Shown here: positions 1 to 64,000 of the stretch, piece by piece
Layout: each line of letters starts with the position of its first letter
Position numbering within the stretch: position 1 is the stretch's first letter
Assembly: GCF_900182955.1 (NCBI RefSeq)
Contig: NZ_FXUL01000030.1
Location: 1-64,000 of the forward strand
Length of the DNA: 64,000 nt
Source: Noviherbaspirillum suwonense
GTDB lineage: Bacteria > Pseudomonadota > Gammaproteobacteria > Burkholderiales > Burkholderiaceae_D
Direction: 5' to 3'
Program-made: the position numbers and the translations under genes
The notes under the pieces: generated by a model
What the model was told of the DNA's origin: nothing
The model's database searches: none
What the model saw: only the letters and a program-made list of their open reading frames with translations

Positions 1-55
1 TATTGCCTCTTTGGAACGGTTTCTTCGCTCATCTCGACCTCCATGTACATAGAAA

Positions 56-900
56 TTAATCGATTTCTGCTGTACGTGGAACCGGGGCAAGGTCATTACT
101 ACCTTTGCGCTGGATGTGCATGCGCCAGCCCTGATTGCTCAGTTGCGCTTCGCGCTCGCTATCGACATAGCCCTTGTCGGCCAGGATGTCCCGGTTCGTG
201 TTGGCGGGATCGAGCACGTCCTCGAAGTGCGTGGTGTCGTGTTCGCTTGCCGTGCTCACCTTGATCTTGCGCACCAGCTTGTATCGCTTGTCGGCATTGG
301 CCGACACCTTATAGCCGAAGTAGGACTTGCCGTGTTTCTTGGTCCAGCGCGCATCCATATCCTTCTGGCGCCGTTTCGTTGGCTTCCAGTCAGCCGGCAT
401 CGCGCCTTCGCTGACGATGGCTCTCTCTTCCTTGCTCAGTGACTGCTTGGGCGCCTGCACGATGCTCGCGTCGATCATCTGGCCGCCGCGCGCAATGTAG
501 CCGTGCCTGGCCAGCTGGCGATTAACGGCATCGAACACGCTCTCGCTGGCGCCGGCTTGGATCAAGCGCTCCTTGAAGGTCCAGATCGTCGTCCGGTCCG
601 GGATCTGGCTGCTGGTGCGTAACCCGACGAAGCGCTGGAAACTCAAGCGGCCGAGCAGTTGGAATTCCATCTGCTCATCGCTCAAGTTGAATAGCTGCTG
701 AATCAACAGCACACGCACCATCAGCTCAGTGGGGAAAGGCGGACGGCCGCCGCGCTCGCGGCTGGGGCGCGGTGCCGCAAGGTCGAACGCCGCAGCAAGG
801 GCGGCAAGTCGACATGCTGCTCCATCACCTGCAGCGCATCACCAAGCCGGTTCAGCTTGGCTTCGCGCTCCTGGTCGGCAAACAGACTGGTCTTGATCAT
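56..900 (-). pseudogene. IS5-family transposase, frameshifted and 3'-truncated
   Basis: Remnant of a DDE transposase of the IS5 family. Translation from the ATG at 900 begins MIKTSLFADQEREAKLNRLG and is good for about 31 codons. A one-base deletion near 810 then shifts the frame, and the sequence continues in the frame that includes PTELMVRVLLIQQLFNLSDE down to 56. The first catalytic Asp (MIDASIV) and second Asp (ADKGYVDSE) are present. The last third, which should hold the catalytic Glu, is missing and replaced by unrelated sequence ending in a stop, so the protein cannot be active. The element abuts the truncated SDR gene to its right, and its insertion probably caused that truncation. No terminal repeats were identified. 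Confidence 0.85.
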
Positions 901-906
901 GAAAAG

Positions 907-1155
907 TTACGTCAAGTTCGAGGCGCCCACATTTTGCCAGACCCGCAGCGGTTTTTCGAGGTGCCCCTTGGTCACGTCGATTGTCAGACCAATCGCGGCA
1001 TAGCCCGCACTGCGAATTCTCTCGGCCGCCTCATAGGCGCCGCCAATGTCGGCAATCACCAACCGATGTCCGGCATGCGCGAGTTTTTCTGCAAATGCAT
1101 AGCCAATGCCTCTGGCACCGCCGGTAATAATAAAAACCTTGGTTTGCTCAGGCAT
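907..1155 (-). pseudogene. Short-chain dehydrogenase, N-terminal fragment
   Basis: Only 82 residues of an SDR survive: the beta-alpha-beta start with the nucleotide-binding TGGARGIG motif (about residues 11-18) and the following acidic turn (IADIGG). The fragment breaks off after an IDVT segment, where the IS5-type remnant begins. The NNAG and YxxxK catalytic parts are gone, so no enzyme activity is expected. A good ribosome site (GGAGAAGTC before ATG) shows that this was a real gene. It is the last member of the leftward monooxygenase/ABC-binding-protein/MarR/SDR operon. Confidence 0.8.
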
Positions 1156-1237
1156 GACTTCTCCGGGAGGAAATTGCAGTAAGTGGGATCTGTTGAAGGT
1201 GGCAATGCAACGGGGATCGCCTGGAACGTAAAGCCGC

Positions 1238-1996
1238 CTACTGGGCTAAATAACCGCCGTCTACCGGGTAATAGGCCCCAGTCACAAAGCTGGCACGGTC
1301 ACTGCTTAGCCATGCCGCGAGTTCTGCAATTTCTTGGGGGAAACCAAGTCGGCCCATCGGATGTTTGGCTGCAAGGCTGTGCAATGTCGCTGAATCCTTG
1401 AACTCCAGCATTGGCGTTGCAATATAGCCGGGGCCAACCGCGTTGATTCGAATGCCTTGTGAAGCGTAATCAAGGGCCGCGCTTTTCGTCAGGCCGATTA
1501 CACCATGCTTGGAGGCGACGTATGCGCTTAGATTTTGTCCTGCCACCTGCCCCATGACTGAAGCCGTGTTGACGATGGCGCCGCCCCCGGTTGCGATCAT
1601 GGCGGGTATCTGTGCTCTCAACCCATAAAACACGCCGGAGAGGTTAATGGCGAGCATTTGATCCCAGTCTTCCAATGCGATCTCTGCAGCCCGGCGGTAG
1701 ACTTTGCTCGGCCCAACGCTGATACCGGCATTATTGCAAGCAATATGAAGGCCGCCGAAATGTTCTTGCGCCTGTGCCACGGCGCGCCAATGATCGTCAG
1801 GATTTGCCGCATCAAGCTGGCAAAACTTTGCGACGCCGCCTGCCTTGAGGACCAGTGCGACGGTCTCCTCACCGGCGTCAACAGAACGGTCAGTAACAAG
1901 CACTTTTGCGCCATCTCGGGCAAGGGTCAATGCAATGGATCGCCCTATGCCCGATGCGGCACCTGTAACTAGAGCAACTTTATTTTCCAGCAGCAT
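1238..1996 (-). CDS. SDR family oxidoreductase
   Basis: Complete classical short-chain dehydrogenase of 252 residues, the usual family length. It has the Rossmann motif TGAASGIG (about 11-18), an Asp after beta-2 (VTDRS) that favours NAD(H), NNAG (about 88-91), the catalytic Ser region (NTASVMG) and YVASK with the Tyr/Lys pair. The C-terminal FVTGAYYPVDGG is typical. It probably interconverts an alcohol and a ketone in the pathway served by the upstream Baeyer-Villiger-type monooxygenase, possibly supplying that enzyme's ketone. It lies 20 bp after the MarR gene on the same strand. The exact substrate cannot be read from the sequence. Confidence 0.88.
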   Translation of the reverse strand: MLLENKVALVTGAASGIGRSIALTLARDGAKVLVTDRSVDAGEETVALVLKAGGVAKFCQLDAANPDDHWRAVAQAQEHFGGLHIACNNAGISVGPSKVYRRAAEIALEDWDQMLAINLSGVFYGLRAQIPAMIATGGGAIVNTASVMGQVAGQNLSAYVASKHGVIGLTKSAALDYASQGIRINAVGPGYIATPMLEFKDSATLHSLAAKHPMGRLGFPQEIAELAAWLSSDRASFVTGAYYPVDGGYLAQ

Positions 1997-2016
1997 GTCG
2001 TTCTCGTTTCACGGTT

Positions 2017-2475
2017 TCAGTCAGCTTCGTCTTGCGATCTGGCGACGGCTTCAACGGCCGGCAGATTGCTCAAAAGCCGATGCAGGAACTTGATCATTAG
2101 ATCCCGTTCTGCGTCTGAGAACCCGCTAAGGAGCGCTTCTTCGCGCGCAAGCGCGGTTTCCAGTACGGTGGAATACATTGCTTTGCCAGCTTCCGTCGTC
2201 GCGTACTGTATTTTGCGCAGCCCGAAAGGCCGAGCCTCCACCAATCCCATGCCGTCGAGGCAGGTGAGACTCCTGCTGACCGCCCCCTTATCCAGACCGA
2301 TCAGCTGGCAGACCTCGGAACCGGTCGACCATGGGTAAAGTTCGATGTAGGCAAGCACTCGCCAGTCCGTTACGCCAAGATCGAATTTCTGGCGATAACG
2401 TTGAGAAGCGCTGCTCGATAGCTTGTTGGACACCCAAACCAGCAACGCGGGCACATAACGATTTAGATCGAGCAT
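2017..2475 (-). CDS. MarR family transcriptional regulator
   Basis: A 152-residue winged-helix regulator with the MarR layout: N-terminal dimerisation helix, then a helix-turn-helix (about residues 50-75, EVCQLIGLDKGAVSRSLTCL), a wing (RPFGLRKIQYATTEAGK) and a C-terminal helix. It sits inside the leftward operon, between the ABC binding protein and the SDR. MarR proteins usually bind short palindromes at their own operon promoter and are released by an aromatic or acyl ligand. The two GGTTG-N6-CAACC palindromes in front of the first gene of this operon are the best candidate sites. That regulatory link is inferred. Confidence 0.87.
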   Translation of the reverse strand: MLDLNRYVPALLVWVSNKLSSSASQRYRQKFDLGVTDWRVLAYIELYPWSTGSEVCQLIGLDKGAVSRSLTCLDGMGLVEARPFGLRKIQYATTEAGKAMYSTVLETALAREEALLSGFSDAERDLMIKFLHRLLSNLPAVEAVARSQDEAD

Positions 2476-2512
2476 GGGTTCAGGTCCGCTGACATTGGCG
2501 CAAGATCAGGGC

Positions 2513-3679
2513 CTATTGCCCTTCCTTGACGCCCACAAACGTATCGATGACGACGGGGACATACTGGTTGCCCTTTTTCTCGATTTTTGCGACGTACATA
2601 TTGGCCACCGCATCCCTCGTGTCCGGGTCGATTGTCAGGTCGCCGCGAGGACTCTTTATTTTCATGCCTTTCATAGCCGCCATGACTTTTTCCGGATCGA
2701 GCTTACCATCAAGCTTGCGGGTGACTTCGTAAATGGCCGCCATGCCGTCATAGCCGCCAAGAGCAATCGCGCCAGGATTTTTCCCCGCTATCTTCAGGTA
2801 GGCCGCTTTGTATTTCGTGTTTTCCTCGTTATCGAGCGTGTCGTAATACTGAATGGTATTGGTAATATGCACAGCAGTCTCGCCCATTGGCTTAATATAT
2901 TCTTCTGCAAGATCGGTTGTCGTCAGCAGCTTCATGCCCGCTTGGGGTAGGCCCCGCTCGACATAATTTTTCATGAATGAAACCATAGGGTCGCCTGACG
3001 GTACAAACAGATAGGCGGCGTCCGCGCCCGACTCTTTCAGGCGTTGAACATAGGGTGAATAATCAAGATTTGCCAGCGGCATCCGAGAATTGCCGATAAC
3101 TTTCCCACCCAGCGATTCAAACGCTTTCTGAAACGCGACTTCGCAGTCAATTCCCGGCGCATAGTCGGATACCATAGTGTAGACCTTGCGCACGCCATTC
3201 TTATATGCCCATTTCGCCATGGTGACCGAAGTTTGTGCATTGCTGTACGAAACCCGCGTAAGGTAAGGTGACTTTCCAGTCAGGCCGGATGCCGCGGCAA
3301 GCATGACAATGGTTGGCTTCTTGGCCTGCGTCGCAAGGGAAGCGACAGCCAATGCATCCGGGGACAGCGCGAAACCGGCAAGGAAATCCACTCGATCCCT
3401 GTTGACGAGTTCCTGCGCAAGCCGCTTTGCATTCTCCGGAGTGCTTGTCGTGTTATCGCGAACGATGATTTCCACCTTTTTCCCTGCCACGGTGTCCCCG
3501 TAATTTGCCATATACGCCTGCATCGAATGATGAAACCCCTGACCATATAGGGCGAATGCGCCCGACATTGGCGCAACCAAGCCAATTTTGATCGTCTCCT
3601 GAGCGGCCGCCGGAATGCAGAAGGCTACTGCAACGATGGTTGCCACGGCAGTTTTCAGCATTTTTGATAAGTAATTCAT
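2513..3679 (-). CDS. ABC transporter substrate-binding protein (branched-chain amino acid type)
   Basis: A 388-residue periplasmic binding protein type 1 (LivJ/LivK-like, Peripla_BP_6). A cleavable signal peptide is clear: MNYLSKMLK, a hydrophobic core, then a cleavage site near AAAQ. The mature start ETIKIGLVAPMSGAFALYGQ is the hallmark of the family. Proteins of this kind next to aromatic or acyl-CoA genes often bind aromatic acids or other carboxylates. No permease or ATPase genes are present nearby, so it must work with components encoded elsewhere or has lost its transporter. RBS GAGGAG precedes the ATG. It lies between the monooxygenase and the MarR gene. Confidence 0.88.
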   Translation of the reverse strand: MNYLSKMLKTAVATIVAVAFCIPAAAQETIKIGLVAPMSGAFALYGQGFHHSMQAYMANYGDTVAGKKVEIIVRDNTTSTPENAKRLAQELVNRDRVDFLAGFALSPDALAVASLATQAKKPTIVMLAAASGLTGKSPYLTRVSYSNAQTSVTMAKWAYKNGVRKVYTMVSDYAPGIDCEVAFQKAFESLGGKVIGNSRMPLANLDYSPYVQRLKESGADAAYLFVPSGDPMVSFMKNYVERGLPQAGMKLLTTTDLAEEYIKPMGETAVHITNTIQYYDTLDNEENTKYKAAYLKIAGKNPGAIALGGYDGMAAIYEVTRKLDGKLDPEKVMAAMKGMKIKSPRGDLTIDPDTRDAVANMYVAKIEKKGNQYVPVVIDTFVGVKEGQ

Positions 3680-3750
3680 GTAGGTCTCCTCGTATGGATC
3701 TTGTAATTTATAAGTGTTTGGTGACGTCGCTTTTTTCCGCGCATCAAGAT

Positions 3751-5367
3751 TCAGGAAAAGACAAAACCGTCATAGTCTTTCTGGGCGACTTCCTCAATGA
3801 TTTTGCGATAGGCCGGCACGCCGGCTACATATGGCATGAAGATTCGTGGTTTGCCTGGAATATTTGCGCCGACATACCAGGAGTTTCCGATGGGATAGAG
3901 CGTACGGTTTGCGACCTCGTTGACATGGTCTACCCATTTGTCTTCAGCACTTCCATTGGCCTCGACTCTTGCGCAGCCACGTTCCCTGATACGGCTGATG
4001 CAATCAGTGATCCAGTTTGCATGCGTTTCAATCGAGTGCACCATGTTGCTCAGTACCGATGGGCTTCCCGGACCGGTGATGATGAACAGATTGGGGAATC
4101 CGGAAATCGCCAGTCCCAGATATGTGCGCGGACCATGCGCCCATTTATCTTTTAAAGGCTGGTCTCCGATGCCGCGAATATCGATTTGCAGCAGCGCTCC
4201 GGTCATTGCATCAAAACCGGTGGCGAGGACGACCATGTCGAGTTCGAATTCACGATTCTGCGTGCGGAGTCCGTGCGCGGTAATTTCCTCAATTGGGGAT
4301 GCCTTAACATCTACCAACTCCACGTTGGGTCGATTGAAGGTCTCGTAATAATTCGTATCGACGCACAAGCGCTTGGTACCGAAAGGGAGATCGGGTTTTG
4401 GTGTCAGAAGCTCTGCTACTGCGGGGTCCTGGACGATGTTTTTGATCTTCGAGGCGATGAATTCCGAAGCATATTTATTTGCCTTTTTATCCCTCAACAA
4501 ATCGGAAAAGGCGCGCAGCATCCGAAAGCCGCCACCAGCACCACGCCAGCGAAACTCAAATTCAGCCTGGCGCTCTTCACTAGAGACCTCCAGTGCCGAG
4601 ACATCATTCGCGCTCAGGTACTGGCCGGTAATCGCTTCGCGCCCCCTCGCCCTCCGCTCCGCATAGTGCGCTTTGACTTCCCTTGAAAGCTCCCTCGATA
4701 CCGGTTCGTTTTGCGCGGGAACACTGAAGTTGGCGGTACGCTGAAATACGGTCAGATGCGCTGCTTGCTCGGCAATGATTGGGGCCATTTGCACGCCGCT
4801 TGAGCCGGTGCCGATTAGTCCAACTTTCTTGCCAGCGAACTGAACCGTATGTTTGGGCCAGGAAGAACTGTAATAAAGCTCGCCTTTAAAACGGTCGAGT
4901 CCTTTAATACTTGGCTTCTGCGGGATTGACAGGCAGCCTGTCGCCATGATGCAAAACTTCGCTTCGAAGGCTTCCCCGTTTGCAGTAGTAACGGTCCAAC
5001 AGTTACCTGATTCGTTGAAGATCGCTTGCTGTACTCTGGTATTTAACTGAACGTCGCGGCGCAGGTCGAAGCGATCCGCCACATGGTTAATGTAACGAAG
5101 GATCTCTTCCTGTGGAGCATAGCGCTCAGACCATTCCCATTCTTGTTCAAGCTCCTTGCTGAAGGAATAAGAGTAGTCGAAACTTTCCACGTCGCATCGA
5201 GCGCCAGGATAACGGTTCCAGAACCATGTTCCTCCGACTCCGTCGCCGGCCTCTAGGACGCAGGCCGTGAGCCCGATTTTGCGAAAGCAATATAACTGGT
5301 AAAGACCTGCAAATCCGGCGCCGACTATCACGGCATCAAATTTCTGTTTTGATTTACTGGTTGCCAT
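3751..5367 (-). CDS. Flavin-dependent monooxygenase, Baeyer-Villiger (type I) family
   Basis: A 538-residue FAD/NADPH monooxygenase. FAD site GAGFAG at 16-21, the early BVMO motif GGTWFWNRYPGARCD from about 45, and NADPH site GTGSSG at 186-191 are all present. The BVMO fingerprint reads FKGELYYSSSWP (160-171): the normally conserved His is Tyr166. The family inserts oxygen next to a ketone to give an ester or lactone in the cytoplasm. The altered residue leaves open whether this protein does so. The ATG at 5367 was chosen over an upstream TTG because GAGG lies 6 bases before it. It is the first gene of the leftward operon, preceded by two palindromes. Confidence 0.88.
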   Translation of the reverse strand: MATSKSKQKFDAVIVGAGFAGLYQLYCFRKIGLTACVLEAGDGVGGTWFWNRYPGARCDVESFDYSYSFSKELEQEWEWSERYAPQEEILRYINHVADRFDLRRDVQLNTRVQQAIFNESGNCWTVTTANGEAFEAKFCIMATGCLSIPQKPSIKGLDRFKGELYYSSSWPKHTVQFAGKKVGLIGTGSSGVQMAPIIAEQAAHLTVFQRTANFSVPAQNEPVSRELSREVKAHYAERRARGREAITGQYLSANDVSALEVSSEERQAEFEFRWRGAGGGFRMLRAFSDLLRDKKANKYASEFIASKIKNIVQDPAVAELLTPKPDLPFGTKRLCVDTNYYETFNRPNVELVDVKASPIEEITAHGLRTQNREFELDMVVLATGFDAMTGALLQIDIRGIGDQPLKDKWAHGPRTYLGLAISGFPNLFIITGPGSPSVLSNMVHSIETHANWITDCISRIRERGCARVEANGSAEDKWVDHVNEVANRTLYPIGNSWYVGANIPGKPRIFMPYVAGVPAYRKIIEEVAQKDYDGFVFS

Positions 5368-5438
5368 AGTCGTCCTCGTTCCCAATATTTTGATTAGCAG
5401 CCGATCCTAGGCTCATATTCCATTAATGCAATATTAAA

Positions 5439-5464
5439 TATTAGGTTGAACTTGCAACCTAATA
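5439..5464. promoter_or_regulatory. Palindromic operator candidate 1 upstream of the monooxygenase operon
   Basis: Perfect inverted repeat with 10-base arms TATTAGGTTG and CAACCTAATA separated by six bases. The core GGTTG-N6-CAACC recurs at 5486-5501, with centres 42 bp apart (about four helical turns). The site lies 72 bp before the monooxygenase start codon. It is a likely target of the operon's own MarR protein; this is inferred from position and symmetry. Confidence 0.6.
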
Positions 5465-5485
5465 AAGCACAGACTAAGCGCGATT

Positions 5486-5501
5486 GGTTGATCAGTCAAC
5501 C
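5486..5501. promoter_or_regulatory. Palindromic operator candidate 2 upstream of the monooxygenase operon
   Basis: GGTTG-N6-CAACC, the same core and spacing as the site at 5439-5464. Read leftward, the TTGACT inside this site could be a -35 box with TAGTCT 17 bases later as a weak -10, which would place the site on the promoter. The right edge is close to the IS1182-type remnant, so the original upstream region may be shortened. Confidence 0.5.
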
Positions 5502-5765
5502 TATAAATACGGTTTTCGCTGCTAGCAAAGACCAAAGTCTGTTGGTCAAGAACTGACGAGATGATTGGCACGGCACAACTTGAACCATGTTACGACGCCC
5601 AGTCTTGGCCGGCATAGCACCCTCGAAGCCAAGGGTAGCAAGGTGAAGACTTTCGACGAACACATCGACGACGCGCACGGGATTGTCCTCGTTGACGTAA
5701 TCGTCGAGCCGCTCCGGAAACAGGGTTACCTGACTACGTTCTTGCTGCTCGATGAACCGTTTCAT
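5502..5765 (-). pseudogene. IS1182-type transposase, N-terminal remnant
   Basis: Reading from the ATG at 5765, the first about 55 residues (MKRFIEQQERSQVTLFPERL, then DDYVNEDNPVRVVDVFVE and LGFEGAMPAKTGR) match the conserved N-terminus of IS1182-family transposases. After TGR the similarity stops, and the frame ends near the second GGTTG/CAACC palindrome. No catalytic residues remain. It sits immediately upstream of the monooxygenase promoter and may have replaced part of the original upstream region. Confidence 0.75.
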
Positions 5766-5943
5766 CCCATGCTCCCATGGTGCCTTGAGTAATTTTATTA
5801 AATGCCGCAATGGGTTGGCCGGTAAGTAGAAAGACCAAGTCACGTAAACAAAGTTAGAAACATGTGTTTTGACACAGTCTGGGCCGAACCCAGCCTCTCA
5901 GGGCAAGAAAAGCAACTCGCCAAGGTACAAATCTGGCGGATTG

Positions 5944-6477
5944 TCACGAGAGGCCGAGGTGAGTCGCGCCGAGCAGCATTCGAGAGGATTGAACAGTTGC
6001 CAGCGGCAAAAACAGGGTAATCGGTGAATCTGGCAGAGCAATGAAGCCATGATTGCCGTAGAAAGCCGCTGCGGCCTCGTCCTTGGCATCCACCATTAAA
6101 GCAAAAGCAGCAATCTCGGAGCGGGCTGCGCGGTCGAGCGCATCGGCCAGCAGCGCGCCGCCTAGACCCTGCCCCTTAAAAGCCTGATCAACCGCTAAAC
6201 GGCCCATGCGAACCGCTGGCACGGTCGGATAACGTGGCAGCTTCTTGCCTGTGCTGGCCGGAAGATCGGATAGCAGCAGGCTTGCCGACGCGAGCGTGTA
6301 ATAGCCTACGATGCGCTGACCTTCGGCCAACGCCACGAAACAGGCGGCCACACGGCGCCGAACGTCTTGGGTGACTTGTTCCCGCAAGTAGCGGTTCAGT
6401 GGCCCCGAATCGCTGTTGAACGCGGCACAGCCATGCGCAATATCGAGTGCCGCGATACGGAACGGCGCGCTGCTCAT
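5944..6477 (-). CDS. GNAT-family acetyltransferase toxin of a DUF1778/GNAT toxin-antitoxin pair
   Basis: A 177-residue GNAT-fold acetyltransferase. The acetyl-CoA pyrophosphate loop is seen as GRLAVDQAFKGQGLGGALL (about 111-130), followed by the VDAKDEAAAAFYGNHGF segment typical of the TacT/AtaT toxin group. Known members acetylate the amino group of charged tRNAs and stop translation. The start overlaps the end of the antitoxin gene by 4 bp, the usual coupling in these modules. Length and motifs look complete, so the toxin is probably functional. Confidence 0.85.
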   Translation of the reverse strand: MSSAPFRIAALDIAHGCAAFNSDSGPLNRYLREQVTQDVRRRVAACFVALAEGQRIVGYYTLASASLLLSDLPASTGKKLPRYPTVPAVRMGRLAVDQAFKGQGLGGALLADALDRAARSEIAAFALMVDAKDEAAAAFYGNHGFIALPDSPITLFLPLATVQSSRMLLGATHLGLS

Positions 6478-6755
6478 TCAACGCGTAAGAGCTTGCGGTG
6501 ACGAGCGAAGGCGCGTTCCAAGGCTGGGGCAGGTTGCGGCGGCGACAGCAGCGCCTGTGCAAAGCACTCTTGATCACCCATCGACAACCGGATGATTTCG
6601 GCTTGCTCAATCGCACGTTGCGCAGCGTCCTGAACGGCAGCAACCACGAAATCGGTCATGGTTCGCCCCTGAAGTTCAGCAGCGCGCTTAAGCATCGAAT
6701 GCAGATCAGTGCTGATGCGAGCTTCGAGACGGGCATTAGAGTTGGTTGCGGGCAT
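6474..6755 (-). CDS. DUF1778 ribbon-helix-helix antitoxin
   Basis: A 93-residue antitoxin partner of the GNAT toxin. The N-terminal ARLEARISTDLHSMLKRAAE region is a ribbon-helix-helix DNA-binding domain. The acidic/hydrophobic C-terminus (LSPPQPAPALERAFARHRKL) would wrap the toxin. The ATG at 6755 is preferred over an upstream GTG because AGGAGG lies at good distance before it. Such antitoxins repress their own operon. An imperfect palindrome just upstream is a candidate site. Confidence 0.85.
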   Translation of the reverse strand: MPATNSNARLEARISTDLHSMLKRAAELQGRTMTDFVVAAVQDAAQRAIEQAEIIRLSMGDQECFAQALLSPPQPAPALERAFARHRKLLRVE

Positions 6756-6777
6756 AGGATTGTCCTCCTGACGGAAT

Positions 6778-6798
6778 TGTACGGCAATTCGCCGCACA
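6778..6798. promoter_or_regulatory. Candidate autoregulatory operator of the toxin-antitoxin operon
   Basis: Inverted repeat with 8-base arms TGTACGGC and GCCGCACA (one mismatch) around AATTC, placed 22 bp upstream of the antitoxin start. The position and symmetry fit a ribbon-helix-helix binding site. No experimental motif was compared. Confidence 0.4.
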
Positions 6799-7359
6799 CA
6801 TCAACCGCAGTTCTCGGAGTTTCTAATGAGGCTAGAAAACTGCTTATGGCCATCTGGGACCCAGAGCGGGGCGGTCTGCATTCATTTAAAAAAAACGCTG
6901 AGCACTGCCGTTGGCGACAATGGCTGGCTTTCGCTAGGCGACTGATGAGACCTTTTTCCTCCGTACTATGCGCGGCGTTCGCTGACCTATCAGCTCATCC
7001 CGTGATTGCAAGCGCTTTCGTCCTATTATTGGGTTGAAAGCGTTTACTACCAGTGATTTCTGCAAATTTGTCGGTTGTTTAACGTACCCAAGGCGCGCAG
7101 ATGCTGAGCTCCCGTCATATTTCAGCGCAACTAGATAATCCTCTCCTACTTTCCTATACCAAAGTGTCGAATCAGTCGATGTCGAGCGCTGCAAAAACTC
7201 TGGCCAGCGTGAGATAATACTGTATTTATATACAGTAATTCTGTAGCTATCTTTCTAATTTTCATAAGCAACGACTTGCTGAGACGCCTTCGCATACCGG
7301 CAATCTGTATGTCGAGGTCTGGTCACAGTGACGATTGAGCAGATGACATTGCAGGGCTA
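6799..7359. other. Intergenic stretch without a convincing gene; holds a LexA-like box
   Basis: About 560 bp between the toxin-antitoxin promoter and the IS427-type element, more AT-rich than its surroundings. The only open frame of note is a leftward one of 86 codons (6934-7194). It would start with a non-ATG codon and matches nothing I recognise. It begins about 24 bp downstream of the LexA-like palindrome, so it is noted but not called. Any rightward gene controlled by the box would be interrupted by the insertion element at 7360. Confidence 0.5.
7218..7237. promoter_or_regulatory. LexA (SOS) box, near consensus
   Basis: TACTGTATTTATATACAGTA differs at one position from the textbook gamma/beta-proteobacterial LexA operator (TACTGT, alternating AT core, ACAGTA) and has the required CTGT-N8-ACAG form. 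No recognised SOS gene follows on either side. On the right the sequence is cut by an insertion element about 120 bp away. Confidence 0.65.
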
Positions 7360-8226
7360 GGGCGTGGTGACATTTACTGGAGCCAAATTACTGATGCGGC
7401 CAGAGCAATAAACGATGTGAATCGTGAGTCAAGCTTGTCATAGCGTGTCGCGACGCGTCTGAACTGCTTGAGTTTGGCAAAGAAGCGCTCGATTAAATTG
7501 CGATTGCGGTACTGGTGCTTGTCGAATGCCCGCTGATTTTTACGATTTGTTTTCGGCGGGATGACGGCCTTGGCGTCTTTGCTGTCGATATACGCGAGCA
7601 GCGCATCAGCATCGTAAGCTTTGTCGGATAGGACCGCGCCTGGCTGCATTTGCTCTATCAGTGTCTGTGCATGTGTTATGTCGGCGACTTGTCCGCCGGT
7701 GAGCGTGAAGCGCGCCATTTGGCCGAGCCCTTCGACACAGGCATGGATCTTGGTCGTCAAACCTCCCCGAGAACGTCCCAGAGCCTGTTCGCCCTTCTTT
7801 TTGGCAGCCCCGGCAGCGTGCTGGTGAGCCCGCATGACGGTGCTGTCGATAAAGACTTCTTCGCAGTCGGCATCCTCACTTAAGAAGGCAAAGATGTTTT
7901 GCCAAACGTTCTTGTCAGCCCAGCGGGCAAAGCGAACATAGATGCTGTTCCATGGGCCGAATGCCGTTGGGAGATCGCGCCAAGGGCTACCAGTGCGTGC
8001 GATCCACAACACCGCTTCAATAAAGAGACGATTGTTCGCGCCGCTGCGGCCTCGGTCGTCAGCCTTTCCCTGCAAAAGCGTTTCGATTTGTACCCGCTGA
8101 TCGTCCCGCAACAGCGTTCGCAACATCCTTGCCCCGTCCAAAGACAAGGATGTAGATGTGAATCAGCCAAAATCAACCAGTCCGATCGGCTTCTTCCATA
8201 CCGGCCCTTCAAATGTCAACACGCCA
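7360..8226 (-). mobile_element. IS5-family (IS427-type) insertion sequence, complete
   Basis: An 867-bp element with terminal inverted repeats. The left end reads GGGCGTGGTGACATTT and the right end, on the opposite strand, TGGCGTGTTGACATTT. Both ends are flanked by TA (7358-7359 and 8227-8228), as expected for a 2-bp target duplication in the IS427 group. It contains one intact transposase gene filling most of its length. Confidence 0.8.
7374..8147 (-). CDS. IS5-family (IS427 group) transposase
   Basis: Intact 257-residue DDE transposase. The catalytic triad is visible: Asp in EEVFIDSTVMRAHQ, Asp in GAVLSDKAYDADALL, and Glu in RNRNLIERFFAKLKQFRR, with the GRSRGGLTTKIHACV signature between the first two. 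The length is normal for single-frame IS427-group elements, with no stops or frameshifts, so this copy may still be mobile. The stop codon lies just inside the left terminal repeat. Confidence 0.93.
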   Translation of the reverse strand: MSLDGARMLRTLLRDDQRVQIETLLQGKADDRGRSGANNRLFIEAVLWIARTGSPWRDLPTAFGPWNSIYVRFARWADKNVWQNIFAFLSEDADCEEVFIDSTVMRAHQHAAGAAKKKGEQALGRSRGGLTTKIHACVEGLGQMARFTLTGGQVADITHAQTLIEQMQPGAVLSDKAYDADALLAYIDSKDAKAVIPPKTNRKNQRAFDKHQYRNRNLIERFFAKLKQFRRVATRYDKLDSRFTSFIALAASVIWLQ

Positions 8227-8228
8227 TA

Positions 8229-8722
8229 GTTTTCTGATAGACAGTTTGTTCTGACCTCAAGTCCACTGACTGCGCAGTGTGCCGGCGCTACCAAACAAAT
8301 AAGCGCCTTTTTATCAGATTATCGCGCATAACGTCCGGCTTCGGATCGAAGTGCGTACCGCCTGCGTTAAGGTAATTTCCGACCAAAGGGATTTTCCCAA
8401 CGGGCTTGACTCTGGGCGTCAGAATGGTCTCCAAGCCAATTCGGCGAACGGATGATCCCCGTTTCCCTGCGGGTGGCGCGACGTGCCGCCTCGACAGCGT
8501 TGGCCACCCTCCGCGCGCAACAGGAGGGCACCTCGAATAACACGTGATTTCGCCGTCATCAGCAAGCCAAGCGGCTGAAAGTGCCCAGAACCGCTCGAGC
8601 GTCGTCGTTTCCCGACCTCTTTTCAAGTTCTTATGCTCGTTTTCGGCGGCCCAGACTCTTTAACCATAGTTATAATTTTGTCAAGTGGCACCCGAAGCCG
8701 ACCCGTTCCTTTTCATGCTTAT
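8229..8722. other. Intergenic stretch with no recognisable gene
   Basis: About 490 bp between the IS427-type element and the 3' end of the SDR gene. A leftward 112-codon open frame (8288-8626) exists but matches no family I know and has no clear ribosome site. No repeats or terminator hairpin stood out. Confidence 0.5.
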
Positions 8723-9640
8723 TCAAATGGGATCCCATGTGAACACATCGGAAGACCGGTCCAGCGCAAAGAACGAGGCTTTCAAGGCGGGTATCCCATG
8801 CTCGGCAATGCTTTCCGGTGTCCAGCCTTCCGAGCGGTGCACCGAGCGTATCGGGCGTGGCTGGCTCATCAGCAAGATTTCGTTATTCCGCACTGCGAAT
8901 ATCTGGGCATTGACCTCAGCCGCGGCGTCGCTGGCTAGATAGACCGCGAGCGGTGCGATCTTGTCCGGCGTCATTTGCTTGAGCTTGTCAACCCTGGCCT
9001 GCTCTTCCGGCGTGTCGGTCGGTATTGAACTTGTCATCCGGCTCCAGGCAAACGGGCAGATGCAGTTGGAGCGCACGTTAAAGCGCTCCATATCCAGCGC
9101 AATCGACTTCGACAAAGCGGTTATCCCCAGTTTGGCCGCTGAATAATTGGCCTGTCCAAGGTTGCCGACAAGGCCGGACGCCGATGTCATGTGGATCAGG
9201 CTGCCCGATCCCTGTTCCTTGAAATGCAATGCTGCCGCCTTGCTGGTATAGAAGGCGCCGTACAGGTGAACCTTGAGCACGGCATCCCAGTCCTCGACGC
9301 TCAGCTTGTGGAAAATGCGGTCGCGCAGGATGCCTGCGTTGTTGACGATGCAGTCGATGCGACCGAACTGGTCAACGGCTGCCTCCACGATGCGCGTGGC
9401 GCCACTGGCATCGGACACGCTGTCACTGTTGGATATTGCTTCACCGCCAAAGGCGCGGATTTCATCCACTACTTGCTGTCCCGGGTTGACTGCGAGCGCG
9501 TCGCCGACCAGCGAAGCGCCAATGTCGTTGACCACGACCCGCGCGCCTGACCGGGCCATCGCCAGCGCAATTTCGCGGCCGATGCCGCCGCCGGCGCCTG
9601 TTACTACCACTACCTTGTTTGCTACCATTTTCGAATTCAT
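8723..9640 (-). CDS. SDR family dehydrogenase, steroid/acyl-CoA type with C-terminal extension
   Basis: A 305-residue SDR resembling the 3-hydroxyacyl-CoA dehydrogenase domain of multifunctional enzyme type 2 (17beta-HSD4). It shows TGAGGGIG (about 12-19), NNAGILRD, SASGLVGN and YSAAK. The tail after residue 250 (SVHRSEGWTPESIAEHGIPALK and following) is characteristic of this subgroup. It probably oxidises a 3-hydroxyacyl-CoA. The ATG at 9640 was chosen because GGAG precedes it; the longer frame upstream is noncoding overlap. It is the last gene of the leftward train, 24 bp after the aldolase gene. Confidence 0.88.
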   Translation of the reverse strand: MNSKMVANKVVVVTGAGGGIGREIALAMARSGARVVVNDIGASLVGDALAVNPGQQVVDEIRAFGGEAISNSDSVSDASGATRIVEAAVDQFGRIDCIVNNAGILRDRIFHKLSVEDWDAVLKVHLYGAFYTSKAAALHFKEQGSGSLIHMTSASGLVGNLGQANYSAAKLGITALSKSIALDMERFNVRSNCICPFAWSRMTSSIPTDTPEEQARVDKLKQMTPDKIAPLAVYLASDAAAEVNAQIFAVRNNEILLMSQPRPIRSVHRSEGWTPESIAEHGIPALKASFFALDRSSDVFTWDPI

Positions 9641-9663
9641 CTCGGCGGTTCTCCAGATCCTGA

Positions 9664-10836
9664 TCAAATTGTTGAGGCGGTGCCGAGGATGGCGGTCGCC
9701 TGTGCGGACAGCGTGCCGCCATTCCCATGCACGATCGCGGTTTCCGCGCCGGGCACCTGGCGTTCGCCGCACTCGCCGCGCAACTGGCGCACGGCTTCGA
9801 TGGTGATGAACATGCCATACATGCCCGGATGGACGCACGACAGGCCGCCGCCGTTAGTATTGACCGGCAGCCGGCCCCCGGGCGCGATCGCGCCGCCCGA
9901 CACGAATGCACCGCCCTCTCCCTTGGCACAGAAACCGAGGTCTTCGAGGAACAGGATGGTGTTGATGGTGAACGCGTCGTACAGCTCCACGACATCGATG
10001 TCCGACGGCGTCATGCCGGCCATCTCGAACGCTCGCTCTCCCGACTCTTTCGCGGCCGTGACGGTCAGGTCGGGCATGCACGAAATCTGCCGATGCCAGG
10101 TTGCGCTGGCACTGCCCAGCAGGTAGACAGGCTTTTTCGCCAGGTCCTTGGCGCGTTCGGCACGCACCATTACGTACGCTCCAGCGCCGTCAGTGACAAG
10201 GCAGCAGTCACGCACCGACAATGGATCGGCAATCATGCGTGATTTAAGCACATCGTCGATGCTCAGCGGATCGCGCATGAACGCTTCCGGATTGCGTTGC
10301 GCCCACTTGCGCGCCGCCACCGCGACTTCGGCCAGCTGCTCGCGGGTGGTGCCATATTGATGCATGTGCCGCGCTGCCGCCAGCGCATAGGCGGAGACTG
10401 GCATCGGCGGCTCGTAGACCTGTTCATACCGTTGCGGATCGAGCAGGCGCCGCGACTTGGCCACATCCGCGCGACCGACCGCACCGGTACGCTGCGTGCT
10501 ACCGTAACAGACAAGCACCACGTCGCAAATACCGGCATTCAATGCCATCGCCGCTGGCAGCATGTGCGACACAAAGCTGGAACCACCCAGCATGGTGCTG
10601 TCGACAAATTTGGGTTGGATACCAAGATATTCGGCCACCGGCAAGCCCCACATGGTGGCGTTGACGCTGGCGGTGCAGATGCCGTCGATGTCGCGCAGAT
10701 TCAGGCCCGCATCGCGGACCGCGTTGTGGGCGGCCTCGGCGAGGATTTCCATTTCGGTCCGGCCGTGCGCCTCGCCCAGGCCGGCCTGGCCGACACCGAC
10801 GATAGCCACCGACCCCCTCAAATCGTGCGGGCTCAT
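9664..10836 (-). CDS. Thiolase-fold protein, likely Ltp2-type acyl-CoA retro-aldolase
   Basis: A 390-residue member of the SCP-x/SCP2 thiolase branch, but with the thiolase active site rewritten. The nucleophilic-Cys segment reads STMLGGSSFVSH with no Cys. The HDCF segment is ELYDAFT, and the usual KGHPLGATG region is NTNGGGLSCVHPGMYG. Loss of the Cys and a Tyr in the YDxF motif are features of Ltp2, which with a DUF35 partner cleaves a steroid side-chain beta-hydroxyacyl-CoA by retro-aldol reaction. The DUF35 gene lies directly upstream and overlaps by 4 bp, as in those systems. Activity and substrate are inferred. Confidence 0.8.
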   Translation of the reverse strand: MSPHDLRGSVAIVGVGQAGLGEAHGRTEMEILAEAAHNAVRDAGLNLRDIDGICTASVNATMWGLPVAEYLGIQPKFVDSTMLGGSSFVSHMLPAAMALNAGICDVVLVCYGSTQRTGAVGRADVAKSRRLLDPQRYEQVYEPPMPVSAYALAAARHMHQYGTTREQLAEVAVAARKWAQRNPEAFMRDPLSIDDVLKSRMIADPLSVRDCCLVTDGAGAYVMVRAERAKDLAKKPVYLLGSASATWHRQISCMPDLTVTAAKESGERAFEMAGMTPSDIDVVELYDAFTINTILFLEDLGFCAKGEGGAFVSGGAIAPGGRLPVNTNGGGLSCVHPGMYGMFITIEAVRQLRGECGERQVPGAETAIVHGNGGTLSAQATAILGTASTI

Positions 10837-11234
10837 ACGACCTCCCCGACAGGCGCAAACACGACCAGGGGCTGGTCGTTTTCCACAATCACCGACGCCC
10901 TGACCGCCATGCCTATGGTCACTTGGTCCGGCCTGACGGTATCAACCCGGCTCATCATGCGTACGCCTTCCTCCAGGTCGATCAGCGCGATGTTCAGGTC
11001 GCCGCCAAGGTCCGGCTTACGCCGGACGATCGTCGTCGAGTAGACAATGCCATTGCCGCTGGGCGTTACCCAGGAAAGGCCGGGCGCGCCGCAGTGGCTG
11101 CACACTACGCGGGGATAAAAGACATGCCGCTTGCATGCATTGCAGCGCTGGATGCGAAACTGTCCGGCAGCCAGCGCTTCGTGGTAAGCCTTTTCCGGGC
11201 CAGTTTGCGCAAATTGCGAAAGGGCGTCGCTCAT
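10833..11234 (-). CDS. DUF35 OB-fold/zinc-ribbon protein, partner of the thiolase-fold aldolase
   Basis: A 133-residue two-part protein. An N-terminal rubredoxin-like zinc ribbon has two CxxC pairs (RCNACK, CSHCG, about residues 31-49). A C-terminal OB fold follows (GIVYSTTIVRR, IALIDLEEGVRMMSRV). DUF35 proteins stabilise and activate SCP2-thiolase/Ltp2-type partners and help bind the acyl-CoA. Its stop overlaps the start of the aldolase gene, which implies co-translation. RBS AAGGA precedes the ATG. Confidence 0.87.
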   Translation of the reverse strand: MSDALSQFAQTGPEKAYHEALAAGQFRIQRCNACKRHVFYPRVVCSHCGAPGLSWVTPSGNGIVYSTTIVRRKPDLGGDLNIALIDLEEGVRMMSRVDTVRPDQVTIGMAVRASVIVENDQPLVVFAPVGEVV

Positions 11235-11254
11235 CGTGTTTTTCCTTTCAATGG

Positions 11255-12784
11255 TCAGTCTGCGTCAAGTAAATGCGCGTACGTTTCGAGCAGCGTGCGT
11301 TTCAGCACTTTGCCGCTTAATGTCATCGGCATGGATACCACCTGCGTGACAAGCGATGGCCGTTTGTACGCAGCGAGGTGCTCGTGCAAATGGCGGTTCA
11401 AGGCATTCATGTCGATGGGCTTTTCGCTGGAGTCGGCTTCGACGAACGCAAGGATCTGCTCATTTCCGTCGGGCTCCCGCCGGCCGACGACTGCGGCGCT
11501 GCGGATACCCTCGAAACGCATCAGCACGGCCTCGATCTCGCCGGGGTACACGTTGAAGCCGGACCGGATGATCATTTCCTTGGTCCGGCCGACGACGAAC
11601 AGCGCACCGTCGGCGCCGATGTAACCAATGTCGCCGCTTGCATACCAGCCTCCCGGCTTCATGACATTCGACGTTGCTTCGGCATCCCTGAAGTAACCGG
11701 GCATCAGCCCGACACCGCGCATCCATATTTCGCCACGCTCACCGTCTGGCACGGGCTTGCCCTGGCTGTCGGTGATCTGGAGTTCACCGCCCTCCACCAG
11801 GTATCCGGCACCAGTATCCTGCCGCTGTTCTCCCATCCGGACCAGGCATAGCGCGCCTGCATACTCGGACAGGCCGTAGCCATGGTGCAGCGGCTTGCCC
11901 AAGCGGCCTTCGACCGCCTGCTTCAATGTCATGTCCAGCGGCGCGGCGCCGGTATAGAGATAGCGTAGCGCGGGACAGGCGGGACTGGTTATGCGCTGTT
12001 CATCCAGCCAGGACAGGAGGCGGGCAAACATTGCAGGCGGCCCCTGGAGATTCGTCACCCCGCCATGCGCCAGCGCGGAAAAGACATCCGCCGGATCGAA
12101 GCGGGCGCGCATGACCAGTCCGGCGCCAGCATAAAGGGATGCGGCAAGCACGGTGCCGAGGCCGAAAATATGCGTCATCGGCAGGTAGGCATACGACAGG
12201 TCATCCGGGCCGAGATGGCGCGATTCTGCAGAGATGCGGCCAAAGTGGACCAGGCCGGCATGCGACACCAGCACGCCCTTGGACGCGCCCGTGGTGCCCG
12301 ATGTGAAGATCACTGCGGCGACCTCGTCCCGCAGGGGCCCAGTCTCCGCCACCGCCATATCGCGGCGAGCCGTCCGATGCAGACCATCGAGCGCTGAAGG
12401 CGTGGCATTGAGTGTCTGGGCATGCCCGGACGCGGCGTCTGAAACGCAGGTCGTGAAATAGATGAGGGTGGGATCGGCTTTTTCGACGAAGCCGGCAATT
12501 TCACCCGGCGACATGCGTGCATTGACGCCGCACGACCACGCACCCACGCGGCTGCAGGCCAGGATCAACGCAATATGCTGCACGCAGTTTTCTGCAATGG
12601 CCATGACCCGGTCGCCCGGCGAGACCGATTCCGACCGCAGCTCGGCCTCGATTGTGGCGACTAGCGCGCCCAGGCCACCCAATGTCACGATCCCGTCTAC
12701 CGTATGAAGGAATGGCCGGTCCGCGTCGGTTGCCAATCGCCAGTCGAACAATTCATGCAGGCGGGCGCTGTGTTCGGCGCTCAT
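11255..12784 (-). CDS. AMP-dependent acyl-CoA synthetase/ligase
   Basis: A 509-residue ANL-superfamily ligase that activates a carboxylic acid to its CoA thioester using ATP. The P-loop is FTSGTTGASKGVLVSH, the A5-type motif YGLSEYAG, the ADP-binding ASGDIGYIGADG, the hinge VGRTKEMIIRSGFNVYPGEIE, and the catalytic Lys near the C-terminus is in LSGKVLKR. The start at 12784 overlaps the stop of the upstream Bug gene (ATGA), which decides it over a longer frame running into that gene. It probably activates the acid imported by the neighbouring Bug systems. Chain specificity cannot be told. Confidence 0.9.
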   Translation of the reverse strand: MSAEHSARLHELFDWRLATDADRPFLHTVDGIVTLGGLGALVATIEAELRSESVSPGDRVMAIAENCVQHIALILACSRVGAWSCGVNARMSPGEIAGFVEKADPTLIYFTTCVSDAASGHAQTLNATPSALDGLHRTARRDMAVAETGPLRDEVAAVIFTSGTTGASKGVLVSHAGLVHFGRISAESRHLGPDDLSYAYLPMTHIFGLGTVLAASLYAGAGLVMRARFDPADVFSALAHGGVTNLQGPPAMFARLLSWLDEQRITSPACPALRYLYTGAAPLDMTLKQAVEGRLGKPLHHGYGLSEYAGALCLVRMGEQRQDTGAGYLVEGGELQITDSQGKPVPDGERGEIWMRGVGLMPGYFRDAEATSNVMKPGGWYASGDIGYIGADGALFVVGRTKEMIIRSGFNVYPGEIEAVLMRFEGIRSAAVVGRREPDGNEQILAFVEADSSEKPIDMNALNRHLHEHLAAYKRPSLVTQVVSMPMTLSGKVLKRTLLETYAHLLDAD

Positions 12785-13764
12785 TCGAATTTCATTCCTT
12801 TTGTGACGGTTCCCCACAGCGCCAGTTCCTTCTTCAGACGATCCGAAACGGTCTCCGGTAATCCGGTCCATGGCTCGTAACCCTGCTCAAGGAACTTGCT
12901 TTTTACCTCTTCCTTTGCCAGTGCCCTGCGTGTCGCCTCGCCATAGCGCGCGACCAGTTCCGCCGGCATACTGGCCGGGCCAAACAGCGCATACCAGCCC
13001 TGCACGTCGTAGTCCGCGATGCCCATTTCACGCATGGAAGGGACGTCCGGCAGTGAGCTGTTGCGATTGCTCGACGTAACGGCGACTGCGTTGACGCGGC
13101 CGGTGCCGATGTAATTGCGCGCACTGCCGATAATGTCAAACATCATGGTGATCTGACCGCCGATGACGTCGGTCATCGCCGGCGCATTGCCTTTATAGGG
13201 AACGTGGCTTAACTCTATCCCGGCCCGTTGCGCGAACAATTCGCCGCTCAGGTGATTGGATGCGCCCATGCCTGCCGATCCATAGGTCACCTTTCCCGGA
13301 TGCGCCTTTGCATAGCTGATCAGTTCAGCCACGGTCTTGAACGGCTGGTCATTGTTGATCACCAGGACATTTGCATAGCTCAGGATAGGGGCAATCGGCG
13401 CAATGTCCTTCACCGGGTCAAACGCCATTTTCTTGATGACGTACGGGGTGATCGTCAACGTCGGGCTTGCCGCAAAAAACAGTGTCAGGCCATTGGGCGG
13501 CGACTGCGCCACCGCAGCGCCGCCGATGCTGCCCGCTGCGCCCGGCCGGTTTTCCACGATCACCTGCATTCCCAGCTCTTTGGCAAACGCAGTCGCAAAG
13601 ACGCGCGCCGAACTATCGACCGGGCCGCCCGCCGTATACCCGACGACCAGCTTGACGGGCTGTTGCGACTGCGCATACACGGCTTGATGCGCCAAAAAAA
13701 CCATGCCGAGACCAGCCGTGATGGCGGCAAGGCGAAAAGTCCCGAGTGCGCCGTAGTTGTTCAT
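12781..13764 (-). CDS. Bug family (TctC-like) tripartite tricarboxylate transporter binding protein
   Basis: A 327-residue periplasmic solute receptor. Signal peptide: MNNYGALGTFRLAAITAGLG onward, cleaved near VYAQ. The mature part has the Bug hallmarks: VKLVVGYTAGGPVDSSAR, ENRPGAAGSIGGAAVAQS, YGSAGMGASNHLSGELF and HVPYKGNAPAMTDVIGGQ. The receptors trap carboxylates for TctAB membrane proteins, which are absent here. The ATG at 13764 is preferred over the upstream start at 13803 because GGAG is correctly spaced and the signal peptide then starts properly. It is translationally coupled to the downstream ligase. Confidence 0.9.
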   Translation of the reverse strand: MNNYGALGTFRLAAITAGLGMVFLAHQAVYAQSQQPVKLVVGYTAGGPVDSSARVFATAFAKELGMQVIVENRPGAAGSIGGAAVAQSPPNGLTLFFAASPTLTITPYVIKKMAFDPVKDIAPIAPILSYANVLVINNDQPFKTVAELISYAKAHPGKVTYGSAGMGASNHLSGELFAQRAGIELSHVPYKGNAPAMTDVIGGQITMMFDIIGSARNYIGTGRVNAVAVTSSNRNSSLPDVPSMREMGIADYDVQGWYALFGPASMPAELVARYGEATRRALAKEEVKSKFLEQGYEPWTGLPETVSDRLKKELALWGTVTKGMKFE

Positions 13765-13838
13765 GATCCGTTCTCCGTTATCGTTATAAATTTTCGTTAC
13801 CACGTGTGACTCATGCGATGGTTCGAATAATGCCCGCC

Positions 13839-13945
13839 TTAACGCCGGGCTGCACGCACCATGTTGCGTGCACTGACGATCTGCTGAATCTGGGTCGTGC
13901 CTTCATACAGCCGGAACAAGCGCACGTCCCTGTAGGTTGGATAAA
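13839..13945 (-). pseudogene. Acyl-CoA dehydrogenase, C-terminal fragment
   Basis: A short leftward frame reads YRDVRLFRLYEGTTQIQQIV then SARNMVRAARR and a stop. This is the characteristic C-terminal helix of acyl-CoA dehydrogenases, including the YEG catalytic-Glu motif. Nothing matching the rest of such a gene is found on its 5' side, so only about 35 codons remain. It lies between two Bug genes and shows that a dehydrogenase gene was lost from this operon. Confidence 0.7.
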
Positions 13946-14079
13946 CAAAAGTCTTCCTGTCCAATGTGGCCGCAAGACTGAGGGCAAACCTGGTGATGAC
14001 AAGGTAAACAAAGACCGATCCACCGTGTGCGCTAGAGCCACAGCACTGGTTCAGGGCTTGCGATAGAGCATGCCAATGT

Positions 14080-15081
14080 TTACTCCAGCGTCACGCCGGT
14101 CTGCTTCACGATGACGGACCAGCGGTTGATTTCCGACCTGATGTAGTCGCCATATTCCTGCGGCGTTGAGCCCAGCGGAATTGCGCCCTGCCCAGCCAGT
14201 TTCGTCAATACCTCCGGATTCTGCAGAGCCTTCCTCATTTCAACGTTCAGCCGCTTTACGATCGGTTCCGACGTGTTCGCTGGCACCATCAGTCCCTGCC
14301 ACGCACTGACGTCAAAGCCGGGCATGCCCATTTCCGCAATGGTGGGCGCATCGGGGAACAAACTAGTGCGCTTCAGCGTCGTGACTGCTAGCAGTCGCAA
14401 CCGCTTTTCACGGACAAAGCCGGCGACCGAATTGACCGTGTCGGTCATGAACTGGATCTGGCCCCCAACCAGGTCGGCATCTGCCGGTGCGCTGCCCTTG
14501 TAAGGGATATGCACTGCTTCGATGCCATTGGCCTGCAGGAACTGGAACGCGCCCAAATGCGTAATGTTGCCGTTCCCCGCAGAGCCGTAGGAAAGCTTGC
14601 CCGGATTTGCTTTTGCATAGGCAATGAACTCCTTGACGTTGGTCACCGGTATGGACGGATTCACGACCAGCGCCAGTGGAACCGTGGCTGCCAGGCCCAC
14701 TGGCGCCAAGTCGCGCTGCACGTCGTATGGCAGGCTTTTATAGAGCGCCGGACTCAGCGTGATCGACGACGTGTTGTACAGCACCGTGTAACCATCAGGA
14801 GCGGCTTTGGCCACTGCCGCAGCGCCTATGTTGCCATTGGCGCCACCGCGATTGTCCACGATGATCTGCTGCCCCATCTGGCTGCTCATGGTCTGCGCCA
14901 ACACCCGGGCGACAAGGTCGGTTGGCCCACCCGGAGGGAAAGGCACGATCATCGTAATGGGCCTGGACGGATAGGCAGCCTGTGCCTGGGCCGCCGGTGC
15001 AAGCGCCAGCGCGAATGACAGGGCTGCGGCAATGCCCGCCAGCCGGCGCACTGAACCGCTGTAACGCGTTATCGGGATCAT
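14080..15081 (-). CDS. Bug family (TctC-like) tripartite tricarboxylate transporter binding protein
   Basis: A 333-residue receptor with a signal peptide (cleavage near AQAQA, about residue 35). Conserved blocks: RPITMIVPFPPGGPTDLVAR, DNRGGANGNIGAAAVAKA, LSYGSAGNGNITHLGAFQF and HIPYKGSAPADADLVGGQ. The carboxylate-binding loops look intact. TctA/TctB genes are absent from the neighbourhood. A strong RBS (AAAGGAG) precedes the ATG. It is followed downstream by the dehydrogenase fragment and a second Bug gene. Confidence 0.92.
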   Translation of the reverse strand: MIPITRYSGSVRRLAGIAAALSFALALAPAAQAQAAYPSRPITMIVPFPPGGPTDLVARVLAQTMSSQMGQQIIVDNRGGANGNIGAAAVAKAAPDGYTVLYNTSSITLSPALYKSLPYDVQRDLAPVGLAATVPLALVVNPSIPVTNVKEFIAYAKANPGKLSYGSAGNGNITHLGAFQFLQANGIEAVHIPYKGSAPADADLVGGQIQFMTDTVNSVAGFVREKRLRLLAVTTLKRTSLFPDAPTIAEMGMPGFDVSAWQGLMVPANTSEPIVKRLNVEMRKALQNPEVLTKLAGQGAIPLGSTPQEYGDYIRSEINRWSVIVKQTGVTLE

Positions 15082-15140
15082 CTGGTGTCTCCTTTATAGG
15101 TAGGTAAGTCTGTTCACGGACCAGGGGGTTTTCCTGCCAG

Positions 15141-15617
15141 TCAGCCCTCTTCGCCGCGACCGGCCAGCATGCGCCTTGCGGTATAGGTCATCACGCATTC
15201 GCGCCGCTCGTTGTAGACCTCGATAGTCGAGTCAACGATGGCCCTGCCACCTTTCGATGTCGGCCGGATGCCATCGATACTGACCAACGCGTCGATGCTG
15301 TCGCCAACCCGCACCGGCGCATGGATCTTCTGGGTTAGCTCGAGCATGGCCAGGCCGGTTCCCTGGATCATGGTCTGCAACAGCAGCCCCTCGATCAGCG
15401 TGTAAGTCAACGCCGCCGGCACGGGACGTCCGGTGATGCCGCCTTCCAGCGGCTCGGCGTCGATGAACATGACTTCCAGCATGCCGGTTACCCCGATGAA
15501 GCCGATCAGGTCGGCTTCGGTTACCGTTCGCCGGAAGGTGCGGAACTGCTGTCCTGCTTCCAATTCCTGCCAGTAAAATCCCTGGCCCAGTTGGCGTGGC
15601 GCCGTGCTGTTGCTCAT
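15141..15617 (-). CDS. MaoC-like hot-dog fold protein (probable acyl-CoA hydratase or subunit)
   Basis: A 158-residue single hot-dog domain protein. It fits the MaoC superfamily by the central helix region (TVTEADLIGFIGVTGMLEVM) and the sheet (KIHAPVRVGDSIDALVSIDG). The hydratase-2 dyad (Asp and His in a GDxNPxH motif) is not visible, so it may be a non-catalytic subunit or a divergent enzyme. The start is fixed by a 4-bp overlap with the CoA-transferase stop; a longer frame upstream is antisense-like readthrough of that gene. In context it would hydrate the enoyl-CoA made by the dehydrogenase pair before aldol cleavage. Confidence 0.75.
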   Translation of the reverse strand: MSNSTAPRQLGQGFYWQELEAGQQFRTFRRTVTEADLIGFIGVTGMLEVMFIDAEPLEGGITGRPVPAALTYTLIEGLLLQTMIQGTGLAMLELTQKIHAPVRVGDSIDALVSIDGIRPTSKGGRAIVDSTIEVYNERRECVMTYTARRMLAGRGEEG

Positions 15618-16786
15618 CGTTTGGTCTCCGGTGCGGACATCATGGTTACGTTCAGTCCCAGTTCGGCCAGCACTTCGGCCGTGTGTTCTCCCAGCCTCGG
15701 CGGCATACGCACCGGCGGCTTGGCGCGGTCGAATTTCACCGGAACCCCGGGGAAGACCAGGCGGCCCATCGCCGGGTCGACCAGCGTTTCGAAAAAGCCG
15801 GTCGTTCGCAGGTGCGCATCCTGCTGCAGGTCTTCCAGCCTGTGCATGACGGATGCCGGTATTTCGAGCCGATTGAACGTCGCAAGCCAGTCGGCGGTCG
15901 TGCGGGTCCTGATGATACCTGCTGCAAGCTCGTACAAGCTTTCGATATGCGCGGTTCTGGCCGCGATGTCGGTATAGCGTTCGTCGGTCGCCAGCGCCGC
16001 GTGGCCTGCTTCGATAAAGAAGCGTTGCCAGTGGGCGTCGGTATAAGGCATCGCGCAAACGAAGCCGTCCGTGGTCTGGTAAGGCCGGCGCCAGCGGTTC
16101 AGCACGCGTGGGTAGCCCGGTCCGGCAAGCGGCGGATCGAAATGCTGGCCGTAAAAGTGTTCGACCAGATTGAACGCAACCATGGACTCCAGCATCGGCA
16201 CTTCCACATAACCGCCCTGGCCGGTGCGCTCGCGCCGGAACAGCGCGGCGAGTATCGCGTGGGCGGCGACCAGTGCGCACGTTTTGTCGGCCGCAATGGT
16301 CGGGAAGTATTGTGGTGTGCCGGTCTGGCGCTCCATCAGCGCGGCGCTGCCCGACAGCCCCTGGATAATGTCGTCATAGGCGGGCATGCCGCCGTATGGG
16401 CCGTCTTCGCCAAACCCATGCAGCCCGGTATAGATCAGGCGCGGGTTGCGGGCCAGAAGCGCCTGCGGGTCCAGGCCGATCTGCGCCAGCTTTTGCGGGC
16501 GTATGCTATGCATCAGCACGTCGGCCGTATCCACCAGTTTGAGCAGCGCTTCCCGACCGGGTGCGGTCTTCAGGTCCAGCACGATGCTGCGCTTGCCGCG
16601 ATTGACACCCATGAATATCGCGCCCATGCCGGCCTCGGTGGTCGGCCCGGTCTTCCTGGTCGAGTCGCCATCCGGCGTCTCTATCTTGATCACGTCGGCG
16701 CCATAGTCCGCCAACACCTGGCTGGCATACGGACCAAGCACCACCGTGCTCAGGTCCAGCACACGCACTCCGTCTAGTGGCAGCAT
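15614..16786 (-). CDS. CaiB/BaiF family CoA-transferase
   Basis: A 390-residue class III CoA-transferase, which moves CoA between carboxylic acids through an aspartyl-CoA thioester. The N-terminal block VRVLDLSTVVLGPYASQVLA and the VNRGKRSIVLDLK segment are typical. The catalytic Asp is probably that in IAADKTCALVAAHAI (about residue 168). GFGEDGPYGGMPAYDDIIQG marks the acyl-CoA binding lobe. RBS AGGAG precedes the ATG. It lies between the Bug gene and the hot-dog gene and is coupled to the latter. Confidence 0.9.
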   Translation of the reverse strand: MLPLDGVRVLDLSTVVLGPYASQVLADYGADVIKIETPDGDSTRKTGPTTEAGMGAIFMGVNRGKRSIVLDLKTAPGREALLKLVDTADVLMHSIRPQKLAQIGLDPQALLARNPRLIYTGLHGFGEDGPYGGMPAYDDIIQGLSGSAALMERQTGTPQYFPTIAADKTCALVAAHAILAALFRRERTGQGGYVEVPMLESMVAFNLVEHFYGQHFDPPLAGPGYPRVLNRWRRPYQTTDGFVCAMPYTDAHWQRFFIEAGHAALATDERYTDIAARTAHIESLYELAAGIIRTRTTADWLATFNRLEIPASVMHRLEDLQQDAHLRTTGFFETLVDPAMGRLVFPGVPVKFDRAKPPVRMPPRLGEHTAEVLAELGLNVTMMSAPETKR

Positions 16787-16822
16787 CGATTCTCCTGAGT
16801 CAATGTCATCGGCAAGCTGGCA

Positions 16823-17812
16823 TCACTGCTGCTCGACCTTGGCTTTTACGACGATCTGCTTCCACAGCGCTATCTCGGCTGCCTGGAAGCGCCGCATTTC
16901 GTCGGCGCCGCCGGCCATGGTCTCGGCGCCCTGGCGCTCGTAGAACTCGCGGGTTTCCGGCATCGCCTCGATCTGCGTCAACAGCGAGGCGAGCTTCTCG
17001 ACTTCGGCCTTGGGCGTCCTTGCCGCAACCATGGCGCCGACCCAGACATAGGCCTTGTAACCAGGCAGGCCGGCCTCCGCGGTGGTCGGCACGTCCGGCA
17101 GGGCCGGGGCACGCTTGTCGGATGCGACCGCGAGCGCCCGCAGCTTGCCGCCCTTGACCAGGCCTTGGGCCGCCGTAATGTCGGAAAAGGTCATGTCGAC
17201 CTGCTGCGATGCGACCGCTGCCAAGGCTTCGGAAGCACCCTTGTACGGCACATGCATGGTGCTGGTGCCGGCGGTGTCGTTGAATAATTCCGCCATCAGC
17301 TGATAGCCTGCGGAGCCGCCTGCATAGTTGAGCTTGCCGGGTTGCGCCCTGGCCGCGCTGATCAACTCGGCCACCGACTTGTAGGGCGACTCCGGCGGCA
17401 CCGCCAGGACGACAGGAGCGCGCATCATCATGGACAAGGGGACGAGATCGGTTTGCGGGTCGTACGGCAGCTTTTTGAAGAGCGCAACGTTGACCGCCAA
17501 CGTCGAGTTGCTGCCGACGAATACCGTATAGCCGTCGGCAGGCGCGTTAAGCACGGATTGCACGCCGATGAAGCCATTCGCGCCAGGCTTGTTTTCCACG
17601 ATGACCGGCTGTTTCGTCAACTCCGACAGCTTCCTGCCGAAATAGCGCGCCGACGTGTCGGTGCCGCTGCCCGGCGGGAAAGGCACGATGAACTTGATTG
17701 GCTTGGAAGGGAACGCGTCCGCATACGCCGGTCCGGCCGGCAGCATGGCTAACAGCAGCACGGCGCCGGCTGCAAGCCACAACGAAGGGCTCGCCGAATG
17801 TCGATTTTTCAT
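16823..17812 (-). CDS. Bug family (TctC-like) tripartite tricarboxylate transporter binding protein
   Basis: A 329-residue receptor with a signal peptide (SLWLAAGAVLLLAMLPAGPA, cleavage near AYADA). Bug blocks: KPIKFIVPFPPGSGTDTSAR, ENKPGANGFIGVQSVLNA, LNYAGGSAGYQLMAELF and HVPYKGASEALAAVASQQ. RBS GAGGAG. It is the third gene of the leftward train, after the two acyl-CoA dehydrogenase subunits and before the CoA-transferase. This suggests that it recognises the acid degraded by this operon. Confidence 0.92.
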   Translation of the reverse strand: MKNRHSASPSLWLAAGAVLLLAMLPAGPAYADAFPSKPIKFIVPFPPGSGTDTSARYFGRKLSELTKQPVIVENKPGANGFIGVQSVLNAPADGYTVFVGSNSTLAVNVALFKKLPYDPQTDLVPLSMMMRAPVVLAVPPESPYKSVAELISAARAQPGKLNYAGGSAGYQLMAELFNDTAGTSTMHVPYKGASEALAAVASQQVDMTFSDITAAQGLVKGGKLRALAVASDKRAPALPDVPTTAEAGLPGYKAYVWVGAMVAARTPKAEVEKLASLLTQIEAMPETREFYERQGAETMAGGADEMRRFQAAEIALWKQIVVKAKVEQQ

Positions 17813-17856
17813 TACCTGTCTCCTCTAGGCGTATCGGTCCTTTTATACAATCTTTT

Positions 17857-18837
17857 TCAAGCCACCGTGCTGCGCACAAAGTCACTGATGCCCGGCGCCG
17901 TGCTTGCCAGTACCGCCTGCCCGATCACATGGTTCCAGCACGCTTCCGAACCATGGGCGATACGCCATTCATGCAAACGGCGCGTGTACAACTGCAGGTC
18001 GTATTCCTCGGTCACGCCAATGGCCCCATGCACCGCGTGCGCAATCGACGCCACCGGAACCGCCGCCTCGCTGGCGCGTGATTTGGCGATAGCGCTGGAC
18101 AATAACGCGGGCAGATTGCCGTCCGACTGGAATGCGGCTTCTGCAGCGATCGATGCGGCAACCACCTGTTCGGCCATTTCGCTGATCTGATGCTGGATCG
18201 CCTGGAATTTACCGATCGACTTGCCGAACTGGCGCCTATCGTTCGCATACGCCAGCGTCATGTCGAATACCTTATGCATCGCGCCGGCAAGCAGCGCCGC
18301 ATGCAGCGCCGCGCCAAACACTGCGACTGCACCACCCTGGCCGGGCAGGCGCAGCGTTTCTTGCCCGGTCTTCCAGGCAAGCGTCGCAACCAGGCTGCCG
18401 CGCACGCCCGTTGCCGTGCGCACGGCGCAGTCGCCCGGCAGCAAGAGCAAGTCCTCGCCATCGGCTGCAAGCACGTGCTCCGCCAGCGCGCCGAAGGGCA
18501 CAAGCGGACATGTCATGCCGGCACTGGTGATGCGCAGCGCGGGCGCCAGTGTGATCATGCCGGCGGGCGCCTCGGCACCCTGCATCAGCGCGCGCGCGGC
18601 GATGCTTTGGGCGAGCGGCACGGGCATGCCGTACCGTGCTAGCGTTACCAGAACCTGGTAAAGTTCGGCCAGCGGCAAGCCGGCGCCACCGGCCGCCTCC
18701 GGCGTCAGCATTTCGAGGAAGCCCGCGTCGGCAATGGCTGTCCACAATGCGGTGGGCGCGCCACCGGCTTCGATGGCACGCACCGCTGCCGGTGTGCATT
18801 TGAGCTTCAATATCTGTTCAATCGCTTCTGCAAACAT
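17857..18837 (-). CDS. Acyl-CoA dehydrogenase, small subunit of a heteromeric pair
   Basis: A 326-residue divergent acyl-CoA dehydrogenase, shorter than the usual 380. The C-terminal helical domain is recognisable (YANDRRQFGKSIGKFQAIQH, then AVHGAIGVTEEYDLQLYTRR). The N-terminal part is poorly conserved. Such short paralogues occur in tandem with a full-length partner in actinobacterial alpha2beta2 dehydrogenases of steroid side-chain degradation (ChsE1/ChsE2, FadE26/27, FadE28/29). It follows its partner by 10 bp. A decayed duplicate of the same pair lies at 39.2-41.4 kb. Confidence 0.83.
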   Translation of the reverse strand: MFAEAIEQILKLKCTPAAVRAIEAGGAPTALWTAIADAGFLEMLTPEAAGGAGLPLAELYQVLVTLARYGMPVPLAQSIAARALMQGAEAPAGMITLAPALRITSAGMTCPLVPFGALAEHVLAADGEDLLLLPGDCAVRTATGVRGSLVATLAWKTGQETLRLPGQGGAVAVFGAALHAALLAGAMHKVFDMTLAYANDRRQFGKSIGKFQAIQHQISEMAEQVVAASIAAEAAFQSDGNLPALLSSAIAKSRASEAAVPVASIAHAVHGAIGVTEEYDLQLYTRRLHEWRIAHGSEACWNHVIGQAVLASTAPGISDFVRSTVA

Positions 18838-18847
18838 GGCGCTGTTC

Positions 18848-20005
18848 CTAACGCAAACCGAGGCCGCGGGCGATCATGCCGCGCAGGATTTCGCGAGTAC
18901 CGCCGCGCAATGAATAAGTCGGCGCAACCTGGCTGACATAAGTCACGGTGCGGTACAGGTCGGCGTCGATATCCGCTGTAGGGTCGGCGGCGATGGCGGC
19001 CTCGATCACTGCTGGGATCAACTGCTCGAAACCAGTGCCGAGGTCCTTCACCAGCGCGGCTTCCACCACCGGGCTTTCGCCATGCACCAGCATTGCGGTC
19101 ACGCTGATGGACATGTGACGCAGCGTTGCAAGATGCGTGACCAGCTTGCCCACCGTCTGCACGTGTTGTCCAACGTCCGGGCTGCTACGAAGGGAATCGA
19201 TCCAGTGATCGAGCAGGACGATGCTGGAGTACAAGCGCTCCGGGCCGCTGCGCTCGAAGGCCAGTTCGGCTGTGACCTGCGCCCAGCCGCTTCCTTCCTG
19301 CCCGATCAGCGCGTCGTCCGCCAGCATCACATCGTCAAAAAACACTTCGGAAAAATGTGCGTCGCCAGCCAGATCGTAAATTGGGCGCACGGTCACCCCG
19401 GGCAGGGAAAGATCGACAATGAACTGCGACAGGCCGCCATGGCGATCCTCTGGCGTGCCGGAGGTGCGCACCAGCGCAATCATGTAATGACAGTGCGGCG
19501 CATTGGTTGTCCATATCTTGCGGCCGTTAAGTTGCCAGCCATTCCCGGTATCCACCGCGCGCGTGCCGACGCTGGCCAGGTCCGAGCCGGCATTGGGTTC
19601 GCTCATGCCGATGCAGAAAAATGCTTCGGCCGCACAAATCTTCGGCAAGTAGAAATTACGCTGCGCGTCGGTGCCGAACTTCAGGATCAGCGGGCCGCTC
19701 TGGCGATCTGCAATCCAATGCGCCGACACCGGCGCGCCGGCCGCAAGCAGTTCCTCGACCAAGACGAATCGCGAGTACGCATCCATACTGGCGCCGCCAT
19801 AGTCGCGCGGCAAGGTCAGGCCCACCCAGCCGCGCGCGGCCATCTTGCGGCTGAAGTCGGCGGAGTAGCCCATCCATGAACGGGCGCGCACATCCGGCGG
19901 CGCCGGCGGCATCTGGATGGCAAGGAATTCCTTAACCTCCGCCCGGAAAGCCTCGGCCGTCGCGGGCAGGCGCTCCAGCCGGAAATGGTCGAGCAATGCG
20001 CTCAT
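18848..20005 (-). CDS. Acyl-CoA dehydrogenase, large subunit of a heteromeric pair
   Basis: A 385-residue acyl-CoA dehydrogenase. Flavin and substrate regions: FFCIGMSEPNAGSDLASVGT, GWQLNGRKIWTTNAPHCHYM and ELAFERSGPERLYSS. The C-terminal motif is SLRGGTREILRGMIARG instead of YEGTSEIQ, so the canonical catalytic Glu position is Gly. In heteromeric steroid dehydrogenases the active site is shared and one subunit lacks the base, which fits. The ATG at 20005 with GGAG seven bases upstream was preferred over a longer frame. It is the first gene of the leftward train; its promoter carries the 33-bp shared motif. Confidence 0.86.
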   Translation of the reverse strand: MSALLDHFRLERLPATAEAFRAEVKEFLAIQMPPAPPDVRARSWMGYSADFSRKMAARGWVGLTLPRDYGGASMDAYSRFVLVEELLAAGAPVSAHWIADRQSGPLILKFGTDAQRNFYLPKICAAEAFFCIGMSEPNAGSDLASVGTRAVDTGNGWQLNGRKIWTTNAPHCHYMIALVRTSGTPEDRHGGLSQFIVDLSLPGVTVRPIYDLAGDAHFSEVFFDDVMLADDALIGQEGSGWAQVTAELAFERSGPERLYSSIVLLDHWIDSLRSSPDVGQHVQTVGKLVTHLATLRHMSISVTAMLVHGESPVVEAALVKDLGTGFEQLIPAVIEAAIAADPTADIDADLYRTVTYVSQVAPTYSLRGGTREILRGMIARGLGLR

Positions 20006-20076
20006 GAAGTCGCTCCGTTCATCGCTAATTGTGGCCGAGCAGGCAACCTTCTTCAGCGGCGCTGCCATCACGCTGA

Positions 20077-20134
20077 AGAATAGTCGAACGGCGGTGCGAC
20101 AGTCCAATATTAATTTTGCAAATAGCGATACCAA
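20077..20134 (-). promoter_or_regulatory. Promoter with 33-bp shared motif, copy A (dehydrogenase operon)
   Basis: Read toward the dehydrogenase gene, the motif runs TTGGTATCG, then 15 bases, then ATATTGGAC (20134 down to 20102). TTGGAC can act as a -35 box and TATTCT 19 bases further (20082-20077) as the -10. The same motif with the same internal spacing lies before the divergent hydratase gene and the 22-kb CoA-transferase gene. A site for the neighbouring LysR regulator is inferred. Confidence 0.55.
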
Positions 20135-20204
20135 CCAGGTATTGAAGCCAGCGCATGGTCAGGCGCTGGATCTGGCATTGTGCGGCGCAGCGCGCCATAC
20201 ATAG

Positions 20205-20261
20205 TCGATATCGGCCGCCTGCATTTCAATATTGGACAGCCGGCTGCAAGCTGCCTATTCT
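20205..20261 (+). promoter_or_regulatory. Promoter with 33-bp shared motif, copy C (enoyl-CoA hydratase gene)
   Basis: Starts TCGATATCG at 20205 and ends ATATTGGAC at 20237. It has 18 bases from TTGGAC to a TATTCT -10. It lies 67 bp upstream of the hydratase start and is divergent from copy A. Element order and internal spacing are the same as in copies A and B. Confidence 0.55.
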
Positions 20262-20304
20262 TGAGCCCTGACAGGACGATCGAACCAAAAAATAGGAGAC
20301 TTTA

Positions 20305-21099
20305 ATGGCTGGCTTTTTGCTGTACGAACAGGCAGGACATGTCGTCACGCTGACGATGAACGAGCCGGACCGGCGCAACCCGTTGACCGGCAACAACGCG
20401 GTCCAGGACTTCCAGGCCGCGATCGCCCGCATTGAAAACGATGCCAGCGTGCGTGCGGTCATCCTTACCGGCGCAGGCAACGCGTTTTCTTCCGGCGGCA
20501 ATGTGAAGGACATGGAGCGACATGCAGCGGGCGAACTGAACGGCATGCAGATCCGCCAGGAGTACCGACAGGGCATACAGAAATTGCCGCTGGCCTTGTT
20601 CAACCTGGAAGTGCCGGTCATCGCGGCGGTCAATGGCGCCGCGATCGGCGCCGGGCTCGACCTCACGTGCATGTGCGACATCCGCATCGCATCGACGCAT
20701 GCCAAGTTTGCCGAGAGCTTCGTCAAGCTGGGCATCGTGCCGGGCGACGGCGGCGCCTGGCTGCTGCCGCGCGTGATCGGCCTCGCGCGCGCTGCTGAAA
20801 TGACGTTCACAGGCCAGGTCATCGACGCCGAGCAGGCCCTGGCCTGGAACCTGGTGTCGCGCGTGGTGGCGCCCGAAGCGCTGCTGCCGACTGCCATGGC
20901 GCTGGCGGAACAGATCGCCGCCAACCCGCCGCATGCGGTGCGCCTGGCCAAGCGTCTGATGCGGGAAGGTATGCATACACGCCTGGACACGCTGCTGGAA
21001 ATGTCGGCGGCCTATCAGGCGCTGTCCCATCAGACGCCTGACCATGCGGAAGCGGTTGCCGCATTCATCGACAAACGGCCGCCGGTTTTCAAGGGCTGA
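20305..21099 (+). CDS. Enoyl-CoA hydratase/isomerase family protein
   Basis: A 264-residue crotonase-fold enzyme. Oxyanion-hole segments are GAGNAFSSGGNVKDM (about 54-68) and NGAAIGAGLDLTCMCDIRIA (about 110-129). Glu in AKFAESFVKLGIVPGDGG lies at the first catalytic position, while the second catalytic Glu position appears to be Asp/Gly (GIVPGDGGAW). This makes isomerase or another crotonase activity possible. RBS AGGAG is good. It is divergent from the dehydrogenase operon, shares its promoter motif, and is followed by the LysR gene on the same strand. Confidence 0.87.
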   Translation: MAGFLLYEQAGHVVTLTMNEPDRRNPLTGNNAVQDFQAAIARIENDASVRAVILTGAGNAFSSGGNVKDMERHAAGELNGMQIRQEYRQGIQKLPLALFNLEVPVIAAVNGAAIGAGLDLTCMCDIRIASTHAKFAESFVKLGIVPGDGGAWLLPRVIGLARAAEMTFTGQVIDAEQALAWNLVSRVVAPEALLPTAMALAEQIAANPPHAVRLAKRLMREGMHTRLDTLLEMSAAYQALSHQTPDHAEAVAAFIDKRPPVFKG

Positions 21100-21173
21100 T
21101 ACGGCAGGCCCGGGACGGCGATGCAGCAGGGACTAGCGGTTATACTGCCGGCCTACCAGACTGGCACCTCCCC

Positions 21174-22073
21174 ATGGACCTGCGCCGCATCCGTCATTTC
21201 GTTGTCCTTGCCGAAACGCTCAACTTCCGTCGCGCGGCGGAGCGGCTGCACATGGCGCAGCCGCCGTTGTCGGTGTCTATCCAAAAGCTGGAAGCGGAAG
21301 TCGGCACGAAGCTCTTCATACGCTCGCCGAGCGGCGTGAGTCTCACGCCTAGCGGCAAGTCGGCGCTGGCGGAAGCGCGCCGGCTACTTTTCCACGGCAG
21401 CCAGTTTGCGCAGGTCGCCAAAAGCGCGTCCGACGGCACCGGCGGCACCTTGCATGTCGGCTTTGTCGGTTCGACCACCTTCGGCATGCTGCAAAAGCTG
21501 GTGCCGCAGTTTCGCGCCGAGTATCCCGGTGTCGAACTGGTTCTACGCGAGGCAACCTCGGCCCGTATCGTGCAGATGGTGGAGGATGACGGACTCGATG
21601 TCGGCTTGGTGCGCACGCCACTGCTGCACGGCTCCACGGTCACCCTGGTGCCGCTGGAGCAGGACAGGTTCATCGCGGCGCTGCCGCGAAACAGTCGCCT
21701 GGTCAACGTCGGGCAGTTGACGCTGTCCGACCTCGCCACCGAACCCTTCATCATGTACAACCGCACCGAAGCGGCCGGGCTGCATACCGCCGCGATACTA
21801 GCCTGCCAGCAGGCCGGCTTCCTGCCACGCATCGCACAGGAAGCGGTGCAGGTGCAGACCGTGCTGTCGCTGGTCGAAAGCTGCCTCGGCGTGGCGCTGG
21901 TGCCGTCGGTCATGCAGCGCTCCGTCAACGACATGATCGTCTACCGCGCCTTCACCGATTTCGCGCCGCCGGCCGACATCGGCTTGGCCCTGATTTATCA
22001 GCCTGAAATGGAAAGCCCGGCAGCCAAGCGCTTCCGCGCGTTAGCCTGCCGCGAGTATCCGCTGCCGCGTTAA
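21174..22073 (+). CDS. LysR family transcriptional regulator
   Basis: A 299-residue LysR-type regulator. The N-terminal helix-turn-helix is textbook (MDLRRIRHFVVLAETLNFRR, AERLHMAQPPLSVSIQKLE). The effector domain follows (GTLHVGFVGSTTFGMLQKLV; YPGVELVLREATSARIVQMV), similar to CatM/BenM/CbnR-type sensors. It lies between three promoters carrying a common 33-bp motif and is the natural candidate to activate them. The ligand is probably an acyl-CoA or acid intermediate (inferred). No clear Shine-Dalgarno is seen. It converges on the CoA-transferase gene with only 3 bp between stops. Confidence 0.92.
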   Translation: MDLRRIRHFVVLAETLNFRRAAERLHMAQPPLSVSIQKLEAEVGTKLFIRSPSGVSLTPSGKSALAEARRLLFHGSQFAQVAKSASDGTGGTLHVGFVGSTTFGMLQKLVPQFRAEYPGVELVLREATSARIVQMVEDDGLDVGLVRTPLLHGSTVTLVPLEQDRFIAALPRNSRLVNVGQLTLSDLATEPFIMYNRTEAAGLHTAAILACQQAGFLPRIAQEAVQVQTVLSLVESCLGVALVPSVMQRSVNDMIVYRAFTDFAPPADIGLALIYQPEMESPAAKRFRALACREYPLPR

Positions 22074-22076
22074 TCG

Positions 22077-23300
22077 TCAAATAATGCCCTTGGCCCGCAG
22101 CTCTTTCATCTGTCCATCCGACAGGCCGAGACGCTGCCGTAGGATCGCATCGTTATGCTCACCCAATTGGGGCGCTGAACCCTGGTATTGAATCGGCGTC
22201 GCCGACAGGCGAATCGGATTGGCGATGCTGGGCGCGTCCACGCCAGCGCTGTGCGGTAGCGACAGATGCATATTGCGGTGGCGGACCTGCGGATCCTCGA
22301 ACACTTCCTCCATATCGTAAATCGGACCGCAGGGCACGTTTTTCGGCTCCAGCAGCATGATCCATTCGCGCATGGTTTTCGCCAGCATGGCCTCGGCCAG
22401 CAGCGGAATCAGCGTCGCGCGGTTGCGGTTGCGCTGCGAGCCAGTGCTGTACATCGGATCCGTCGCCAGATGCTCGCGGCCGATGGCCTTGCAATAGGCC
22501 GCATATTGAGCGTCATTGCCCACCGCGATGATCAGGTCGCCTTCCTTGCAATGGAATACCTGGTACGGCACCATGTTCGGATGCGCATTGCCGACGCGCT
22601 GCGGTATCTTCCCCGACAAGAAGTAGTTGAGCGCCTGATAGGAGTTGATCGCCACGACGCAGTCCAGCAGCGACATGTCGATGTACTGCCCGGCGCCGCT
22701 GATATGCCTGTGCTCCAGCGCCGCCAGGATGGCGGAGGTCGCGTACATGCCTGTGAGGAGGTCAGTGATGGCCAGGCCGGTTTTCATCGGCGCGCCGCCC
22801 GGTTCGCCGTCGGGCACGCCGGTCAGGCTCATCAGCCCGCCCATGCCCTGGAACACATAGTCGTAACCAGGCAAGGCCGCATACGGGCCATCCTGACCGA
22901 AGCCCGTCACCGAGCAGTAGACCAGACGCGGATTGATGCCTTTGATGTCGTCATAGGCCAGACCGTAACGGGCCAGCGTGCCGACCTTGTAGTTTTCGAC
23001 GAGCACGTCGGCGTCCCTGACCAGCATGCGGATGATGCCCTGGCCTTCCGCCGTGGCCAGATCGACCGTGACCGACTTCTTGCCGCGGTTTGCGCTCAGA
23101 AAATACGATGAGTCACTCGACTCGACGCCATCGGCATCCTTCAGGAATGGCGGGCCCCAGGTGCGGGTGTCGTCGCCAACCTGCGGCCGCTCTATCTTGA
23201 TGACCTCGGCGCCCATATCGGCGAGATTTTGCGTTGCCCATGGGCCGGCAAGGACGCGTGACAAGTCCAAAACCTTGATATGTCCAAGCGCTGTGTTCAT
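22077..23300 (-). CDS. CaiB/BaiF family CoA-transferase
   Basis: A 407-residue class III CoA-transferase. N-terminal signature IKVLDLSRVLAGPWATQNLA, NRGKKSVTVDLATAEGQ, GFGQDGPYAALPGYDYVFQG. The catalytic Asp is in GLAITDLLTGMYATSAIL (about residue 176). The GxPxGE-like loop (GVPDGEPGGAPM) is present. Such enzymes activate an imported acid using the CoA of a pathway end product. RBS CGGAGG. A single-gene unit reading leftward, with promoter copy B of the shared motif upstream. Confidence 0.92.
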   Translation of the reverse strand: MNTALGHIKVLDLSRVLAGPWATQNLADMGAEVIKIERPQVGDDTRTWGPPFLKDADGVESSDSSYFLSANRGKKSVTVDLATAEGQGIIRMLVRDADVLVENYKVGTLARYGLAYDDIKGINPRLVYCSVTGFGQDGPYAALPGYDYVFQGMGGLMSLTGVPDGEPGGAPMKTGLAITDLLTGMYATSAILAALEHRHISGAGQYIDMSLLDCVVAINSYQALNYFLSGKIPQRVGNAHPNMVPYQVFHCKEGDLIIAVGNDAQYAAYCKAIGREHLATDPMYSTGSQRNRNRATLIPLLAEAMLAKTMREWIMLLEPKNVPCGPIYDMEEVFEDPQVRHRNMHLSLPHSAGVDAPSIANPIRLSATPIQYQGSAPQLGEHNDAILRQRLGLSDGQMKELRAKGII

Positions 23301-23327
23301 GTGGCCTCCGAACCTATTTAGGACGAG

Positions 23328-23385
23328 ATGATAGGCAGCGCGGCTCGCCAGCGTCCAATACTTAATCGGCTCGATGCAATATCGA
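23328..23385 (-). promoter_or_regulatory. Promoter with 33-bp shared motif, copy B (CoA-transferase gene)
   Basis: Read toward the gene: TCGATATTG at one end and GTATTGGAC at the other (23385 down to 23353), with the same spacing as copies A and C. TTGGAC is followed after 19 bases by TATCAT. The motif edge is 52 bp from the ATG at 23300. The rest of the 23300-23627 gap holds nothing recognisable. Confidence 0.55.
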
Positions 23386-23626
23386 ACTGCTATCGCACAG
23401 CCCTGCCTGCGCGCGGTATGAAGCGAGTAATCTGGCGCTCTTGGTTACCTAGAACGTCTACGTCGTCTATGTAATCAAGTAGGGCCAAAGACCTACGTCT
23501 TCTTTCCCCTCTGGAGAAACCCGTACATTGGCGATACGCAACGCGGTTTCATTTATGACGTTAGTCGTAATCCGCTCCCCAGACCTCCAGTTCAATCGTT
23601 TGGTATTTCACCCTTTTCAGTAACAA

Positions 23627-24790
23627 TTAGTATGACTTAGGCAAACCAAGCACTTTTTCAGCGATGAAACAAAGGATGAGCTGGGGACTCACAGGTGCCA
23701 GGCGGGGAATCCAAGATTCGCGCAAATATCGTTCGACATGATATTCCTTCGCATAACCCATCCCACCATGCGTAAAAATGGCATTCTCGCACGCGTGAAA
23801 ACAGGCTTCTGCTGCAAGATACTTGGCTGTGTTCGCTTCCGCTGCACAGGGCTTGCCAGCATCGTAAAAAGAGGCGGCCTTGAATACCATCAGATTCGCT
23901 GCTTCCAGTTCCATGTAAGATTTCGCCAGAGGGTGCTGGATGCCCTGGTTCTGTCCGATTGGCCGGTCAAACACAATACGTTCCTTGGCGTACCGTACTG
24001 CTCGCTCAAGCGCTACCCGTCCGAGGCCAATGGCTTCAGATGCGATCAGAATGCGCTCGGGGTTTAGTCCATGCAGAATGTAACTGAACCCCTTGCCTTC
24101 TTCGCCTATACGATCTTCGACTGGAATGCGCAGACCGTCAATGAAGACCTGATTGGAATCAACCGCCTTGCGACCCATTTTTTCGATGTTCCGAACTTCA
24201 ACGAAGCGACGGTCAAGATCAGTGTAAAACAGCGACAAGCCTTCTGTGCCTTTGGCCTCCTCTACCAAGGTAGTGCGCGCAAGAAGAAGCATCTTGTTTG
24301 CTACCTGTGCAGTCGAGATCCAGACCTTTTGCCCCGTCACTACATAATGCTCACCATCTCGCACCGCCCGGGTTTTCAGCCTAAGGGTGTTTAATCCGCT
24401 ATTCGGCTCGGTGACAGCAAAGCAAGCCTTGTCAACTCCCTGGATCAGCGGCGGCAACCAGCGCTTTTTTTGTTCGTCAGTTCCAAATACGACGACCGGA
24501 TGGAGGCCAAAGATATTCATATGAACAGCGGATGCGCCAGACAAGCCGGCACCGGTGGCTGATATGGTCTGCATCATGAGTGCGGCTTCGGTAATACCTA
24601 GCCCCGACCCGCCGTATTCCTCTGGCATGGCGATTCCCAGCCAACCAGCGTCACCAAGCGCTTTGTGAAAATCGTGCGGAAACGTGCCATCAGTGTCTTT
24701 GCGATACCAGTAGTCATCGTCAAACGGCTGGCAGAGCCTCTCCATGGCGTTCTTGATGTGCTCTTGTTCTTCAGTGAATATGAAATCCAT
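23627..24790 (-). CDS. Acyl-CoA dehydrogenase
   Basis: A 387-residue FAD-dependent acyl-CoA dehydrogenase of normal length. Key regions: AMPEEYGGSGLGITEAALMM, FAVTEPNSGLNTLRLKTRAV, YVVTGQKVWISTAQVANKML, ERAVRYAKERIVFDRPIGQN and FTHGGMGYAKEYHVERYLRE. The C-terminus (RLAPVSPQLILCFIAEKVLG) is of the subgroup lacking the YEG motif. It probably makes the alpha-beta double bond in the acyl-CoA formed by the upstream CoA-transferase. RBS GAGGT. Last gene of the operon Bug - CoA-transferase - dehydrogenase. Confidence 0.92.
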   Translation of the reverse strand: MDFIFTEEQEHIKNAMERLCQPFDDDYWYRKDTDGTFPHDFHKALGDAGWLGIAMPEEYGGSGLGITEAALMMQTISATGAGLSGASAVHMNIFGLHPVVVFGTDEQKKRWLPPLIQGVDKACFAVTEPNSGLNTLRLKTRAVRDGEHYVVTGQKVWISTAQVANKMLLLARTTLVEEAKGTEGLSLFYTDLDRRFVEVRNIEKMGRKAVDSNQVFIDGLRIPVEDRIGEEGKGFSYILHGLNPERILIASEAIGLGRVALERAVRYAKERIVFDRPIGQNQGIQHPLAKSYMELEAANLMVFKAASFYDAGKPCAAEANTAKYLAAEACFHACENAIFTHGGMGYAKEYHVERYLRESWIPRLAPVSPQLILCFIAEKVLGLPKSY

Positions 24791-24878
24791 GACTTACCTC
24801 TACTCTAGTGTGCGGCTCGCTTAAACGCCTGATCCATGCTCAACGCTCAAGTTGTGGATAGGTGGGCAACCACCTTGC

Positions 24879-26105
24879 TTAGATCTGAACGGGACTACTA
24901 CTTGCTGTTACATCCTCAGCCATCAGACGTGCAATTTCCGCTGCCGAGTACCCGGCCTCAAGTAACACCTCTACAGAATGCTGCCCGAGGTGCGGTGCGG
25001 GTGCTGCCTTAGGGTCAAGCGGCGTGTTTGACCATGAAGTTGGATTGCCCATCGTGTGCAACTTGCCTTCTGTTGGATGCTCGCTTTCTCGGATCAATCC
25101 CACAGCCCGCAGATGCACATCATCGAGCAAGTCCTGCGGCGAATTCATTGGCATGTTCGGAATGTCGGCCGCGTCCAGCAACGCTTCCCACTCTGACACG
25201 GTACGCTCAAGCATGATCCGCCCTACTTCGGCATAGACCTCATCAATATTTGCAGCCCGATTACCGTGAGACGAGAAGCGTGGGTCAACCGTAAAGCGGT
25301 CGGCCTCGCCAATTGCATCAAAGAAATTACGCCAGTGTTTGTCGTTATAGATCAAAACACACAGGTAGCCGTCCTTGGTCTTGTAGGGTCGCCGGTGCGA
25401 GGTCAGCAGACGTGCATAACCCGCATCACCAGCAGGTGGATCAAACGAGAGCCCCGCCATATGGTCACCAAGGATAAACTGCGCCATGGCCTCAAACATT
25501 GGAACAACCACTGCCTGGCCTTCGCCACTCCTCTCGCGGGCAAAGAGCGCGCCAGTGACTGCATACACAGCATGCAGTCCGGTGACGCGGTCAGCCAGCG
25601 TGACCGGGGCATAGCAAGGGTCTTTCGCCCCATAGCGCTGCATGAGCCACGGCACCCCGGTTGCTCCCTGAATCAGGTCATCATAGGCTGCTCTGGCGGC
25701 ATAAGGGCCGTCCTGTCCAAAGCCACAGCAGCTGATATGGATAATCTTCGCATTGCGTGCCTTGACGGAATCGTAGTCAAGGTTAAGACGTGCCAAGGCT
25801 TGAGGACGAACATTCGTGATCAGTACGTCAGCGTGCTCCACCAAGCGCAGAACGACTTCCTGCGCTTCCGGACGTTTGAGATCCAGAACAATACTTCGCT
25901 TTCCCTGATTCGCGTGAAGGAAGATATGTCCCATACCCGGGTTTCGCATCGGCCCAACATGACGCATGTTGTCGCCCTCGGGGGTTTCAATCTTTGTCAC
26001 CTCGGCGCCCATGGAAGCCAGGATCTGGGTCGCATACGGACCCATGATCACGGAAGTCATATCGAGGATTTTAATGCCCGCGAGCGGGCCTGAGCGTTGT
26101 TTCAT
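24879..26105 (-). CDS. CaiB/BaiF family CoA-transferase
   Basis: A 408-residue class III CoA-transferase. IKILDMTSVIMGPYATQILA at the N-terminus, NQGKRSIVLDLKRPEAQ, CCGFGQDGPYAARAAYDDLI. The catalytic Asp is in VTLADRVTGLHAVYAVTGAL (about residue 175). It follows the Bug gene by only 4 bp and precedes the dehydrogenase by 88 bp, so import, activation and first oxidation of one acid are encoded together. It is similar in layout to the CoA-transferase at 15.6 kb. Confidence 0.92.
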   Translation of the reverse strand: MKQRSGPLAGIKILDMTSVIMGPYATQILASMGAEVTKIETPEGDNMRHVGPMRNPGMGHIFLHANQGKRSIVLDLKRPEAQEVVLRLVEHADVLITNVRPQALARLNLDYDSVKARNAKIIHISCCGFGQDGPYAARAAYDDLIQGATGVPWLMQRYGAKDPCYAPVTLADRVTGLHAVYAVTGALFARERSGEGQAVVVPMFEAMAQFILGDHMAGLSFDPPAGDAGYARLLTSHRRPYKTKDGYLCVLIYNDKHWRNFFDAIGEADRFTVDPRFSSHGNRAANIDEVYAEVGRIMLERTVSEWEALLDAADIPNMPMNSPQDLLDDVHLRAVGLIRESEHPTEGKLHTMGNPTSWSNTPLDPKAAPAPHLGQHSVEVLLEAGYSAAEIARLMAEDVTASSSPVQI

Positions 26106-26109
26106 GTCT

Positions 26110-27069
26110 TTATTCCGGTTGAATGCCGGCTTGCTTAATAAGAGTGCGCCAGTGAACTAGCTGATGTTCCACATAGTTCGCAAATTCCTTGGTGCTTGCA
26201 GACGGTCCTACCTGAAAGCCTTGCTGCAAAAGCTGTTCCTGAACCTCCTTATCTGCCAACACCGCAAGAATCTCCGTGTTGAGCTGGTCGACGATCGGCT
26301 TAGGCACGTTTGCAGGCCCGAAAATTCCATTCCAGGAAGTCAGATCGAATCCGGTAATTGTCTGGGCTACCGGAGGAACGTCCGGCAACAGATTTGAAGG
26401 GGCCTTCGTCGTGATGGCGAGCGTTTTCACCTTATTAGCCTTAATCATTGCCATGCCTGAGCCAAGATCAACGACATAGAAGTCAATCTGTCCACCAATG
26501 AGATCGGTCATTGCTTGCGGACTGGACTTATACGGAACGCCAAGCAAATCAATACCAGCTAAGCGTTTGATGGTCTCAGAGGCAACGAGCGATGTGCTGT
26601 TTGGCGTACCATAGGTCAGTCTCCCCGGATTCGCCTTGGCATAGTCGACGAATTCCTTCATGTTCTTAACAGGAAGCTTATTGTTTACGACGACAGCAAA
26701 AGGCAGTTCACCAACCAGCGTGATTGGCGTGAACCCTTTAACGGGATCATAGCTCAGCTGTTTGAAAAGGCTTGGATTCGCGGAATGGCCGGTGTTGGTG
26801 GTCATAAGGAGCGTGTAACCATCCGGCTTCGCATTGGCCACAAAATTGGTCGCAATTTGCGCGCTGGCACCCGGCTTGTTGTCAACAATGACAGTTTGGT
26901 TGAATCGCTCCCCTAATTTTTTCGCCACCACCCGGGCTACGGCATCTGTACCGCTGCCTGCTGCAAAGGGAACAACTAACGAGACAGGCCGTGACGGATA
27001 AGACTGCGCGGCGGCGGGAGCACTTGCAACCGCAAATATGGCGATAAGCATCAAACAAATCAGCTTCAT
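26110..27069 (-). CDS. Bug family (TctC-like) tripartite tricarboxylate transporter binding protein
   Basis: A 319-residue receptor with a short signal peptide (MKLICLMLIAIFAVASAPAA, cleavage near AAAQ). Blocks: RPVSLVVPFAAGSGTDAVAR, DNKPGASAQIATNFVANA, LTYGTPNSTSLVASETIKRL and GVPYKSSPQAMTDLIGGQ. RBS CGGAGA. First gene of its operon. TctA and TctB partners are not nearby. The 27070-27190 upstream stretch shows no recognised operator. Confidence 0.91.
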   Translation of the reverse strand: MKLICLMLIAIFAVASAPAAAQSYPSRPVSLVVPFAAGSGTDAVARVVAKKLGERFNQTVIVDNKPGASAQIATNFVANAKPDGYTLLMTTNTGHSANPSLFKQLSYDPVKGFTPITLVGELPFAVVVNNKLPVKNMKEFVDYAKANPGRLTYGTPNSTSLVASETIKRLAGIDLLGVPYKSSPQAMTDLIGGQIDFYVVDLGSGMAMIKANKVKTLAITTKAPSNLLPDVPPVAQTITGFDLTSWNGIFGPANVPKPIVDQLNTEILAVLADKEVQEQLLQQGFQVGPSASTKEFANYVEHQLVHWRTLIKQAGIQPE

Positions 27070-27192
27070 AGTATCTCCGATAGTTTCAATTTGACCCTGT
27101 AGTCCGGGACGATCATGGCATCATTGACTAGAGAGTCATTCATGTCAAATCGTTAAAACCACTTGCACGATAGCGTTCTGGCGTCTTATTTA

Positions 27193-28581
27193 CTGTCTTC
27201 TGTGTAAGACCCAGCGATTTCTGTCCAAGCAAGTGGGGCCACCTCTGTGGTTCGATGCACTGGTCAGAGGAAGAACCTTCCGGCATTTCATTGGGCGACG
27301 CAAGGCTGGACCGACGTAAAAGTAAATTGTTGGCAAGCATGTTGAACCGTCCGCATGCCAGCATTCCGCAGGCATGCGGCGGGGCAACCGAAATCAAGGC
27401 GGCGTATCGGCTGATCAAACCCGAGGACGTGAACTGTCGTTTTCTAATGGCGCCGCATTGGGACAAAGCCCTGCAGCGCATGGCTGGCGCATCCGTTGTC
27501 TTGTGCATTTAAGATACGACGGAGCTGAAGTTCAATGGACGCCAGATGCAAGGATTGGGACGCCTGAGTTACGACGCCCAGCGGGGCATGTATGCGCATA
27601 TGACGTATGCGGTCACGCCGCATCGGGTGCCGTTGGGCGTGCTCGATTGCTCGATGTGAACCCGTCAACCAGAGGTGAGGCGGCCATTCCTGAAAGTACC
27701 CGCTGGATCGACGGTTACGAACGCATTGCCAAGATGGCAGCACAGTTGCCGGCCACTCGCTTGGTATTAGTGGCCGACCGGGAAGTCGATTTCGGTGCGT
27801 TGCTGGGACGGGCGCAGACGGTGAACTATCCTGCTGATCTGTTAATACGCGCGCGGTACGACCGCAAGCTGCAAGCAGATGACACACAGCTGTTTGCAGC
27901 GTTATCGCAGGCCCCCGCGTTAGGCGAGGTCGTCTCTGCCCTCACGCCAGGGCGTGGCAAGAAAGCCCGGGCGGTAACGCAGTCGGTGTCGGTTGTACCC
28001 AGCGTAATGCGGTTGCCAAGCAATCAGACAACGACCCTGACGGTCGTCCAGGCGATGGAACACCATTCGCCACAAGGCGACAAGCCGGTGCTGGCACTTG
28101 CTGACGAATCGGTCGGTCAACGATCTGGCACAGGCAAGTGAGTTAATCGATTGGTACCGTTGCCGATGGGAAGTAGAACTGTACTTCCATACTGTTAAGA
28201 CGGGCTGCCTGGTCGAGCAACTGCAATTCGAGACGATAGAGCCGGTTGAACGCGCGTTGGCGCGGTACCTAATGGTGGCATGGCGCATTCATTATTTAAT
28301 GCGACTGGGCCGGGATCACCCTGGCCTGGATTGTGAAATTGTGTTCGATACCGACGAATGGAAAGCTGTTTATCTGTTAGAGAAAAAGAAACTGCCTGTT
28401 ATCCCTTACGCTGAATGAAGTCATGCGCATGGTCGGCGCGACCGGCGGATTTATGGGACGCAACGTCGACGGCCAACCGGGCGCGAAAGCCATCTAGAGC
28501 CGAATGCAAGCCCTGCACTTCTTTGTCGAGGGAATGCGCGCTGCGTTCGAAATGGAAGCAGGTAAAAATGATGGGTAAGGA
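27193..28581 (+). pseudogene. IS4-family (IS50/Tn5-like group) element, degenerate transposase
   Basis: The coding part starts at 27255 (LGDARLDRRKSKLLASMLNR, ASIPQACGGATEIKAAYRLI) and matches Tn5-like transposases. It is broken by a stop at 27510 (CAA to TAA before DTTELKFNG), a TGA at 27657 replacing Trp, at least two frame changes before 28142, and a TAG at 28495. The C-terminal part ELIDWYRCRWEVELYFHTVK holds the catalytic Glu region. A possible left end CTGTCTTCTGTGTAAG lies at 27193, similar at its tip to Tn5 ends. It is certainly inactive and lies between two unrelated operons. Confidence 0.85.
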
Positions 28582-28587
28582 GATGCC

Positions 28588-29391
28588 TTATGTGGCTCGA
28601 AGCCCCAACGCCTCGGACATCTCCTTGGCACTAACTATGAGCAGCTCGCCATATTCGGAAACACGTCCAGCGTTTAGCCGTGCGCTTGGCCCGAAGACAG
28701 CTAGCGACCCAGCGACGCGTCCAGTTGTATTGAAAAATGGCGCAGCAATTGCAGTCGCGCCCTGCAGCAATTCATCATGACTGGTCGCATAACCACGTTG
28801 CCGGATGCGCGCCAATTCTTCCGTGTAATTGGCCAAATTCACACTGGTGTCGTGTGTGTATTCCTGCATCTTCATTGCCGATACATCAGCATGCGCCAAA
28901 ATTGCGCGACCGCTGGCCCCCACCATAATGCGCTCGCGATAACCGACGCCGCGTTTAAAACTGAGTGGCTGGGGACTAGGAAGTTCGGCTACGCAAAGTC
29001 GGTACATACCTTGCAGTTCGAATACAGCCACTGTCTCCCCAGTCTGCTCCCACAGATTTCGCAGAATTGGCCTTGCCAGTTCAGCTATGTCCAGCCCGGA
29101 TGTCCAGACATGCGCTAGGTGAGCCACCGACGGGCCTAGCCGGAACTGCTGTGGCTCCCCTTGCGCAGTCAGAAAGCCGCTGCGTTCGAGGGTGTAAAGC
29201 AGGCGGTACAAAGTTGGACGGCTCAAATCCACGCGCTTTAGCAACTCTGCCACCGTCAAGTCAGATCTGTCCGCGGTAAAGGCCATCAGGATGTCCAGTG
29301 CGCGCTCCACGGCCCGCACGCTGTCTCCACTCTTCTCGGATTGCCCAACGTCCTTCTGTTCTTCTTTTGTTTGCGCCCGCTGGAGTTTCAT
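28588..29391 (-). CDS. IclR family transcriptional regulator
   Basis: A 267-residue IclR-type regulator. The winged HTH is at about 27-85 (RALDILMAFTADRSDLTVAE; LKRVDLSRPTLYRLLYTLER) and the effector domain at about 100-260 (GVGYRERIMVGASGRAILAH; GYATSHDELLQGATAIAAPF). The internal ATG at 29391, with AGGA before it, is preferred over upstream starts. It is divergent from the Rieske oxygenase operon, which it probably controls in response to the aromatic substrate. The family often acts as activator of aromatic catabolism. Confidence 0.88.
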   Translation of the reverse strand: MKLQRAQTKEEQKDVGQSEKSGDSVRAVERALDILMAFTADRSDLTVAELLKRVDLSRPTLYRLLYTLERSGFLTAQGEPQQFRLGPSVAHLAHVWTSGLDIAELARPILRNLWEQTGETVAVFELQGMYRLCVAELPSPQPLSFKRGVGYRERIMVGASGRAILAHADVSAMKMQEYTHDTSVNLANYTEELARIRQRGYATSHDELLQGATAIAAPFFNTTGRVAGSLAVFGPSARLNAGRVSEYGELLIVSAKEMSEALGLRAT

Positions 29392-29457
29392 AAAACCATT
29401 CCTTTTCATCGAAGCGGCAAGCCTACTATGCGCTTGCATGACGAACCAGCTTTTCAA

Positions 29458-29485
29458 TTGACACGTCACCGGGCGTTCGTATAAT
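29458..29485 (+). promoter_or_regulatory. Consensus sigma-70 promoter of the Rieske oxygenase operon
   Basis: Perfect -35 TTGACA (29458-29463) and perfect -10 TATAAT (29480-29485) with a 16-base spacer. It points toward the oxygenase gene, whose start is 65 bp from the -10. Two inverted repeats follow: ATAAT-N7-ATTAT overlapping the -10 (29481-29497) and AGGCGG-ACAA-CCGCCT (29502-29517). They are candidates for IclR binding. Confidence 0.7.
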
Positions 29486-29501
29486 GGACTATATTATCAT
29501 C

Positions 29502-29517
29502 AGGCGGACAACCGCCT
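29502..29517. promoter_or_regulatory. Perfect inverted repeat in the oxygenase leader
   Basis: AGGCGG and CCGCCT around ACAA, just downstream of the predicted transcription start. It could be an IclR operator or an RNA hairpin in the leader. Sequence alone does not decide. Confidence 0.4.
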
Positions 29518-29549
29518 TCCCCTACAATCGTTATCAGGAGACTGCGGTT

Positions 29550-30821
29550 ATGAATAAAGAAATGTCTGAAATCCTCGTACGCACCGGTTCAGGAACCAAA
29601 ATGGGCAATCTGATGCGCCGTTACTGGGTGCCGGTGCTGCTGTCAAATGAAATCGCGGAAGCGGACGGTCCTCAGGTGCGCGTCCAAATCTTGGGAGAAA
29701 AGCTGCTCGCTTTCCGTGATTCCGAGGGTCGTCCCGGTTTGATTGACGAATTTTGCTCGCACCGTGGCGTGTCCCTTTACTTCGGCCGCAATGAAGAAAA
29801 TGGCATCCGTTGTTCTTATCACGGCCTGAAATTCGATCGCAACGGCAAGTGCGTGGAAGTGCCATCGGCGCCGCAGACGTGCGCACGGATGAACATTAAG
29901 TCCTATCCATGCATCGAACGTGCCGGCATGCTTTGGGCTTATATGGGACCGGAAGGCAAGATGCCGGCACCGCCAGAACTGGAATGGTGCACTTTGCCCG
30001 ATAGCCATGTTTTTGTCTCCAAGCGCTTGCAAGAGTGCAATTACCTTCAGGCGATGGAGGGCGGCATTGATACTGCCCATGTCTCCTATGTTCACAAGTA
30101 CGAAGTAGATGAAGATCCGATGCATAAAGGAACCAAGGCCCTCGATTACATCAAGGCTGACGGCAATGTGATCTTCGATATTGAACGCACCGATATCGGC
30201 ATGACACTTTTCGGTCGCCGCAACGGCGAGGCGGATTCCTATTATTGGCGCATCACGCAGTTCCTTTTCCCATGGTTCACTCTGATCCCGCCTTTTGGCG
30301 AGCACTCCCTGGCAGGCCACGTCTGGGTGCCGATCGACGATCACAATTGCTGGGCCTGGAGTATTAACTTCCATCCTGACAAGCCCTTGTCCGCCGAAGA
30401 ACGGTGCGACCTCGAAGCGGGTAAAGGCATCCACTGCGAATATGAGCCGGGCACATTCAGGCCCAAGGCAAACAAGGATAACGACTACCTGATCGACCGC
30501 GTCGCTCAGAGGGAAAAACGCGCCTACAGCGGCGTGTTTGGATTTGCAATCCAGGATGCGTCGCTGCAGGAAAGCATGGGACCAATCCAGAACCATGAAG
30601 CCGAGCGCCTTTTGCCGACTGACAAGGCCATCGTGATGGCCCGCCGCATGCTGCATGAAGCAGCCGTAAATCTAGAACTGGGGATTGAGCCGCCGGCCCT
30701 GAACTCTTCGGCGCAGCATGTACGTGCCGCTGGCGTCTTGCTGGATCGAAATATAAGTCCTGTGCAGTGGGGGGAGCAGCATCTGACCGACAGCACGAAG
30801 CAACCGGTTTTTTCCGTGTAA
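29550..30821 (+). CDS. Rieske non-heme iron oxygenase, alpha subunit (phthalate 4,5-dioxygenase-like)
   Basis: A 423-residue terminal oxygenase of the single-subunit (phthalate/vanillate) type. The Rieske [2Fe-2S] ligands are Cys69, His71, Cys88 and His91 (CSHRG, CSYHG). Mononuclear iron ligands Asp174-x2-His177-x4-His182 lie in GGIDTAHVSYVHK. It would hydroxylate or O-demethylate an aromatic acid using electrons from an FNR-type reductase. The start at 29550 follows CAGGAG. Its operon continues with a Bug receptor, an SDR and the first 50 codons of a matching reductase that is cut off. Confidence 0.92.
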   Translation: MNKEMSEILVRTGSGTKMGNLMRRYWVPVLLSNEIAEADGPQVRVQILGEKLLAFRDSEGRPGLIDEFCSHRGVSLYFGRNEENGIRCSYHGLKFDRNGKCVEVPSAPQTCARMNIKSYPCIERAGMLWAYMGPEGKMPAPPELEWCTLPDSHVFVSKRLQECNYLQAMEGGIDTAHVSYVHKYEVDEDPMHKGTKALDYIKADGNVIFDIERTDIGMTLFGRRNGEADSYYWRITQFLFPWFTLIPPFGEHSLAGHVWVPIDDHNCWAWSINFHPDKPLSAEERCDLEAGKGIHCEYEPGTFRPKANKDNDYLIDRVAQREKRAYSGVFGFAIQDASLQESMGPIQNHEAERLLPTDKAIVMARRMLHEAAVNLELGIEPPALNSSAQHVRAAGVLLDRNISPVQWGEQHLTDSTKQPVFSV

Positions 30822-30858
30822 TCCAGCGGTTTTCCGGCAAAAGAACATAGGAGACAAT

Positions 30859-31839
30859 ATGAAAGCCATTTACCGCACTATCGCAGCAGCGCTTTGCCTT
30901 GCCGGCCTCGGCGCTATCGCCACGACCGCAGCAGCGCAGGAATGGTCCCCCAGCAAGCCGGTTCGCATAATCGTGCCCATCGTCGGCAGTACCAATGACG
31001 CGCTTGCACGACTGGTGGCTGAAAAACTTAGTGGTGCGATCGGCCAATCGGTTTATGTTGAGAACAAGCCTGGCGCCGGCGGCAACATCGGTGCGGACAT
31101 GGTGGCAAAGTCACCGCCTGACGGCCATACCCTACTCGTTGGCTATAACGGCCCGCTGGCCATCAATCAAACCCTGTTCGACAAGATGCCATTCGATCCG
31201 GTCAAGGATCTTACGCCCATTACGCTGGCTGTCACCTCGCCTCAGTATCTCGTCGTGAACAATGATCTGCCCGTCAAAACAGTGGGCGAGCTCGTCGCGA
31301 TGGCCAAGGCCGATCCTAGCAAGCTCTCCTATGCCTCGGTTTCCGTCGGGAGCGCATCGCACCTGACGATGGAAATGTTCAAGTCGGCAGCCAAGATCAA
31401 CATTACTCATGTGCCGTACAGGGGTGCCGCGCCAGCCTTGACTGACCTCCTGGCGGGAAATGTGCAAACCGCATTCCTGGTGCCGGGCAATGTGCAGCAA
31501 TACGTCAAGCAGGGCCGGTTGCGTATACTTGCTGTGAGCGGCGACAAGCGCTTCGCCAGCATGCCTGACGTTCCAACAATGATCGAATCCGGCTACCCAA
31601 ATTTCATTGCCACGTCATGGATTGGATTCCTCGCGCCGGCCGGCACGCCAAAAAACATCGTCGACCGCTACAACAAGGAAATTGTCCATATCCTCAACAT
31701 GCCTGACGTGAAGCAAAAGCTGCGCGACATGGAATTCGACGTCGTGGCCAGCACGCCAGTTCAATTTAGCAAGTGGATCGGCACAGAAATTCCACGCTGG
31801 GGCAAGGTGATCAAGGACACCGGTACCAAGGCCGAATAA
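30859..31839 (+). CDS. Bug family (TctC-like) tripartite tricarboxylate transporter binding protein
   Basis: A 326-residue receptor. The signal peptide spans about 1-29 with cleavage near AAAQE. Blocks: KPVRIIVPIVGSTNDALARL, ENKPGAGGNIGADMVAKS, LSYASVSVGSASHLTMEMF and HVPYRGAAPALTDLLAGN. RBS AGGAG. It is 37 bp after the oxygenase gene, so it probably delivers that enzyme's aromatic acid, given its place in the operon. No membrane components are encoded nearby. Confidence 0.92.
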   Translation: MKAIYRTIAAALCLAGLGAIATTAAAQEWSPSKPVRIIVPIVGSTNDALARLVAEKLSGAIGQSVYVENKPGAGGNIGADMVAKSPPDGHTLLVGYNGPLAINQTLFDKMPFDPVKDLTPITLAVTSPQYLVVNNDLPVKTVGELVAMAKADPSKLSYASVSVGSASHLTMEMFKSAAKINITHVPYRGAAPALTDLLAGNVQTAFLVPGNVQQYVKQGRLRILAVSGDKRFASMPDVPTMIESGYPNFIATSWIGFLAPAGTPKNIVDRYNKEIVHILNMPDVKQKLRDMEFDVVASTPVQFSKWIGTEIPRWGKVIKDTGTKAE

Positions 31840-31857
31840 TCAACAAGGAGAATAACG

Positions 31858-32625
31858 ATGACTCGATTGCTTAATAAAACGGCCTTGATCACTGGGGGCG
31901 GTGCGGGCATCGGCGCTGCGTGCGGCCTACTGTTCTGTACCGAAGGTGCGGCGGTAATACTGGTTGATGTCGACGCTGATGCACTTAAACGAACAGAGGC
32001 GCGTATTTGTGATCAAGTGCCAGGTGCGAAGGTCACCACGGTGACCGCCAATGTATCCAGTGATGCCCAGAAGGTCATTGAATCTTGCCTAGGGACAGAC
32101 GGAAAACTGGATATCTTGGTGAACAATGCGGCCATGCGCAATTACGCATTGGTGGCCAACGCAACAGAGGAGGAGTGGCAATCAGTTATCACCGTGAACC
32201 TGATTGGCACAGCCAATTACTGCGCCGCAGCGTTGCCTTTGCTGCGACGCTCCGGTAGTGGCAGCATTGTTAATGTATCTTCCTGCTATGCCGTCACCGG
32301 ACGTAAGGGCATGGGTATCTATGACGCAACCAAGGCGGCCCAACTTGCACTTACCCGCACCCTGGCGCATGAAGAAGCTGCGCATGGCGTGCGCGTAAAT
32401 GCTGTCTGTCCAGGTTCAACGTTGACAGATTTCCATGTTGCCAAGGCTGAATCGGTTGGCAAGAGCGTGGAACAGCTCAAGACAGAGCGCCAGGACACTT
32501 CCCTTCTTGGCCGATGGGCAACGCCCATAGAAATTGCCTATCCGATCCTATGGCTCGCTTCTGCGGAAGCGTCTTTTATTACTGGTGCAACCCTGATGGC
32601 TGACGGCGGCTTATCGGCCATGTAA
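31858..32625 (+). CDS. SDR family dehydrogenase
   Basis: A 255-residue classical SDR: TGGGAGIG (about 12-19), Asp after beta-2 (ILVDVDAD, NAD preference), NNAAMRNY, SSCYAVTG and YDATK with the catalytic Tyr and Lys. In phthalate-type pathways a dihydrodiol dehydrogenase rearomatises the oxygenase product, and this gene is in the right position to do so; that is inference. It follows the Bug gene by 18 bp with RBS AAGGAG. Confidence 0.9.
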   Translation: MTRLLNKTALITGGGAGIGAACGLLFCTEGAAVILVDVDADALKRTEARICDQVPGAKVTTVTANVSSDAQKVIESCLGTDGKLDILVNNAAMRNYALVANATEEEWQSVITVNLIGTANYCAAALPLLRRSGSGSIVNVSSCYAVTGRKGMGIYDATKAAQLALTRTLAHEEAAHGVRVNAVCPGSTLTDFHVAKAESVGKSVEQLKTERQDTSLLGRWATPIEIAYPILWLASAEASFITGATLMADGGLSAM

Positions 32626-32660
32626 TTGGGCTGCTTCTATCATTGAAAGGAAATTGTGGC

Positions 32661-32811
32661 ATGTCGACTCCTCGGCTCACTGCCCTAGTGAAATTAATGC
32701 GGCACGAAACCGATGTTGTCGTGAGCCTGGAACTCAGAACGGCACAACTAGGTACACATTTCCCGGTCTTCAAAGCCGGCTCCAACATCGACGTGCATTT
32801 GCCCAACCCTC
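32661..32811 (+). pseudogene. Oxygenase reductase (phthalate dioxygenase reductase type), N-terminal fragment
   Basis: About 50 codons from the ATG at 32661 read like the start of an FMN/ferredoxin oxygenase reductase: LTALVKLMRHETDVVVSLEL, then PVFKAGSNIDVHLPN. After HLPN, where the flavin-binding RxYS should follow, the sequence becomes unrelated. The enzyme would have been the electron donor of the Rieske oxygenase at the head of the operon. The stretch 32812-32930 is of unclear origin; one frame (VIAQSALVGGADVAVAAAS) vaguely resembles a thiolase segment. Confidence 0.75.
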
Positions 32812-32914
32812 TGGTATGCAGTGCGTTGCGGGGCGATCTGCGTCATTGCCCAGTCGGCGCTGGTCGGCGGCGCAGACGTGGCGGTTGCGGCAGCATCCAC
32901 AGCAACGGAATGGC

Positions 32915-33352
32915 TCAGGGGCTGCCGCGCCCGGCGATGCGGGTTTCGGCGATGCCGGCCTGTGTGCCTTTCAGGCCCACGGGCAAATCGGAGTTCAGGC
33001 TCAGCATCATGCCGCCGGCAATCAGGTGCCCGGTCATGGCGGCGATGATGGGCTTGGCAACGCGGCACTGGCGACCATGGAACGGGTCTTTCATCTTGGT
33101 CACGATGTCCACGCCCTCTTCCTTCTTGACACGTAAAGCCTCACGCAGGTCGAGACCGGCGCAGAAGGTGCCGCAGTCGGCTAAGGTCAGGATGGCCACG
33201 CGCACGTTTTTATCGGCATCGACTTCACCCCACAGATCGTGCAGCCGGTTGGCCGCGACCGATGACAGCGCGTTACGCATTTCGGGCCGGTTGATCTTCA
33301 CGGTGGCAATGCCATCGTGCACTTCGTTCAGAACCGTTTCTGCTTCACTCAT
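32915..33352 (-). pseudogene. Enoyl-CoA hydratase/isomerase, 3'-truncated
   Basis: Opposite in direction to the reductase fragment and joined to it tail to tail. From the ATG at 33352 (CAGGAG upstream) it reads ATVKINRPEMRNALSSVAAN, then CGTFCAGLDLREAL and AKPIIAAMTGHLIAGGMML, the first half of a crotonase. It breaks off after about 145 residues instead of about 260, soon after the second oxyanion segment. The helix that completes the trimer interface is missing, so no activity is expected. Both genes at this junction lost their 3' ends, as expected from a deletion or inversion endpoint. Confidence 0.78.
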
Positions 33353-33443
33353 ATCCTGATCTCCTGGTAAAAATTGCTTGCTCCGCTCATAGGGCGGCCG
33401 ATCCGTCAGCGCCTTGGTTGCGTGGTTCACGGCGTGAGCCATT

Positions 33444-34364
33444 TCACGCGTTGTAGACCATGTCGCCTTCTCTCCGTGCGACTTTAGAACGCACAAGCTC
33501 TTGCGTCAGCTGTTCCATCCAGTGCTCGATGGTAACCGAAGGAACAAACCTCTGGTGAATGAGCTGGAAGTAGCTTGTGTTGGAAGCCCACTCGACAAAA
33601 TCAGCAAAAGGCAGTTGCTGCTGATCTAGCAGTTTGAATTTCAACAACACCTTGACCGCGTGATGCGCATGCCGCTCAGGGTTCTTGACGAAGGCGTTGA
33701 GGCGCTCACGCGCGTTGACCAGCACCTCGGCACGGTAGCCGAATACCGCACCGTGGCCGGGAATAACCCAGCGCGGGTCAAGCCGCTCGATCACGTCGAA
33801 TGTGGCGGCCACTTCGTCGAATGCGGTTTCTCCATCGAGCTCCGGAAACACCACGCCGAAGCCTTTTTCCCACAAGGCATCTGCCGAAATCAAGGTTTGG
33901 GACCGGGGCTCAAACAGAATGACGGAATGGGGATCATGGCCCGGTGCCGCATGGACTTGCCACGGCGTATCGGCCAGCTGGATTTCTGTGTCCGGTAAAA
34001 GAAGGCCATCGAACTTGAACCGGGGACAGTGTTGCCCGGATGGCACATAGTTCAGGGCGACGGGGTCCCACGATGAGACAAGTGATGCATGACCTGGCGG
34101 AATGAGGGTTTGAAGTTCTGGATAAATGCGCTGGAGGGCGGCATTGCCGCCACAGTGGTCGCTGTGCAGATGCGTATTGAGCAGCAAGTCCAGTGGCCGC
34201 TGCTGCAAAGCGGCGCTGACCAGCCCGGTGGTTTGTTCCGCGTGCTTGCTGTAGCCACTGTCAACGAGTGCTCTGGACGTCGATCCAAGGAACAGAATGT
34301 TGTTGGAGGACAGCCAGCCGCGCTCAAAAACTTGAAGACCGCTCGGAAGTTGGATATTGGTCAT
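33444..34364 (-). CDS. MBL-fold metallohydrolase
   Basis: A 306-residue metallo-beta-lactamase-fold hydrolase. The metal motif HLHSDH lies at 65-70 (THLHSDHCGG), followed by the His in APGHDPHS, the Asp in ISADALWEKG and the His in IPGHGAVFG. All ligands of a dinuclear site are present. Members act on thioesters, lactones or other esters; a link to CoA-ester or lactone hydrolysis fits the neighbourhood but is not shown. The start at 34364 is the first that fits the domain; an ATG seven codons upstream (34385) is also possible. Neither has a strong RBS. Confidence 0.83.
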   Translation of the reverse strand: MTNIQLPSGLQVFERGWLSSNNILFLGSTSRALVDSGYSKHAEQTTGLVSAALQQRPLDLLLNTHLHSDHCGGNAALQRIYPELQTLIPPGHASLVSSWDPVALNYVPSGQHCPRFKFDGLLLPDTEIQLADTPWQVHAAPGHDPHSVILFEPRSQTLISADALWEKGFGVVFPELDGETAFDEVAATFDVIERLDPRWVIPGHGAVFGYRAEVLVNARERLNAFVKNPERHAHHAVKVLLKFKLLDQQQLPFADFVEWASNTSYFQLIHQRFVPSVTIEHWMEQLTQELVRSKVARREGDMVYNA

Positions 34365-34449
34365 TAGATGTCTCGGATAGGTCATTTTTAGCGGTTCATA
34401 ACATAACATTAGTTGCAGAAATGGGCGCGCATGGTGGATTTGCCGTCGC

Positions 34450-34580
34450 TTATTCCGCGGGGCCCTCGGACTCAACCACGGCCACCACCAGGCCGCGCTC
34501 GACCTTCTGTCCGGCCTGCACCGACCGCGAGCGCACCACCCCACCGTGGTCGGCATTGATGCGCAGCTCCATCTCCAGAG
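34450..34580 (-). pseudogene. Biotinyl (BCCP) domain, C-terminal fragment of a carboxylase alpha subunit
   Basis: The leftward frame reads MELRINADHGGVVRSRSVQA then GQKVERGLVVAVVE and stops. This is the second half of a biotinyl domain just after the AMKM biotin site, which itself is lost at the junction with the IS30 fragment. It differs from the biotinyl domain of the intact carboxylase at 61.4 kb, so it is the remnant of another carboxylase. Confidence 0.65.
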
Positions 34581-35114
34581 ATGGTCAGCATCCACGTGCG
34601 TCCGGCGGACGTCGAGGACCGTGTCATGCCGGGCCACTGGGAAGGTGACTTCATCAAGGGCCCTGGCAGCAAGTCCTCGGTCGGCGTGCTGGTCGAGCGC
34701 ACCAGCCACCTGGCACTGCTAGCGCGCATGGAAGATGCGCCTGCCGCCTCGGCGCTGCCAGGCTTCACAGCCAAGCTCAATGCCATCAGTACGCCACTGC
34801 GCCAGAGCCTCACCTATGACCAAGGCAAGGAAATGGCCCGCCATGCCGAGCTGGCTGCCAACACCGGCGTACGTGTCTATTTCTGCGACCCGCATAGCCC
34901 TTCGCAACGGGGCACCTGCGAGAATATCAACGGCTTGCTGCGGCAGTACCTGCCAAAGGGAACAGACTTGTCCATCTACAGACAGGAAGAACTGGATGCG
35001 AATGCCGATAGTCTGAACGCCAGGCCCCGTGTAACCCACAACTGGCTCACACCATCACAGGTCTTTGCTGCCGCTTTGGCTAGTTCCCACCGATCCGATA
35101 CTTCAGTTCATTAA
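34581..35114 (+). pseudogene. IS30-family transposase, C-terminal half
   Basis: A 177-codon frame carries the catalytic half of an IS30 transposase: Asp in PGHWEGDFIKG, Asp in SLTYDQGKEMARH and Glu in SQRGTCENINGLLRQYLPKG. The N-terminal DNA-binding half (about 150 residues) is missing, its place taken by the biotinyl fragment. The C-terminus continues normally to RPRVTHNWLTPSQVF. It is a remnant, incapable of transposition on its own. The following 35115-35262 holds nothing recognisable. Confidence 0.85.
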
Positions 35115-35262
35115 CATCCGATGCACTTCACTCTTGAAACCGCCACTCATAAATCTAACTCCTCAGGTTGAAGCGTGGTCTGACGCTGATGAATGGTCGC
35201 GCTGCGAGCAGCATGACCTGATAGGTGTCACCGGTGAATGCGGCACGGCCGTCCTGTCCCGA

Positions 35263-36786
35263 TCATGTGGTTACCCATTGGCGCTCTATCTCATGCCGCT
35301 GTATCTTGCCCGTGTTGCTCCGCGGGAACGCGGCGGCATCGACAAACCGAATGTCCTTGGGGACCTTGTAGCCCGCCAGCTGCGCGCAGCACCACTGCAT
35401 CAGAGTTTGCGTGTCTGCGGCGGCTCCGGGCTTGAGCGCGACGAAGGCCAAGGGCACCTCTCCCCAGTGCGCGTCACTTCGTCGTACCACGGCGGCGTCG
35501 AGCACAGCCTCATGCGCGAGCAGTACGCGCTCGATCTCCGCAGGATAAATGTTCTCTCCCCCCGACTTAATCAGGTACTTCGCACGGTCGACGAAATTTA
35601 GCGAGCCGTCAGCCTGCCGAACGAACAAGTCGCCCATGTGGAACCAACCGCCGCGAAAATCGATCGCATTGACCTCGGGAGCATCCCAGTAGCCCGAGAA
35701 CAGCGTCGGTCCACGGATCACTAGCTCACCAGGGACGCCGACAGGCACGTCGCAGTCATCGGCATCGACGAGGCGGATGCGGCAAAAACCCGACTCGCGC
35801 TTAGCCAAACTTTCGGGCACGACGCCTTGCGCCAGCAGAACTCCGGAAGCCGGCGCCAAGCCCGTCTCTGTCGCTCCGAAGCTGTTAAGGTAGGGGGCGC
35901 CAATTAGGCGCGTGAGTTCGGCGATCTGCTGCAGCGGTACCAGATCGGCCATCGCACCGACCATGCGAACACTGCGGATGCGTGGCCGGTTGCGCTTCAA
36001 ATTATCGATTAGCGGCTCTATCATGCCTGGCATCGCCACTAGCCAGCTGATCGGTTCGCGCTCAAGTACCGCGCACAGACCGTCAGCATCGAACCCGTCG
36101 TGAATCACCACCTTGCCGCCCAACATCAGGGTAGCGAGGCTAAAGTCGGTGGCTGCCATGTGGAACAGCGGCGACCAAGCCAGGAAGTTGCGGTCCGCAC
36201 CGATGCCGAATTCAGCGGAAAAACACATCGCGCGCGCAACCATCGCGCGGTGGCTAATCACCGCCCCCTTGGGAACGCCGGTGGTGCCGCTCGTGTAGAG
36301 AATAACCAGACCCTGTGCGGGATCAACATCGATCTGCGGATCGCTCTCAAGCGCCGTAGCCAACAATTCGTCGTAGCGCGCGTCGATGTCGATCAGTTGG
36401 GGCACGCCATGATCGATGCGTGCGAGCATCGGCGCATGGCGCGCCGACACAAGCACAACGCGCGGCGAAACCAATCGCACGCAATGCGTCATTTCAGCAT
36501 CGGCCAAGCGCCAGTTTAGACAGGCTACGATGGCGCCCAGCTTGGCAGCTGCAAGCTGTGTTTCGATGTATTCGCGGCGATTCTCCGACAGTAGCGCCAC
36601 ACGGTCACCCATCGCAACGCCATGCTGAACCAGTACATGGGCCAATCGATTCACGCGCTGATCGAGCGCTCGGTAGCTCAGCCCGCCCCGTGCATCCTCG
36701 ACAGCCGTCGATTCGGCACGGACGGCCACCTGCTTGCGCAACAGGTCGGCCACCGTTAATGAATAAGCACCGATTCCGTCTTCCAT
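35263..36786 (-). CDS. AMP-dependent acyl-CoA synthetase/ligase
   Basis: A 507-residue ANL ligase. P-loop LYTSGTTGVPKGAVISH, LNSFGATETG, HMGDLFVRQADG, VDRAKYLIKSGGENIYPAEIE and a C-terminal SNTGKIQRHE with the catalytic Lys are all intact. The ATG at 36786 was chosen since GGAGG lies 8 bases upstream. It forms acyl-CoA from an unidentified acid. Its promoter region carries one of three TetR-type sites, 50 bp before the start, the same distance as at the thiolase operon. It may therefore feed that beta-oxidation set. Confidence 0.92.
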   Translation of the reverse strand: MEDGIGAYSLTVADLLRKQVAVRAESTAVEDARGGLSYRALDQRVNRLAHVLVQHGVAMGDRVALLSENRREYIETQLAAAKLGAIVACLNWRLADAEMTHCVRLVSPRVVLVSARHAPMLARIDHGVPQLIDIDARYDELLATALESDPQIDVDPAQGLVILYTSGTTGVPKGAVISHRAMVARAMCFSAEFGIGADRNFLAWSPLFHMAATDFSLATLMLGGKVVIHDGFDADGLCAVLEREPISWLVAMPGMIEPLIDNLKRNRPRIRSVRMVGAMADLVPLQQIAELTRLIGAPYLNSFGATETGLAPASGVLLAQGVVPESLAKRESGFCRIRLVDADDCDVPVGVPGELVIRGPTLFSGYWDAPEVNAIDFRGGWFHMGDLFVRQADGSLNFVDRAKYLIKSGGENIYPAEIERVLLAHEAVLDAAVVRRSDAHWGEVPLAFVALKPGAAADTQTLMQWCCAQLAGYKVPKDIRFVDAAAFPRSNTGKIQRHEIERQWVTT

Positions 36787-36835
36787 GGACACCACCTCCA
36801 GTTCTGGCACTCCGAGTGAGTGTCTATGTTGCATC

Positions 36836-36853
36836 CTACCTAACGCTTGACAG
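36836..36853. promoter_or_regulatory. TetR-type operator, copy 3 (acyl-CoA ligase)
   Basis: On the minus strand CTGTCAAGCGTTAGGTAG. It shares CTGTCAAGCGTTAG with the site before the thiolase operon and CAAGCGTT with that beside the TetR gene. Between TTGTAA and TAGGAT, a possible -35/-10 pair with a 17-base spacer, it covers most of the spacer and the -10, as a repressor site would. Confidence 0.6.
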
Positions 36854-36949
36854 CTTTACAATACCCGACTAAATTCGGTTATTTCGCACTAAGCGAGGTG
36901 GCTCCTGCCGTCCGTTAGACTGCTGTCTTTGAAAAACTAAGGGGCCGCT

Positions 36950-37637
36950 ATGGTGAATAACAAAGGAATGCGATTTCCGGTCGACGTGATTCTGGTCTGC
37001 ATTCGCTGGTATGCAGCCTATCAGTTAAGCTACCAACTCTTGGAAGAGATGATGCATGAGCGGGGCGTGCTAGTCGACCATTCCTCGATCGCCCGCTGGG
37101 CGAACCGGTTTCGCCATTGCTGGAAAAGGCTTTCCGAAGGCACAGGCACGCCGTCGGTACCAGGTGGAAGATGGATGAGACATACATCAAGGCCAACGGC
37201 GCCTGGAAGTATCTGTATAGGGCAGTCGATAAGCAAGGCCAGACGATCGACTTTCTGTTGACTGCCAGGCGTGATGCGGTGGCCGCCAGGCGCTTCTTAG
37301 AGAAAGCCATACGGCACAACACTGTGCCCGACAAGGTTACGATGGACAAGAGCGGCGCCAACCAGGCCGCGCTGGAGCAGCCTGAACCAGGACCGCGAAG
37401 TACCGATCACGATTCCGCAGGTAAAATACCTCAACAACATTGTCGAGCAGGATCACCGCGCGATCAAACGCATCACGCGGCCAATGCTCAGTTTCAAATC
37501 GTTTTGAGCGGCGCGCGATCCTGGCCGGCATCGAACTGATTCATATGATTTACAAAGGCCAGTTCGTGCTGAAGGGCGAAAGTATGTCATGTGTCGACCA
37601 GTTTTACGCCTTGGCAGGACAACTCCGTCTGGCGTAA
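36950..37637 (+). pseudogene. IS6-family transposase, multiply frameshifted
   Basis: The first frame gives VCIRWYAAYQLSYQLLEEMM and VDHSSIARWANRF, typical of the IS6/IS26 N-terminus. A frameshift near 37120-37160 leads to WKMDETYIKANGAWKYLYRA (first Asp) and LLTARRDAVAARRFL. A second, near 37375, leads to VKYLNNIVEQDHRAIKRITR (catalytic Glu). Further disruption follows at about 37507 before LAGIELIHMIYKGQ. All catalytic residues can be traced, but no continuous reading frame exists. Terminal repeats were not found with confidence. Confidence 0.85.
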
Positions 37638-37712
37638 GAAGCCGCTGAGTTAACCCGCTGCAACTTTGCACCCGTTAATGCGATACCACCCCTTCCGATT
37701 CTGAAGGGCAAC

Positions 37713-38163
37713 ATGTCAGAAAACACTACCTTAGGTTTCGACGAGGAAGCCCTCGCAACCCGCCCCACCGTCTACCAGACCGGACTTTTCGATTGACAGG
37801 TGGTGATGGTCAGCGGGGCCGGCAGCGGCATCGGCAAGGCCATCGCCTTCTTGTATGCACGCCTGGGCGCCAAGCTGGTCATCTGCGGGCGCGACCCATC
37901 CAAGCTAGAGACCTCCGCCGAATGGCTACGCCGGCTCGGCAGCCCTGACGTGCTGGTGCAACCCATGACGATCCGTGAGCCCGAGCAGGTGGAAAAGTTG
38001 ATCGACGTGGCGTGGCTGCATTTCGGACGCATAGACGTGCTCGTCAATAACGCCGGCGGGCAATTCCCGCAGCGGGCGCTGGACTACAGCGTCAAGGGCT
38101 GGAAAGCGGTGATAGACACCAACCTGAACGGCACTTGGTACATGATGCATGCGCTGGCTCGCC
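37713..38163 (+). pseudogene. SDR (enoyl-CoA reductase-like), N-terminal half with premature stop
   Basis: Starts at ATG 37713 (MSENTTLGFDEEALATRP). A TGA interrupts at GLFD-stop-QVVMVSGAGSGIG, where homologues would have Gly. The Rossmann motif SGAGSGIG, NNAGGQFPQ and DTNLNGTWYMMHA follow. At about 38160 the sequence switches, in a different frame, to the middle of an acyl-CoA synthetase. The catalytic YxxxK half of the SDR is therefore missing. It resembles peroxisomal 2-enoyl-CoA or 2,4-dienoyl-CoA reductase-type SDRs. Confidence 0.8.
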
Positions 38164-39240
38164 GCCCGCGACATGCACATTTGGGCCGATTTCAAGCCGA
38201 GCGACCGCTTCTTCTTCATGAGCGACATGGGCTGGATGGTGGGCGCCATGTGCGCTTGCATTCCCAGCTATTTCGGCGGCAGCCTGCTGGTGGCCGAAGG
38301 CACGCCCGACTATCCTGACACCGGACGCTTCTGGCGCCTGATGCAGGATTACAAAGTCAGCTATCTCGGTGTCGCACCCACGCTGATCCGCAGCCTGATG
38401 CGCTACGGCGACGAAGAGGTCGAACGCTACGACCTGGCTTCGCTGCGCATCACGTGCTCAGGCGGCGAGGCCTGGACCGAGGCGCCCTGGCTCTGGTTCT
38501 TCAAACACGCATGCAAAGAGCGGGGGCCGATCCTGAACATTGTCGGCGGCACCGAGGTCGGCGGCGGCAATTTCACCGGCACCCTGCACCATCCTTTGCG
38601 GCCAGGCTCGTTCGGCGCGCGCGGGCTCGGCGCCGGGGTCGACATCGTGAACGACGACGGCCAGCCGGTCGGGCCTGAGCAGGTCGGCGAACTGGTGCTG
38701 CGCAACCCCAACATCGGCTTCACCAAGAGCCTGTGGCAGGACGACGAACGCTACCTCGACAGTTACTGGCGCACCATCCCGGGCGTCTGGGTGCATGGCG
38801 ACTTTGCGATGCGCGACGACGATGGACTCTTCTACATCCTGGGGCGCAGCGACGACACGATCAAGGTCTGCGGCAAGCGCACCGGTCCGGCCGAGATCGA
38901 AACCCTGCTTACCGGCACCGGCAAGGTGTCGGAGGCGGCCGTGATCGGCGTGACCGATGAGGTCAAGGGCTCGGCCATCGTCTGCGTCTGCGTGCCCATG
39001 CCCGGCTTAGCGGCGGACGCAGCGTTGCAGGCCAAGCTGTCGCAGGCGTTCGTCCACGGCATGGGCAGTTCCTACCGCCCGAAGCAGGTGCTGCTGGTCG
39101 GCAACCTGCCCAAGACCCGCAACATGAAAATCATGCGCCGCGTCGTGCGCGCCGTATACCGGGGAGACAGTCCGGGCGACCTGTCCTCGCTGGTCAACCC
39201 GGAAGCAGTGACCGAACTGCAAGGCAAGTTGGCGGGGTAA
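38163..39240 (+). pseudogene. Acyl-CoA synthetase (acetyl-CoA synthetase-like), N-terminally truncated
   Basis: About 359 codons of an ANL enzyme lacking roughly the first 250-300 residues. It starts inside FKPSDRFFFMSDMGWMVGAM and retains the GGTEVGGGNF substrate motif, VHGDFAMRDDDGLFYILGRS, DDTIKVCGKRTGPAEIE and the C-terminal NMKIMRR with the catalytic Lys position. The ATP-binding P-loop is absent, so activity is lost. It is joined at its 5' end to the SDR fragment by what looks like a deletion. Its 3' end overlaps the convergent dehydrogenase frame by 47 bp. Confidence 0.8.
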
Positions 39241-40207
39241 TGGCCGGGCCGGCGGGGCCGTTCGCCCGTCTGACCGACCGCACAAAATCGACGATCGACG
39301 CGTCCGCTGCCAACACGCTATTGCCGATCAATACGTTCCAGTACGCTTCCGAACCGTGAGCGATGCGCCATTCATGCAAACGCCGGGTCAGCAATTGCAG
39401 GTCGTGTTCTTCGGCAATGCCGATCGCGCCGTGCAGCGCATGAGCGATGGATGCGACCAGAACCGCCGCCTCACTGGTGCGGGACTTGGCCATTGCAGCG
39501 GCGAGCAGTGACGGTGCCGCGGCGTCCGACAGGAAGGCTGCTTCGGCCGCGATCGAAGCAGCGGCGACGTGCTCGGCCATGACGCTCAACTGGTGCTGCA
39601 CCGTCTGGAACTTGCCCAGGGTTTTGCCGAACTGGACTCGGCCATTGCAGTATTGCAGTGTCATTTCGAGCACACGAATCATGGCTACGCTCAGCAAGGC
39701 GGCGTGCAAAGCCGCCGCGAACGCCGGCAGCATCTGGCCAGCGGCACCGGATACGCGCGTTGCGGCGCTTTCATCGTGCCAACTCAGGGTGGAAGCGAGA
39801 CTCCCATGCACACCGGTCGCCTCGCGCCGGGAAGACACAGCGGACAGCAGCAGCAAGGCATCGCCATCTCGGGCCAACACGAAATCGGCCATCCTCCCGT
39901 AAGGCGTCAATGAACAAACGATGGCGCCATCGGTCTCGCGCCGCAACCTGCCAGCCACCGTAATCATGCCGCTGGGCATCGCAAACCTCGGCCCCAGCAG
40001 CGCGCGCGACACAATCGTCTGGGCCACCGGCACCGGCACCGTGTAGCGGCCGAAGCTGCTCAGAATCGGGAACAATTCGGTCAGCGGGAGGCCGGCGCCT
40101 TGCAGCGCCTGCCAAAGCGCAGCGGTCGAGCCACCCGCTTCAATCGCGCGCACCGCGGCGGGCGTGCACCGGTCTTTTAGAATGTCTTCAATCGCTTGTA
40201 AAAACAT
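39194..40207 (-). CDS. Acyl-CoA dehydrogenase small-subunit paralogue, internally shortened
   Basis: A 337-residue open frame closely similar to the small subunit at 17.9-18.8 kb (LPLTELF, GRYTVPVPVAQTIVSRALL, VQFGKTLGKFQTVQHQLSVM, HALHGAIGIAEEHDLQLLTR). Compared with that copy it lacks about 16 residues near position 37 (the ADAGFLEMLTPEAAGG segment). It also runs about 25 residues past the usual end, its normal stop being lost. With its partner gene broken, it is probably non-functional. The ATG at 40207 was chosen by alignment; the longer frame upstream is its neighbour's sequence. Confidence 0.7.
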   Translation of the reverse strand: MFLQAIEDILKDRCTPAAVRAIEAGGSTAALWQALQGAGLPLTELFPILSSFGRYTVPVPVAQTIVSRALLGPRFAMPSGMITVAGRLRRETDGAIVCSLTPYGRMADFVLARDGDALLLLSAVSSRREATGVHGSLASTLSWHDESAATRVSGAAGQMLPAFAAALHAALLSVAMIRVLEMTLQYCNGRVQFGKTLGKFQTVQHQLSVMAEHVAAASIAAEAAFLSDAAAPSLLAAAMAKSRTSEAAVLVASIAHALHGAIGIAEEHDLQLLTRRLHEWRIAHGSEAYWNVLIGNSVLAADASIVDFVRSVRRANGPAGPAITPPTCLAVRSLLPG

Positions 40208-40221
40208 GAAGTCTTTCGTTC

Positions 40222-41380
40222 TCAACGCAGACCCAGACCCCGCGCGATCATGCCGCGCAGGATCTCGCGCGTGCCGCCTCGCAGCGAATAGGTGGGGGCC
40301 ACCTGGCTCACATAAGCCAAGGCGCGGTACAACTCGGCATCGATAGTCGCATCCGGGTCCATGCCGACGGCGGTTTCGATCACGGCTGGTATGCTCTGCT
40401 CGAATTCGGTGCCGATGTCCTTGACCAAGGCCGCCTCCACCACCGGACTTTCCGCGCGCACGAGCTTGGCCGTAACGGTGATCGACATATTGCGCAACGT
40501 GGCCAGGTGCGCGGCAAACCGACCGATGGCGGCGGCCGTGGACAGAAGCAGATGGACTGCGACGCAGGCAGGTGATCCAATGCTCCAGCAGCACGATGCT
40601 CGAATACACACGCTCCGGACCGCTGCGCTCAAAGGCCAGTTCGGCATTGACTTGCTCCCACCCGTTGCCTTCATTGCCCACTAGGGCATGGTCCGCCAGC
40701 AGCACGTTGTCAAAGTACACCTCGGAAAAATGCGCATCCCCTGTCAAGTCACGGATCGGGCGCACCGTCACGCCCGGCAGCGACAGGTCGACAATGAATT
40801 GCGACAGGCCCTTTTGCCGGTCCTGCGGCTCGCCCGACGAGCGCACCAGGGCGATCATGTAATGGCAGCGGTGCGCATTGGTGGTTCATATCTTGCGCCC
40901 GTTCAGGCGCCAACCACCTTCGCACTGGGTAGCCCGGGTACCCACGCTGGCAAGGTCGGAACCGGCATTGGGCTCGCTCATGCCAATGCAAAAGAACGCC
41001 TCGGCGGCACAGATTCTCGGCAGATAGAACTGGCGTGGCGCCTCTGTGCCGAACTTCAGTATCAGCGGCCCGCTCTGCCGATCAGCGATCCAGTGCGCGG
41101 AAACCGGCGCGCCCACAGCCAACAGTTCTTCCACTAGCACGAAGCGCGAGAAGGCATCCAGGCTGGCGCCACCATAGCGGGCAGGCAGGGTCACGCCGAC
41201 CCAGCCGCGCGCCGCCAACTTTTTGCAGAAGTCGGTATTGAAACCCATCCAGGAACGCGCCCGTGTATCGGCGGGCGGCGGCACAAAGCTAGATTTGAGA
41301 AAAGTCTTCACCTCGGCGCGAAAGAGGGTCGTCTCGGTGGGAAGCGTGGCAAGCCGAAAAGCGGACAGCAAATTGCTCAA
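40222..41380 (-). pseudogene. Acyl-CoA dehydrogenase large-subunit paralogue, nonsense plus frameshift
   Basis: Decayed copy of the gene at 18.8-20.0 kb. From the ATG at 41380 it reads RARSWMGFNTDFCKKLAARG and FFCIGMSEPNAGSDLASVGT to LNGRKI, then a TGA replaces the Trp of KIWTTNA. Reading continues through ELAFERSGPERVYSSIVLLE. A frameshift near 40570 moves it to the frame ending TYSLRGGTREILRGMIARG. Both lesions are absent from the first copy. Together with the adjacent small-subunit copy it shows a tandem-pair duplication followed by loss. Confidence 0.88.
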
Positions 41381-41516
41381 GAAACTCTCCTCCGTGGATT
41401 AGACATCGATGGTGTAGGCATGGACGTGGCAGACAAATGCCGGCCCGTAACGGGCAAACCGAATTCAACGTCGGTCACCATGAGCCGTTTGTTTTTAAGC
41501 GAGAGGGTTCGTCTAG

Positions 41517-42956
41517 CGGTAGTTTGTTATAAGCGGAGATAGAGGTTGATTCCGCCCCCGGCCATTTCGATGAGGTATCGTGCCAGCGTGGCAAATTCGG
41601 TGGGTGGGGGCTTGGCGGTGAAGAGGCGCCAGCAGCGCATGAGCCAGTTCAGTGGCGTCAGCCAGGCCCGCACTGACCGTAGCAGACGCGGCCAGCGACA
41701 TCGCATCGGCAACCGTACCGGCTGGCTTTTTTTTCCGAACCGGTGAGTCGACCAGTGCATGTTGCCGAGCCTGTCGTGCCTCCTGCCACCAGCAAAAGGC
41801 GAAGGCACAGCACACCAGCAACCAATGCCGCCGGATTGCCTGGTCGCTACGTACCATGAAGTCGGCCCAGCCGAGTTCATCCTTCATTTGCTTGTAGCCT
41901 TGCTCGACCCAGTGCCGCAACCCGTACAGGCGCACCACTTCCTCCAGCGGCGCCTGTTCGACGCACAGATTGGTCGTCAGGTACCAGGTCGACAATTCCG
42001 GCAACGTCTGTCGGTCCGTCGTCGCGCATATGGCGCGTACTGGTTTGCCGGGGCCATAATTCAGAAAGATCAACTCGGCAGCCCACCAGCGTTCGGTATG
42101 TCCGTCACGGAAGTGACGTGTCACCTTGTGCCAGTCGCGTGGCCGTAATTCATCCAGCGCTTCGTTGAAGGAGTGCGCCATGTCTTCTGGTGCCCAGCCG
42201 CGTCCGACCGAGCCGCGATGCGACAGCACAAAGGGCAGATGGCGTTGCCGTAACGATGCCACCAGTTCCCGGTGATCGCCATAAAAACAATCTGCCACAA
42301 TGGCTTTGAAGGCAATACCAGCTGCCAGCGCCCGCTTAACCAGTGTCAAGGCAAGTTGCGGCTTGCTATGGAACGCGGGGTCCTTCTTGCCTTCAGGCAG
42401 ACGGCTCTCCGGGGTGTAGGGCGCCACATGCAAGGGATAGTAGCGCTGCTCATTGGCCCATAAGGTCGTCACCGCCACGATCCCGTTATCGATCTTGCCC
42501 ACCGAGCCCAAGTACTGGCGTGCCACATGATCGGTTGCAGAGCCATCCTTGCGGTCGCCAGTATCGTCGACGACGAGTACGCCGTTGGCATCGCTGGCCG
42601 TCAAGGTATCCTCGCCCAGCAATTGCAGCGTGCGGGCAGTCATGGCGTCGGCATCCCAGGACGATTCGGAAAGGAAGAATTGCAGTTGCTGCACAGGCGC
42701 AGTTTGCGCCTGGATCAACGGCTCGGCGCCCGCCAGCGCCGTAAGCGTCTTTGGCCGGTCACGCGGTGCCAGTAGCCCGGCAAGATAGGTCCGGAAGCTG
42801 CGGCGTTGCGCCAGCGAATGAAACAGCGGGTCGAAAAGTTTAGCGTAGTCTTCCAGCGGCCCAGGTGCTGGTGGACAAGGACGACGTGCAGTCATGGCAG
42901 CAGTACCTCCTACATTCACCATAGACCATCAACTGGCCGCTTTCAACAAAGTACCG
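41517..42956 (-). mobile_element. IS701-family insertion sequence with CTAG target duplication
   Basis: A 1440-bp element. The left end GCGGTAGTTTGTT and the right end (minus strand) GCGGTACTTTGTT form imperfect inverted repeats. Both are bordered by CTAG (41513-41516 and 42957-42960), the YTAR-type 4-bp duplication known for this family. It has inserted at the tail of the acyl-CoA dehydrogenase remnant to its right and contains one frameshifted transposase gene. Confidence 0.8.
41527..42922 (-). pseudogene. IS701-family transposase, frameshifted near the C-terminus
   Basis: Starts at 42922 and reads a standard IS701 DDE transposase: ANGVLVVDDTGDRKDGSATD (first Asp), FKAIVADCFYGDHRELVASL (second Asp) and YGLRHWVEQGYKQMKDELGW (Glu). 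Near 41700 the frame shifts by one base. The expected tail RSVRAWLTPLNWLMRCWRLF and AGGGINLYLRL is found in the other frame, ending at 41527. The core domain is intact, so partial function cannot be excluded, but the native C-terminus is lost. Confidence 0.82.
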
Positions 42957-42960
42957 CTAG

Positions 42961-43159
42961 GCATGACCGTTCTTTGTCGCTGAGTCAGACTGGCAATGCT
43001 CCACCGGTTGGCGGGCAATGAGGCGGGCAATGATCAAACGCTGCAACTCGTTGGTGCCCTCGCCAACGCACAGCAGCGGCGCATCGGGCGTATGGGTTTT
43101 GAACCAGGCGCGAACCTCGCGCTGGAACGTCAGATCTTCGGGCTGAAATCGATGTACAT
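42961..43159 (-). pseudogene. Acyl-CoA dehydrogenase reduced to fused N- and C-termini
   Basis: After the ATG at 43159 (MYIDFSP, then a one-base frameshift) it reads EDLTFQREVRAWFKTHTPDA. It then jumps directly to LLCVGEGTNELQRLIIARLI, the extreme C-terminal helix with the catalytic-Glu motif. About 330 codons between are missing. The remaining tail runs into the IS701 boundary, which supplies the stop. It follows the SDR gene by 20 bp and was the last gene of the thiolase operon. Confidence 0.82.
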
Positions 43160-43179
43160 GGCCGGCGTCTTGGTTTGCT

Positions 43180-44007
43180 TCAGATCGTGATGCCGCCGCC
43201 GCATACCAGGGTCTGGCCGCTGACATAGTTGGCTTCCGGCGTGCACAGCAGGTACACCGAGCCCGCCGCCTCTTCCGGCGTACCGCCACGGCCGAGCGGA
43301 ATGCTGCGCTCCATCATCGCCAGCAGATCGGGGTTGACGCCGACCTTGATCTTGCGGCCTTCGACGTCAATCGAAGCGTCCCCGTCGGCGGGTGCTTCGG
43401 TCAGCCGGGTCTTGATCATGCCGAAGGCAACGCAGTTGACGTTGACCTTGTAGCGTCCCCATTCCTTGGCCAGCGCCAGCGTCAAGCCCACGATGCCAGC
43501 CTTGGCGGCCGAGTAGTTGGCCTGCCCGGCATTACCTCCCAGGCCGGCGATGGACGAAATGTTGACCACCTTGCGGAACAGTTCCTGGCCCGCTTCGGCT
43601 TCCTTCTTCGAGGTGGCGCGGATGAACCCGGAGGCAGCGCGCAGGATCTTGAACGGCGCCGTCAAGTGCACGTCGAGGATCGCGTTCCACTGCTCGTCGG
43701 TCATCTTCTGGATCACGTTGTCCCAAGTGTAGCCGGCGTTATTGATGATGATGTCCAACCCGCCGAAACCGTCGGTTGCGGTCTTGACGAACTTCTCGGC
43801 GAAGCCGTCGGCCGTGACGCTGCCGGCGCAGGCCAGCGCGCTGCCGCCGCCGGCCTTGATGTCGGCCACGGTCTGTCCGGCCGGTACGGCGTCCAGGTCG
43901 TTGACGACCACTTTGGCGCCTTCGCTGGCGAGCTTCAGGGCAATGGCGCGACCGATGCCGCGGCCGGAACCTGAGACGATGGCGACTTTGCCATCGAGTT
44001 TTTTCAT
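43180..44007 (-). CDS. SDR family dehydrogenase (3-hydroxyacyl-CoA / FabG-like)
   Basis: A 275-residue SDR with SGSGRGIG (about 12-19), NNAGYTWDNVIQKMTDEQWN, SSIAGLGGNAGQ and YSAAKAGIVGL. An insert near ATSKKEAEAGQELF and the extended loop before LAMMERSIPLGRGG are typical of SDRs that accompany MaoC/thiolase pairs and oxidise 3-hydroxyacyl-CoA with NAD. RBS AAGGA. It lies third to last in the operon thiolase - FAS1-type dehydratase - MaoC - SDR - dehydrogenase remnant, supplying the step between hydration and thiolysis. Confidence 0.9.
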   Translation of the reverse strand: MKKLDGKVAIVSGSGRGIGRAIALKLASEGAKVVVNDLDAVPAGQTVADIKAGGGSALACAGSVTADGFAEKFVKTATDGFGGLDIIINNAGYTWDNVIQKMTDEQWNAILDVHLTAPFKILRAASGFIRATSKKEAEAGQELFRKVVNISSIAGLGGNAGQANYSAAKAGIVGLTLALAKEWGRYKVNVNCVAFGMIKTRLTEAPADGDASIDVEGRKIKVGVNPDLLAMMERSIPLGRGGTPEEAAGSVYLLCTPEANYVSGQTLVCGGGITI

Positions 44008-44070
44008 GGCGCGTGTCCTTGCTTGTGAGTAAAAGGGAAATAGCAGGGAAGTAGAGTCACCAGGCGGCCC

Positions 44071-44487
44071 TCAGTCCAAGGCAACCAAAGCCTCGCCGGC
44101 CAGCGTGATTTCACCCGTGGCCTTCGTCGCCCTGATTTCGACGCGCACACAGGGCCGGCCTGCATGTTCGATCTGTTCGACCACCTTGCCGTCGCAGCGC
44201 ACCTGGTCACCGAGGTGGGTGATGGCCGCAAAGTGCACGCCATAGCTGAGAATCTGGCGTTGCGGCACCCATTCGGTGAGCGCCCGGCCGAGGTAGGCCA
44301 TCGACAGCATGCCATGCGCGAACACATCCTTCATGCCGGCGCCGCGGGCGAAGTCGAGGTCGATGTGGATCGGGTTGTGGTCGCCCGACGCGCCGGCGAA
44401 CAGGGCCAGGGTAGTGCGGATGATTGGCGGCAGTTCCAGCACCGGCATGTCGTCGCCGACCCGAATCATTTTTGCTTGAACGTTCAT
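44071..44487 (-). CDS. MaoC family (R)-specific enoyl-CoA hydratase, catalytic subunit
   Basis: A 138-residue hot-dog hydratase with the intact hydratase-2 motif ASGDHNPIHID (Asp and His dyad, about residues 34-39) and the following AHGMLSMAYLGRALTEW helix. It hydrates trans-2-enoyl-CoA to 3-hydroxyacyl-CoA. The gene directly upstream encodes a second hot-dog domain of the FAS1-type. Together they correspond to the two halves of a double hot-dog hydratase, as in heteromeric HadAB-like and ChsH1/ChsH2 enzymes. RBS AAGGAG. Confidence 0.9.
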   Translation of the reverse strand: MNVQAKMIRVGDDMPVLELPPIIRTTLALFAGASGDHNPIHIDLDFARGAGMKDVFAHGMLSMAYLGRALTEWVPQRQILSYGVHFAAITHLGDQVRCDGKVVEQIEHAGRPCVRVEIRATKATGEITLAGEALVALD

Positions 44488-44497
44488 GAATTCTCCT

Positions 44498-44937
44498 TCA
44501 GGCGTGGCGCACGACGATCACCGAGTGCAGGTCGGCCACGTGCTCGCCCAACTGGTTGGTGACCCTCGTATCGCTGACCACGAACTCGAGCGCCCCGCCT
44601 TTTTTGTCATAGATGTCGCTTACCTTTGACTCCAGGCGCAGCGTGTCGCCGGCACACACCGGCGCGTGGTAGTCGAAGCGCTGCTCGCCGTGCAAAACCT
44701 TGCCGAGGTCGATCTTGAGGGTGTCGATGAGTTTCATTCTCGCGCCGGAGTCGCCCTCGGCGCCGAAGATGAAGGTGGGAGGTGCGACGACATTGCGGTA
44801 GCCGGCCGCGCGGGCGGCCGCCTCGTCGGTGTAGATCGGGTCGCATGCGCCGATGACCTTGGCAAAAAAGGCAATGCGTCCCTTTTCCACCTCCCACAGG
44901 GAGGCAGTGCGTAGCCGATGTGTTTTTTGTCAATCAT
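44498..44937 (-). pseudogene. FAS1-type MaoC dehydratase subunit, frameshifted near the start
   Basis: The body reads EKGRIAFFAKVIGACDPIYT, then PPTFIFGAEGDSGARMKLID and LHGEQRFDYHAPVCAGDTL, the N-terminal hot-dog half of a two-subunit hydratase. It carries no His in its GACDPIY motif, so it is structural. The natural start MIDKKHIGYALPP at 44937, with AGGA before it, is one base out of frame with the body. The shift lies at a CCTCCC-ACA-GGGAGG hairpin (44890-44904). A GTG at 44890 could open the body frame but has no properly spaced RBS. This is either a real lesion or a sequencing error at the hairpin. Confidence 0.65.
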
Positions 44938-44974
44938 GGCGTCCTGCCTCTGTTGTCCTGACCAACACTGCTGC

Positions 44975-46159
44975 TCACGCGGCCTCATACAGTGTGACCA
45001 CGCAGGCGCCGCCCAGACCCAGGTTGTGCTTCAGCGCCAGGCGCGCGCCTGGCACCTGACGCTGCTCAGCCGTGCCGCGCAATTGATGCGTCAGCTCGTA
45101 GCACTGCGCTAGGCCAGTGGCACCCAGCGGATGCCCCTTGGACAACAGGCCGCCGGACGGGTTGGTCACGACCTTGCCGCCGTAGGTGTTGTCACCATCG
45201 AGTACGAACTTCTCGGCACCACCCTCCGGGCACAGGCCCAGCGCCTCGTAGGTAATCAATTCGTTTTGCGCGAAGCAGTCGTGCAGCTCGACCACGTTCA
45301 CGTCCTGCGGCCCGATGCCGGCCTGCTTGTACACTTTTTCCGCCGCATCGCGCGTCATGTCGAAGCCGACCACGCGCATCATGTCGTGCGATTCGAAGGT
45401 ACTGGGGAAATCGGTCGTCATCGCCTGGGCCCGGATCCAGACCCGGGTATCGATCCCATGCTTTTTGGCGAAGGCTTCCGAGCAGATCACCGCCGCAGCG
45501 GCACCGCAGGTCGGCGGGCAAGCCATCAAGCGAGTCATCACGCCAGGCCAGACGGCAGGGGCATTCATCACCTCTTCAACGCTGACTTCCTTGCGGAACA
45601 GCGCCAGCGGATTGTTGGCGGCGTGGCGACTGGCCTTGGCTCGGATATGAGCGAAGGTGTCCAGCCGCGTGCCATACTTGTCCATGTGCGCCTTGCCGGC
45701 ACCGCCGAAGTAGCGGATGGCCAGCGGGAGTTCCGGATGACCGACCAGCTCGGCCGTGGCGCGGTCGAACTCTTCGAAAGGCGTCGGCCTATCCTCGAAC
45801 TGAGCCTTGATGGCGCCCGCAGCCATCTGTTCGAATCCCAGCGCCAAAACGCAATCGGCCGCACCGCTTTCGACCGCCTGGCGCGCCAGGAACAACGCGC
45901 TCGATCCGGTGGAACAGTTGTTGTTGACGTTGACGATCGGCATTCCGCTCATGCCCACCGGGTACAGCGCGCGATGGCCGCAGGTGGAGTCGCCATACAC
46001 ATAGCCAATGTAGGCTTGATGGACGGCGCCGAAGTCGACGCGGGCGTCTGCGAGCGCCTGGCGTGTCGCCTTCTCACCCATCACGTGATACGGCTCGCTG
46101 GCGCCGGGCTTGGTGAACGGGATCATGCCGACGCCGGCGACGACGACTTTATGGATCAT
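44975..46159 (-). CDS. SCP2-type thiolase (acetyl/propionyl-CoA C-acyltransferase)
   Basis: A 394-residue SCP-x/SCP2 thiolase with a complete active site: nucleophilic Cys in NVNNNCSTGSSALFLARQ (about 82-99), ELHDCFAQNELITYEALGLC, and [14 protein letters not shown]. It carries out the thiolytic cleavage that ends a beta-oxidation round; SCP2 types accept 2-methyl-branched 3-ketoacyl-CoA. The start MIHKVVVAGVG at 46159 fits the family better than a longer frame. It is the first gene of the operon with two dehydratase subunits and an SDR. A TetR-type site lies 50 bp upstream. Confidence 0.92.
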   Translation of the reverse strand: MIHKVVVAGVGMIPFTKPGASEPYHVMGEKATRQALADARVDFGAVHQAYIGYVYGDSTCGHRALYPVGMSGMPIVNVNNNCSTGSSALFLARQAVESGAADCVLALGFEQMAAGAIKAQFEDRPTPFEEFDRATAELVGHPELPLAIRYFGGAGKAHMDKYGTRLDTFAHIRAKASRHAANNPLALFRKEVSVEEVMNAPAVWPGVMTRLMACPPTCGAAAAVICSEAFAKKHGIDTRVWIRAQAMTTDFPSTFESHDMMRVVGFDMTRDAAEKVYKQAGIGPQDVNVVELHDCFAQNELITYEALGLCPEGGAEKFVLDGDNTYGGKVVTNPSGGLLSKGHPLGATGLAQCYELTHQLRGTAEQRQVPGARLALKHNLGLGGACVVTLYEAA

Positions 46160-46208
46160 TGATGCTGCCCTCAGGAAGTGAAACGTTTTCAACGCAGAAG
46201 TTTGAAGT

Positions 46209-46226
46209 CTATCTAACGCTTGACAG
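46209..46226. promoter_or_regulatory. TetR-type operator, copy 2 (thiolase operon)
   Basis: Minus strand CTGTCAAGCGTTAGATAG. It is identical to the site before the 35-kb ligase at 16 of 18 bases, including the first 14, and shares CAAGCGTT and a trailing GAT with the site beside the TetR gene. It begins 50 bp upstream of the thiolase start, the same distance as at the ligase. Confidence 0.6.
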
Positions 46227-46561
46227 TCGCGCTAGACAAATCTACATTACAAGTCCTATCCTGTTTGTACTGGCAGGTCCAAGTCAAGATCCAGGCTGTC
46301 CAAAATTGAATTTCGATAGCGCTCACAGCCTCATTTGGAGTTGCATCAATGACTTTTGACCGTAGCCAGTCTTTCGGATTGACCATAACGGCCACACTGA
46401 CCTTGAGGCAGCGGACAAGTTCGCCCGCAAGGAACTTCAGCGGCGGTCGCGGCGAGACGCACAACGATCGCCGCTGCGTCCATCCTGTACGCAGGAGATA
46501 CCTGCAAGCGCATTCTCAACAAGGCAGTCCAGATCCCCGGCGGCAGCGGCTGCATTTGGAG

Positions 46562-46746
46562 TCGAAGATCAAACGGCTTTTCCGCTGCATCAATATCCTG
46601 GAGATCGGCGCAGGCACATCCGAGGTAAGCAAGTGCTCATTGCCGAAGAGCTGTTGTTTGGTTGGAATGACCTAATGGCAGCGTTCCTTGATCTTGTCGG
46701 TGCCATGATGGATCGGCTAAGGCACTGCCGGCTTCCGGTTTTATGA
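46562..46746 (+). pseudogene. Acyl-CoA dehydrogenase, C-terminal fragment with frameshift
   Basis: Reads KRLFRCINILEIGAGTSEVS, then after a one-base frame change VLIAEELLFGWNDLMAAFLD to a stop at 46746. This matches the last helix of acyl-CoA dehydrogenases (RDAKILEIGAGTSEI type). The upstream 46230-46560 stretch has no clear family match. It lies just before the racemase gene on the same strand, so another dehydrogenase was lost here. Confidence 0.6.
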
Positions 46747-46774
46747 TTCAATTCGATTGAGGGAGTAACGACAG

Positions 46775-47875
46775 ATGAGCGGTCCCTTGCAAGGGTTGAA
46801 GATAATTGAGTTCGGCGGCATTGGTCCCGGTCCGTTCTGCGCAATGATGCTGGCTGACATGGGTGCAGATGTGATCCGTCTGGATCGCAAGACCGACAAG
46901 GGCAAGGACCGCGGACAGGGGAGTTTCCTGGCCAGCGGACGGCGCGGCGTGCTCCACCGCGGGCGGCGTTCGATAGCGGTTGATCTGAAATCACCCGAGG
47001 ACGTACAGCGGGTCCTGACACTGATCGACGGCGCAGACGCCATCATTGAAGGATTCCGCCCGGGCGTGATGGAGCGGCTGGGTCTTGGTCCCGACGCGCT
47101 GCTGGCGCGCAATCCGCGCTTGGTATATGGCCGCATGACCGGCTGGGGCCAGGATGGTCCGCTAGCTCAGGCTGCCGGGCATGACATCAACTACATTGCC
47201 CTTTCTGGCGCGCTCAGCCTGATTGGCCGGGCGGAAGGTGGGCCGGTGGCGCCTCCGGCCATGGTCGGCGACTTGGGCGGCGGCGGCATGATGCTCGCGT
47301 TCGGCATCGTTTGCGCTTTGCTCGAAGCGCACGCCTCCGGTCGCGGCCAGGTGGTCGATGCCGCCATCACCGACGGGACGGCCCTGCTCACTTCGATCGT
47401 CTGCGATCTCAAAGCGCTGGGGCTATGGAAGAACGAGCGGCAGGCCAACCTGCTGGACGGCGGCTCGCATTTCTATGACACATACCAGTGCTCGGATGGC
47501 AAGTGGATATCGATAGCAGCACTAGAGCCGCAGTTCTATGCGCTACTGTTGGAGAAGCTCAGCATCAGCGATCCCGAATTTCAACGGCAACGCGATCCGG
47601 TGGCTTGGCCGACGCTCAAACGCAAGATCATCGACATCTTCCGCAGTCAGCCGAGCGCGCACTGGTGTACATTGCTGGAGGGTACCGACGCCTGCTTTGC
47701 GCCAGTGTTGACGCTGGAAGAGGCGGCGCACCACCCTCACAACAAAGCACGCGACACTTTCTTCGAAAGGGACGGTGTTCTTCAACCTTCGCCGGCACCT
47801 CGGTTTAGCCGAACGGTGCCGGAGCGCCCTGGCCCGGCGCCGTTTATCGGTGAACACGACGACGAACTCCTGTAG
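46775..47875 (+). CDS. Alpha-methylacyl-CoA racemase (CaiB/BaiF family)
   Basis: A 366-residue enzyme that interconverts (R)- and (S)-2-methylacyl-CoA so that branched chains can enter beta-oxidation. The family's catalytic residues can be placed: His136 in [13 protein letters not shown], Asp166 in [15 protein letters not shown], and Glu251 in [14 protein letters not shown]. The N-terminus [20 protein letters not shown] is typical of AMACR/MCR and distinguishes it from the CoA-transferases elsewhere in the window. RBS GGGAG. Its presence points to isoprenoid, sterol or other methyl-branched acids as substrates of this region. Confidence 0.9.
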
Positions 47876-47989
47876 CCGATGAATGAGAGGGGAACTTGCC
47901 GTGAACCTTGTTCGGCATTACCAAGCAGTTTTATAGGTCACGCCGAGGACGGTGGCGCCGTTCGAAACACCTTGCACAGGGCTTCCATT

Positions 47990-48778
47990 TTACTTTTTGG
48001 CGAGCGGCCGGTTTCGGAAGGCTGCAATCCCGGCCCGATGTTCGGGCGTGTCTTCGAGCACGGCCATGTGCGAAGACACCATATCCAGGTGTGTCGCCAG
48101 CGCCATGGACTGGCTTTGATAGACGGCGCGACGAAAGAAGCGCACCGCCTGTTGCGGCTTGGACGCAATCGTGCGCGCCAGTTCATAAGTGGCGTTCAGC
48201 AGTTCCGCATCCGGGACCACGCGGTTGACCATCCCGATGCGCTCGGCCTCTTCCGCCTCTACCACACGACCGGTCCAGAACAGTTCGAGCGCGCGCGCCG
48301 TGCCGATCAGCCGAGGCAGAAACCAGGCGCCGGCGTCGCCAGCCATCAGTCCGATGTTGATATAGCTCTCGGCCAACGTGGCCGAACTGGCCATCAGGCG
48401 GATATCGCACATCAGCGCCATGTCGCAGCCTGCGCCGCGCGCCGCGCCGTTGATGGCGGCAATGACCGGTTTTTCCATCCGCTCCAGCGTCAGCGCGATG
48501 CGGTGCACGTGCCGGTACAGGAAGTCCTTGCGCCCCATGCTGTCGAGTTCGCTGAACTTGGCCATTTCGTCGAAATTGCCACCTGCGCAGAACGCACGCC
48601 CAGCGCCGGTGACGACGATCACCTTGACGCGTTCATCGTCTTCGGCTGCCTCTAGTGCGACGCGCCAGGCATCGACCATTCCCAGGTCGAACGCGTTGAG
48701 CTGGGCTGGACGATTCAGCGTGAGGGTACCAATGCCATCGGCATCGGTGGTGAACAGGACGGGGGCTTCGGCGGACAT
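47990..48778 (-). CDS. Enoyl-CoA hydratase/isomerase family protein
   Basis: A 262-residue crotonase. Oxyanion-hole segments GAGRAFCAGGNFDEM (about 59-73) and NGAARGAGCDMALMCDIRLM (about 111-130). The helix SATLAESYINIGLMAGDAGA follows, where the second Glu of hydratases is replaced by Asp, similar to the hydratase at 20.3 kb. It may therefore be an isomerase or act on a bulky substrate. RBS AAGGAG. It is convergent with the racemase gene and followed upstream by a 136-bp gap without a recognised operator. Confidence 0.88.
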   Translation of the reverse strand: MSAEAPVLFTTDADGIGTLTLNRPAQLNAFDLGMVDAWRVALEAAEDDERVKVIVVTGAGRAFCAGGNFDEMAKFSELDSMGRKDFLYRHVHRIALTLERMEKPVIAAINGAARGAGCDMALMCDIRLMASSATLAESYINIGLMAGDAGAWFLPRLIGTARALELFWTGRVVEAEEAERIGMVNRVVPDAELLNATYELARTIASKPQQAVRFFRRAVYQSQSMALATHLDMVSSHMAVLEDTPEHRAGIAAFRNRPLAKK

Positions 48779-48914
48779 GGAGACTCTCCTTGCGGTCGGG
48801 CGGCGCGGGGACGAATGGCGGTGCGGCTGCAGCCGCGCCGCTGCGTGGCTGCACTCACTTTATAAAGCACCATCATGTTAGAAGAACAGTTGTTGATCGG
48901 ACGACGCTCTACCT

Positions 48915-50519
48915 CTACTCATCTGTGGCTAGATCAGCCTCGTACAGATTCTGGTAACTGGCGCGCAGCGGATGCTTCTGGATCTTGCCGGTGGACGTCA
49001 TCGGCAGCGCGTCAATGATGAGGATTGCCTTGGGCACCTCAAAGCCGCCGAGATGCTCCTTGCAATGCTGAATCAAACTCACCTCGTCGGCCTGGGTGCC
49101 AGGTTTAAGCACGACAAACGCAGTCACAGCCTCAATCCAGCGGCGGTGCGGCAGACCGACCACCGCCGCATTCGCCACTGCCGAGTGGCGCAGCAAGATC
49201 GCCTCGACCTTGATCGACGCCACATTTTCGCCTCCAGTCTTGATCATGTCCTTCTTTCGGTCCTTGAACATCAGCTGGCCGTCAACCCACATGCCCAGGT
49301 CGCCCGTATGATGCCAGCCGAAGGCGCGCGACTCGGCGGTAGCCTCGGGGTTCTTGTAGTACCCCTCCATCACGTTCGGGCCGCGGTGCACGATCTCACC
49401 CACCTCGCCGGTGCCAAGCAGCCGCCCGGCGTCATCCATCACCGCGGTGTCGTTGATCAGTGCGCTGACGCCCCAGTACGAGCCGAAACGCCGCAGTTGC
49501 TCCTCGGGACGAAAGGCTGCGGTGAGCGGATACATCTCGGTCTGGCCGGTGGCCAGCGCGTAATTCGGGCAGAATTCGGCGATCAGGCGGCGCAGCAGGG
49601 TTTCGGGCATCGGCGCCATCGCGTACAGGCACAGCCGCAGGCTGGACAGGTCACGTCCCGGGCGCGATGGATGGTCGAGCAGGGCCAGGTGCATCAGCGG
49701 CAGACCGACCAGAAAGGTCAGCCGTTCGCGCTCGATGGTGTCGAGCACCAGTGCCGCATCGAAGCCGCGCATCACGGCCACCGTGCCGCCGGCAGCCAGT
49801 ACGCCGCACATGAGGGTGTGCTGCGCGCAATGGAACAGAGGCAAGGTGGCGTTCGCGACATCGTCGCGCCACAGTCCGAATTCGATCGCGTTGTTCATCG
49901 CGGCCATGACAACCGACAAATGACTTTGCATCACCCCCTTGGGACGGCCGGTAGTGCCGCTGGTGTACATGATTTGCGCCACGTCGCGGTCGTGAATCTC
50001 GACCTCCGGTTCTGTGGCGGGCTGGACAGCCAGCGCGGCGGCAAAACCGGCGAAAACCCCGCCACCCTCGCCTTCTTCGAGCACCCAGCCCCGACCGGGC
50101 TGTTGGTGCAATGCAGCGGCTGTCTCGGCACGCGCGATCAGCGCGGCGTCGACCAGCACGAAGCGCGCCTCGGAGTGCTCGATGATGTAGCGAACGTCGT
50201 CGAGGGCGAGCCCGGTGTTGATCGGCACCCAGACCAGCCCGGCGCGGTGGATGCCGAACATCGCGACCAGGAACTCGAGCGAGTTGTTGCACAGTGTGGC
50301 CACACGGTCGCCGCGCACCAGACCGGCTGAGAGCAAGGCGTTGGAGCAGCGGCTCACGTGCTCATCAAGCTCACCGTAGCTCATGCGTTGGTCGCCGAAC
50401 ACGAATGCTGTCTTGGCTCGGTCTCGCGCCGCCGACCGGCGTAGGAAGTCGCCGATCGCCACGCGGGCGATCGCGCCGGGAGGTGGCACGCTGGTGGTGA
50501 CGGAAGTCGATAGGCTCAT
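48915..50519 (-). CDS. AMP-dependent acyl-CoA synthetase/ligase
   Basis: A 534-residue ANL ligase: MYTSGTTGRPKGVMQSH, YALATGQTEM, WHHTGDLGMWVDGQLMFKDR, KKDMIKTGGENVASIKVE and a C-terminal TSTGKIQKHPLR with the catalytic Lys. It resembles medium/long-chain fatty-acyl and cyclohexanecarboxylate-type ligases. The ATG at 50519 is preferred over 50543 because CAGGAG lies 8 bases before it. It lies downstream of the etf deletion scar and another ligase on the same strand. Confidence 0.92.
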   Translation of the reverse strand: MSLSTSVTTSVPPPGAIARVAIGDFLRRSAARDRAKTAFVFGDQRMSYGELDEHVSRCSNALLSAGLVRGDRVATLCNNSLEFLVAMFGIHRAGLVWVPINTGLALDDVRYIIEHSEARFVLVDAALIARAETAAALHQQPGRGWVLEEGEGGGVFAGFAAALAVQPATEPEVEIHDRDVAQIMYTSGTTGRPKGVMQSHLSVVMAAMNNAIEFGLWRDDVANATLPLFHCAQHTLMCGVLAAGGTVAVMRGFDAALVLDTIERERLTFLVGLPLMHLALLDHPSRPGRDLSSLRLCLYAMAPMPETLLRRLIAEFCPNYALATGQTEMYPLTAAFRPEEQLRRFGSYWGVSALINDTAVMDDAGRLLGTGEVGEIVHRGPNVMEGYYKNPEATAESRAFGWHHTGDLGMWVDGQLMFKDRKKDMIKTGGENVASIKVEAILLRHSAVANAAVVGLPHRRWIEAVTAFVVLKPGTQADEVSLIQHCKEHLGGFEVPKAILIIDALPMTSTGKIQKHPLRASYQNLYEADLATDE

Positions 50520-50616
50520 GTCGATGTCTCCTGCATTTTTCAAATTTGGCCGATGGCGACGGCCGCGCTGCCGGAAACACGCCCGGCCCGTGATTCACCT
50601 CGGCAGCCGCCCCAGC

Positions 50617-50719
50617 CTACGGCGCGTTCACCAGTTCGGGCACCGCTCTGAACAGATGCCGCGGGCCTTCACGTTGTAGTCCAGCACCCGCTTGACGGCG
50701 ACCACTATCTTCACTTCAT
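50617..50719 (-). pseudogene. etfB-etfA deletion scar (electron-transfer flavoprotein)
   Basis: The leftward frame reads VKIVVAVKRVLDYNVKA, the conserved N-terminus of the ETF beta subunit. About 15 bases later, in the adjacent frame, it reads LFRAVPELVNAP-stop, the C-terminus of the ETF alpha subunit. The roughly 550 codons between, including both FAD/AMP sites, are gone. This is what remains of an etfBA operon after an internal deletion. ETF takes electrons from acyl-CoA dehydrogenases, so those in this window must use an ETF encoded elsewhere. Confidence 0.72.
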
Positions 50720-50767
50720 CTCCAAAGTTTCAAATGACATGCAAACGCAAGCCATGACGTACCCCAC

Positions 50768-52381
<1,614 letters not shown>

Positions 52382-52410
52382 ATTTGACTCCTCATTTTTA
52401 ACTCCAGAAA

Positions 52411-52425
52411 ATGTTCCCGGAACAT
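52411..52425. promoter_or_regulatory. 15-bp palindrome between TetR and acyl-CoA ligase genes
   Basis: ATGTTCC-C-GGAACAT, perfect 7-base arms around one base, 30 bp before the ligase start and just after the TetR stop. There is no following T-run, so a terminator is unlikely. An operator for an unidentified regulator is possible. It differs from the CAAGCGTT sites. Confidence 0.4.
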
Positions 52426-52431
52426 GCCGAT

Positions 52432-53106
52432 TCAACGACTTTCAGTTCCGGTGTTCCACTTTTGAACGCCACCCAACTTTGCCTCTTCAAGCGCCACATG
52501 CCCCGCCTCCAGTGCGGCCACGCGAGGAAACAGCACCGTGTACATGCGCTGGGCCAGCGCGTCGATGCCGAGGCGACCGGTAGGCCGGTACCACTGCGCC
52601 GTCCAGTTAAGTGCTCCCAGAACCGTCTGCCGCACCAGCACGATATCGGCGTCGACCAAGCCTTCGAGCGCGGCCTCGTTGATAGGCGGGATCCACAAAG
52701 CCTCATAATCGTCGCGCGAGGCCATCACCCGAGCTTGGGCAGTCGGCGCAAGACTGCGCCATTCATAAAGCAACACCGTCATGGCGTCGAGCCTCGGACC
52801 CAGCAAGGCCCCCAAGTGGCGACGAATCATCGACAGCAACCGCTCGGCAAGGCGATCCTCGGCAGCCAGCGCCTCGCGCACTGACCGGGTGATGTCGCGA
52901 AGGCCCTCCTCCATGATTGCCACGAGCAGGTCCTCCTTGGATGCGAAGTGGTAGAAGAGCGAACCCGAAGTCATGCCCAGCACCTGGGCAATTTCGCGCA
53001 CGGATGTGCGTTCAAAACCCTGGCGCCTGAACAAACTCGCCGCCGCCGCCAGAATCGCATCCCGACGCGAGAGTTGGGAAATCAGGTTGTCTGCAGCCTT
53101 TGTCAT
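52432..53106 (-). CDS. TetR/AcrR family transcriptional regulator
   Basis: A 224-residue TetR-type repressor. The HTH lies at about 17-62 (AILAAAASLFRRQGFERTSV; AQVLGMTSGSLFYHFASKED), followed by a helical ligand domain similar to regulators of fatty-acid and KstR2-like CoA-ester catabolism (LLYEWRSLAPTAQARVMASR; RPTGRLGIDALAQRMYTVLF). It lies upstream of a ligase gene on its own strand and is divergent from the dehydrogenase/thiolase/FadB/carboxylase operon. A CAAGCGTTTG-centred site lies between. Two matching sites lie 7 and 16 kb away. Its effector is probably an acyl-CoA (inferred). Confidence 0.92.
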   Translation of the reverse strand: MTKAADNLISQLSRRDAILAAAASLFRRQGFERTSVREIAQVLGMTSGSLFYHFASKEDLLVAIMEEGLRDITRSVREALAAEDRLAERLLSMIRRHLGALLGPRLDAMTVLLYEWRSLAPTAQARVMASRDDYEALWIPPINEAALEGLVDADIVLVRQTVLGALNWTAQWYRPTGRLGIDALAQRMYTVLFPRVAALEAGHVALEEAKLGGVQKWNTGTESR

Positions 53107-53126
53107 GGTGTAGACTGTACCATAAA

Positions 53127-53144
53127 CTAACAAGCGTTTGATCG
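53127..53144. promoter_or_regulatory. TetR-type operator, copy 1 (TetR/dehydrogenase intergenic)
   Basis: CTAACAAGCGTTTGATCG with the near-palindromic core CAAGCGTTTG, 21 bp from the TetR start. A second imperfect repeat ATGGT-N9-ACCAT (53105-53123) overlaps the TetR start codon. Position between the regulator and its divergent operon supports an autoregulatory site. Confidence 0.6.
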
Positions 53145-53289
53145 ATTTAAACTCTTGATCGCGTGAGTTGATCGCATGCAGCAAAGCATTGCGCGCTCTG
53201 CGCCGCATTAGCTTGCTCCCGCGACGACGACGCGCATTCCCGGCAGTCGGCCAGGCAGCGTCAATCAACCTTCGAGAACGGATAACCTC

Positions 53290-54426
53290 ATGCTTGCACG
53301 CACCATCTTCGGTGAAGAACACGAACTCTTTCGCGATCAAGCCCGCCGGTTCCTGAAGCAGGAAGTCATCCCTCATCACGCCGCATGGGAAGCCGACGGC
53401 ATCGTGCCGCGCGCGGTCTGGCTCAAGGCCGGCGCCGCAGGGCTGCTGTGCCCCGCCATACCTGAGCAATACGGCGGCGGCGGCCGCGCGCGCCTGCACA
53501 GCGCGGTGCTGATCGAGGAAGTCGCGCGCGCTGGCACCAGCGGAATCGGCTTCGGCCTGCACTCCGACATCGTGGCACCCTGCATCCTGGCCTACGGCAC
53601 CGAGGAGCAGAAGAAAACCTGGCTGCCGAAAATGGCCACGGGAGAGGTCATTGGCGCGATAGCCATGACCGAGCCGGACGCGGGTAGCGATCTGCAAAAC
53701 GTGCGTACCAGCGCGGTCCGCGACGGCGACGAACTGGTAATCAACGGCCAAAAAACGTTCATTACCAACGGCCAGAACGCCGATTTGGTGATCGTGGTCG
53801 CCAAGACCGACCCGGCCCAAGGCGCAAAAGGAATATCCCTGGTGCTGGTCGAGACAGATCGTCCCGGGTTTGCGCGCGGGCGCAACCTCGAAAAATCGGC
53901 ATGAAGGCGCAGGATACCTCGGAGCTGTTTTTGGACAGCGTGCGGGTGCCGGCCAGCAACGTTCTGGGTGGCGAGGGCAAGGGCTTTTTCTTGCTGATGC
54001 AGGAGCTGGCGTGGGAACGCATGCAGATCGCGATCGGTGCGGTGGCAGGCGCCGAGGCGGCGCTCGAATGGACGCTGGTCTATACCAAGGACCGCAAGGC
54101 CTTCGGCCAGCGCGTGATCGACTTCCAGCACAATCGCTTCAAGCTCGCCGAGATGAAAACCGAGGTGCAGATTGCCCAGGTTTTTGTCGACCGCCTGCTC
54201 GGCCTGCTGATGGAGGACAAGCTCGATGCCGCCACCGCCGCCATGGCCAAATACTGGACCACCGACCTGCAAGGTGAACGACCAATGCCTGCAGATGTTC
54301 GGCGGCTTTGGCTACATGTGGGAATACCCGATTGCCCGCGCCTACGCCTACGCCGACGCCCGCGTCGCGCGCATCTACGGCGGCACCAACGAGATCATGA
54401 AGGAAATCATCAGCCGCACGTTGTAG
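53290..54426 (+). pseudogene. Acyl-CoA dehydrogenase with two frameshifts
   Basis: The full set of acyl-CoA dehydrogenase motifs is present but spread over three frames. The first covers IFGEEHELFRDQARRFLKQE to MTEPDAGSDLQNVRTSAVRD and ends at GRNLEKSA, where an A-run is one base short of the expected EKIGMKAQ. The second runs from MKAQDTSELFLDSVRVPASN to AKYWTTDLQG. The third holds NDQCLQMFGGFGYMWEYPIA and IYGGTNEIMKEIISRTL, including a small duplication (AYAYADA). It is the first gene of the rightward operon. As given, no functional protein is made; the A-run shift could be a sequencing error, the second is less easily explained so. Confidence 0.83.
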
Positions 54427-54489
54427 TCGCCATGTCCCCCCACCCGTGGCACTCACTTGACCTAACCGATTACAACCAAGGAAACCACT

Positions 54490-55698
54490 ATGACCGATGC
54501 ATTCATTTACGACGCCGTGCGCACGCCACGCGGCAGGGGTCGCAGTTCGGGCGCTCTGCACGGCACCACCCCGATCAGCCTGGCTATCACGGTACTGCAG
54601 GCGCTTCGTGACCGCAACGTCCTGGACACCGCCTTCGTGGACGACGTCATCCTCGGCTGCGTCGAGCCTGCGGGCGAGCAAGGCGCCGACATCGCCCGCG
54701 TCGCAGCCATCGCTGCGGAGTACCACGAAAGCGTGGCAGGCGTGCAGATCAACCGCTTTTGCGCCTCGGGCCTGGAGGCGTGCAACATGGCCGCCGCCAA
54801 GGTGATGTCGGGCCAGTCGCCATTGGTCATCGGCGGCGGCGTGGAAAGCATGAGCCGCGTACCGATGGGCACCAGCGGCGGTGCATGGGCGACCGACCCG
54901 GCGGTGGCGATTCCGACCTATTTCGTCCCTCAGGGCATTTCCGCCGACCTGATTGCCAGCTTGCATGGTCACAGCCGCAACGATGTGGACCGCTATGCGG
55001 TCGAGAGCCAGCGCCGCGCTGCAGCCGCCTGGGCCGAGGGCCGCTTCGCCAGGTCGATCGTGCCGGTGAAGGACGTGAACGGCTGCGCCGTGCTCGAGCG
55101 CGACGAACACATGCGCCCCGACACCACGCTGGAATCGCTGGCCAAACTCGATCCAGCGTTCCAGATGCAGGGCGAGAAATACGGCTTCGATGCGGTGGCG
55201 ATTCAGCGCTATCCGGAAGTCGAGCGTATCGAGCATGTACACCATGCCGGCAACTCGTCAGGCATCGTCGACGGCGCCGCCGCCGTGCTGATCGGCAATG
55301 CGGAAACCGGCAGGCAACTCGGCCTGAAACCCCGTGCCCGTATCCGCTCGTTTGCATCGATCGGCAGCGAACCGACCATCATGCTGACCGGTCCCTCTTT
55401 CGCCGCCGAAAAGGCGCTCCGACTGGCCGGCATGAAGGCTGCCGACATCGACCTCTACGAGTTGAACGAAGCCTTCGCCTCGGTCGTGCTGCGTTTCATG
55501 CAAGTGATGAACGTTCCGCACGACAAGATGAACGTCAACGGCGGGGCCATCGCAATGGGGCACCCGCTCGGCGCCACCGGCGCCATGATCCTGGGTACCC
55601 TGCTCGACGAACTCGAGCGCCGCGACCTGTCCACCGGACTGGTCACGCTGTGCGTGGGTGCCGGCATGGGCACCGCCACTATCATCGAGCGCGTCTGA
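54490..55698 (+). CDS. Acetyl-CoA C-acyltransferase (beta-ketothiolase)
   Basis: A 402-residue biosynthetic/degradative thiolase (FadA/FadI/PcaF fold). The nucleophile Cys is in [18 protein letters not shown] (about 87-104), His in [18 protein letters not shown], and the second Cys in [17 protein letters not shown]. It cleaves 3-ketoacyl-CoA to acetyl-CoA and a shortened acyl-CoA. RBS AAGGA. It precedes the FadB-like gene by 39 bp, giving the two halves of the classical beta-oxidation complex. Confidence 0.94.
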
Positions 55699-55737
55699 TG
55701 CCCGACGTGAACCTCATCACAGACCTGGACCATCACC

Positions 55738-57870
55738 ATGACTATTGACTACAACGTTGATGCCGACGGCATCGCCACTATCACGTGGAACATGCAGGAC
55801 GTACCAATGAACGTTCTCAACGAGCGATCCATATCCGCCTTCACCGAGGCCGTGCACAAGGCCATCGGAAATGCCTCGGTCAAGGGCGTGATCGTCGCCT
55901 CGGCCAAGTCCGACTTCATTGTCGGCGCAGACCTGAACATGATGCTGGCGATCGCCGACATGCGCGGCATGACGGACTTCGTGGCCGGGCTGCACACACT
56001 GATGCGCAGCATCGAGACGGGCGACAAGCCGTTCGTCGCCGCACTCAACGGCACCACGCTGGGCGGCGGCTACGAAGTCGCGCTGGCCTGTCACCGCCGC
56101 ATCGCCGCCGACAATCCGAAAGCGCTGATCGGACTGCCCGAAGTCACCATCGGCCTGCTGCCGGGCGGTGGCGGTACTCAGCGCCTGCCGCGCCTGATCG
56201 GCCTACGCAACGCCCTTCCCCTGCTACTGGAGGGCAAGAAACTGGCGCCGAAAAAGGCGCTGCAAGCCGGCTTGATCGATGAGGTGGTCCCGGCCGATCA
56301 ATTGCTGGCCCGCGCCAAAGAGTGGCTGCTGGCGAAAGGTGCATCGGCCGCCGTGCAGCCTTGGGATCGCAAGGGCTTCAAGCTGCCCGGCGGCGCGGTG
56401 CAAAGCCCCATGGGCTACGAAACCTTCACCGCCGCCAACGCCATGCTGCGCGCGAAGACCTTCGGCAACTATCCAGCACCCGAGGCGATTCTAAACTGCG
56501 TCTACAACGGCTGCCAGGTCGACATCGACTCGGGCTGCAAGGTGGAGGTGCGCGAGTTCGTCAAGCTTGCCACCGGTGCGCCAGCCAAGAACATGATCCG
56601 CTCGCTGTTTTTCGGCATCGGCGCTGCCGGCAAACTGGCATCGCGGCCGAAGGATGTTGCCAAGGCAAGCTACCGCAAAGTCGGCGTCCTGGGGGCGGGC
56701 ATGATGGGCGCGGGCATTGCTTTCTCTGCCGCAGAAGCCGGAATGGATGTGGTGCTGCTTGATACCAGCGCTGATGCGGCAAACAAGGGCAAAAGCTACA
56801 GCGAAGGCCTCTGGAACAAGCGCGTCGCCGCCAAGCGCATGACCGAGGACGAGCGCAATGCAAAGCTCGCCCTGATCAAGCCGACCACCGACTTCGCCGA
56901 CCTGGCAGGCTGCGACATCGTCGTCGAAGCGGTGTTCGAGGACCGCGCCATCAAGGCCGACGTGACGCGCAAAGCCGAAGCGGCGATCGCCGGCAGCGCC
57001 ATCTTTGCCTCCAACACCAGCACCCTGCCGATCGGCGGGCTGGCCGAAGCGTCGGCGCGCCCGGCCAACTTCATCGGCCTGCATTTTTTCTCTCCAGTGG
57101 ACAAGATGCCGCTGGTCGAGATCATCCGCGGCAAGGCCACCAGCGACGAATGCCTGGCCCGCGCCATGGATTTCGTCAAGGCGATCCGCAAGACGCCCAT
57201 CGTCGTCAACGACAGCCGCGGCTTCTACACCAGCCGCGTGTTCTCCACCTACGTCGGCGAGGGCCTGGCGCTTCTAGCAGAAGGAGTGAAACCGGCCCTG
57301 ATCGACAACGCCGGGCGTATGGCCGGCATGCCGGTGGGTCCGCTGGCGCTGGCCGACGAAGTCTCGCTCGAATTGATGGCGCGCATTCGCAAGCAGACCG
57401 CCGCCGACCTCGGCGCGGCCTACCAGCGCAGCGCCGTCGACGATGTCTGCGATCGCATGGTGGACCAACTCGGTCGTCTGGGAAAGAAAGCCGGCAAGGG
57501 CTTCTACGACTACCCGCAAGATGGCCAGAAGCGGCTTTGGCCCGGCCTGGCGCGGGAGTTCCCGCTGACGGCGGCGCAACCGACGGTCGAGCAGGTCAAG
57601 CAGCGTCTGATGTTCGTCCAATCGATCGAAACCGCACGCTGCCTCGAAGAGAAAGTGCTGCAGGCACCCATTGACGCCGATGTGGGCGCAATCCTGGGCT
57701 GGGGCTTCCCGCCCTGCCTGGGCGGCCCGATCGGCCAGATCCACAGCCTGGGCGTTGCCGCTTTTGTCAACACCTGCGACGCTCTCGCCGAACGGCACGG
57801 AGCGGGCTTTGAACCGCCGCAATTGCTGCGCCGCATGGCCGATTGTGGCGAGCGATTTTATGACCTTTGA
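55738..57870 (+). CDS. FadB-like bifunctional enoyl-CoA hydratase / 3-hydroxyacyl-CoA dehydrogenase
   Basis: A 710-residue multifunctional enzyme. Residues about 1-190 are a crotonase domain (VIVASAKSDFIVGADLNMML, NGTTLGGGYEVALACHRRIA, GLPEVTIGLLPGGGGTQRLP with both Glu positions). Residues about 310-500 form the NAD-binding dehydrogenase (VGVLGAGMMGAGIAFSAAEA, FIGLHFFSPVDKMPLVEIIR with the catalytic His). Two C-terminal helical domains follow (FYTSRVFSTYVGEGLALLAE). It performs hydration and oxidation of straight-chain intermediates, partner to the upstream thiolase. All expected residues are intact. The RBS is weak. Confidence 0.94.
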   Translation: MTIDYNVDADGIATITWNMQDVPMNVLNERSISAFTEAVHKAIGNASVKGVIVASAKSDFIVGADLNMMLAIADMRGMTDFVAGLHTLMRSIETGDKPFVAALNGTTLGGGYEVALACHRRIAADNPKALIGLPEVTIGLLPGGGGTQRLPRLIGLRNALPLLLEGKKLAPKKALQAGLIDEVVPADQLLARAKEWLLAKGASAAVQPWDRKGFKLPGGAVQSPMGYETFTAANAMLRAKTFGNYPAPEAILNCVYNGCQVDIDSGCKVEVREFVKLATGAPAKNMIRSLFFGIGAAGKLASRPKDVAKASYRKVGVLGAGMMGAGIAFSAAEAGMDVVLLDTSADAANKGKSYSEGLWNKRVAAKRMTEDERNAKLALIKPTTDFADLAGCDIVVEAVFEDRAIKADVTRKAEAAIAGSAIFASNTSTLPIGGLAEASARPANFIGLHFFSPVDKMPLVEIIRGKATSDECLARAMDFVKAIRKTPIVVNDSRGFYTSRVFSTYVGEGLALLAEGVKPALIDNAGRMAGMPVGPLALADEVSLELMARIRKQTAADLGAAYQRSAVDDVCDRMVDQLGRLGKKAGKGFYDYPQDGQKRLWPGLAREFPLTAAQPTVEQVKQRLMFVQSIETARCLEEKVLQAPIDADVGAILGWGFPPCLGGPIGQIHSLGVAAFVNTCDALAERHGAGFEPPQLLRRMADCGERFYDL

Positions 57871-57909
57871 CCATGCCCGTTAACTGCGACCTTTCAGCGA
57901 GAACCTTCC

Positions 57910-59529
57910 ATGTCCGTCATTGAGAGCCAAGTCGACCCGCAGTCAGACAGTTTCCAGCGCGAGCGCGCGCAGATGCTCGCCTTCATCGACAGTTTCCGTA
58001 CGCTGGAAGACCGCGTACGCAACACATCGAACAGCCAGGAGGCCAAGTTCCGCGCCCGCAAACAGCTTCTGCCGCGCGAGCGCATCGCGCTGCTGCTCGA
58101 CCGCGGCTCGCCGTGGCTGGAATTCTCGACCTTGGCCGGCTTCAGGATGCACGACGACGACGGCGAAAAAAATGTGCTGGGCGGCGGGATCATCTGCGGC
58201 ATCGGGGTGGTGTCGGGGATCCGCTGCATGGTGATCGCGTCGGACAGCGCGATCAAGGGCGGCACTATCACGCCGATGGGCCTGCGCAAGAGCCTGCGCG
58301 CCGAAGCAATTGCTCTGGAGAACAAATTGCCGGTGGTGCGACTGGTCGAATCGGGCGGCGCCAACCTGATGCACGTGGGCGAAGTGTTCATTGACGGCGG
58401 CCGCGGCTTCGCCAACCAGGCACGGCTGTCGGCCAGGGGCATTCCGCAGGTCTGCGTGATGCACGGGCACTCGACCGCCGGCGGTGCCTACCTGCCGGGC
58501 ATGTCCGACTATGTGATCATGGTGCGCGGCCGCGCCAAGGCCTTCCTGGCCGGCCCGCCCTTGCTCAAGGCCGCCACCGGCGAGGTCGCCACCGACGAAG
58601 AGCTGGGCGGTGCCGAGATGCACTGCACGGTATCCGGTGTGGCCGAGTATCTGGCCGAAGACGATGCCGACGGCATCCGCATCGCACGCGATGTGCTGGC
58701 TCGGCTACCGTGGAACGACGGCTTGCCGATGCGAGCGGTGAAGACCTGGAAAGAGCCGCGTCATCCGGTCGAGCAACTGGCGGGCGTGGTGCCGGTTGAC
58801 TTCCGCCAGCCCTACGACATGCGCGAAGTGCTGGCGCGGGTGATCGACGACTCCGACTTCCTCGAATTCAAATCGCTGTACGGCTCCAGTACCGTGTGCG
58901 GCCATGGCGCCATCGAGGGACACCCTTGCGGCTTCATCGGCAACAACGGGCCCATCGATCCGCAAGGCGCCACCAAGGCGACCCAGTTCATCCAACTGTG
59001 CTGCCAGTCGGGCACCCCGATCGTCTATCTGCAGAACACCACCGGCTTCATGGTCGGCAAGGACGTCGAACAGGTCGGCATGATCAAGCATGGCGCCAAG
59101 ATGATCCAGGCCGTCGCCAATGCCAGCGTGCCGCAAATCACCGTGATGACCGGCGCCTCCTTCGGCGCCGGCAACTACGGCATGTGCGGCCGCGCCTACG
59201 ACCCGCGCTTCGTGTTCGCCTGGCCCAACGCGCGGGTGGCGGTGATGGGCGGCGAGCAGGCCGCCACCGTGATGCGCATCGTAACCGAAGAAAAATTCGC
59301 CCGCACCGGCAAGAAGCCGCCAGCCGAAACCATGGCCGCCATGAAGAGCGAGATTCTGGGGCGTTTTGATCTCGAATCGCATTCGCTGTTTGCCACCGCG
59401 CGCCTGTGGGACGACGGCATCATCGACCCGCGCGACACGCGCCGCGCGCTCGCCACCACCCTGGCGGTGTGTCGCGAAGCCGAGTCGCGCCCCTTGCGGG
59501 CCAATACATTTGGCGTGGCACGGATGTGA
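57910..59529 (+). CDS. Acyl-CoA carboxylase, carboxyltransferase (beta) subunit
   Basis: A 539-residue carboxyltransferase of the methylcrotonyl-CoA/geranyl-CoA carboxylase type. Oxyanion-hole and CoA-binding segments: VESGGANLMHVGEVFIDGGR, GHSTAGGAYLPGMSDYVIMV, LQNTTGFMVGKDVEQVGMIK and TVMTGASFGAGNYGMCGRAY. It transfers CO2 from carboxybiotin to a 3-methyl-branched enoyl-CoA, the step that allows beta-methyl branches (leucine, acyclic terpenes) to be broken down. Directly followed by its biotin-carrying partner (8 bp). Which of the MCC/GCC substrates it uses is not resolved. Confidence 0.92.
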   Translation: MSVIESQVDPQSDSFQRERAQMLAFIDSFRTLEDRVRNTSNSQEAKFRARKQLLPRERIALLLDRGSPWLEFSTLAGFRMHDDDGEKNVLGGGIICGIGVVSGIRCMVIASDSAIKGGTITPMGLRKSLRAEAIALENKLPVVRLVESGGANLMHVGEVFIDGGRGFANQARLSARGIPQVCVMHGHSTAGGAYLPGMSDYVIMVRGRAKAFLAGPPLLKAATGEVATDEELGGAEMHCTVSGVAEYLAEDDADGIRIARDVLARLPWNDGLPMRAVKTWKEPRHPVEQLAGVVPVDFRQPYDMREVLARVIDDSDFLEFKSLYGSSTVCGHGAIEGHPCGFIGNNGPIDPQGATKATQFIQLCCQSGTPIVYLQNTTGFMVGKDVEQVGMIKHGAKMIQAVANASVPQITVMTGASFGAGNYGMCGRAYDPRFVFAWPNARVAVMGGEQAATVMRIVTEEKFARTGKKPPAETMAAMKSEILGRFDLESHSLFATARLWDDGIIDPRDTRRALATTLAVCREAESRPLRANTFGVARM

Positions 59530-59537
59530 GAACCCTG

Positions 59538-61499
59538 ATGAACTTCACCAAAATCCTGATTGCCAACCGCGGCGAAATCGCCTGCCGCATCATCCGCACG
59601 GCCAAAGCGCTGGGCTACCGCACTGTGGCCGTCTACAGCGAAGCCGAGACCCGGGCGCTGCACGTCGCTGCGGCCGACGAGGCGGTCTGCATCGGCCCGG
59701 CGCCGGTGCGTGAGAGCTACCTCAACGTCGCGGCGCTGCTGGCTGCAGCACGCAGCACGGGCGCCGATGCGGTGCACCCCGGCTACGGCTTCCTGTCGGA
59801 GAACGACGGTTTTGCGCAGGCTTGCCTGGATGCCGGGCTGGTGTTCATCGGCCCGGACCCGCAGGCCATCCTGCAAATGGGCAATAAGGCGGGTGCCAAG
59901 CGCCTGATGCTGGCGGCGGGCGTGCCCTGCGTGCCCGGCTACCAGGGCACCGACCAGTCCGATGCCACGCTGCTCGGGAAAGCCGGCGAGATCGGCTTTC
60001 CGATCATGGTCAAGGCGGCAGCGGGCGGCGGCGGGCGCGGCATGCGGCTGGTCGAACAACCGCAGTATCTGCCCGCCGCGCTGGCCAGCGCCCGCTCCGA
60101 AGCGGGCAACGCCTTCGGCAGTGAAGAACTCATCCTCGAACGTGCGCTAATCGAACCGCGCCACGTCGAAATCCAGATCTTCGGCGACCGGCACGGCAAC
60201 ATCATTCACCTCGGCGAGCGCGACTGCTCGATCCAGCGGCGGCACCAGAAGGTGTTCGAGGAAGCGCCCTCTCCCGCAGTCACACCCGATCTGCGCGCGC
60301 AGATGGGCGCGGCGGCGGTGGCGGCGGCGCGCAGCGTGAACTATGTAGGCGCCGGCACGGTCGAGTTTCTGCTCGACCGCGAAGAGCATTTCTACTTTCT
60401 CGAGATGAACACGCGGCTGCAGGTCGAGCACCCGGTGACCGAGTGCATCACCGGTCTGGACCTGGTGGCCTGGCAGATCGCCGTGGCCCGTGGCGAGCGC
60501 TTGCCACTGACGCAAAAACAAGTGCAATTGAACGGGCATGCGATCGAAGTGCGCCTGTACGCCGAAGATCCGTACGCCGGCTTCCTGCCGCAAAGCGGCG
60601 ATGTTGCGCTCTGGCGCCCGCCCGCCGGCGAGGGCGTGCGCGTCGATCACGGCTTGGAATCGGGCCAGACCGTGAGCCCGCACTACGACCCCATGATCGC
60701 CAAGATTATTGCGCACGGCGCAACCCGCGACGAGGCACGGCGACGCCTGATCGGTGCACTGCAACGCACCCGCCTGCTCGGCCTGCGCCACAACCGCGCG
60801 TTCCTCGAGGCCGTGGCCAGCCACTCCGCATTCGCCGCTGGCGAGACGACCACCGGCTTCATCGCCCAGCACTTCGATGCTGCGGCGCTGGTGCGGCCCC
60901 AGCCCGGCTCGCTGGCGCTGGCGCTGGCCAGTACGCTATGGTTTGAAGCCAGCGCGACGCTCGATTCGCAGCCGCCGTGGCGCTCGAGTGGACCGGCACG
61001 CTGGCCGATGCTGATCGGTGAGGGGGAACACCGCCATGCCGTGCACATCACAGTCAATGGTACCCACAGCTACACGCTCGAAGTGGGCGCGGCGCTGCAC
61101 CACATCACCATCAGCGGACGCGAAGGCGAGACCCTGCGTCTGATCGTCGATGGCGTGCAGCAGCACGCAGCAGCGGTGTTTGCCAGCGGCGTATTGCACC
61201 TGGAACTGGGCGACCTGAGCGCCAGCTTTGAAGACCTGACCTATGCCCCACCGGCCGTGGCTGCGGGAAACGCGGAGTCGCGCGTGCTCGCACCGATGAG
61301 TGGACGCGTGATGGCAGTTGACGTACAAAGCGGCGATGCGGTGGCCAAGGGACAGCGCCTGGCTGTGCTCGAAGCCATGAAGATGGAGCATCAACTGCTG
61401 GCCCGTCGCGATGGCGTTGTTGACCAGGTTGCGGTGCGCGTCGGCGACCAGGTTGCCACGTGCGCATTGCTGGTGTCACTGGTCGAGCAAGCTGATTGA
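59538..61499 (+). CDS. Acyl-CoA carboxylase, biotin carboxylase (alpha) subunit
   Basis: A 653-residue alpha subunit. It has the biotin carboxylase domain (KILIANRGEIACRIIRTAKA; HPGYGFLSEN; MVKAAAGGGGRGMRLVEQ; FYFLEMNTRLQVEHPVTECI), a linker/BT-like region (about 450-570), and the C-terminal biotinyl domain with the biotinylated Lys in VLEAMKMEHQ (about residue 615). ATP-dependent carboxylation of biotin feeds the beta subunit upstream. A frame starting at 59406 overlaps the beta gene; the ATG at 59538 begins the conserved domain exactly. Confidence 0.93.
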   Translation: MNFTKILIANRGEIACRIIRTAKALGYRTVAVYSEAETRALHVAAADEAVCIGPAPVRESYLNVAALLAAARSTGADAVHPGYGFLSENDGFAQACLDAGLVFIGPDPQAILQMGNKAGAKRLMLAAGVPCVPGYQGTDQSDATLLGKAGEIGFPIMVKAAAGGGGRGMRLVEQPQYLPAALASARSEAGNAFGSEELILERALIEPRHVEIQIFGDRHGNIIHLGERDCSIQRRHQKVFEEAPSPAVTPDLRAQMGAAAVAAARSVNYVGAGTVEFLLDREEHFYFLEMNTRLQVEHPVTECITGLDLVAWQIAVARGERLPLTQKQVQLNGHAIEVRLYAEDPYAGFLPQSGDVALWRPPAGEGVRVDHGLESGQTVSPHYDPMIAKIIAHGATRDEARRRLIGALQRTRLLGLRHNRAFLEAVASHSAFAAGETTTGFIAQHFDAAALVRPQPGSLALALASTLWFEASATLDSQPPWRSSGPARWPMLIGEGEHRHAVHITVNGTHSYTLEVGAALHHITISGREGETLRLIVDGVQQHAAAVFASGVLHLELGDLSASFEDLTYAPPAVAAGNAESRVLAPMSGRVMAVDVQSGDAVAKGQRLAVLEAMKMEHQLLARRDGVVDQVAVRVGDQVATCALLVSLVEQAD

Positions 61500-61554
61500 T
61501 GCGCGCACCGCTCCGCACACACGACACATGCCGTACACACGAGGAGTAACACCC

Positions 61555-62718
61555 ATGCCTGCCGAAACTCTGCCCGCCAAGAGCCCCTTCTATACGCCTG
61601 AGCACCTGGCGTTCCGCGACGCGATGCGCCGCTTCGTCGCCGGGGAAATCAGCCCGCACGCGGACGCCTGGGACGAAGCCGAGACGTTTCCGGTCGAGCT
61701 GTACCGCAAGGCGGCCGAAATCGGCCTGCTGGGCCTGGGCTTCCCGGAAAGCCATGGCGGCAACGACGGCGACCTGTTCATGACCATCATCGCCGCGCAG
61801 GAACTTGCGCGCTGCGGCGCCGGCGGCGTCCTGGCGAGTCTGCTGTCGCACACCATCGGCTGCCCGCCCATCGTCAACGTGGGCAGCGAGGCGCTGAAGC
61901 AGCGTGTATTGCCGCCGGTACTGCGGGGTGAGAAGATCAGCGCGCTCGGCATCACCGAACCATCCGGCGGCTCGGACGTGGCCAACCTCAAGACCACGGC
62001 GCGCCGGGACGGCGACCACTACGTCGTCAAGGGCTCGAAGATGTTCATCACCTCCGGCATGCGCGCCGACTTCTACACCGTGGCGGTGCGCACTGGCGGG
62101 CAGGGGCCAGGCGGCGTGTCGTTGCTGCTGATCGAGAAAGGCACACCCGGCTTCACGCAAACGCCGCTGAAAAAAATGGGCTGGTGGTGCTCCGACACCG
62201 CTGCCCTGTATTTCGACAACTGCCGCGTGCCGATGGAGAACCTGATCGGAAAGGAAAACCAAGGCTTCAAGGCTATCATGAAAAACTTCAACCGCGAACG
62301 CATCTTCCTCGCGGCCGGCGCCAACGGTTTTGCCCGTGTCTGCCTGGACGAAGCGCTAGCCTGGGCGCGCGAGCGCGAGATGTTCGGCGGCCGCCTGATC
62401 GATCAGCAGGTCACCCGCCACAAGCTGGCCGACATGGCCATGCGCGTCGAGGCGACGCAGGCCATGCTGGAATTGCTCGCCTGGCGCGTCGAACAGGGCG
62501 ACACGCCAGTGGGCGAAATCTGCCTGCTGAAGAACCAGGCCACCCAGACCATGGCCTATTGCGCCAGCGAGTCGGTGCAAATGCATGGTGGCGCCGGCTT
62601 CATGCGTGGCGTCAAGGTGGAGCGCATTTACCGCGAAGTCAAGGTCAATGCCATCGGCGGCGGCGCCGAAGAAGTCATGCGCGACCTGGCGGCGCGCCAG
62701 TTCGGGTTTTACGCCTAG
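61555..62718 (+). CDS. Acyl-CoA dehydrogenase
   Basis: A 387-residue enzyme with all motifs: GFPESHGGNDGDLFMTIIAA, LGITEPSGGSDVANLKTTAR, YVVKGSKMFITSGMRADFYT, ALAWAREREMFGGRLIDQQV, QMHGGAGFMRGVKVERIYRE and a C-terminal IGGGAEEVMRDLAARQFG carrying a Glu at the catalytic position. It is of the isovaleryl/citronellyl-type group often next to biotin-dependent carboxylases (LiuA/AtuD-like by context). RBS GAGGAG; the ATG at 61555 is chosen over a frame overlapping the carboxylase. It probably makes the enoyl-CoA that the carboxylase uses. Confidence 0.92.
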   Translation: MPAETLPAKSPFYTPEHLAFRDAMRRFVAGEISPHADAWDEAETFPVELYRKAAEIGLLGLGFPESHGGNDGDLFMTIIAAQELARCGAGGVLASLLSHTIGCPPIVNVGSEALKQRVLPPVLRGEKISALGITEPSGGSDVANLKTTARRDGDHYVVKGSKMFITSGMRADFYTVAVRTGGQGPGGVSLLLIEKGTPGFTQTPLKKMGWWCSDTAALYFDNCRVPMENLIGKENQGFKAIMKNFNRERIFLAAGANGFARVCLDEALAWAREREMFGGRLIDQQVTRHKLADMAMRVEATQAMLELLAWRVEQGDTPVGEICLLKNQATQTMAYCASESVQMHGGAGFMRGVKVERIYREVKVNAIGGGAEEVMRDLAARQFGFYA

Positions 62719-62746
62719 TCCGAAACGCTGCGCTGCGGAGAAGCCC

Positions 62747-63715
62747 ATGAAAACACTGCACCGACTCCATTTTGATTCCGTCGATGGCTTGGCGCAACGC
62801 TTGGCTGCGGTCGACTACATCGCCAGCCGCGAAATCACCACGTCGGTCTACCTGGGCTTCAATCTGGAAAAGCCGATCTTGGTCGAAGGCCCGGCCGGTG
62901 TCGGCAAGACCGAACTGGCCAAGGGCATGGCCCAGATTCTCGACGTGCCCCTGATCCGCATGCAATGCTACGAAGGCTTGGACGAATCCAAGGCCCTGTA
63001 CGAGTGGAAATACGGCAAACAATTACTGTACACGCAACTGCTGAAAGACAAGCTGGGCGAGATGATGCAAGGCGCTGTGGGACTCGCGGCCTCGATCGAG
63101 CGGCTGCATGCGCACGATGATCTGTTCTTCTCCGAGCATTTTCTCGAGCCTCGGCCGCTGTACCAGGCCTTGCACCAGGAGCGCGGCTGCGTGCTGCTGG
63201 TCGACGAGGTTGACAAGTCCGACCCCGAGTTCGAGGCGTTCCTGCTCGAAGTGCTATCCGACTTCCAGGTCTCGGTGCCCGAACTCGGCACCATCAAGGC
63301 CAAGGTCAAGCCCATCGTCTTCCTCACCAGCAACAACACGCGCGAGATGAGCGACGCGCTCAAGCGCCGCTGCCTGCACTTGCACATTCCATTCCCCGAA
63401 GCGGGGCTGGAGCGGCGCATTCTGGAGCGCCGCGTGCCCGGCTTGTCGACAACCCTGAACCGCGAGCTGGTCGCTTTCATTCAAGCGGTGCGGCAGATGG
63501 ACCTGAAAAAGCAGCCCTCGGTCAGCGAGACCATCGACTGGGCCAAAACGCTGCTGCTGCTGCACGCGGAACACTTGAGCCTGGACATGGTGCGCGACAC
63601 ACTCAACGTCTTCCTCAAGTTTGAGCAAGACATTGCCTCGGCCAGCGAGCAACTGCCCGCGCTGCTGCAACAAGCGCGCAAGGATGCGGAGAGTCCCCGT
63701 GCAAGCCACGCTTGA
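62747..63715 (+). CDS. MoxR-type AAA+ ATPase
   Basis: A 322-residue AAA+ ATPase of the MoxR family. Walker A is in LVEGPAGVGKTELAKGMAQI (about 42-61), Walker B in GCVLLVDEVDKSDPEFEAFL, sensor 1 in VFLTSNNTREMSDALKRRCL with the Arg finger, and a C-terminal lid. MoxR ATPases work as chaperones that insert metals or remodel enzyme complexes, nearly always with a VWA-domain partner, whose gene begins 17 bp before this one ends. The start at 62747 follows GGAG. Its place behind a carboxylase and dehydrogenase suggests activation of one of the pathway enzymes (inference). Confidence 0.9.
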   Translation: MKTLHRLHFDSVDGLAQRLAAVDYIASREITTSVYLGFNLEKPILVEGPAGVGKTELAKGMAQILDVPLIRMQCYEGLDESKALYEWKYGKQLLYTQLLKDKLGEMMQGAVGLAASIERLHAHDDLFFSEHFLEPRPLYQALHQERGCVLLVDEVDKSDPEFEAFLLEVLSDFQVSVPELGTIKAKVKPIVFLTSNNTREMSDALKRRCLHLHIPFPEAGLERRILERRVPGLSTTLNRELVAFIQAVRQMDLKKQPSVSETIDWAKTLLLLHAEHLSLDMVRDTLNVFLKFEQDIASASEQLPALLQQARKDAESPRASHA

Positions 63716-64000
63716 AGACTTTTTCAAGGCACTGCGCGGCAGCGACCTCGAGATCAGCCTGAATGCACAGGTCGATGCGGCGCGCGCCGTCGAGCTGGTC
63801 GGCTGGAGCGACCGCATCCTGCTCAAAAGCGCGCTGGGCACGACGCTGGCGAAAACCACCACGGATCGCGCCCTTTACGACGAGGCCTTCGATCGCTTCT
63901 TCCGTTTCAGTTCCTTCCAACACATGGCCGCGCAAGGCAGCCTGGCCCAGCCCGCTTTGGAGCCCGATGCAACCCCCGGTTCAGGCGCAATGGCAGCGCA
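63699..64000 (+). CDS. VWA-domain (CoxE-like) partner of MoxR, 5' part
   Basis: Partial gene running off the window. It begins with GTG at 63699, overlapping the MoxR end by 17 bp. The visible 100 residues (LEDFFKALRGSDLEISLNAQ; WSDRILLKSALGTTLAKTTT; RALYDEAFDRFF) match the N-terminal region of CoxE/YehP-type VWA proteins. The metal-binding MIDAS motif would lie beyond the end. MoxR/VWA pairs act together, so this is the expected partner. Confidence 0.75.
   Translation, partial: MQATLEDFFKALRGSDLEISLNAQVDAARAVELVGWSDRILLKSALGTTLAKTTTDRALYDEAFDRFFRFSSFQHMAAQGSLAQPALEPDATPGSGAMAA

Follow-up and report, generated by a model that had tools for sequence, protein, structure and literature searches.

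A predicted LysR-type operator-promoter at three promoters around a regulator gene in an acyl-CoA dehydrogenase, CaiB and TctC gene cluster

Introduction

The window, which is the whole stretch of DNA that was analysed, comprises 64,000 nucleotides of contig NZ_FXUL01000030.1 from Noviherbaspirillum suwonense. A 33-bp composite motif recurs in three promoter regions around a LysR-type regulator gene in this window, and the locus raises the question of which protein, if any, the copies serve. The preferred reading, with a probability of about 0.88, is that each copy would serve the LysR-type regulator encoded at 21174-22073 as its operator-promoter, as judged from sequence comparison.

Three copies of the motif and the genes they face

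A pattern search of the whole window finds GTCCAATAYT-N16-ATAYCRA exactly at 20102-20134 (+), 20205-20237 (-), and 23353-23385 (+), as the original prediction had placed it, while 100 shuffles of the window give 0 matches. The prediction proposed a search for the motif elsewhere in the genome, and the 6,451,979 bases on 78 contigs hold these three exact copies alone. Three matches with 2 mismatches occur genome-wide, and a reversed-pattern control at the same stringency gives one. The window sites face the acyl-CoA dehydrogenase operon, the enoyl-CoA hydratase-LysR operon, and the CaiB CoA-transferase gene. A domain search of the cluster identifies acyl-CoA dehydrogenase, ECH_1, HTH_1 with LysR_substrate, CoA_transf_3, and TctC domains. 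The features are as follows.

18848-20005, minus strand: acyl-CoA dehydrogenase gene, heading an operon that also contains another acyl-CoA dehydrogenase gene together with TctC and CaiB
20077-20082, minus strand: putative -10 TATTCT of the acyl-CoA dehydrogenase promoter, spacer 19
20102-20111, minus strand: putative activation site (ABS) fused to the -35 of the same promoter, AATATTGGAC, with -35 TTGGAC at 20102-20107
20128-20142, minus strand: predicted recognition site (RBS) of the same promoter, plus-strand ATAC-CAACCAG-GTAT, a perfect ATAC-N7-GTAT with T-N11-A; the whole operator at 20102-20144 scores 47.2 bits with a 43-bp matrix
20197-20211, plus strand: predicted recognition site of the enoyl-CoA hydratase promoter, ATAC-ATAGTCG-ATAT with T-N11-A; operator 35.7 bits
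20228-20237, plus strand: putative activation site and -35 of the hydratase promoter, AATATTGGAC
20256-20261, plus strand: putative -10 TATTCT of the hydratase promoter, spacer 18
20305-21099, plus strand: enoyl-CoA hydratase/isomerase (crotonase) gene, ECH_1 domain
21174-22073, plus strand: LysR-type regulator gene, the proposed activator, 74 bp 3' of the hydratase gene
22077-23300, minus strand: CaiB/BaiF (family III) CoA-transferase gene, CoA_transf_3 domain
23328-23333, minus strand: putative -10 TATCAT of the CaiB promoter, spacer 19
23353-23362, minus strand: putative activation site and -35 of the CaiB promoter, AGTATTGGAC
23379-23393, minus strand: predicted recognition site of the CaiB promoter, plus-strand ATAT-CGAACTG-CTAT, outer half imperfect, T-N11-A kept; operator 34.8 bits

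The ATG at 20003-20005 was picked as the start of the acyl-CoA dehydrogenase gene; the open reading frame list has a TTG at 20134. The 74 bp that separate the hydratase gene from lysR contain no predicted terminator, and lysR is therefore probably part of the hydratase operon. The -35/-10 pairs given earlier are right as sequence: TTGGAC/TATTCT with a spacer of 19 (20107 to 20077, -), TTGGAC/TATTCT with a spacer of 18 (20232 to 20261, +), and TTGGAC/TATCAT with a spacer of 19 (23358 to 23328, -). As bare core promoters, the three are unremarkable. A plain sigma-70 scan of 19900-23700 reports only two promoter-like sites (shuffles 1.4 ± 1.2), both of them motif promoters with the -35 read one base later, and it misses the first motif promoter.

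Structure of the operator

In promoter orientation, the aligned sites consist of GATAY-N7-RTATY, an A-rich stretch, RATATTRGAC, and TANNNT. To judge by its sequence, ATA(T/C)C(G/A)A is one half, the inner one, of a recognition site of the canonical LysR type, ATAC-N7-GTAT (T-N11-A). The outer half ATAY, which lay outside the search pattern, occurs at one offset in 72/83 promoter sites, a set from which 7 of 90 sites had been dropped by eye beforehand and which comprises about 50 effectively different sites at 80% identity. At other offsets it occurs in at most 5/83, except at +3, which is the searched inner half. T-N11-A is present in 83/83 sites and ATAY-N7-RTAT in 71/83, and TANNNT follows TTRGAC with a spacer of 18 in 54/83 and of 19 in 16/83. 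T-N11-A is kept in all three copies in the window, although the outer half of the third is imperfect.

The downstream (A/G)ATATT(G/A)GAC is a putative activation site fused to the -35 box. The dyad lies 32-42 bp upstream of the -35. With transcription starts inferred at 7 bp after the -10 boxes, its centres at 20135, 20204, and 23386 would correspond to about -65, -64, and -65. LysR tetramers are described in PMC8407307 and PMC4834489 as combining a T-N11-A site near -65 with an activation site at -35; given the inferred starts, the three window promoters have both. The extent of the motif in the original prediction is correct as far as it goes, but conservation reaches beyond it, to another ATAY half-site that lies 11 bp farther out. 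What had been taken for the upstream half-site of an activator-type promoter is in fact one half, the inner, of a complete dyad, while the LysR-activated promoter anatomy itself is borne out by the T-N11-A near -65, the activation site on the -35, and the conserved -10.

The presence of TTGGAC and TATTCT at conserved spacing would also be in line with a core promoter of an unusual sigma factor and nothing more, without an operator. This is scarcely credible, as the upstream dyad is as well conserved as the -35 and the genome has exact copies at this one locus only. The G/A difference at the -35 (TTGGAC or TTAGAC) was matched against LysR residues as well. The differences follow clades and three loci mix both letters, and therefore no residue is proposed to set specificity.

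Conservation with the LysR clade

A LysR protein query gave at least 80 loci from named genomes, and a query of 195 relatives at E ≤ 1e-60 gave 7 further genomes. The 3 same-genus genomes listed have no LysR homologue at E ≤ 1e-60. Among the matches listed, the pattern with up to 3 mismatches has 89 matches in 64/88 LysR loci, which include the window copy and one duplicate; the reversed pattern has 0. The 43-bp matrix at 20 bits or more finds a site in 68/80 named LysR loci among the matches listed and 0 in the reversed sequence, a count that is not independent since the matrix was trained on sites from the same loci. The motif is thus found near related LysR genes, where the original prediction had suggested looking for it. 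By identity of the LysR, again among the matches listed, a site is present in 15/17 loci at about 60% or more, 35/36 at 50-59%, 12/19 at 45-49%, and 6/8 below 45%. The 12/80 listed loci that have no site of 20 bits or more mostly encode LysRs less than 50% identical, save L018 and L065 of the top identity class. By eye, both have a perfect dyad and GTCCAATA(T/C)T, the gap between them being one base longer; the fixed spacing claimed earlier holds for the three window copies but not for these operators.

In a crude test, the sites face the start of a homologous gene in 74/86 cases and do not in 12/86. A blind 42-bp consensus, which each window site misses by one letter, was searched in 399 genomes of the order and gave 10 exact places in 7 genomes, with 0 for the reversed control. 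Homologues of the dehydrogenase, hydratase, CaiB, TctC, or LysR adjoin 8/10 of these places; of the other two, L137 lies 4 kb away from one of these eight places, and no such homologue is seen at L138. The model of LysR as an activator is well supported by sequence, the only kind of evidence used here: the sites track the LysR clade across Burkholderiales and mostly face neighbouring catabolic genes.

Another regulator of the same genes, be it a different LysR paralogue or a protein of some unrelated kind, may instead bind the sites. The same genome carries a second LysR on contig C7, 37% identical to the window LysR by blastp and located behind a related operator of 28.0 bits. The motif also stands beside a more distant LysR at L110 and has no LysR within the 3 kb examined at L137 and L138. 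Against this, the sites accompany this LysR gene in different gene orders, with lysR either downstream of the hydratase gene or divergent from CaiB, in which case the site lies about 12 bp before the LysR start. ATAC-N7-GTAT is moreover a LysR-type site, and control by another regulator is considered unlikely.

The short motif was also searched in 294 family genomes. With at most 1 mismatch it occurs at 40 places in 34 genomes, of which 37 places lie outside the source genome, and the reversed pattern at about 12. Among 29 of these loci inspected (L095-L123), the extended site is present within 1 mismatch in 5, and a LysR or cluster homologue within 3 kb in 3. Most short-motif matches are chance and were therefore not counted as support.

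The regulator and described LysR systems

The regulator belongs to the LysR family, with PF00126 (HTH_1) at 74.7 bits and PF03466 (LysR_substrate) at 138.1 bits, both above cut-off. The recognition helix QPPLS-S(I) is near-invariant among the 63 LysRs compared. Its DNA-binding domain can be aligned with those of solved LysR-type structures, BenM and 5xxp among them. Structure matches of the regulator comprise BenM/CatM (3m1e/4ihs/4iht, 2h98) and chains labelled 'LysR-type regulatory protein', namely 5xxp (DNA-binding domain) and the full-length 1ixc/1iz1/7d98. The latter four entries, which we take to be CbnR, align over residues 1-74, including the QPP of the recognition helix. CbnR controls chlorocatechol genes.

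The best NCBIfam model is AlsR (NF045775), at 231 bits, below the curated cut-off of 430; acetoin genes are absent from the ten proteins scanned. The best full-length sequence match is the LysR-type 7w06 (139 bits), and the sensor domain of the LysR-type RipR matches at 84 bits; both are far from orthologous. RipR responds to itaconic acid (PMC9637912), and CoA-transferases also occur in the gene set here, a likeness to that context. By analogy, the inducer could perhaps be a similar small dicarboxylate, which is a guess.

ThnR, the regulator of tetralin-degradation genes (PMC4834489), is the nearest described functional analogue. Both systems have several target promoters, including a close divergent pair, and at each promoter a primary T-N11-A site is joined by a secondary one. 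ThnR activates its own gene from one target promoter, and the same arrangement is proposed here. ThnR needs the co-activator ThnY, and its divergent promoters cooperate via a DNA loop; the substrate and genes differ. For BenM/CatM of Acinetobacter, PMC6628147 gives a Site 1 of ATAC-N7-GTAT with T-N11-A, as here; the DNA-binding domains are related. A further site overlaps the -35, which is TTGAAC there and TTGGAC here. BenM/CatM have sites 1, 2, and 3 at aromatic-compound genes, whereas only two conserved blocks are present here. The literature search found no described operator for the LysR clade linked to CaiB/acyl-CoA dehydrogenase/TctC clusters, and nothing relevant for TATTGGAC with LysR.

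Gene order and the relocated CaiB gene

The Noviherbaspirillum loci L007-L009 have the order TctC-dehydrogenase-dehydrogenase-CaiB, the operator pair, and hydratase-LysR. In the window, a CaiB gene lies past lysR with an operator of its own, and in the CaiB tree this protein groups with L017, apart from Noviherbaspirillum (support 0.992). Many Cupriavidus have a single site just before lysR that faces a divergent CaiB gene, which is the classical LysR layout.

An operator at a relocated gene whose product groups outside the genus would suit recent duplications of one promoter, in which case the three copies would say little on regulation. This is very improbable: outside the conserved columns, the three copies share little, and flanks alignable well above background were looked for among them and not seen. 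Each copy has its best flank match in another genome, with 25-26/55 columns against a background of 18.0 ± 5.4, and the sites are kept in place in distant genomes. Flank similarity was also considered as evidence for a joint move of the third operator and CaiB, its best match being L017 (26/55). The second operator best-matches L017 too, flank similarity therefore does not decide the matter, and only the CaiB tree stands.

Proposed mechanism

In the operator-promoter reading, a LysR tetramer would bind with one dimer to ATAC-N7-GTAT, whose centre lies near -65 relative to the inferred start, and with the other to (A/G)ATATT(G/A)GAC, which overlaps the -35 box. With inducer bound, LysR would help RNA polymerase to use a weak promoter (TTGGAC, 18-19 bp spacer, TATTCT or TATCAT). 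Three transcripts would be switched on together: the acyl-CoA dehydrogenase-TctC-CaiB operon, the hydratase-lysR operon, and the relocated CaiB gene. With lysR in the hydratase operon, LysR would therefore activate its own synthesis. This would be a conserved but textbook switch for a small breakdown pathway and no new kind of regulation.

A more far-reaching version is possible but doubtful. The divergent operators would form one cooperative unit, in which LysR tetramers on matching helix faces couple both promoters, and lysR within one of the coupled operons would make the switch self-amplifying. The activation site, non-conserved in published descriptions, would here be a fixed 10-bp sequence that also serves as the -35; operator and promoter strength would then evolve in concert and be carried along with the gene. 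Helical phasing of the divergent pair is a weak lead: 19 divergent operator pairs cluster weakly in phase (p = 0.016 on 12 distinct distances, relatedness uncorrected), and the window pair (136 bp), L020, L023, and L131 fall away from the main phase cluster.

The analysis provides a ready operator model for the LysR clade linked to CaiB/acyl-CoA dehydrogenase/TctC clusters. With it, regulons become predictable, and reporter fusions could be used to find the substrate.

Related block and further sites

Contig C7 has the order TctC-CaiB-dehydrogenase-hydratase-like-LysR behind its operator. The TctC-CaiB-acyl-CoA dehydrogenase block at window 23582-27035 is a 79% DNA copy (about 3.46 kb) of the C7 block (L139:5014-8462), without the LysR and hydratase-like genes that come next on C7. 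By eye, the counterpart of the C7 operator is degenerate at window 27070-27200, upstream of the TctC gene, and a transposase-like, apparently broken set of open reading frames begins near 27255.

Strong operators without a LysR within the 3 kb examined are present at L137:1501-1543 (40.3 bits) and L138:1500-1542 (44.3 bits); the genes after them resemble, by eye, a TRAP solute-binding protein and an enolase-superfamily enzyme. At L109:1501-1543, an operator of 49.5 bits precedes a gene that by eye resembles a branched-chain ABC solute-binding protein. L109 is on the same contig as L089, about 10 kb apart (a '28 kb-scale neighbour'), and its operator suggests a wider regulon in that genome. Window 28588-30821 contains, by eye, a Rieske-type oxygenase with a divergent IclR-like regulator.
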